Source: a virus
Virus record (IMG/VR): IMGVR_UViG_3300020469_002898
Coordinates: 1-22,737 of that record
Length of the DNA: 22,737 bases
Direction: 5' to 3' (one strand)
Each line of letters opens with the position of its first letter. Within the stretch, counting starts at the first letter, position 1. Both the position numbers and the translations under genes were made by a program. This document shows, piece by piece, positions 1-22,737 of the stretch. The notes beneath the pieces are model-generated. The model worked only from the letters and a program-made list of their open reading frames with translations. It had not been told where the DNA came from and ran no database searches.

Positions 1-111
1 GTGCTTAAACTGGTTCTCCATGAACTCACGTCTCTCTGGTTGATCATCCAGATTGATGTAGTAGATAGGACCAATATTACTGGTCTTGAATACTGCTTTG
101 TTCTTATCCAT
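1..111 (-). CDS. GT25-family (LPS glycosyltransferase) protein, N-terminal fragment
   Basis: Only the first 37 codons are in the window; the gene runs off its low-coordinate edge. The visible N-terminus contains IYYINLDDQPERR, which matches the opening motif of glycosyltransferase family 25 (LPS biosynthesis proteins of the LgtB/LpsA type: a short strand, INLD, then a charged xxRR turn). The ATG at 111-109 overlaps the stop of the preceding gene as TAATG, so it is translationally coupled and belongs to the long glycan operon. GT25 enzymes usually transfer galactose or a related hexose to LPS. The acceptor cannot be deduced from this fragment. The family call rests on one motif and the operon context. 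Confidence 0.6.
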   Translation of the reverse strand, partial: MDKNKAVFKTSNIGPIYYINLDDQPERREFMENQFKH

Positions 112-455
112 TACTGAAATCCTTCCTGATCAAACCAATTCAAATCACTTACACCCTTATCATCAATAAACACATCAGCGTGTGGTTTACCGAACAGAAG
201 TTCATGATGTTTACATCCCCACTTCTTAAGTTGTTCAGTAGTAATATCTTCCATTGCTTCTTTGGCCTTCTGTCTATCATCAGGGTCACCAGCAAACCTA
301 CCCATAGCTCTTGCTGTAAAGTAGATGATGTAGTGTCCCTCATCATATAATTCATTAATACGATCTATCCTTGAGGTATAAGGTATTGCCTGATCGTATG
401 CTCTTCCTATAGTTGGGGTACAGATTGTACCGTCAATATCAAAACAATATCTCAT
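111..455 (-). CDS. small HAD-superfamily phosphatase (capsule/LPS biosynthesis type)
   Basis: A 114-residue HAD hydrolase with all core motifs visible: DIDGT at residues 6-10 (nucleophile Asp6, acid/base Asp8), T47 in FTAR as motif II, K90 in the GKPHAD stretch, and the D98-D99 acidic pair. It is far shorter than GmhB heptose-bisphosphate phosphatase (about 180 residues) and resembles the small capsule-biosynthesis phosphatases found in sugar clusters. Its ATG overlaps the cupin stop as TGATG. Lying in the same operon as an RfaE1-like kinase and an RfaE2-like nucleotidyltransferase, it could remove a sugar phosphate in the same pathway. The substrate is inferred from context only. Confidence 0.8.
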   Translation of the reverse strand: MRYCFDIDGTICTPTIGRAYDQAIPYTSRIDRINELYDEGHYIIYFTARAMGRFAGDPDDRQKAKEAMEDITTEQLKKWGCKHHELLFGKPHADVFIDDKGVSDLNWFDQEGFQ

Positions 456-898
456 CAGTCTCCTTTCTCTAAACGAATACTATCATAGTCGAAGTGTTGT
501 GTCGAGAACTCAAACAACTCTGTATCTTTTAATGCATACATTTGATGTCTCATACCTGTAGGAACGTGAAACTTATCTCCTTCTATTAAAAGGATTTTAT
601 CAGCAACCTCTGGGTTATCTTGATAAGAACAGATAACTTCTATTGCACCACTCTGGACATAGAATACCTCATCCTTTACCTTATGATAGTGCCATGAACA
701 CTTCTTACCCTGAGCGATGAATAGTATCTTACCACAATAGAGCGGACAATTGACAATCCACTTCTCATACCCCCACCCCTTTGGTACAAACTTAATTAGA
801 TCGTTTGCACCTTTCGATGATATCTGTTGAGGAATACTCTTCCCTCCTGTCAAGAAATCTGACATCTTCACAATGTTGTCGTCCGACGACATCCCCAT
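455..898 (-). CDS. single-domain cupin, sugar-isomerase-like
   Basis: A 147-residue cupin. H70, H72, E77 and H118 are placed as the metal ligands of the two cupin motifs (HYH...E, then RH). The text before motif 1, with WGYE and YCGKIL, resembles the cupin domain of type II mannose-6-phosphate isomerases and sugar epimerase-like proteins of capsule clusters. The conserved fold starts near residue 36. The first 35 codons lie inside the neighbouring nucleotidyltransferase gene in another frame, giving a 107-nt overlap. The ATG at 898 has GGAG sequences upstream, although these bases also encode the neighbour's GGDW motif. A start at 892 or 865 is possible. Isomerase activity is inferred; a binding or regulatory role is also possible. 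Confidence 0.75.
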   Translation of the reverse strand: MGMSSDDNIVKMSDFLTGGKSIPQQISSKGANDLIKFVPKGWGYEKWIVNCPLYCGKILFIAQGKKCSWHYHKVKDEVFYVQSGAIEVICSYQDNPEVADKILLIEGDKFHVPTGMRHQMYALKDTELFEFSTQHFDYDSIRLEKGD

Positions 899-1211
899 TT
901 CTCCAATCTCCGCCTAGTAACATGATATCAGGCTTAAACATCTCAATCAAGTTTTCCAATCCCTGACGATCGTCAAACCCTATTACTAAATCTATGTATC
1001 TAATAGATTCTAACATAATTTTACGATCTGAGAATGTATTAATAGGTCTCAAGTCTCCTTTACTTCTTTTGACTTTATCGTCAGAATCGAGACCGACAAT
1101 AACTCTTCCTTCAGTTCCACCAAGGGATCTGGCTACTGAAAATAATTCAATGTGAGCAGGAGTAAGAATGTCATAACAACCATTCAACCAAATAGTTTTA
1201 GTCTGGGACAC
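792..1211 (-). CDS. RfaE2/TagD-like nucleotidyltransferase (sugar-phosphate activation)
   Basis: A 139-residue cytidylyltransferase-fold enzyme. It has the entry motif GCYDILTPAH (residues 11-20), GLDSD (40-44), LRPIN (54-58), the LLGGDW strand (98-103) and a C-terminal YSSTDII that matches the serine-rich nucleotide-binding motif. These features fit the adenylyltransferase half of HldE (RfaE2), which activates heptose 1-phosphate. The usual HxGH is TPAH here, so the first histidine is replaced by threonine. Translation probably starts at GTG 1211, preceded by GAGG at normal spacing; it overlaps the kinase gene end by 14 nt. With that kinase it forms a split version of HldE. The exact sugar and nucleotide are not determined. 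Confidence 0.85.
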   Translation of the reverse strand: MSQTKTIWLNGCYDILTPAHIELFSVARSLGGTEGRVIVGLDSDDKVKRSKGDLRPINTFSDRKIMLESIRYIDLVIGFDDRQGLENLIEMFKPDIMLLGGDWRNGDVVGRQHCEDVRFLDRREEYSSTDIIERCKRSN

Positions 1212-1938
1212 TAGTTCCTCTTTTAGATACTACCTTACTCGCCTGTTTATTGGCATACTTGATAGAACTTGCAATCTTCTTATTCTGTGAGTATCTTACT
1301 ACAAGTGCAGCTAAGAAAGTATCTCCAGCACCACTAACGTCTAGTGTTTCTACTTTATCTTTCACAGGAAACAAATCACCATTCCAAAATACACCATCAC
1401 TACCACAGGTCTGAATCACTTTTTCGCCCAAGTGTTCAACCATAATACAACTTCTTTCAGCTTCAAAGTTATTAATCTTGATATACTTAGCATCAAATGC
1501 CCAAGTGTCCAACTCCTTTTTCGTGTCAAGAAAAACGGAACTATGGCGAGAACAAATCCACTCAATATCATCCCAGTAAATAAATCCCTTATCATAATCT
1601 GAAATGATGACATACTCATAGTCCTCTAACTTTAACTCAAATACATCAACTCTATCAACAAACTGTGGGGTATCAACACGACTAAACATGTGATTACTTT
1701 TCTGGTCCACAAATCTATTTTTCGTGATACTTTTCCAATTATCGTTGGTAATGATATCCACTTTCTTTCTTGGCATCATGTGACACACATTCCGGTAGAC
1801 ATTCATAGCCATACCAGGCATCTCTTCTACATGATCTACCTCAAGAACAGGGACAGGTTTTTCAGGTGACAATCTTTTAACATCACAATAGGTGTAGATG
1901 TCTTTACAACTATCACCAATGATCAAAATCTTCTTCAT
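1198..1938 (-). CDS. PfkB-family kinase, RfaE1 (heptose-7-phosphate kinase)-like
   Basis: A 246-residue ribokinase/PfkB kinase. Visible motifs are GD at 8-9, the RfaE-type segment SPEKPVPV at 24-31, PGMAMNV at 41-47 (equivalent of PGGAANV), SDYDKG at 113-118, DTKK at 138-141 and the catalytic anion hole SGAGD at 202-206. SPExPVPV is diagnostic of HldE/RfaE1 kinases, which phosphorylate D-glycero-D-manno-heptose 7-phosphate at C1. The protein is about 70 residues shorter than a typical kinase half, so part of the lid may be reduced. The ATG overlaps the preceding stop as ATGA. The nucleotidyltransferase is the next gene. No GmhA isomerase or HldD epimerase is visible, so the substrate may be drawn from the host or differ. 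Confidence 0.85.
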   Translation of the reverse strand: MKKILIIGDSCKDIYTYCDVKRLSPEKPVPVLEVDHVEEMPGMAMNVYRNVCHMMPRKKVDIITNDNWKSITKNRFVDQKSNHMFSRVDTPQFVDRVDVFELKLEDYEYVIISDYDKGFIYWDDIEWICSRHSSVFLDTKKELDTWAFDAKYIKINNFEAERSCIMVEHLGEKVIQTCGSDGVFWNGDLFPVKDKVETLDVSGAGDTFLAALVVRYSQNKKIASSIKYANKQASKVVSKRGTSVPD

Positions 1939-2912
1939 GATAGTTTGTCATACCAGTATCGTAACAGATCCATAAGGGTTGTGTCAATATCATACTCCTC
2001 TTCAAATCCTGTCATCTCCACAAGGTTAGTAGAGTCACCATGTTGATAGTGAATCTCATGTGGTCTCCAGAACGGTTGATGGATTTTCTGCTTCACACTT
2101 TTTAGACCAGATAGTTCAATCAACTTATCAGTAAAATACTGCATCTGTCGAGGAGTATCACCACACACATTAAAGATTTGATCCTTCACTTCAGGATTAA
2201 TCATAGCCAAGTAATATGCTCTTACTGTATCCCTCACGTCCATCACCACACGGGTTGTGGAGAGGTTTCCAACCAATAAAGTTGGTTCTTGATACCCTCT
2301 CATCATCCTTGCAATCTGATAAGCATCAGAGGAGATAGAGAAGATACGACCACGGCGTGGACCAGTGTGTGAGAATGCACGAGTGATGAAACCTTTCATG
2401 AATCCATTTGCAAATCTCTCTTGGAGATAAACATCAGTCGCTGCCTTAGAAGCACCATAAGGATTAGAAGGAAGAATAGTGTCATCCCAACGAATCTTAC
2501 GACCATCGGATCCAACGTTCCCATAAACTTCAGATGTAGAACAGAACATCACCTTACAGTTATCCTGAAAGTCTTGAATGACTTGGAACAGGTTAGCACT
2601 ACCCATCACATTAGTATCCATAGTTCCGATAGGATCACGGAAACTTGTGGGTGGGTGTGATTGAGCTGCAAGGTGGAAGACACCATCGAACTGAGTATCT
2701 TTAAAGATAGTAACGAGTGAACGATAGTTTGTCAGTTCTCCATATACAAATGTGATATCTTCATACACATCATCAGGAACAACATCACGAATGTCACTCT
2801 CCATTCCATTAGTCCTACGAATAAGACCATAAACCTCATGACCTCGTGCATGAAGAAGGTTTGCTAGGTGTGGACCAGCAAACCCAGTGATACCTGTGAT
2901 TAAAAATTTCAT
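1935..2912 (-). CDS. GDP-mannose 4,6-dehydratase / Rmd-like extended SDR
   Basis: A 325-residue NAD(P)-dependent extended SDR. The Rossmann motif GITGFAG is at residues 7-13, STSEVYG at 125-131, and the catalytic YGASK puts Tyr152 and Lys156 in place. RAFSHTGPRRG and GNLSTTR...DVRD match the GDP-sugar binding part of Gmd and of GDP-4-keto-6-deoxymannose reductase (Rmd). I cannot choose between the two from sequence reading alone: the N-terminus looks Gmd-like (LITGITG), while the LAAQSHPP and DVRD segments also fit Rmd. Either way it handles GDP-mannose-derived 6-deoxy sugars, precursors of GDP-fucose or GDP-rhamnose. ATGA overlaps couple it to both neighbours. No fucose synthase is present in the window. 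Confidence 0.82.
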   Translation of the reverse strand: MKFLITGITGFAGPHLANLLHARGHEVYGLIRRTNGMESDIRDVVPDDVYEDITFVYGELTNYRSLVTIFKDTQFDGVFHLAAQSHPPTSFRDPIGTMDTNVMGSANLFQVIQDFQDNCKVMFCSTSEVYGNVGSDGRKIRWDDTILPSNPYGASKAATDVYLQERFANGFMKGFITRAFSHTGPRRGRIFSISSDAYQIARMMRGYQEPTLLVGNLSTTRVVMDVRDTVRAYYLAMINPEVKDQIFNVCGDTPRQMQYFTDKLIELSGLKSVKQKIHQPFWRPHEIHYQHGDSTNLVEMTGFEEEYDIDTTLMDLLRYWYDKLS

Positions 2913-3643
2913 ATTACTTGATAGTCAATGTTGTCAAAGATGAAGAGGTTTCCTTTATTCACATGGTAATTATACCATGATTCCTCCATAATGCAAATAC
3001 TGTTTAGAGATTTGTTATGTTCCTTTGCAGCAGAGGACATGTGACTGGCTCCACTACTGAGAGCAACCAGACCAGAGCAACTACAAATGATGTCATAGTA
3101 GTCAAAGATATTATTGATAACCAGTTTCTCTAAGTTCATGTCATACTGATTATACTTTCCATCATCACCACTCAGGTCTTCAGAGAATGTTACCTCAACA
3201 AACTTCATGTCAGAATATTCACTCTGAAGTTGTTTCAGTTTATTGACTAACTTCCCCATATCATAATCAATACTTATACATGTGAAGTCAACCAGATAAA
3301 CACCATTATATTCTGAAGATACTTTAGGTTTGTAGTATATCTTTGGATACTTATTGGTTGGTTTCAACCCATGAAGTTTCTCCCAGTTTGAAATACAGGT
3401 TCCAGCTACATTGGAATATTCAATCTCTGGGATATCACCTGCATTCCATTCACCTTCTTTGATACCTTTGATGTAAGGATTGTGTTTCCAAATCAATTCA
3501 TAGATACCTTCGTTTCTGAAAGATGAACCATCCTTCAGATACGTTTCTCTGCCTTGTTGTTTGTAGAACTCTTCAGGTAATGTGGAGAATTGAATATTAT
3601 CACCCAACCCTCCATGCCATGCTGCTAGAATTACATCACTCAT
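2909..3643 (-). CDS. GT9-like (heptosyltransferase-type) glycosyltransferase
   Basis: A 244-residue protein with a GT9-like layout: GGLGDN at residues 11-16 corresponds to the N-terminal GD loop of LPS heptosyltransferases, and a C-terminal stretch SCSGLVALSSGASHMSSA resembles the GNDSGPMH donor-binding region. It is shorter than WaaC/WaaF (about 320-350 residues), so it is a reduced or divergent member. The longer reading frame starts at a TTG (3661); I take the ATG at 3643 because it gives MSDVILAAWHGG and an 8-nt overlap with the small upstream gene. Presence of RfaE1- and RfaE2-like genes in the same operon supports a heptose-like donor. Family assignment is moderate. Confidence 0.55.
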   Translation of the reverse strand: MSDVILAAWHGGLGDNIQFSTLPEEFYKQQGRETYLKDGSSFRNEGIYELIWKHNPYIKGIKEGEWNAGDIPEIEYSNVAGTCISNWEKLHGLKPTNKYPKIYYKPKVSSEYNGVYLVDFTCISIDYDMGKLVNKLKQLQSEYSDMKFVEVTFSEDLSGDDGKYNQYDMNLEKLVINNIFDYYDIICSCSGLVALSSGASHMSSAAKEHNKSLNSICIMEESWYNYHVNKGNLFIFDNIDYQVI

Positions 3644-3791
3644 CAGTGTACTCAAATACAATCTTCTTGGTTTTCTTACCGTTATAATCCCAACAGGTAT
3701 GATAAGTTACTTCAGCTTCAAGACATTGAACCAGATTACTGATGTTCAATTCTGTCACGATTTTACCTGCTTCTTTGTCTAGTCGTTTCAT
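3636..3791 (-). CDS. 51-residue protein of unknown function
   Basis: This small reading frame exactly fills the gap between the alcohol dehydrogenase and the GT9-like gene. It starts with an ATG that overlaps the dehydrogenase stop as ATGA and ends with TGA 8 nt inside the next gene, the same coupling seen along the whole operon. The product begins MKRLDKEAGKIVTELNIS, is mixed in charge with Lys/Glu-rich ends, and has one Trp and two Cys. No signal peptide, membrane segment or known motif is visible. Its reality rests on placement and coupling; function is unknown. Confidence 0.65.
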   Translation of the reverse strand: MKRLDKEAGKIVTELNISNLVQCLEAEVTYHTCWDYNGKKTKKIVFEYTDE

Positions 3792-4801
3792 GATTCGCTA
3801 ATCTTTATCATAATTTTACCAACACTTCCACTCCTTAACAAGTCAAAAGCTTCATTGATTTCATCGAGTGTAAATGTATGAGTATGTATGGTCTCATAAT
3901 CCAACAGACCTTTGAGGGCGAGTTTAATATAACGAGGAATATCCTTCTCAGGATTAGTTCCACCACCCTTTGTGGCACGAATAGATTTACCACTACCATC
4001 AAACATGGATACAACATTAGGAAGACATACAAGACGGTCTGGTGCAGGTTGTCCAGTTAGGATCAATCTTCCACCAGGTCTCAACCTTTCAAAGGCTGCA
4101 GAGATAACATCAGGAATGCCAGTTGTGTCAATAATAACATCACATTTATTTGGGAGGTATTGAATATCATACACAAAACAGTCTGCTCCTAGTTGTGAAG
4201 CTAGATCAAACATACTTTGGTTTATATCCACACCATAAATGGGTGATGCATTCTTCATCTTGGCTGCTTGGATAAGGTTTAACCCCACACCACCACAACC
4301 AAGAATAGCAACAGACTCACCGAACTTTAATTGACATTCATTGTCAACAATACCCAGAGCAGTGGTGAGACTACAACCAAGCATAGCAGCGAGAACCGAA
4401 GGGGTTTTGAAATCAATCTTAGTAACACGATTTTCAGATACGATAGAGAATTCACTTAGGGTAGTAATCTTTCCACTAGAGATAGTCTTACCATCCAAAG
4501 TATATGAAGGGAAAGATGATTCTATACCAGAACCAAGGTGACAATGCATAACAACTTTGTCTCCAGGTCTTACGGTAGTGACACCAATACCCACACCCTC
4601 AACAATACCACAACCTTCATGACCTATCAAGTGTGGTAGAAACTTTTCGTTACCTTCATGACCTTTGATCTGACGAAGTTGTGCACCACACAACCCACTT
4701 ACCAATACTTTTACTAATACCTGTCCAAACTCAAGTTCAGTTAATCCTACTTCTCTAAGTACAAGAGGTTGATTTAGTTCTTCAAGAACAACTGCTTTCA
4801 T
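3788..4801 (-). CDS. zinc-dependent medium-chain alcohol/sorbitol dehydrogenase-like oxidoreductase
   Basis: A 337-residue medium-chain dehydrogenase. Catalytic zinc ligands are placed at C38 (GLCGA), H61-E62 (GHEGCG) and C143 (LGCSLTTALG). The Rossmann motif GCGGVG is at 168-173, with Asp182 ending strand 2, which favours NAD(H) over NADP(H). The four-cysteine structural zinc loop normally found near residues 90-110 is missing; that segment holds only one Cys. An AGGA-type ribosome site (GAGGAAGAGAA) precedes the ATG, which follows the deformylase gene after a 23-nt gap, the only real spacer in the operon. The substrate is unknown; in this setting it may oxidise or reduce a sugar or polyol. 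Confidence 0.85.
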   Translation of the reverse strand: MKAVVLEELNQPLVLREVGLTELEFGQVLVKVLVSGLCGAQLRQIKGHEGNEKFLPHLIGHEGCGIVEGVGIGVTTVRPGDKVVMHCHLGSGIESSFPSYTLDGKTISSGKITTLSEFSIVSENRVTKIDFKTPSVLAAMLGCSLTTALGIVDNECQLKFGESVAILGCGGVGLNLIQAAKMKNASPIYGVDINQSMFDLASQLGADCFVYDIQYLPNKCDVIIDTTGIPDVISAAFERLRPGGRLILTGQPAPDRLVCLPNVVSMFDGSGKSIRATKGGGTNPEKDIPRYIKLALKGLLDYETIHTHTFTLDEINEAFDLLRSGSVGKIMIKISES

Positions 4802-4824
4802 TTCTCTTCCTCAGAATAATTTTA

Positions 4825-5259
4825 TCACTCATAATCTGTCATCAATACTCCATCTAGGTGATCAATCTCGTGTTGAACTATACGAGCTTCAAGTGATTTT
4901 AGTTTCCACCTTTTATATTTACCACTCAGATCTTGAAATGATATTGAGATCTTACTAGGTCTAATAAGTTCAACATACTTACCTGGAACACTCAAACACC
5001 CCTCTTCAATTTTGACGACATGATCCGAATACCACTTGATAGCCGGATTGATCATCTCTTGTATGTCACCATACTGAAGTTTAACTACAATGACTCTGAT
5101 ATTTCTACCAACTTGAGGGGCAGCTAAACCTATGCCCTTAGCATCGATCATTGTTTCTTTCATAGACCCAATGAACTCTCTAATTTCATCATCTAAAATG
5201 ACAGAACAAGATAATTTTTTCAGTATCTCATCACCATCATGTAGGATGTTTAGAATCAT
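4825..5259 (-). CDS. def: peptide deformylase
   Basis: A 144-residue peptide deformylase, removing the N-formyl group from nascent proteins. All three family motifs are intact: GIGLAAPQ (42-49), EGCLS (86-90) and HEIDH (130-134), giving metal ligands Cys88, His130 and His134 and catalytic Glu131. It ends ten residues after motif 3, so it lacks the C-terminal helix of bacterial Def (about 168 residues), a trait of known marine-phage deformylases. In cyanophages this enzyme is thought to favour processing of photosystem proteins or phage proteins during infection. Its ATG overlaps the methyltransferase-like gene stop (ATGA), which embeds a translation-related enzyme within a glycan operon. Confidence 0.95.
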   Translation of the reverse strand: MILNILHDGDEILKKLSCSVILDDEIREFIGSMKETMIDAKGIGLAAPQVGRNIRVIVVKLQYGDIQEMINPAIKWYSDHVVKIEEGCLSVPGKYVELIRPSKISISFQDLSGKYKRWKLKSLEARIVQHEIDHLDGVLMTDYE

Positions 5260-5906
5260 TTTCCTTGTCTAGAATCAATGTCTGATGGAGAACTGTAGAT
5301 TGCATCTAAACTATAATCATAGTCTGGTAAAAGGTGAACTAAATCATCACGAACAAAGTATGCATTACCCGTATGGATCACACACTTATATCCAATAGTC
5401 TCTCCTAGTTCTGCTACAGACTTTAGAGAACAACCAGCATTGCGTGAAACAAAGTCTTGGTCTGGTGTGTATCCACTACTAGTTTCTACAATACAAACCT
5501 TAGGACGATACTTTTTGATACTACCAAAAACATAATAATCAAATGAATCAATGTCAATTGACATCAAAGCAAAGTTATCATCGTTCAACTTCACCATAGA
5601 TCGGTCAAGAATGTTATCAATACTATCATCACCAGATTCTTGTACCATGTTCTTGATACAGATTACATCAAATGACTTGGTGTTTTGTACCAGTTGATCG
5701 AACCTACTCTCCAGACCTTCAATCAAAATAGCTGAGAAGTCTTTGGTGAACCAGAAGTATGCAGTATTACTATTATCAAATCCGTCCCATGCACCAAACT
5801 CACACACTACACCATCATTGATGTTGAGGTCTTTGAATAGTTGTTCTGTGATACCATCCTCACCATTGGCAGAATAGTAGTTCTTAGCGAATTGGAAATA
5901 ACTCAT
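5256..5906 (-). CDS. FkbM-like methyltransferase-fold protein
   Basis: A 216-residue protein with a Rossmann methyltransferase pattern: ANGEDG at 13-18, glycine-poor motif I EFGAWDG at 36-42, an acidic end of strand 2 (LIEG at 61-64), and SIDIDSFDYYV at 116-126, which matches the D-x-D/E-G-x-E region of FkbM-type methyltransferases. FkbM-like proteins are common in cyanophage and bacterial sugar clusters, where they O-methylate glycans. The classical GxGxG loop is changed (FGAWDG), so SAM binding is likely but not certain. ATGA overlaps join it to the genes on both sides. Confidence 0.65.
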   Translation of the reverse strand: MSYFQFAKNYYSANGEDGITEQLFKDLNINDGVVCEFGAWDGFDNSNTAYFWFTKDFSAILIEGLESRFDQLVQNTKSFDVICIKNMVQESGDDSIDNILDRSMVKLNDDNFALMSIDIDSFDYYVFGSIKKYRPKVCIVETSSGYTPDQDFVSRNAGCSLKSVAELGETIGYKCVIHTGNAYFVRDDLVHLLPDYDYSLDAIYSSPSDIDSRQGK

Positions 5907-6196
5907 TGGAGAATCAATCCCTTGGGTTCAGGTGTTACTAGTTTACTACCGTAGATAGAATCATACTTCTCTCTAATTGAATGTTCTACCTCACCAACAT
6001 ATACAATGTGTGTGCGAGAAACTTCGAGTTCTGGTTTCTCTCTACTAACCACAGTAGCCCAAGGTGCAAACCCAATGTTCTGTGCCTGTGGAATCACAAC
6101 TAAGCCATTCCTTACAGTTACAGTAGATGCGTTTTCTTCAACTACCTCTGCAATTACTTCTTCGCCAGTGATAATACGAAACAGTTTTACGTCCAT
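5903..6196 (-). CDS. small Sm-like beta-barrel protein, unknown function
   Basis: A 97-residue protein beginning MDVKLFRIITGEEVIAEV. The start at 6196 is chosen because GGAGG lies five bases upstream and the ATG overlaps the preceding stop (TGATG); the longer frame would start at TTG 6208. The N-terminal pattern of short strands (KLFRI, EEVIAEVVE, TVTVRNGLVVIP) resembles the Sm1 region of LSm proteins. The second half is Glu/Lys rich with EHSIREKYDSIYGS. Similar small Sm-like proteins occur in T4-like cyanophages with no assigned role. RNA binding is a guess from fold resemblance. Confidence 0.6.
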   Translation of the reverse strand: MDVKLFRIITGEEVIAEVVEENASTVTVRNGLVVIPQAQNIGFAPWATVVSREKPELEVSRTHIVYVGEVEHSIREKYDSIYGSKLVTPEPKGLILQ

Positions 6197-6837
6197 CATA
6201 ACCTCCAAATAATTTGATACTCGTCTAGGAGGAGTTCTGCTCCTATATCTTTCATGAACTCTTTTACGAATCCTGCCTTACCACCCTGTGCAATCTTGGT
6301 GAACCACTCAAACTCAGGGGCATTAAGGTTGTCATCAACTATAATTATACTACCTTTCCTCAAGTTTTTCATGACTGCTGTGAGTTCCTTAAGATGGTGT
6401 TTCTGTGAGGGGATAGGATCTGCTGGTTCAAAATCAAATGAGTCCAGATACAATAGATCAATCTTTCTTTTCTGTGGAATGTTCCATAGAAACTCTACTG
6501 AATCACTACAATATACATGTGTCTTACTAGACACCATCTTCTGAGCGTGTGCCACATTGTCTGGATTGATATCCACTGAAGCTACTTCACCATCATAGTA
6601 GTTAATGAAGTCATCAAAAATGTAGGTACTAGCTCCATCATCACCAAGAGCAAGTTGACCATGGTCTGCTCTCATACATCCTGTCTCTACAATGAAGAAG
6701 TCTTTATTCTTCTTCTCATCCAAGATCTCAAACACCATAGAGAGGGAAGTTGCCCTATCTCTTACAGGATTATTTGGTCCTGCTGGTTGTAACATCTTAG
6801 CAAAGAACTTACTACTAAACCTTTTACTGTATGTCAT
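6196..6837 (-). CDS. class I SAM-dependent methyltransferase-like protein
   Basis: A 213-residue protein with recognisable methyltransferase landmarks: VETGCMR at 50-56 (motif I), SVDIN at 87-91 (acidic residue after strand 2), DSVEFL at 112-117, LLYLDSFD at 128-135 (motif IV) and IIIVDDN at 164-170. The order and spacing fit the Methyltransf_24 / cephalosporin hydroxylase-like group often found in sugar-modification clusters. It is joined by ATGA to the glycosyltransferase upstream and by TGATG to the Sm-like gene. The acceptor is probably a glycan or sugar nucleotide; this is inferred from neighbours. Confidence 0.68.
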   Translation of the reverse strand: MTYSKRFSSKFFAKMLQPAGPNNPVRDRATSLSMVFEILDEKKNKDFFIVETGCMRADHGQLALGDDGASTYIFDDFINYYDGEVASVDINPDNVAHAQKMVSSKTHVYCSDSVEFLWNIPQKRKIDLLYLDSFDFEPADPIPSQKHHLKELTAVMKNLRKGSIIIVDDNLNAPEFEWFTKIAQGGKAGFVKEFMKDIGAELLLDEYQIIWRL

Positions 6838-8417
6838 TCTGGTAACTCCCTGTTAATAATGATTCTCTCAAGATTATCTTTGTTTCTCTTGTAGAATATT
6901 TTACTGTTTTTGTGTTGTGATTTATACAACCATGGTGCTGGTTCTCCAGTCTCCTTACGAGTTCCACCCCAACTTGGATCTGATACAAAATCAATCCAAT
7001 AACAACCAACAACCTTATTGAGTTTCTTTCTCATACGGAACATGAGATCATGATCATCCATATCCTGTGGTGAGAACTCCTCATCAAAGTAATTCATCTT
7101 TCTAAGATCCTCACTATTGATCATCAGAGGACCACGATTTACTGTGCCCCTTACAGCAAATGTATTTCTATCAATGTTTGATTGATTTGCTTCGTCACAT
7201 GGATCCACAATATCACACCAACAGTTATCCAAGTCTTCCTCCATTCCAAGATGTGTGGAGTTTGGATTGAACTTATAGTTATGTGCAGTTCTGGCAGTTA
7301 CAGCAAACACATCGTCAAACGCTTCAAAAGGTTTCCTCATACGAGTATTCCATCCCTTCTCACGAATGACCATATCATCTTGGATGATAGTTACATATTT
7401 ACCTTGAGCCAATTTGAGACCAGCGTTGTTTGCCTTCGTCTCAAATACATCTGGTGTATTGATTACAGAGTTAGTAATCTCAGAGTCTTTCAAGTATTCT
7501 GTGATGACTTTTTCTGATTTATCAGTACAACCATCCACAACTACAATCAACTCATAGTTACCATCAGTATTATCTTCAATACCTTTCAATACATCCTCAA
7601 TGATATCTTCTTGATTATGAACTGTAAGGATTAAACTATCGACTGGTTCTAGTTTTATGTAATCAACCTGGTCTTTGATACTTACAAGAAACTGATCAAT
7701 AGGACGATAGAGAGAAACAATTCCTTTGTTGTATCTCTCATACCAGTAATCAGCATTACACTCAATGAAGTTACGAATGTCACTACCAACTACTGGGAGT
7801 CCATCACGAATAGCAATGTTAGTAAGGATACTTTGATCATGACGAACCTCTTCGAATCCATCCAACTCTCCCTTACCAGAGAATGTAGTAACCTCACCAT
7901 TGGTCCTTTCATCTAGACACCACTTCAACCAGTCTTTCAGAATCTTCTTTGACTCATCACATACTCTCCAGAATGTAAATCCAGCTTCGAGTTGTTTAGA
8001 CTCCCAGTAATCATCTTCATCACAATCCATGTAATGAAAACAATCTCTCTTAGTGTATTCACCTTGAACTGAGTTACCTAAAGGAAGGAGACATGGGTCA
8101 CCCTCCCAGATATCATCGACAGCTTTAAAGATTTCAGGATGAAAGATATCAAGTGCATCTAGTGCTAGAATTTTATCATCCTCTTCCAACTTCTCCATAG
8201 TTTGTAGAAGGAAGTATGGTTTCCAAGCAAAGTGACCATAGTTATTTTTTTCCGAGAACCACTCTTCATTCTCTTTGTAGATTTCTGAATTGAAAAGTGA
8301 TTCCTCATCAACAGCAAAGTGATTTACATCTAACTGTTTTGATAGTTTGTTTAGAAAAGATTGTCCTCTCCTATACTTATTATTACCAAATGATACTGTA
8401 AGTAAGTTCCAAGTCAT
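6834..8417 (-). CDS. two-domain GT-A glycosyltransferase (N-terminal DxxD GT, C-terminal GT2)
   Basis: Start chosen at ATG 8417 (overlapping the preceding stop as TAATG) rather than TTG 8441, giving 527 residues. Residues 1-250 resemble a hypothetical glycosyltransferase family with FAWKP (63-67), an acidic metal-type motif LDALD (86-90) and RHDQS (192-196). From about residue 260 a canonical GT2 domain begins: LILTVHNQEDII, VVVDGCTDKS (292-301) and the DxD-type QDD (346-348), followed by an acceptor region with DMDDHD. The protein therefore carries two candidate transferase sites and could add two sugars in sequence. Downstream methyltransferase and upstream fucosyltransferase genes support a role in glycan assembly. 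Confidence 0.78.
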   Translation of the reverse strand: MTWNLLTVSFGNNKYRRGQSFLNKLSKQLDVNHFAVDEESLFNSEIYKENEEWFSEKNNYGHFAWKPYFLLQTMEKLEEDDKILALDALDIFHPEIFKAVDDIWEGDPCLLPLGNSVQGEYTKRDCFHYMDCDEDDYWESKQLEAGFTFWRVCDESKKILKDWLKWCLDERTNGEVTTFSGKGELDGFEEVRHDQSILTNIAIRDGLPVVGSDIRNFIECNADYWYERYNKGIVSLYRPIDQFLVSIKDQVDYIKLEPVDSLILTVHNQEDIIEDVLKGIEDNTDGNYELIVVVDGCTDKSEKVITEYLKDSEITNSVINTPDVFETKANNAGLKLAQGKYVTIIQDDMVIREKGWNTRMRKPFEAFDDVFAVTARTAHNYKFNPNSTHLGMEEDLDNCWCDIVDPCDEANQSNIDRNTFAVRGTVNRGPLMINSEDLRKMNYFDEEFSPQDMDDHDLMFRMRKKLNKVVGCYWIDFVSDPSWGGTRKETGEPAPWLYKSQHKNSKIFYKRNKDNLERIIINRELPE

Positions 8418-9223
8418 TATGATTGAGGAATAATTGTCCAATGTTCGGGATACAGATCCCTTGTAGATTTATCTGAGTTGTTGGGACCAAACCAAGTCTC
8501 GGGTGCTACCACCTTACCTTTATCAGCCAACCAGGCTCCCCACCATGAGAATGTGGAGTTAGAGATAATAAAATCACTACACTGTGTCATCATATAGAGG
8601 TCATGATAAGGACCATTACCTTCTGATACAATGAACCTATCACTTCCAAAGAGAGGATTGTTCAATGCCCACTCAGGATCATCAGTAAAGATGACAACCT
8701 GTCGATCTTCGTCAAACTCTTTCAATGCATGTTCATAATAATCATCAGAAAGGTTGTGATGATTACCACTATTAATGAGATAATCACCTCTACGAATATG
8801 CAAAGCAACAGGATTGTCAAAACAATCCACGATGTCCTGACACTCTTCTTTGATTTCATTCTTGAATACAAACTCTGATCTAATACGATCTTGAATATGT
8901 TTGAAGTACCTCTCTGTTTGAAAGAAACCAATCAGACATGTATCGTGTTGAGTATCAATCTGGAATGCTCCCTCTTCAAAAGTGAACTCTCCTTCTTGAT
9001 AGTTCTTATCAGTAGGAATAAATCCAACCCTATCTGGTTTGATATCAAATGCATCAAACAACTCTATTCTAAGTCTATTCCCCAGGCTGTCAACCATCAC
9101 TTCATGATGATGTGGGATACAAAAAGATGTTCCAATCTTGTCTGCAACACCAATGAGTGATGCATACTGGAACATCTGATTACCAAGTTGTCCTAGTTTT
9201 CCTAGGTAATTAAAACCAATCAT
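8417..9223 (-). CDS. GT11 alpha-1,2-fucosyltransferase-like protein (copy 1)
   Basis: A 268-residue GT11 enzyme with the family signatures in order: GQLGNQMFQYA (11-21), FFQTERYF (100-107), HIRRGDY (142-148, the GDP-sugar binding motif), FTDDPEW (179-185) and SNSTFSWWGAWL (221-232). GT11 enzymes transfer fucose from GDP-L-fucose in alpha-1,2 linkage, usually to galactose. Length is normal for bacterial members. A second GT11 gene lies 820 nt upstream, separated by a GT-A gene. As a GDP-mannose epimerase of the GDP-L-galactose type is in the same operon, the donor may be GDP-L-fucose or GDP-L-galactose; the sequence cannot decide. ATGA overlaps the upstream stop. Confidence 0.9.
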   Translation of the reverse strand: MIGFNYLGKLGQLGNQMFQYASLIGVADKIGTSFCIPHHHEVMVDSLGNRLRIELFDAFDIKPDRVGFIPTDKNYQEGEFTFEEGAFQIDTQHDTCLIGFFQTERYFKHIQDRIRSEFVFKNEIKEECQDIVDCFDNPVALHIRRGDYLINSGNHHNLSDDYYEHALKEFDEDRQVVIFTDDPEWALNNPLFGSDRFIVSEGNGPYHDLYMMTQCSDFIISNSTFSWWGAWLADKGKVVAPETWFGPNNSDKSTRDLYPEHWTIIPQS

Positions 9224-10041
9224 GTATACTTCTTGAGATACTTCTGTTCTTTGTAATATTGCCTAAGTTCTTCTTCACTCAAAGGTTTGAGAAACTCCCA
9301 CAAGGCAAAGTTGTTTTGCATGTGTGGATTATTTAACCATGAGTTATGAGTTCTCATATGTTCTAGGTGATAGACCCAGTTCTCAATCCTACCTACATTG
9401 TATCCAAGTAGATTAAATCTATGAAGTCTCTCTTTATCTTCTGGTGAGTATGAGATAAAGTTCTCATTCTCCATACCAGCTTCGATGTATGTTGACCTAC
9501 GAATGAACTGTGCGTGTCCACTCTCTGCATTATCAATCTCTACCTTCTTCTCTAGATGTGAGAACTTACAGTCGTTAGATAGAAATTTAGATACCATTTC
9601 ATCGGTAGCATATACTTTCTTTTGCCATGGTCCCTGTCCATAAGGATAGATGACATCATAACCTCCTTCAGTAATAAACTTTTGTGCTTCTAGGTATGTA
9701 TTGATAGGCAGTAAAACATCGCAATCATAGTTAACAACTACCTCTGTCTCACATATATTCAACATCTCATTGAGATACCTCATACGGTAGAACATATTAT
9801 CAACAGGATCACTCTTCTCAAAGATATGAGTTAAGTTCTCAATCCCATCTTCCACATAGTCCGAGATCTGAGGGAGACACTGTTGTTGAAATACTGATTC
9901 GGTGTCAACCTCCTTGAGGATAACCTTTGTATCAAAGTTCTCAAGGAGATAACACAATGTAGTGATTACATTCCTCATTCGATCTTCTGATTCGATACAA
10001 ATAGGAATGATGAAGGTAGTGTCTTTAAGATCGTGTCTCAT
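9220..10041 (-). CDS. GT-A (GT2-like) glycosyltransferase
   Basis: A 273-residue GT-A protein. It opens with DTTFIIPICIESEDR, the first strand of GT2/GT27-like enzymes, and has a DxD metal motif in NYDCDVLLP (Asp106, Asp108). SGHAQFIRRSTYIEAG and SPEDKERLHR match the conserved region that follows the active site in polysaccharide galactosyl- and GalNAc-transferases. The ATG at 10041 gives a 1-nt gap after the upstream stop. An ATG at 10092, preceded by GAGG, would add 17 residues inside the end of the upstream gene and is not favoured. It sits between the two GT11 genes. Donor and acceptor are unknown. Confidence 0.8.
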   Translation of the reverse strand: MRHDLKDTTFIIPICIESEDRMRNVITTLCYLLENFDTKVILKEVDTESVFQQQCLPQISDYVEDGIENLTHIFEKSDPVDNMFYRMRYLNEMLNICETEVVVNYDCDVLLPINTYLEAQKFITEGGYDVIYPYGQGPWQKKVYATDEMVSKFLSNDCKFSHLEKKVEIDNAESGHAQFIRRSTYIEAGMENENFISYSPEDKERLHRFNLLGYNVGRIENWVYHLEHMRTHNSWLNNPHMQNNFALWEFLKPLSEEELRQYYKEQKYLKKYT

Positions 10042-10042
10042 A

Positions 10043-10951
10043 TTAATTAGGGATAACGGTCCACTCGTCAGGATAGAGGTCTTTACAGTCATTGACAGCC
10101 TCTAGGACAGGTCCATACCAGTGTTCAGGAGCCACTACAGGGTTAGTCCTACCCTTTTGTAACCAGGCTCCCCACCAACCCAAAGAGGAGGAAGAGAGAA
10201 TAGCTCCATTACATAGAGACATCAAACATAGGTCAGTGTAAGGAACTTTAGAACGACGGCGACCACCATCACCTTCTAGGCACATATGGTCATACTCAGG
10301 AACATCAGTATTGATAAGGAACCTTTCATCATCAAAGAACTCTTGTTCAGAGCACCACTGAGGATCATCAGAACATACTAAAACATGAGAGTCAGGGAAT
10401 AGTTCCAGAGCTCTTGTATAGTAGTCAAACGTCATCATCCGATAATAATCTTCACGACCCACATTATCTCCACGACGAACATGGAGAAAATTAATGTTCT
10501 CAAAATTACTGATAAAGTCATTACAAGGTTCTAGAATCTCTGGCTTGAATGCAAAGTCTGCACGAATCTCATGTTCGATATGTTTGAAATACTTTTCAGT
10601 CTGGAGATAACCATCTAGGTTTGTTCCGTCCTCAAAGTTATTGAAGAGTTCTTCATCAAAACAATAAGCACCCTCAGTTACATTCTTAGTATTAGGATTA
10701 GTTTCCTTAAGAGACTGGAAAGAGAACATGGATTGTGGTGAGACATTCTCATTCACAAACCCAATGTTGTCTGATTTCAGTCCAACCAACTCAAAGGGAT
10801 GATGCATCCCATAGTTAGCGTAAGTGTCATGGCTATCAGGAGGAATACACCACTCATACCCATGTTTTGATGCAATACCTCTCAGTGCTGCATACTGAAA
10901 GAGTTGGTTACCGAAACGACCATTCGTTCCTAGACGATCATATCCAATCAT
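10043..10951 (-). CDS. GT11 fucosyltransferase-like protein (copy 2)
   Basis: A 302-residue GT11 protein, paralogous to the copy at 8417-9223. Motifs are GRFGNQLFQYA (11-21), YLQTEKYF (115-122), HVRRGD (157-162), CSDDPQW (193-199) and SSSSLGWWGAWL (253-264). Both copies end with a PExWxGP...DLYPxxWTxIP tail, suggesting a shared origin. This copy is longer, with an insertion rich in Asp/Gly/Arg around residues 221-236 before PYTDLCLMS, which may alter acceptor choice. It probably uses GDP-L-fucose or a related GDP-L-sugar. It is joined to the dehydrogenase gene upstream by ATGA. Confidence 0.9.
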   Translation of the reverse strand: MIGYDRLGTNGRFGNQLFQYAALRGIASKHGYEWCIPPDSHDTYANYGMHHPFELVGLKSDNIGFVNENVSPQSMFSFQSLKETNPNTKNVTEGAYCFDEELFNNFEDGTNLDGYLQTEKYFKHIEHEIRADFAFKPEILEPCNDFISNFENINFLHVRRGDNVGREDYYRMMTFDYYTRALELFPDSHVLVCSDDPQWCSEQEFFDDERFLINTDVPEYDHMCLEGDGGRRRSKVPYTDLCLMSLCNGAILSSSSLGWWGAWLQKGRTNPVVAPEHWYGPVLEAVNDCKDLYPDEWTVIPN

Positions 10952-12102
10952 AAGTTTACAATAAAGATGTCTTCAGTGATGTTGAACTTGTTATCCACAA
11001 ATCTTACCATATCACCATAGGTTTTGTCAAGGTATTCAGACACTTGAGGTGTGACCCTTCTGTCATTCTGAATGTAGACCTTGTGTCCTCTCTCTAGGAG
11101 GTCTAGAGCCAAACGATACTGTTGACTCTCTGTGAGAATATCTGTTCCTTTCTTATAGGTAATATACTCAAAGTAGTATGGGAGTTTGTTTGAGTTCATT
11201 GTATCCCAATAATCACATACAATCTTTGCATGTTCGTTATTGAAACCATCTGTAACATAACCTAGGTTATACTCCAGTCCTACGCCCTTAGCGAAGTGTG
11301 CAAAAGCTCTGTTATCTCTAGGAAGACATGGACCACCATAACCTACACCCCAACCAAGATATTTCTTACCAATACGACTATCACATCCAACAGCACTTAG
11401 AACTGCAGTAACCTCATCACCACATCCTGCCATATGGAGGACATCACCTAACATATTGGCGTAACTAATCTTAGTTGTGAGGAAACAATTGACTGCGATC
11501 TTAGTGATCTCTGCAGACTTTGTACTCATAGTACAAACAATTGCTCTGTTGATTTGAATCTTCTTATAGAGATTATTGATATCCTTTACGGTTGTATCGT
11601 TCTCCATAGATTGATCAATACCAAGAAGAACCATATCAGCCTTCTTAAGATCACTCACAATACTACCCTGTGCAATAAACTCAGGATTATAAAGTACCTT
11701 CACATTACTAGGAAGTTGTGAAGTAAATTGATCACAATCACCAGGATTGGTAGTGCAACCAATCACAAGATACTTTCTCTTTTCTACATCACTAAACTCT
11801 GATACAACCTGCCACACAGCGGATACATCATATGATCCATCATCATTAGATGGAGTTTGCACAAGAGTATAGATGAGATCACACTCATCAATTACTTCTT
11901 TGTTATTAGTTGTTGCTCTAAAATTCTTTGATACTCTGAGTAGATCTTCTACTTCAGGTTCATTAGTTGTGATCTTTTTCTGGTTCAGATCGTTTACATA
12001 ATCCTCACGGATATCTGATACTAGAACATCATAACCAGCTTGCTCACAAAGAAGAGCAAAACAGATACCTAATCTGCCTGCTCCAATAACTCCAATTTTC
12101 AT
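10948..12102 (-). CDS. UDP-glucose/GDP-mannose 6-dehydrogenase family protein
   Basis: A 384-residue nucleotide-sugar dehydrogenase that oxidises the sugar C6 alcohol to a uronic acid with two NAD+. Visible features are GAGRLG (7-12), TNPG (118-121), PEFIAQGS (140-147), the K201/N205 pair in KIAVNCFLTTK and the catalytic Cys259 in GYGGPCLPRD (254-263). The C-terminal third is shorter than in most Ugd/AlgD proteins but retains GHKVYIQNDRR, the expected nucleotide-binding end. Whether UDP-glucose or GDP-mannose (or a HexNAc) is used cannot be read from these motifs. It needs NAD+, and the NAD synthetase gene precedes it with an ATGA overlap. Confidence 0.88.
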   Translation of the reverse strand: MKIGVIGAGRLGICFALLCEQAGYDVLVSDIREDYVNDLNQKKITTNEPEVEDLLRVSKNFRATTNNKEVIDECDLIYTLVQTPSNDDGSYDVSAVWQVVSEFSDVEKRKYLVIGCTTNPGDCDQFTSQLPSNVKVLYNPEFIAQGSIVSDLKKADMVLLGIDQSMENDTTVKDINNLYKKIQINRAIVCTMSTKSAEITKIAVNCFLTTKISYANMLGDVLHMAGCGDEVTAVLSAVGCDSRIGKKYLGWGVGYGGPCLPRDNRAFAHFAKGVGLEYNLGYVTDGFNNEHAKIVCDYWDTMNSNKLPYYFEYITYKKGTDILTESQQYRLALDLLERGHKVYIQNDRRVTPQVSEYLDKTYGDMVRFVDNKFNITEDIFIVNL

Positions 12103-12845
12103 AGTGTAAATGTAGGAATAGGTTGCATCTTGTGTTGGTTCATTTTATTGAACCTTTGTAGAACTTCCAAACCAGGACCACTACCAGTTTCCATTGCTTC
12201 TTCTAGTTCAGCATAGGAAGCACCAAGTTGATCCTCATCTGTTCGTTCATCATCCCATAATCCGTCAGTTGGTTTAGCTTCAATAATCCTTGAATCAACT
12301 CCAAAGAATTTACCAAGTTCCCATACTTCAGTCTTATAAAGATCAGCGATAGGTGCAACATCCACCCCGCCGTCACCATATTTAGTGTAAAATCCTACAC
12401 CATAATCTTCGACTTTATTACCAGTGCCGACAACAAGACCTTTATGTCTTCCAGCAATCTGATACAAAGTAACCATACGAAGTCGCGAACGTGTATTGGC
12501 CAAAGAATGATTGTCTACATTCTCACTATCAACACCAATAGTATAACGAAAAGATTCAAATGTATTGGTGAGATCATATTTCAACACAATCACATTCGGA
12601 TAAATCCTCTCCAACCAATCAAGATGAATCTCAGAAAGTTGTTTCTGTTGTTCATTCTGATGAATAGGCATCCCTATAGCATATACAGGGTATCCAGTTT
12701 CAGCTGCTAGAGTTGATGATACGGCAGAATCAATACCACCAGACACACCAACTACAAAACATTCAGACGAACTCGTATCTTTATAGTTACTCAACCAGGA
12801 AGAAATATCATCCTTGAGTTTATTGTAATCACTTATTCTGTTCAT
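12099..12845 (-). CDS. nadE: NH3-dependent NAD+ synthetase (NadE-like N-type ATP pyrophosphatase)
   Basis: A 248-residue protein with the N-type ATP-pyrophosphatase loop SGGIDS (35-40), the NadE-type ANTRSRLRM segment, a GTGNKVEDYGVGFYTKYGDG block and DVAPIADLYKT, all of which are NadE hallmarks; the last two contribute the deamido-NAD and ammonia-site residues. It would amidate nicotinic acid adenine dinucleotide to NAD+. No glutaminase domain is present, so it is the ammonia type. The ATG at 12845 is chosen over 12869: it leaves a 17-nt overlap and has AGG/GAGG upstream. In a glycan operon it could supply NAD+ for the dehydrogenases and epimerases, or replenish NAD in the infected cell. Confidence 0.88.
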   Translation of the reverse strand: MNRISDYNKLKDDISSWLSNYKDTSSSECFVVGVSGGIDSAVSSTLAAETGYPVYAIGMPIHQNEQQKQLSEIHLDWLERIYPNVIVLKYDLTNTFESFRYTIGVDSENVDNHSLANTRSRLRMVTLYQIAGRHKGLVVGTGNKVEDYGVGFYTKYGDGGVDVAPIADLYKTEVWELGKFFGVDSRIIEAKPTDGLWDDERTDEDQLGASYAELEEAMETGSGPGLEVLQRFNKMNQHKMQPIPTFTL

Positions 12846-13884
12846 TGACCTGTGCCTCAATCCATTCATAAGTTTTACGAATCCCTTCTTCGAGGGGTTG
12901 TTTGTAGTCCCATCCTAACTCACGACGGACTACATCATTGTTACTATTCCTACCACGAACACCAAGAGGTGCATCCATTTTATGATTTCTTTTAATAGGT
13001 TTACCTGCCACCTTGGAAGTGATATCAGTTAGTTGATTGATAGTTACCATCTCCTCTGAACCAATATTCACAGGACCAATAAAATCACTATCCATCAAAC
13101 GACGGGAAGCTTCAATACACTCATCAATATAAAGGAATGAACGTGTCTGTTCACCATCACCCCATACTTCAATGTGTCCACCAACACCAGATAGTTGTGC
13201 TACCTTTCTACAGATGGCTGCTGGGGCTTTCTCTCGTCCACCATCCCAGGTTCCTTCTGGTCCGAAGATGTTATGATATCGAGTAACCCGAACAGGGATG
13301 CCGTGATTACGATGATAAGCAAAGTACAGACGCTCGGAGAAGAGCTTCTCCCATCCATATTCGGAGTCTGGGTTTGCTGGGTATGCTGAGTCTTCACTAC
13401 AATCTGGGTTGTCAGGATCTAATTGGTTGTGTTCTGGATACATGCAAGCAGATCCAGAGTAGAAGATCTTGGTATAGTTTCTACCAGTAACTTCGTTTCT
13501 CTTTCTCTGTTCTTCTAGAACATTGAGGTTGATACTTACAGAGTTGTGCATGATATCTGCATCATTCTCACCCGAGAATACAAACCCTGCTCCACCCATA
13601 TCAGCAGCAAACTGATAGATCTCATCGAAGGAATGAATGTATCGATAAGGAACTTCATTGTAGAAGTTTCCTCTATCTCCTTTATATTCAAGAACGCGTT
13701 TTACAAAAGGTGCATCTCTCAAATCACCATATACGAATTCATCTGCTTCAGTTGCAGAGAACTCAGGAGCTTTGAGATCAACACCACGAACCCAATAGCC
13801 TTCAGACTTAAGTCTCTTGACCATATGAGAACCAATGAATCCACCAGCACCTAGAACAAGTGCCTTCTTAATATATTGTGCCAT
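12829..13884 (-). CDS. GDP-mannose 3',5'-epimerase (plant GME type)
   Basis: A 351-residue extended SDR that closely follows plant GME. It has GAGGFIG (12-18), AADMGGAGF (93-101), SGSACMYPE (143-151), YGWEK (176-180), GGREKAPAA (215-223), WGDGEQTRSF (241-250) and GVRGRNS (298-304). Arabidopsis GME uses Cys145, Tyr174, Lys178 and Lys217; here Cys147, Tyr176, Lys180 and Lys219 keep exactly that spacing. GME converts GDP-D-mannose to GDP-L-galactose (and GDP-L-gulose). It is the first gene of the long operon, 21 nt after the promoter -10 element, with no obvious Shine-Dalgarno sequence. Motif identity makes this more specific than a generic epimerase call. Confidence 0.88.
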   Translation of the reverse strand: MAQYIKKALVLGAGGFIGSHMVKRLKSEGYWVRGVDLKAPEFSATEADEFVYGDLRDAPFVKRVLEYKGDRGNFYNEVPYRYIHSFDEIYQFAADMGGAGFVFSGENDADIMHNSVSINLNVLEEQRKRNEVTGRNYTKIFYSGSACMYPEHNQLDPDNPDCSEDSAYPANPDSEYGWEKLFSERLYFAYHRNHGIPVRVTRYHNIFGPEGTWDGGREKAPAAICRKVAQLSGVGGHIEVWGDGEQTRSFLYIDECIEASRRLMDSDFIGPVNIGSEEMVTINQLTDITSKVAGKPIKRNHKMDAPLGVRGRNSNNDVVRRELGWDYKQPLEEGIRKTYEWIEAQVNEQNK

Positions 13885-13904
13885 GTTATAGTGTAGTTGT
13901 TCTT

Positions 13905-13933
13905 ATTATATCAGAAGTCCATCTTTCTACCAA
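13905..13933 (-). promoter_or_regulatory. sigma70-type promoter for the glycan operon
   Basis: On the minus strand, TTGGTA and TATAAT are separated by 17 bases, and a TG one base before the -10 makes it an extended -10 element. The TG is part of the TGA stop of the upstream gene (13913-13911). Predicted transcription start is near 13898, leaving a leader of about 14 nt before the ATG at 13884. No other promoter of this quality is visible in the following 13.8 kb. Confidence 0.65.
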
Positions 13934-14117
13934 GTCTTTCAATGAGATCATCAACCTTAGCTTCTAGATCACCATCACATCCACCACCTGAAGATTCGTG
14001 AGAGTGACTCTTCAGTTCTTTGACTGCCTTCTCAAGTGCCTTCAGTCTCGACTCTACTTCAACATCATACTTTGACATTGCTGCCCCATTGGCAGACTTT
14101 GCGGCTTTGCCTTCCAT
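13911..14117 (-). CDS. small coiled-coil protein, unknown function
   Basis: A 68-residue product from ATG 14117. A longer open frame back to GTG 14195 would read straight through the terminator at 14152-14177 and is rejected; an ATG at 14078 is another option. The protein has an Ala/Gly/Lys-rich head, a heptad-like stretch VEVESRLKALEKAVKELK, a SHSHESSGGG linker and a second short amphipathic helix (LEAKVDDLIERLGRK), suggesting two helices that could oligomerise. An ATAAATA late-promoter-like motif lies 23 nt upstream, so it may be expressed late, perhaps as a small virion or assembly protein. No family recognised. Confidence 0.7.
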   Translation of the reverse strand: MEGKAAKSANGAAMSKYDVEVESRLKALEKAVKELKSHSHESSGGGCDGDLEAKVDDLIERLGRKMDF

Positions 14118-14139
14118 AATTGTAAAAAATAACTTCTGA

Positions 14140-14147
14140 TATTTATG
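14140..14147 (-). promoter_or_regulatory. T4-type late promoter-like motif (CATAAATA)
   Basis: The minus strand reads CATAAATA, 7 of 8 matches to the T4 late consensus TATAAATA, followed by TC as in the copy at 17038-17045. It lies just after a strong terminator and 23 nt before the ATG at 14117, a sensible place for a late promoter of the coiled-coil gene. Confidence 0.5.
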
Positions 14148-14151
14148 CATT

Positions 14152-14177
14152 AAAAAAGACCCGAAGGTCTCTTTTTT
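14152..14177 (-). terminator. intrinsic terminator with UUCG tetraloop
   Basis: On the minus strand AGACC-TTCG-GGTCT forms a five-pair stem closed by the very stable C(UUCG)G tetraloop and is followed at once by five more T residues. An A-run on the 5' side extends the helix and makes it capable of acting on both strands. It ends the transcript of the three small genes at 14926-14220, whose last stop is 43 nt upstream. Confidence 0.85.
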
Positions 14178-14219
14178 GGGTGCTTGGCTCGCCACTTGTT
14201 CTTTGGAGAAACAAGAAAC

Positions 14220-14474
14220 TCATGAAGGGATATCCCGACCAGTGCTGTTAGAGTCCATCCGTGACTTAATGAGATCAATCCTTGCTCTTAAGTTTACTTC
14301 AGAGTCTCTTTGGAAATTACCATATGCAATATTCATAAGAGTTTGAACCGTCTTCCATCCATGATACTTTTTATGAGATCTCACTCTCATATAGTAATCA
14401 TGGAGTAGAAGTTTGGCATCATGTACCGTCATCCACTCATGTATTAGAGTTAAGTTGATGGCATCCTTTTCCAT
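14220..14474 (-). CDS. 84-residue protein of unknown function
   Basis: An 84-residue basic protein starting at an ATG directly after the TAA of the previous gene (no spacer). It is rich in His and Arg/Lys in the middle (YMRVRSHKKYHGWK) and ends SNSTGRDIPS. No known motif, signal peptide or membrane segment is seen. It is the last of three small co-oriented genes that share a promoter at about 14950 and a terminator at 14152-14177. The operon position and absence of stops support it as a real gene; function unknown. Confidence 0.65.
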   Translation of the reverse strand: MEKDAINLTLIHEWMTVHDAKLLLHDYYMRVRSHKKYHGWKTVQTLMNIAYGNFQRDSEVNLRARIDLIKSRMDSNSTGRDIPS

Positions 14475-14711
14475 TTAAGTTGAAGATACAGAGTCTTTTA
14501 CATAACAAGGTACACCTTCAGGATCTAACCATTTAGTATAGTTAAGGTCTTCCATAGCTAATGTTATTTGCATCCCATTATCACAGAGGTACATATCACG
14601 ATATCGTTTTGTATAACTATCTGCTTTCTGAATACGAAAATCAGGGAACCCATTCTCTAGGGTTCCATACTCAACATATCGATAGGGGAAACGTTCGTTA
14701 AGGACTTTCAT
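14475..14711 (-). CDS. 78-residue protein of unknown function
   Basis: Start at ATG 14711, which overlaps the previous stop as TGATG; the open frame extends one codon further to a TTG. The 78-residue product (MKVLNERFPYRYVEYGTL...) is rich in Tyr and Asp and has two Cys. It shows alternating short strands, with DMYLCDNGMQITLAMEDLNY looking like a beta hairpin. Nothing in it is diagnostic of a family. It is the middle gene of the three-gene small cluster. Confidence 0.65.
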   Translation of the reverse strand: MKVLNERFPYRYVEYGTLENGFPDFRIQKADSYTKRYRDMYLCDNGMQITLAMEDLNYTKWLDPEGVPCYVKDSVSST

Positions 14712-14926
14712 CAACCAACCTCAACAACTTCAAGGTCTTCATTCAAACAATCGATCAAAATATCATAGTCATCTAGTGGATCACCAGAGAATTCAACACC
14801 ATCGTTCTCGTAATACTTACGAACCTTTTTGAAAAGTTTCGGATTCTTTACATCAAGATAGAATTCACCATTCGCAGCAGAGCGAAGAGTAGGAAGATCC
14901 TTTTTAAACTTCGAAGTAACAGTCAT
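14711..14926 (-). CDS. 71-residue acidic protein of unknown function
   Basis: A 71-residue protein with a basic head (MTVTSKFKKDLPTLRSA) and an acidic tail (DPLDDYDILIDCLNEDLEVVEVG). It is the first gene after the TATAAT element at 14954-14949, with about 22 nt between the -10 and the ATG and no clear Shine-Dalgarno sequence. Such short, strongly charged first genes in phage early clusters are often host-interaction factors, but nothing in the sequence proves a role here. Confidence 0.65.
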   Translation of the reverse strand: MTVTSKFKKDLPTLRSAANGEFYLDVKNPKLFKKVRKYYENDGVEFSGDPLDDYDILIDCLNEDLEVVEVG

Positions 14927-14948
14927 TGTTCTGTTTGATTACTTTTAT

Positions 14949-14954
14949 ATTATA
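14949..14954 (-). promoter_or_regulatory. -10 element upstream of small-gene cluster
   Basis: TATAAT on the minus strand, 22 nt before the ATG at 14926. No TTGACA-like -35 is present at 16-18 nt; the 14-bp palindrome at 14963-14976 occupies most of the spacer instead. This may be an early promoter that depends on, or is blocked by, a protein bound to the palindrome. Confidence 0.4.
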
Positions 14955-14962
14955 GTGGAACG

Positions 14963-14976
14963 AACCCCATGGGGTT
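14963..14976. repeat. perfect 14-bp palindrome (AACCCCATGGGGTT)
   Basis: A perfect inverted repeat with seven-base half sites, GC-rich in an AT-rich setting, placed in the spacer just upstream of the TATAAT at 14954-14949. There is no T-tract after it on either strand, so it is a poor terminator and a better candidate for an operator. It is 8 bp from a second inverted repeat. Confidence 0.6.
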
Positions 14977-14984
14977 AAGTGAGT

Positions 14985-15004
14985 GGTCAGTTACTTAACT
15001 GGCC
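14985..15004. repeat. 20-bp near-perfect inverted repeat at the end of the Phd-like gene
   Basis: Nine-base arms GGTCAGTTA and TAACTGGCC around a central CT, with one mismatch that becomes a G-U pair in one RNA strand. It covers the last codons and TAA stop of the Phd-like gene. It could be an operator, or a 3' hairpin protecting the short mRNA; no T-run follows to make it a standard terminator. Confidence 0.6.
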
Positions 15005-15165
15005 TCGTTGTGATCTGTATACATTTCATACACTGGATCATTAACTGGAACCATCACAGCTGCGTTTCCATTCTCATTCACTATTCCTAATGCCTCTCCC
15101 TTCTCCACTCTAGTTATTAGTTCGTCCCATCGTTCTTGAAATTCTTCTACAGAAAAAACTTCCAT
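14995..15165 (-). CDS. Phd/YefM-like antitoxin-fold protein (orphan)
   Basis: A 56-residue protein found by reading the gap. Its N-terminal 41 residues follow the Phd/YefM antitoxin pattern: a start strand and helix (MEVFSVEEFQERWDELITRV), then EKGEALGIVNENGNAAVMVP, the strand-turn-strand of Phd with the 'xGExxxIxxxGxxxAxxVP' spacing. The C-terminal toxin-binding tail is only about 15 residues (YEMYTDHNEAS). Neither neighbour looks like a Doc, YoeB or other known toxin. An extended -10 promoter lies 25 nt upstream. It could neutralise a host toxin during infection or act as a small repressor. The family call comes from pattern, not from a search. Confidence 0.65.
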   Translation of the reverse strand: MEVFSVEEFQERWDELITRVEKGEALGIVNENGNAAVMVPVNDPVYEMYTDHNEAS

Positions 15166-15189
15166 CAATCTGTTGTAGTTGGTTTATTT

Positions 15190-15198
15190 ATTATAGCA
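15190..15198 (-). promoter_or_regulatory. extended -10 promoter for the Phd-like gene
   Basis: TGCTATAAT on the minus strand is a perfect extended -10 element; start of transcription is expected near 15183, 18 nt before the ATG at 15165. An AATAAATA sequence at 15192-15185 overlaps it and resembles the late motif, so both host-type and late recognition are possible. It abuts the stop codon of the upstream gene. Confidence 0.55.
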
Positions 15199-15381
15199 CT
15201 ATTTCCACAAACCGATTACAATTAGCAATCCTTGTGCGTAGAAAAATAACAACACTGTACCAATACTTGCACTGATAATTGTTGCTGTTTTGTTGTGTCT
15301 ATCGATGGCCTTATCAATCATTTCCTGACATTGTTTCTCAGTAATATAGTGTTCAGGTTTGATCTCTGGTAATCGTGACAT
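15199..15381 (-). CDS. 60-residue single-pass membrane protein
   Basis: From ATG 15381 the product has 60 residues; the open frame extends upstream into the tRNA-Val gene but that part is ignored. Residues 1-31 are a charged, helical cytoplasmic or periplasmic part (PEHYITEKQCQEMIDKAID), and residues 33-59 form one long hydrophobic segment with a Tyr and Gln in its middle. No signal-peptidase site is apparent. The layout, short soluble helix plus one membrane span, is like small phage membrane proteins of unknown role, and is a mirror of the coiled-coil/TM protein at 21777-22151. A spanin or holin role cannot be assigned. Confidence 0.65.
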   Translation of the reverse strand: MSRLPEIKPEHYITEKQCQEMIDKAIDRHNKTATIISASIGTVLLFFYAQGLLIVIGLWK

Positions 15382-15396
15382 GATAGAAAATACATA

Positions 15397-15468
15397 TGCT
15401 CGAAGAGGGGATCGAACCCCCGACAATCTCCGTGTAAAGGAGGTGCTCTACCCCTGAGCTATTCGAGC
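15397..15468 (-). tRNA. tRNA-Val (TAC)
   Basis: Complete 72-nt cloverleaf: acceptor GCTCGAA/TTCGAGC, D stem GCTC/GAGC, anticodon loop TTTACAC (anticodon TAC, decoding GTA), T loop TTCGATC. The outermost anticodon-stem pair is C-A and one T-stem pair is G-U. Discriminator is A and CCA is not encoded. It follows a 157-nt spacer after the other three tRNAs. Confidence 0.93.
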
Positions 15469-15625
15469 AAACACTACACTTATCCGTATGCTATATGGGC
15501 GTCACACCCAGTATACTGACAGTTTATAATGGAGTAAGACGCAGGTCCACCGCGAATATCAAAGAGGGATGACTCCATCCATCATTCTGGGTGGCATCTT
15601 TGGTTGGAACGTCTCAAGTTCCTGA
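15469..15625 (-). other. 157-nt spacer within the tRNA array, no gene recognised
   Basis: No open reading frame above about a dozen codons and no convincing cloverleaf is seen on either strand. Two small hairpins can be drawn on the minus strand: GGATG-GAGT-CATCC, and GGGTG-TGA-CGCCC with one G-U pair. It may be a decayed tRNA region, a processing leader or a small RNA; nothing decides between these. Confidence 0.4.
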
Positions 15626-15698
15626 CTCCTCCACCTGGACTCGAACCAGGGACAGGGTGATTAACAGTCACCTGCTCTACCAACTGAGCTATAGAGGA
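15626..15698 (-). tRNA. tRNA-Asn (GTT)
   Basis: A 73-nt cloverleaf with acceptor TCCTCTA/TGGAGGA, D arm GCTCAGTTGGTAGAGC, anticodon arm GGTGA-CTGTTAA-TCACC (anticodon GTT, decoding AAC and AAT) and T loop TTCGAGT. Position 1 is T, which pairs with A72. Discriminator G as usual for tRNA-Asn; CCA not encoded. Four nt separate it from tRNA-Gly. Confidence 0.95.
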
Positions 15699-15702
15699 TT
15701 GG

Positions 15703-15773
15703 AGCGGAATACCAGAATCGAACTGGTGACGAAAGGTTGGAAACCTTTAGTTTTGCCTCTAAACTAATTCCGC
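15703..15773 (-). tRNA. tRNA-Gly (TCC)
   Basis: A 71-nt cloverleaf: acceptor GCGGAAT/ATTCCGC, weak D stem GTTT/AAAC, anticodon arm AAAGG-TTTCCAA-CCTTT (anticodon TCC, decoding GGA), T arm ACCAG-TTCGATT-CTGGT. The discriminator is T and CCA is not encoded. It lies 4 nt after tRNA-Arg, so the transcript is processed from a tight array. Confidence 0.93.
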
Positions 15774-15777
15774 GAGG

Positions 15778-15851
15778 CGGGTCAGGAGGGATTCGAACCC
15801 CCGACCAACGCATTAGAAGTGCGTGGCTCTATTCCACTGAGCTACTGACCC
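15778..15851 (-). tRNA. tRNA-Arg (TCT)
   Basis: A 74-nt cloverleaf: acceptor GGGTCAG/CTGACCC, anticodon arm ACGCA-CTTCTAA-TGCGT (anticodon TCT, decoding AGA and probably AGG), T loop TTCGAAT. Discriminator G; CCA not encoded. It is the first tRNA after the promoter at 15924-15952. AGA is a codon typically enriched in AT-rich phages relative to their hosts. Confidence 0.95.
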
Positions 15852-15855
15852 AAGA

Positions 15856-15888
15856 GGTAGTTCCTATCGCCGCTAACCCTGAACTACC
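15856..15888 (-). ncRNA. 8-bp stem-loop in the tRNA leader transcript
   Basis: GGTAGTTC and GAACTACC are perfect complements around a 17-nt loop, four nt before the 5' end of mature tRNA-Arg. The loop carries AGGGTTAG, similar to a tRNA D loop, so this may be a tRNA remnant, or a processing/leader element in the promoter-proximal RNA. Confidence 0.5.
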
Positions 15889-15903
15889 AAGGGGGTCACC
15901 GCA

Positions 15904-15917
15904 GTTGATCTCTCAAC
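15904..15917 (-). ncRNA. 5'-terminal hairpin of the tRNA transcript
   Basis: GTTGA-GAGA-TCAAC on the minus strand gives a five-pair stem with a GAGA (GNRA-type) tetraloop. Its 5' base, 15917, falls at the expected transcription start of the promoter at 15924-15952, so the primary transcript would begin with a base-paired end, a known way to slow 5'-dependent decay. Confidence 0.5.
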
Positions 15918-15923
15918 CTTTAT

Positions 15924-15952
15924 ATTATAGAGGGTGTCCTCTTCTCTGTCAA
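15924..15952 (-). promoter_or_regulatory. consensus sigma70 promoter for the tRNA array
   Basis: TTGACA (15952-15947) and TATAAT (15929-15924) are both perfect and separated by exactly 17 bp on the minus strand. The expected start is about 15917, upstream of a leader and four tRNAs. The -35 overlaps the TGA stop of the lysozyme-like gene. This is the strongest host-type promoter in the window and predicts early, abundant tRNA synthesis. Confidence 0.9.
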
Positions 15953-16542
15953 GCCATAACCAGTTTTGATGTGTATTGATGGCTGTATGCTTTTCTTGAT
16001 CCCTCAACTCCCCATCCTAACCAGTAGTAGGAAGGAACCATGTATTGATTAATACTTTGACCATTACCCTCAAACTCAGGAAGGACTTTTTGGAATTGGG
16101 TTTCATTAATCATATAACGTGTCTGACACTCAAGAGTGCTAGGATTGCATCCATACTTATTAGCAAAATAACTCAACCCCAAATAACGTTGTGTAGAGGT
16201 CCACTGAATGAGTCCGTACCCACCCCTATGACAATCATCGTAAGAAACTCTAGCACCTCCCTCACAAATGTTGGAATTGAACTTGCTTTCTTGTTTAATG
16301 TTACCCATGATCGTTGCCAAGGCATTTCGATCTGTGATTCTTGTTTGGGTTTGTAATTGTTTAAGGACATATTTTTCGTTGTCTGTGCATGTTGGGCAAG
16401 TCCATGTGATTAGTGGAACAACTTCAATAGGTACAGCTGTGTTCTCATCTTCAGTAACATCAACTGTTAAGTTGGCTCCTGTTGAGGCTTGTTGACAACC
16501 CACCAACAATACTGCCAGTAGAGGTGTTAATAGTTTCTTCAT
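15949..16542 (-). CDS. lipoprotein with phage tail-lysozyme (peptidoglycan hydrolase) domain
   Basis: A 197-residue exported protein. Residues 1-15 form a lipoprotein signal (MKKLL..., hydrophobic core) with lipobox LVGC, Cys16 being the predicted lipidation site. A Thr/Glu-rich linker (about 20-45) leads to a domain starting near residue 55 with ALATIMGNIKQESKF (catalytic-type Glu85) and GGYGLIQWT (107-115), the pattern of the Phage_lysozyme2 tail lysozyme family. Six further cysteines (49, 52, 93, 104, 132, 139) suit the oxidising periplasm. It would cut peptidoglycan from a membrane anchor. It has its own promoter, and its stop codon carries the -35 of the tRNA promoter. A lysis or superinfection role is inferred. 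Confidence 0.82.
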   Translation of the reverse strand: MKKLLTPLLAVLLVGCQQASTGANLTVDVTEDENTAVPIEVVPLITWTCPTCTDNEKYVLKQLQTQTRITDRNALATIMGNIKQESKFNSNICEGGARVSYDDCHRGGYGLIQWTSTQRYLGLSYFANKYGCNPSTLECQTRYMINETQFQKVLPEFEGNGQSINQYMVPSYYWLGWGVEGSRKAYSHQYTSKLVMA

Positions 16543-16564
16543 GAGTCAAATAAAAATCTTAAGT

Positions 16565-16593
16565 ATTATAATAGTATTATGTATCTCAGTCAA
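16565..16593 (-). promoter_or_regulatory. sigma70-type promoter for the lipoprotein lysozyme gene
   Basis: TTGACT (16593-16588) and TATAAT (16570-16565) at 17 bp spacing on the minus strand; expected start near 16558, giving a leader of about 16 nt before the ATG at 16542 without a clear Shine-Dalgarno sequence. The -35 includes the TGA stop of the upstream nuclease gene. Confidence 0.8.
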
Positions 16594-17018
16594 ATCTCAA
16601 AGTAATCCTTACGATAATAACGATTCATGATATTGGAATTGTAGTACTTGGGAGTACCATCAACCATAGCTTCTGTGAGAACATCATTTTTAAACAATGC
16701 CTCAGTCTCAGCAAAGTTTGTCTTACCTTTTGTTTTGTGCAGTGAAAGAATCTCTCTACGAAACATGTGAGTTCCGAGAAGTTTAACATCTTGTTTCAGT
16801 TCGTCACATGAACCATAGTACAGTTTCCAATCTGACTCTTTCTTTACTCTTCGTTTCTTTCCAGGAGGTTTTCTGTGAAACCAGAAGACCTTTCGTCCGA
16901 TGTAAAGTCTCTGGTTGGAAAGATTGGTAATGAGATACACAAACCCAAAAAAGTCGTGAACATCATCACTAGTAAAAGGTCTCTCCAGAAAGGTCCAGGG
17001 GTTCTCGTAGTCACACAC
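16590..17018 (-). CDS. GIY-YIG nuclease, SegE-like
   Basis: A 142-residue protein with the GIY-YIG fold signature: FVYLI (26-30) in place of GIY and LYIGRK (38-43) as YIG plus the catalytic Arg42. A very basic loop RKPPGKKRRVKKESDWKLYYGSC follows (in part), typical of SegE-like phage endonucleases, then Glu104/Glu106 in NFAETEALF and Asn127/Asn129 near the end, candidates for the catalytic Glu and Asn. Start is GTG 17018, since the nearby ATG is out of frame. It lies between nrd genes and a tRNA region, as mobile endonucleases often do, though no intron or inserted gene is evident; it may be a domesticated DNA-processing enzyme. A late-type motif lies 20 nt upstream. Confidence 0.82.
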   Translation of the reverse strand: MCDYENPWTFLERPFTSDDVHDFFGFVYLITNLSNQRLYIGRKVFWFHRKPPGKKRRVKKESDWKLYYGSCDELKQDVKLLGTHMFRREILSLHKTKGKTNFAETEALFKNDVLTEAMVDGTPKYYNSNIMNRYYRKDYFEI

Positions 17019-17037
17019 ATAATGTAATCAACTACGA

Positions 17038-17045
17038 TATTTATC
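17038..17045 (-). promoter_or_regulatory. T4-type late promoter-like motif (GATAAATA)
   Basis: GATAAATA on the minus strand matches 7 of 8 bases of the T4 late consensus and shares ATAAATATC with the copy near 14140. It contains the TAA stop of the upstream gene and is 20 nt before the GTG of the GIY-YIG gene, so it could drive that gene late in infection. Confidence 0.45.
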
Positions 17046-17346
17046 GATGCCAATCCCCATCACCTTCCCACACATATTCTGTGGCTCTATCTTCTGTTGA
17101 AGGGTATTGAGATTTACCATACACCCTTCTTACATTTTTAACCTGTTCATCTACAGGAAGTTCATGTAGATAGATGGGTTTTTCATACCACCACTCTAAA
17201 GATTTTTTCAATACCTTATGTACCATACCACGAAAAGGTGACCTGAGACTATCAGACCACCTCTTATAGGACAAGAGAGACTTATTGTAGGGATATTTCC
17301 CTTCTATCTCAGAGTTTAAAGTCTGAGAAAGTGTCTTTTTGTACAT
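17041..17346 (-). CDS. 101-residue protein of unknown function downstream of nrdB
   Basis: The open frame extends to 17469, deep inside nrdB, but ATG 17346 is preferred: it leaves a 38-nt overlap with the end of nrdB and has GGA nine bases upstream (ATG 17370 is another option). The product is basic and aromatic-rich, with RSPFRGMVHKVLKKSLEWWY, then LPVDEQVKNVRRVYGKSQYP and an acidic WEGDGDWHR end. No family is recognised. Its position directly after nrdB in the same direction suggests co-expression with nucleotide-metabolism genes. Confidence 0.65.
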   Translation of the reverse strand: MYKKTLSQTLNSEIEGKYPYNKSLLSYKRWSDSLRSPFRGMVHKVLKKSLEWWYEKPIYLHELPVDEQVKNVRRVYGKSQYPSTEDRATEYVWEGDGDWHR

Positions 17347-18457
17347 CTTGTTTGATTCCACCGACGACATAAGATTCAACTTCAGTTTCTTGTGGTGCCA
17401 CTTGCAATCCTTTTGAGGAAATCCAATGTTGGGTCCAGGGAAGGGGATTGTTCTTAGCAGGAATATCATAGACTGGCTTCAATCCTATACCCTTCATACG
17501 TCTGTTGGCGATCCACTCAACATACTGTTGCAATAAGGTATCGTTTAGACCAATCATAGAACCGTCTTTGAACAGGTAGTCAGCCCAAGCCTTCTCCTCA
17601 TTCACAGCCTTATCGAACATTGCATAAACCCACTCTTCTTCTTCCTTGGCGATCTGTTTCATCATAGGATCATCACCCGCCTTCCATTTGTTTAGAATGT
17701 TTTGGGTGATTGCCAAGTGTTGGTTCTCGTCTCTTGCAATAAGGGAAATGATTTTAGCGGATCCTTCCATAAGTTTGAGTTCACCGAAGGCGAAACTACA
17801 AGCAAAAGAAACATAAAAACGAATACCTTCCAGTATGTTGACATTAGCAACTGCTCTGTAAAGTTTACGCTTAACTTCCTTAATCTCATACTCAGTTGAT
17901 GGAGATCCTCTAAAATCTGCAGACCACATACCAGTAGTACCCCAGACTTGTGCAGTGTTGATGAAGTCATCATATGACTCTGTAACACTCTTGGCACGAT
18001 CTAGGATCTTCTGATCCGTGACAATCTTATCCAACACATCAGCTGGATTAGGATAGATGTTCTTAATGATGTATGTGTATGAGCGGCTATGGATCATTTC
18101 CATAAATCCCCATACTTCCATACATGCTTCTAGTTCAGGCAAGGAACAATATGGAATAAACGCCATACCAGGACCACGACCCTGAATAGAATCAAGCATA
18201 ATCTGATACTTCAGGTTAGAAGTATAGATATGTTTCTGTTCTGGACGAAGAGACTGATAGTCTCCTCTATCTTTCTGTAGTGAAACTTCTTCTGGTCTCC
18301 AGAAGTATCCAAGTTGTTGTGTAGTAAGTTTTTCAAACACCGGATACTTGTAGGTGTCATATCTCTGGACTCCCAGAGGCTTACCAAAGAACATTGGTTG
18401 TTTCTTGGCATCATGCACTTCGGTATTAAACACCGTCATACCTTTCACTTGATTCAT
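17309..18457 (-). CDS. nrdB: ribonucleotide reductase class Ia, beta subunit
   Basis: NrdB holds the diiron-tyrosyl radical that drives ribonucleotide reduction by NrdA. From ATG 18457 (AAGGA four bases upstream) it has 382 residues; another ATG at 18439 would give 376, the length of E. coli NrdB, whereas the open frame starts at a GTG inside nrdA. Ligands are all present: Asp89, Glu120, His123, Glu210, Glu244 and His247, with the radical Tyr127 in MEMIHSRSYTYIIKN. QPMFFGKP at the front and the flexible C-terminal tail ending in TFSDFKL, for docking to NrdA, are also seen. It is 28 nt downstream of nrdA and co-transcribed. Confidence 0.97.
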   Translation of the reverse strand: MNQVKGMTVFNTEVHDAKKQPMFFGKPLGVQRYDTYKYPVFEKLTTQQLGYFWRPEEVSLQKDRGDYQSLRPEQKHIYTSNLKYQIMLDSIQGRGPGMAFIPYCSLPELEACMEVWGFMEMIHSRSYTYIIKNIYPNPADVLDKIVTDQKILDRAKSVTESYDDFINTAQVWGTTGMWSADFRGSPSTEYEIKEVKRKLYRAVANVNILEGIRFYVSFACSFAFGELKLMEGSAKIISLIARDENQHLAITQNILNKWKAGDDPMMKQIAKEEEEWVYAMFDKAVNEEKAWADYLFKDGSMIGLNDTLLQQYVEWIANRRMKGIGLKPVYDIPAKNNPLPWTQHWISSKGLQVAPQETEVESYVVGGIKQDVQKDTFSDFKL

Positions 18458-18485
18458 AATATCCTTGTCACCTACTGGTGAAACT

Positions 18486-20786
18486 TTAAACTGCACAGGA
18501 TTCACACTCTCCCTCCTCGGCTTGTGATAGTTCTAATAACAATTCATCTAACTTCGACTGCGGCTCTTCATCCACTTCATCAGATTTTAAATCGTGAGTG
18601 TTCTGATAGTAGGATGTCTTCCAACCATATTTATAAGTTGTGAGAAAATCCTTTGCCATCTGAGAAACAGGAACTTCGTTGTCAGGATAGTTCTCTGGAT
18701 TATAACTCCAATTACCAGAAATTGCCTGGTCAAAGAACTTTTGCATCACAGCTACTATTCTAATGTATCCACCATTATCTTTCATATCCCATAGAAGAGT
18801 ATAGTTATTCTTCAATGAGGCATACTGGGGAACAATTTGCTTAAGAGGCCCTTTCTTGGACTTCTTAATGGACAAGTATCCACGAGGAGGTTCGATTCCA
18901 TTAGTTGCGTTTGACACAACGGAACTGCTTTCCGATGGCATTTGTGCGGACAGTGTTGAGTTCCTGAGACCGTATTCGAGGATATCATTCCTAAGCATAT
19001 CCCAATCATGTTGCAACTCCGTTGATACTAGTTCATCTACATCTTTCTTATATGTATCGATAGGAAGTGTTCCACTGGAATATTTGGTGCGACCAAAGTA
19101 TTCACAGTGACCTTTCTCCTTAGCCAACTGATTAGAGGCCCTTAAAAGATAATACTGGAAGGACTCAGAGAGTCCATGAACAGCATCCCATGCTTCTTGT
19201 GAATCATAAGAGTAACCCAACTTTGCCAGGTAATGTGCCAATCCAATGTAACCAATACCCAGAGACCTTCTTGCCTTTGTTGCAAGTTCAGCTGCGATGA
19301 TTGGATAGTCCTGGTAGTCAATCAACTCGTCTAGACCCCTTACAGCCAGGTCACAGAGGTCTTCTAGTTCTTCATCGGACTTAATCTTACCAACGTTGAC
19401 TGCTGATAGAATACACAGTGCAATCTCACCAACCTGATCGTCAATATGTGATAAAGGATATGTGGGGAGAGTGATCTCTTGACACAGGTTACTCATCTCA
19501 ACCTTATCTTTAAAGGAAGAGTGAGTATTGCAGTGGTCAATGTTCATCAGATACAAACGACCGGTCTCTGCTCTTTCTTTAAGGATGTCTAGAATCAGTT
19601 CTTGTGCTTTAATACTCTTTCTTGGAACAGACTCATCTCGTTCAAAACTAACATATAAATCATCGAACCCGTCAGTACCAAAGGCATCATACAGACCCGG
19701 TACGTCGTGCGGTGAGAAGAGGCTAATCTCTCCATTCGCAATGAAACGTTCGTAGAAAATCTTTGAAATTTGGATTGAGTAATCAAGTTTCCGTACCCTG
19801 TTGTCTTCTGTGCCTTTGTTGTTCTTTAAGACGATGATGTCTTGGATTTCTTGGTGCCAGATGGGGAAGTGGACTGTTGCTGAGCCACCACGAATCCCAT
19901 TTTGTGTACAGCATCGTACAGTTGATTCAAACTTCTTAAGGAAAGGAACAACGCCAGTGTGCTGTACTTCTCCGCCCCTGATTTTACTGTTGATCCCACG
20001 GATCCTGCCAGCGTTGATACCGATGCCAGCCCTCTGTGCGACATAACGGCCAATGGCCATATCAGAACTAAAAATACTATCCAGGGTGTCATCAACATCA
20101 ACCAGAACACAAGACGCAAACTGGCGTAGGGGAGTTCTGACACCCGCCATGATTGGTGTTGGGATGTTGAGTCTGTGTTTTGAGATGGCATCGTAGTATC
20201 TTCTAACGTAGGAAAGTCTTGTTTCTTTTGGATACTCACGGAAGATTGTCAATGCAATCATCATGTACATGAATTGAGGAGTTTCGTGTACCTTTCCAAC
20301 ACTCCTATCTTGTACTAGGTATTTATCCACAACCTGCCTCAAACCAGCATATGTGAATAAGAAATCACGATCATGATCAATAAAAGTTTCTACCTTCTCA
20401 ATCTCTTCTTGTGAATACTTTGTAAAGATATCTCTATCATAGTGATCATCGTATGCCAGTTTAGTGATGTGATCGATCAAGGAAGGCATCTCCCTCCTAC
20501 CACCATACAATTGCTTCCTAAGAGAGAACAGGAGAAGTCTTGCAGCTACAAATTGATAGTTGGGGTGATCCAAGTCAATCAAGTCACTGGCACTCTTAAT
20601 AAGAATCTCTTGGATCTCAGCAGTAGTAATACCATCATAGAACTGAATACCAGATGTCATCTCTACCTGACTAGCAGACACATTTGATAGGCCATCACAC
20701 GCCTCCTCAACCATAAGATGCATCTTATCCAGGTCAAGTGATTCAACACGACCATCTCTCTTCTGAACTTTTGTACCGTTACTCAT
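18486..20786 (-). CDS. nrdA: ribonucleotide reductase class Ia, alpha subunit
   Basis: A 766-residue catalytic subunit, close to the 761 of E. coli NrdA, reducing NDPs to dNDPs for phage DNA synthesis. The start is ATG 20786, overlapping the primase stop as ATGA; a TTG four codons upstream is not favoured. An ATP-cone region opens the protein (KVQKRDGRVESLDLDKMH). The active site is intact: FASCVLVDVDDTLDSI supplies the first redox Cys, NLCQEI the thiyl-radical Cys and catalytic Glu, and IALCILSAVNVG the second redox Cys. The tail ECESCAV provides the shuttle cysteines. No intein or intron interrupts it. It pairs with nrdB downstream and gp61-like primase upstream, the usual T4-like marine phage order. 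Confidence 0.97.
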   Translation of the reverse strand: MSNGTKVQKRDGRVESLDLDKMHLMVEEACDGLSNVSASQVEMTSGIQFYDGITTAEIQEILIKSASDLIDLDHPNYQFVAARLLLFSLRKQLYGGRREMPSLIDHITKLAYDDHYDRDIFTKYSQEEIEKVETFIDHDRDFLFTYAGLRQVVDKYLVQDRSVGKVHETPQFMYMMIALTIFREYPKETRLSYVRRYYDAISKHRLNIPTPIMAGVRTPLRQFASCVLVDVDDTLDSIFSSDMAIGRYVAQRAGIGINAGRIRGINSKIRGGEVQHTGVVPFLKKFESTVRCCTQNGIRGGSATVHFPIWHQEIQDIIVLKNNKGTEDNRVRKLDYSIQISKIFYERFIANGEISLFSPHDVPGLYDAFGTDGFDDLYVSFERDESVPRKSIKAQELILDILKERAETGRLYLMNIDHCNTHSSFKDKVEMSNLCQEITLPTYPLSHIDDQVGEIALCILSAVNVGKIKSDEELEDLCDLAVRGLDELIDYQDYPIIAAELATKARRSLGIGYIGLAHYLAKLGYSYDSQEAWDAVHGLSESFQYYLLRASNQLAKEKGHCEYFGRTKYSSGTLPIDTYKKDVDELVSTELQHDWDMLRNDILEYGLRNSTLSAQMPSESSSVVSNATNGIEPPRGYLSIKKSKKGPLKQIVPQYASLKNNYTLLWDMKDNGGYIRIVAVMQKFFDQAISGNWSYNPENYPDNEVPVSQMAKDFLTTYKYGWKTSYYQNTHDLKSDEVDEEPQSKLDELLLELSQAEEGECESCAV

Positions 20787-21775
20787 ACTTTTTTCCAACT
20801 AGTAAACTTTAGTTTTGCTTCTAATCCTTTGTAGGTGTTTTTGTCTATGATCTCTTGAACTTTATGTCCACTTAAGACCATATCATTTATGTCCTTTTCC
20901 CGAATATTGGAGGGCCAGATAACGACTGTACCTCCTTGATTGATTGTTTGTTCAATTCTTCTGGTGATTTGGGAGTTGCGTGGTTCGTTATCATATATCC
21001 AGACAGGATTACTAATCCCGCAACTGACGACATCAACATCAGCTCCACACATAGCAACCGAGTTGCGAATAAACGTAGAGTCGAATGGTCCTTCTGTAAT
21101 ATAGACTGGGAGGGATTTGTCAATTTCATCTGTTCCATAGATCTTTGGTTCATCCTCATCCAACATAACGGTTAAGTATTTAACAGGGTTTGTAGATAGG
21201 GCTCTACCCTGCAACCCTATAAGTTTCTCATTCCTGACAAGAGGAATTACAATTCTAGCTTCACCAAAATTGGGATGTTCAAAAGAACCCGGTTTGATAC
21301 TATTAACAAACTCTTGAAAGTTTTCTGCGTAATAAAAGTTCCCACTCAGGATGGCTCTAGATTCCAAATAATGTTTAGATAAAGTAACACTAAATGCAGA
21401 AGGAAGATCGATAACAATCTTCTTCTTAAATGTTGGTTTAGTATTTCTCATCTTACTAAACACATCCTCAGGAGTTTCTATGACAAAGTTCTTACCAGTG
21501 TGACCTTCTTTGAACTTCTCAAAAGTATATTGTTTATAAGTTTGAGGATCCAAATCCTTTAAGAAGTTTGCAAACGAAACACTAATACCACAATTGTGGC
21601 ACTTAAAGTTAGTGTTGTTCTTAACCTGATAAAGAAAACCTCTAGCTTTGTTCTTATTCTTCTGGGAGTCACCACATATGGGACACCGAAAGTTATAAAG
21701 CTTTGGCTTTACTCTTTTGAACTTAGGAAGTCTTGAGGAGATCAAATTGATGTATTTGACATCAATAAAATCCAT
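20783..21775 (-). CDS. DNA primase, T4 gp61-like
   Basis: A 330-residue DnaG-type phage primase that makes RNA primers on the lagging strand. An N-terminal zinc ribbon has C31-x2-C34 and C59-x2-C62 (CPICGDS and CHNCG). A central region leads to a TOPRIM domain with the catalytic TEGPFDS (227-233, Glu228) and a metal-binding acidic YDNEPRN (261-267). Length is near T4 gp61 (342). The start ATG is 1 nt after the preceding stop, and its own stop is overlapped by nrdA (ATGA), linking replication and dNTP supply. The gp41-like helicase partner is not in this window. Confidence 0.9.
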   Translation of the reverse strand: MDFIDVKYINLISSRLPKFKRVKPKLYNFRCPICGDSQKNKNKARGFLYQVKNNTNFKCHNCGISVSFANFLKDLDPQTYKQYTFEKFKEGHTGKNFVIETPEDVFSKMRNTKPTFKKKIVIDLPSAFSVTLSKHYLESRAILSGNFYYAENFQEFVNSIKPGSFEHPNFGEARIVIPLVRNEKLIGLQGRALSTNPVKYLTVMLDEDEPKIYGTDEIDKSLPVYITEGPFDSTFIRNSVAMCGADVDVVSCGISNPVWIYDNEPRNSQITRRIEQTINQGGTVVIWPSNIREKDINDMVLSGHKVQEIIDKNTYKGLEAKLKFTSWKKV

Positions 21776-21776
21776 A

Positions 21777-22151
21777 TCACTCGATATAACTACTCGTTAT
21801 TTTACCAACTTCTGATGGTGGAGTCAAGTCGAACCAATTAGTTTGTGCTATAAAAGACACAGCCACTACACATCCAATGGCGACCCAAACCTTTTTCTCT
21901 AGATCCTGTAGTCTTGACAAGACACTGTTATGATCTGAGTCCATTTTATCACGGAGTTCGTCAATCTTTGCAAATAGTACAGAGTCAATTTCTTCTGACT
22001 TTGATAATCTTTCTTCATGAACAGCAAGCATTCTGCTAACTGTTGTATTTACCTCAGATAATTTTTCAATAGTTACGTCTAATTTATCCAACAAAGGTTT
22101 GATGTCATCAACTCTCTGTTGTAGTATAGCCAACTTAACTTGATCGTCCAT
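21777..22151 (-). CDS. coiled-coil protein with one C-terminal membrane segment
   Basis: A 124-residue protein. Residues 5-85 are a long charged helix with heptad spacing (QQRVDDIKPLLDKLD, then VNTTVSRMLAVHEERL and LSRLQDLEKK), predicted coiled coil. Residues 88-104 (KVWVAIGCVVAVSFIAQ) form a membrane span, leaving a short SSYIE-ending tail. There is no N-terminal signal, so the coil should be cytoplasmic. The shape resembles T4-type membrane-tethered small proteins of unknown role; placed just before primase, it might anchor a replication component to the membrane, which is speculative. Confidence 0.75.
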   Translation of the reverse strand: MDDQVKLAILQQRVDDIKPLLDKLDVTIEKLSEVNTTVSRMLAVHEERLSKSEEIDSVLFAKIDELRDKMDSDHNSVLSRLQDLEKKVWVAIGCVVAVSFIAQTNWFDLTPPSEVGKITSSYIE

Positions 22152-22446
22152 CTTGAGGCTTAAAGTAAGGGTTGAACTCTAATGCTTTCTTTTTGTTTTT
22201 TCTATTTTCTCTTTTTTCCTTTCTACTCATCAGATCACTGATAGCTTTTCTCACAAACTTATTACGACCATCAAAATTCATTGGTTTATCATAACCAGCA
22301 GTTGGTCCTTTTGCATCAGAAGATCCACTAAACCCACCGGATCCACCAGGAGGATTAGCAACCATTCCTTCTTCACTTACACTGAACTCTTGATACATGG
22401 CAGATCGAAATGCATCGATTACCCTATCAATTTTCTCCCTTTCCAT
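22135..22446 (-). CDS. 103-residue basic/Gly-rich protein of unknown function
   Basis: A 103-residue protein in three parts: an N-terminal helix (MEREKIDRVIDAFRSAMYQE), a flexible Gly/Ser/Pro stretch (VANPPGGSGGFSGSSDAKG), and a very basic C-terminal half (MSRKEKRENRKNKKK, then ALEFNPYFKPQDGRSS). It overlaps genes on both sides by 17-20 nt. The layout suggests a nucleic-acid-binding or virion-associated small protein, but no family can be named from sequence. Confidence 0.7.
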   Translation of the reverse strand: MEREKIDRVIDAFRSAMYQEFSVSEEGMVANPPGGSGGFSGSSDAKGPTAGYDKPMNFDGRNKFVRKAISDLMSRKEKRENRKNKKKALEFNPYFKPQDGRSS

Positions 22447-22737
22447 CAGTAATACCTCTGAGTTCTTCTAAACAATATTCATCTACCTCAAGTTCATGCA
22501 AAGATGTTCTTGGATAATCAGGCAATCTATCTAAGAATAAGACAAAAGCCTTCAATGAAGGCCACAGGTCCTCATCCAGCTTAAAGAAAAGCATGGGTGT
22601 CGCAGCATCTCCAAAGATATTATAAAGAATAATAAAATGGTTGATTAGAAGATGAACCTTCAGATCAGAACCATTTTTATACTTCCTCAGGAGTCGTTTG
22701 ATGTATCGAAAGATGTTTAAGTCTTTCTCAAAGTCAT
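22427..22737 (-). CDS. partial gene of unknown function (C-terminal 102 residues)
   Basis: An uninterrupted frame runs off the high-coordinate edge; the N-terminus is missing. The visible part is helical, with FRYIKRLLRKYKNGSD, HLLINHFIILYNIFGDAATP and a C-terminal acidic region DEYCLEELRGITDGKGEN. It stops at TGA 22429-22427, overlapping the next gene by 20 nt. A small conserved gene of this kind often stands between the helicase and primase genes in T4-like cyanophages, but I cannot name the family. Confidence 0.65.
   Translation of the reverse strand, partial: DFEKDLNIFRYIKRLLRKYKNGSDLKVHLLINHFIILYNIFGDAATPMLFFKLDEDLWPSLKAFVLFLDRLPDYPRTSLHELEVDEYCLEELRGITDGKGEN

Follow-up and report, generated by a model that had tools for sequence, protein, structure and literature searches.

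The DNA analysed here (the window) is a complete virus record of 22,737 bases, whose content is that of a T4-like marine cyanophage, with gp61, nrdA, nrdB, four tRNAs and a block of sugar and cell-surface genes (gene names were assigned partly from reading translations). On its minus strand, positions 15949-16542 hold an ORF that opens with an ATG and whose start is fixed by an in-frame TGA one codon 5' of it. The gene and its features are as follows:

15949 to 16542, minus strand: putative exported lysozyme gene of the phrog_512 / T4-GC 942 family, 197 aa
16495 to 16542, minus strand: predicted lipoprotein signal peptide MKKLLTPLLAVLLVGC, residues 1-16, with lipobox LVGC and Cys16 as the predicted lipidation site
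16399 to 16494, minus strand: linker, residues 17-48, of a length and sequence that vary among relatives
15952 to 16398, minus strand: lysozyme domain, residues 49-197, with Glu85 and the invariant C49, C52, C93 and C104
16565 to 16593, minus strand: host-type (sigma-70-like) promoter of the gene, TTGACT-17-TATAAT, kept in relatives

Between nrdB and the lysozyme gene lies a SegE-type GIY-YIG endonuclease gene (PF19835, 16590-17018, minus strand), for whose family the PHROG name 'NAD synthetase' looks wrong. The window also encodes a short Phd/YefM-like antitoxin (phrog_375, 14995-15168, minus strand), and no toxin was noticed adjoining it. Within the window, no holin or spanin was identified next to the lysozyme gene.

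The N-terminus of the protein has the organization of a bacterial lipoprotein signal (KKLLTPLLAVLLVGC, Cys16), that is, a positive n-region (KK), a hydrophobic h-region with a mean Kyte-Doolittle value of 2.5 and, after it, the lipobox L13-V14-G15-C16, which fits the consensus [LVI][ASTVI][GAS]C as cited in PMC6139136. When the strict lipobox rule was applied to the 92 window ORFs of at least 50 aa, the lysozyme ORF alone passed. Since the lipobox sits after the h-region, the protein does not classify as a SAR endolysin. From this N-terminus we infer that Sec export is very likely and that lipidation of this copy at the predicted site, Cys16, is probable.

The remainder of the protein is a lysozyme domain. 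Phage_lysozyme2 (PF18013) matches residues 71-160 (E=1.4e-12, 48.4 bits against a curated cut-off of 28.2), and the phrog_512 profile, for which function is listed as unknown, matches residues 17-196 (E=2.9e-90). An earlier note on this DNA had read an LVGC lipobox and a Phage_lysozyme2-like domain on a single ORF, together with six further cysteines; the lipobox rule and the PF18013 match confirm the former, and the cysteines are indeed there (C49, C52, C93, C104, C132 and C139). To place the domain structurally, an alignment of 110 diverse family members was used as a profile against the PDB, where it found the tail lysozyme gp13 of phi29 (3csr, E=3.9e-4). In this profile alignment E85 of the window protein falls on Glu45, the catalytic Glu of gp13. 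All 110 members keep E85 as well as the cysteines C49, C52, C93 and C104. A motif check that did not depend on the cysteines recovered C93 at all 324 loci and CxxC at 322 of them. The two other cysteines are less constant: about 65% of weighted relatives have C132 and about 14% have C139. An AlphaFold (AF2) model of the protein has a mean pLDDT of 90, with block means above 90 for residues 41-197 and low confidence up to about residue 30, in the linker. Its top structural match is again 3csr (Z 13.9, 2.9 Å over 138 residues); other chains of that protein aside, the remaining matches score Z 9.3 or lower. As modelled, the domain has the gp13-type fold with catalytic Glu that defines PF18013, and muralytic activity of the muramidase type is highly probable from sequence. 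The four invariant cysteines could form a zinc site rather than disulphides, because signal-less forms of the protein retain them as well.

In phi29, gp13 sits at the tail tip, has an endopeptidase domain and lacks an export signal. Its N-terminal lysozyme domain (PDB 3csq/3csr) has a fold and an aligned catalytic Glu in common with the window protein, in which, by contrast, the domain stands alone, follows an export signal and has four additional invariant cysteines. A second likeness is to the bacterial lipoprotein lytic transglycosylases, in which a lysozyme-like domain on a lipid anchor faces the peptidoglycan. One of them, MltF, matches the window model at Z 9.0; however, MltF and similar proteins are host housekeeping enzymes with other domains, and they are likened to the window protein by fold and anchor. 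The statement that this protein is unlike a normal endolysin or a tail-tip lysozyme therefore holds, in that the domain stands alone and carries an export signal.

The family, phrog_512 or T4-GC 942, is that of Syn9 gp214, and Syn33_212 and SSM2_227 carry the label 'T4-LIKE GC: 942'. A tblastn search recovered 408 phage records, namely 346 Synechococcus, 58 'Cyanophage' and 4 Prochlorococcus records, against 365, 61 and 24, respectively, for the cyanophage core protein CobS taken as a yardstick; these records are redundant and their names are not hosts (Syn1 and Syn33 are filed as Prochlorococcus phages, and their hosts are Synechococcus). Most Synechococcus T4-like phages thus carry the family, which by this measure is nearly universal among them, whereas few phages with a Prochlorococcus name do. 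The closest isolates reach about 69-70% identity to the window protein, the S-RIP1 podovirus lineage also has a member, and an unannotated copy lies in S-SZBM1 (OL473597, 6923-7372, minus strand). The family is absent from S-PM2, P-SSM2, S-SM1, P-HM1 and S-CREM1. Its members have 150-240 aa and consist of the lysozyme domain alone; tail-type PF18013 proteins are found in a 1,173-aa frame of S-PM2 and a 1,021-aa frame of S-TIM66. Database records call the members of the family hypothetical or 'tail lysozyme', and in one case 'virion structural'. The usual neighbours of the gene are nrdB, tRNAs, hli or psbA, it often lies directly upstream of psbA, and it is mostly distant from baseplate genes. 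A host origin was considered and dropped, the plasmid search having given nothing; the one close relative among 84,980 species genomes sits on a contig assembled from a metagenome and assigned to 'Rhodobacteraceae', probably phage DNA that was misbinned.

Comparison of the N-termini showed that the lipoprotein signal is not shared by the whole family. Of the 233 distinct relatives, a lipobox is present in 72; another 91 have a hydrophobic N-terminal segment without Cys, in many cases Ala/Gly-rich and SAR-like, and the N-termini of about 69 show little or no signal (start codons were picked by rule, and individual cases may be wrong). Syn9 gp214 itself belongs to the second group, with a hydrophobic segment that lacks the lipobox Cys. 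The third includes the S-SZBM1 group and all 40 proteins of the S-RIP1 podovirus type, which have 150 aa and start within a few residues of CxxC. When Cys-containing N-termini were shuffled, just 2.4% passed the lipobox rule. On a tree built from only the lysozyme core, a short alignment in which many forks are unresolved, the lipobox changed state at least 22 times, 6 of these changes being forced by well-supported branches. Because of these repeated changes, the delivery type appears to turn over quickly while the lysozyme core and its four cysteines stay constant. The oddness that the earlier note saw in a lipobox lysozyme thus stands for the anatomy and falls for uniqueness, since other, interchangeable N-termini occur in the family beside the lipobox. 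Endolysins are known in cytoplasmic, SAR and signal-peptide types (PMC9239132, PMC7692668); by analogy, an exchangeable delivery signal matches this pattern and would be out of keeping with a structural tail protein. Both the domain and the family were already known; what appears to be new is the lipoprotein, SAR-like and soluble delivery series and the endolysin assignment. We found no prior description of either in the open-licence literature, and earlier ones are possible.

The gene has its own promoter-like site, TTGACT-17-TATAAT, which matches the sigma-70 consensus at 11/12 positions, 23-51 bases upstream of the ATG (16593..16565, minus strand), and is conserved in close relatives, bearing out the earlier claim of a host-type promoter. 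In the two main groups of relatives, a score of 10/12 or better was reached by 79 of 152 upstream regions, against a mean best score of 7.4-7.8 in shuffled sequences, and a T4-type late motif occurs in 12 of the 152. The upstream region hence seems to favour host RNA polymerase. A perfect 12/12 sigma-70-like site overlaps the 3' end of the lysozyme gene (15952-15924, minus strand) and reads into a cluster of tRNA-Arg, tRNA-Gly and tRNA-Asn; its position at the 3' end and its direction into the tRNAs led us to reject it as the promoter of the lysozyme gene.

To see which other hydrolases accompany the family, six families (Phage_lysozyme, SLT, Amidase_2, M15_4, SleB and M23) were searched in nine phages; the S-SCSM1 virion proteins ORF213 and ORF214 (PMC9602691) belong to families outside these six. 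None of the six gave an above-cut-off match in Syn9, S-RIM8, S-E7, S-SCSM1, S-SZBM1 or S-RIP1. The M23 matches in S-PM2 and S-TIM66 lie within long frames (762 and 1,021 aa), and a T4-type lysin was found in only S-PM2 among the nine. In several well-known phages, the window family thus supplies the one stand-alone hydrolase that scored above threshold, though this exclusivity does not extend to every phage. Indeed, S-PM2, in which a T4-type lysin is encoded downstream of nrdB and the family is missing, had suggested strict replacement of one lysozyme by the other; this idea was dropped, as S-SRM01, ACG-2014f, DSL-LC02 and DSL-LC03 carry both, mostly together with a C39-type peptidase. The S-PM2 'putative lysin' p157 (PF00959) is likewise a stand-alone lysozyme from a T4-like cyanophage, encoded a short way downstream of nrdB, but it belongs to the unrelated T4-lysozyme family, has no export signal and adjoins a C39-type peptidase.

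The S-PM2 lysin frame (NC_006820, 115534-116717; L345:7535-8718) has no ATG start. The C39-like peptidase gene that precedes it ends in GCA AAA AAG TAA, which contains an in-phase A AAA AAG heptamer; a -1 frameshift there would yield a peptidase-lysozyme fusion. The same order is found in one frame in ACG-2014f_207, and the reverse order in S-CREM1_9.

We also looked for partners in lysis around the family gene. No clear holin was found adjoining it. The neighbouring gp215 was rejected as a holin, as it has no predicted transmembrane segment and belongs to no family of known function, and PF20048/DUF6450, with two hydrophobic segments and present in 46 loci, is a holin lead only. In 54 loci the gene is accompanied by a phrog_591 protein, secreted and about 223 aa long, that has no Pfam match, contains an HExxH motif and may be a metallopeptidase; its gene lies about 0.4-0.7 kb downstream (in L248, L323, L023 and others). 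Directly downstream of the podovirus-type gene (for example in L271 and L084) is an outer-membrane beta-barrel gene (PF24653, phrog_417), which in most S-RIP1-type loci starts 4 bases inside the lysozyme gene; a role of the barrel in breaching the outer membrane is possible. In a spanin survey, S-PM2, Syn9, S-SM1, S-SM2, Syn19 and others are listed as phages without an identifiable spanin (PMC6139136), and two T4-like cyanophage genome papers, descriptive or review (PMC3037559, PMC2984593), do not mention lysozyme.

On balance, we favour the view that the window protein serves Synechococcus T4-like cyanophages as their endolysin or as one of their principal endolysins, a role in lysis that we infer together with the enzymatic activity. 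Sec would export a peptidoglycan hydrolase of the muramidase type by means of its own signal, signal peptidase II would cleave this signal, with lipidation at Cys16, and the gp13-like domain would be positioned in the periplasm on a tether of roughly 30 residues. Relatives would reach the same place by three routes: a lipoprotein signal, a hydrophobic segment resembling a SAR or signal peptide, or, for those with no signal, delivery by a holin. More tentatively, the enzyme could be a lipoprotein endolysin that is Sec-exported, expressed from a host-type promoter, held by its lipid and activated at lysis without a classical cassette or spanin, and whose anchor relatives swap or drop. Campylobacter phages are known to encode endolysins that depend on Sec for export and lie outside a lysis cassette (PMC7692668), and phage Mu provides an example of SAR endolysins (PMC9239132). 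Mu gp22 (PMC9239132) and the signal-peptide (SP) endolysins of Campylobacter phages (PMC7692668) are muralytic enzymes with a Sec signal of their own, as here; in contrast, the window protein belongs to another catalytic family and has a lipidation signal instead of a SAR segment, although the Ala/Gly-rich N-terminal segments of some of its relatives do resemble those of SAR endolysins. The protein is not always the sole lysozyme, given the T4-type lysozyme also encoded by S-SRM01, ACG-2014f, DSL-LC02 and DSL-LC03, and lysis does not require the family in all cyanophages, because S-SM1, P-HM1 and P-SSM2 lack it. Furthermore, a host-like promoter and a rare late motif weaken the reading as a lysis enzyme, unless the anchor keeps the enzyme inactive.

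The same promoter, at 10/12 or better in 79 of 152 regions, is the main support for a different account, which we consider unlikely: an early muramidase, expressed from a host promoter and anchored in the envelope, that would trim peptidoglycan during infection and not at lysis, be it for growth, for assembly or for hindering a second phage. The location of the gene in the psbA/hli/tRNA region and not in the structural region would fit such early remodelling, as would the other exported proteins near it in relatives (the phrog_591 HExxH protein, 54 loci, and the PF24653 barrel) and the coexistence of a T4-type lysozyme in some phages. A lipid anchor also fits restrained activity, with which it goes in the membrane-bound lytic transglycosylases of the host. 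However, the signal-less forms of the podoviruses and the S-SZBM1 group would remain cytoplasmic without a holin, and the six other hydrolase families had no above-threshold match in Syn9, S-RIM8, S-E7, S-SCSM1 or S-RIP1.

A virion-associated (tail) lysozyme used at entry is quite improbable. The closest solved fold is that of a tail lysozyme, phi29 gp13, and the copies of S-TIM66 and S-SCSM1 are labelled 'virion structural protein' and 'tail lysozyme', respectively. Yet the former label was probably inherited from an identically worded 997-aa protein of S-TIM5, and, in its accessible part, the S-SCSM1 virion paper (PMC9602691) discusses two other lytic proteins and not this one. Moreover, the export signals predicted on about 70% of distinct relatives are ill-suited to virion assembly in the cytoplasm, the gene mostly lies away from baseplate genes, adjoining nrdB, tRNAs, hli or psbA, and S-PM2 and S-TIM66 have a separate large PF18013 protein. 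The virion proteomes of S-SM1 and S-PM2 are uninformative here because both phages lack the gene.

Finally, a superinfection-exclusion lipoprotein that blocks a receptor or DNA-entry step and uses its lysozyme domain for binding only, as might be suggested by the lipoprotein signal, the host-type promoter and the sole match to an exclusion family, Cor (phrog_1119, E=0.005), is very improbable, since this match is confined to residues 1-23, the signal peptide, and does not make the protein Cor-type, many relatives have no lipobox, and the lysozyme Glu is invariant in 110 sequences, so that the enzyme is under selection. Of the three functions proposed in the earlier note, a lysis component thus has the most support and superinfection exclusion is disfavoured by the retained active-site Glu and a Cor match to the signal peptide only; early remodelling is the main rival, and a tail role is less likely.

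Little is known about how T4-like cyanophages lyse their hosts, and the family described here, with its proposed function as an endolysin, provides a concrete candidate. Its delivery signal, which alternates between a lipid anchor, a membrane segment and none, would offer a natural series for studying the evolution of lysis timing.
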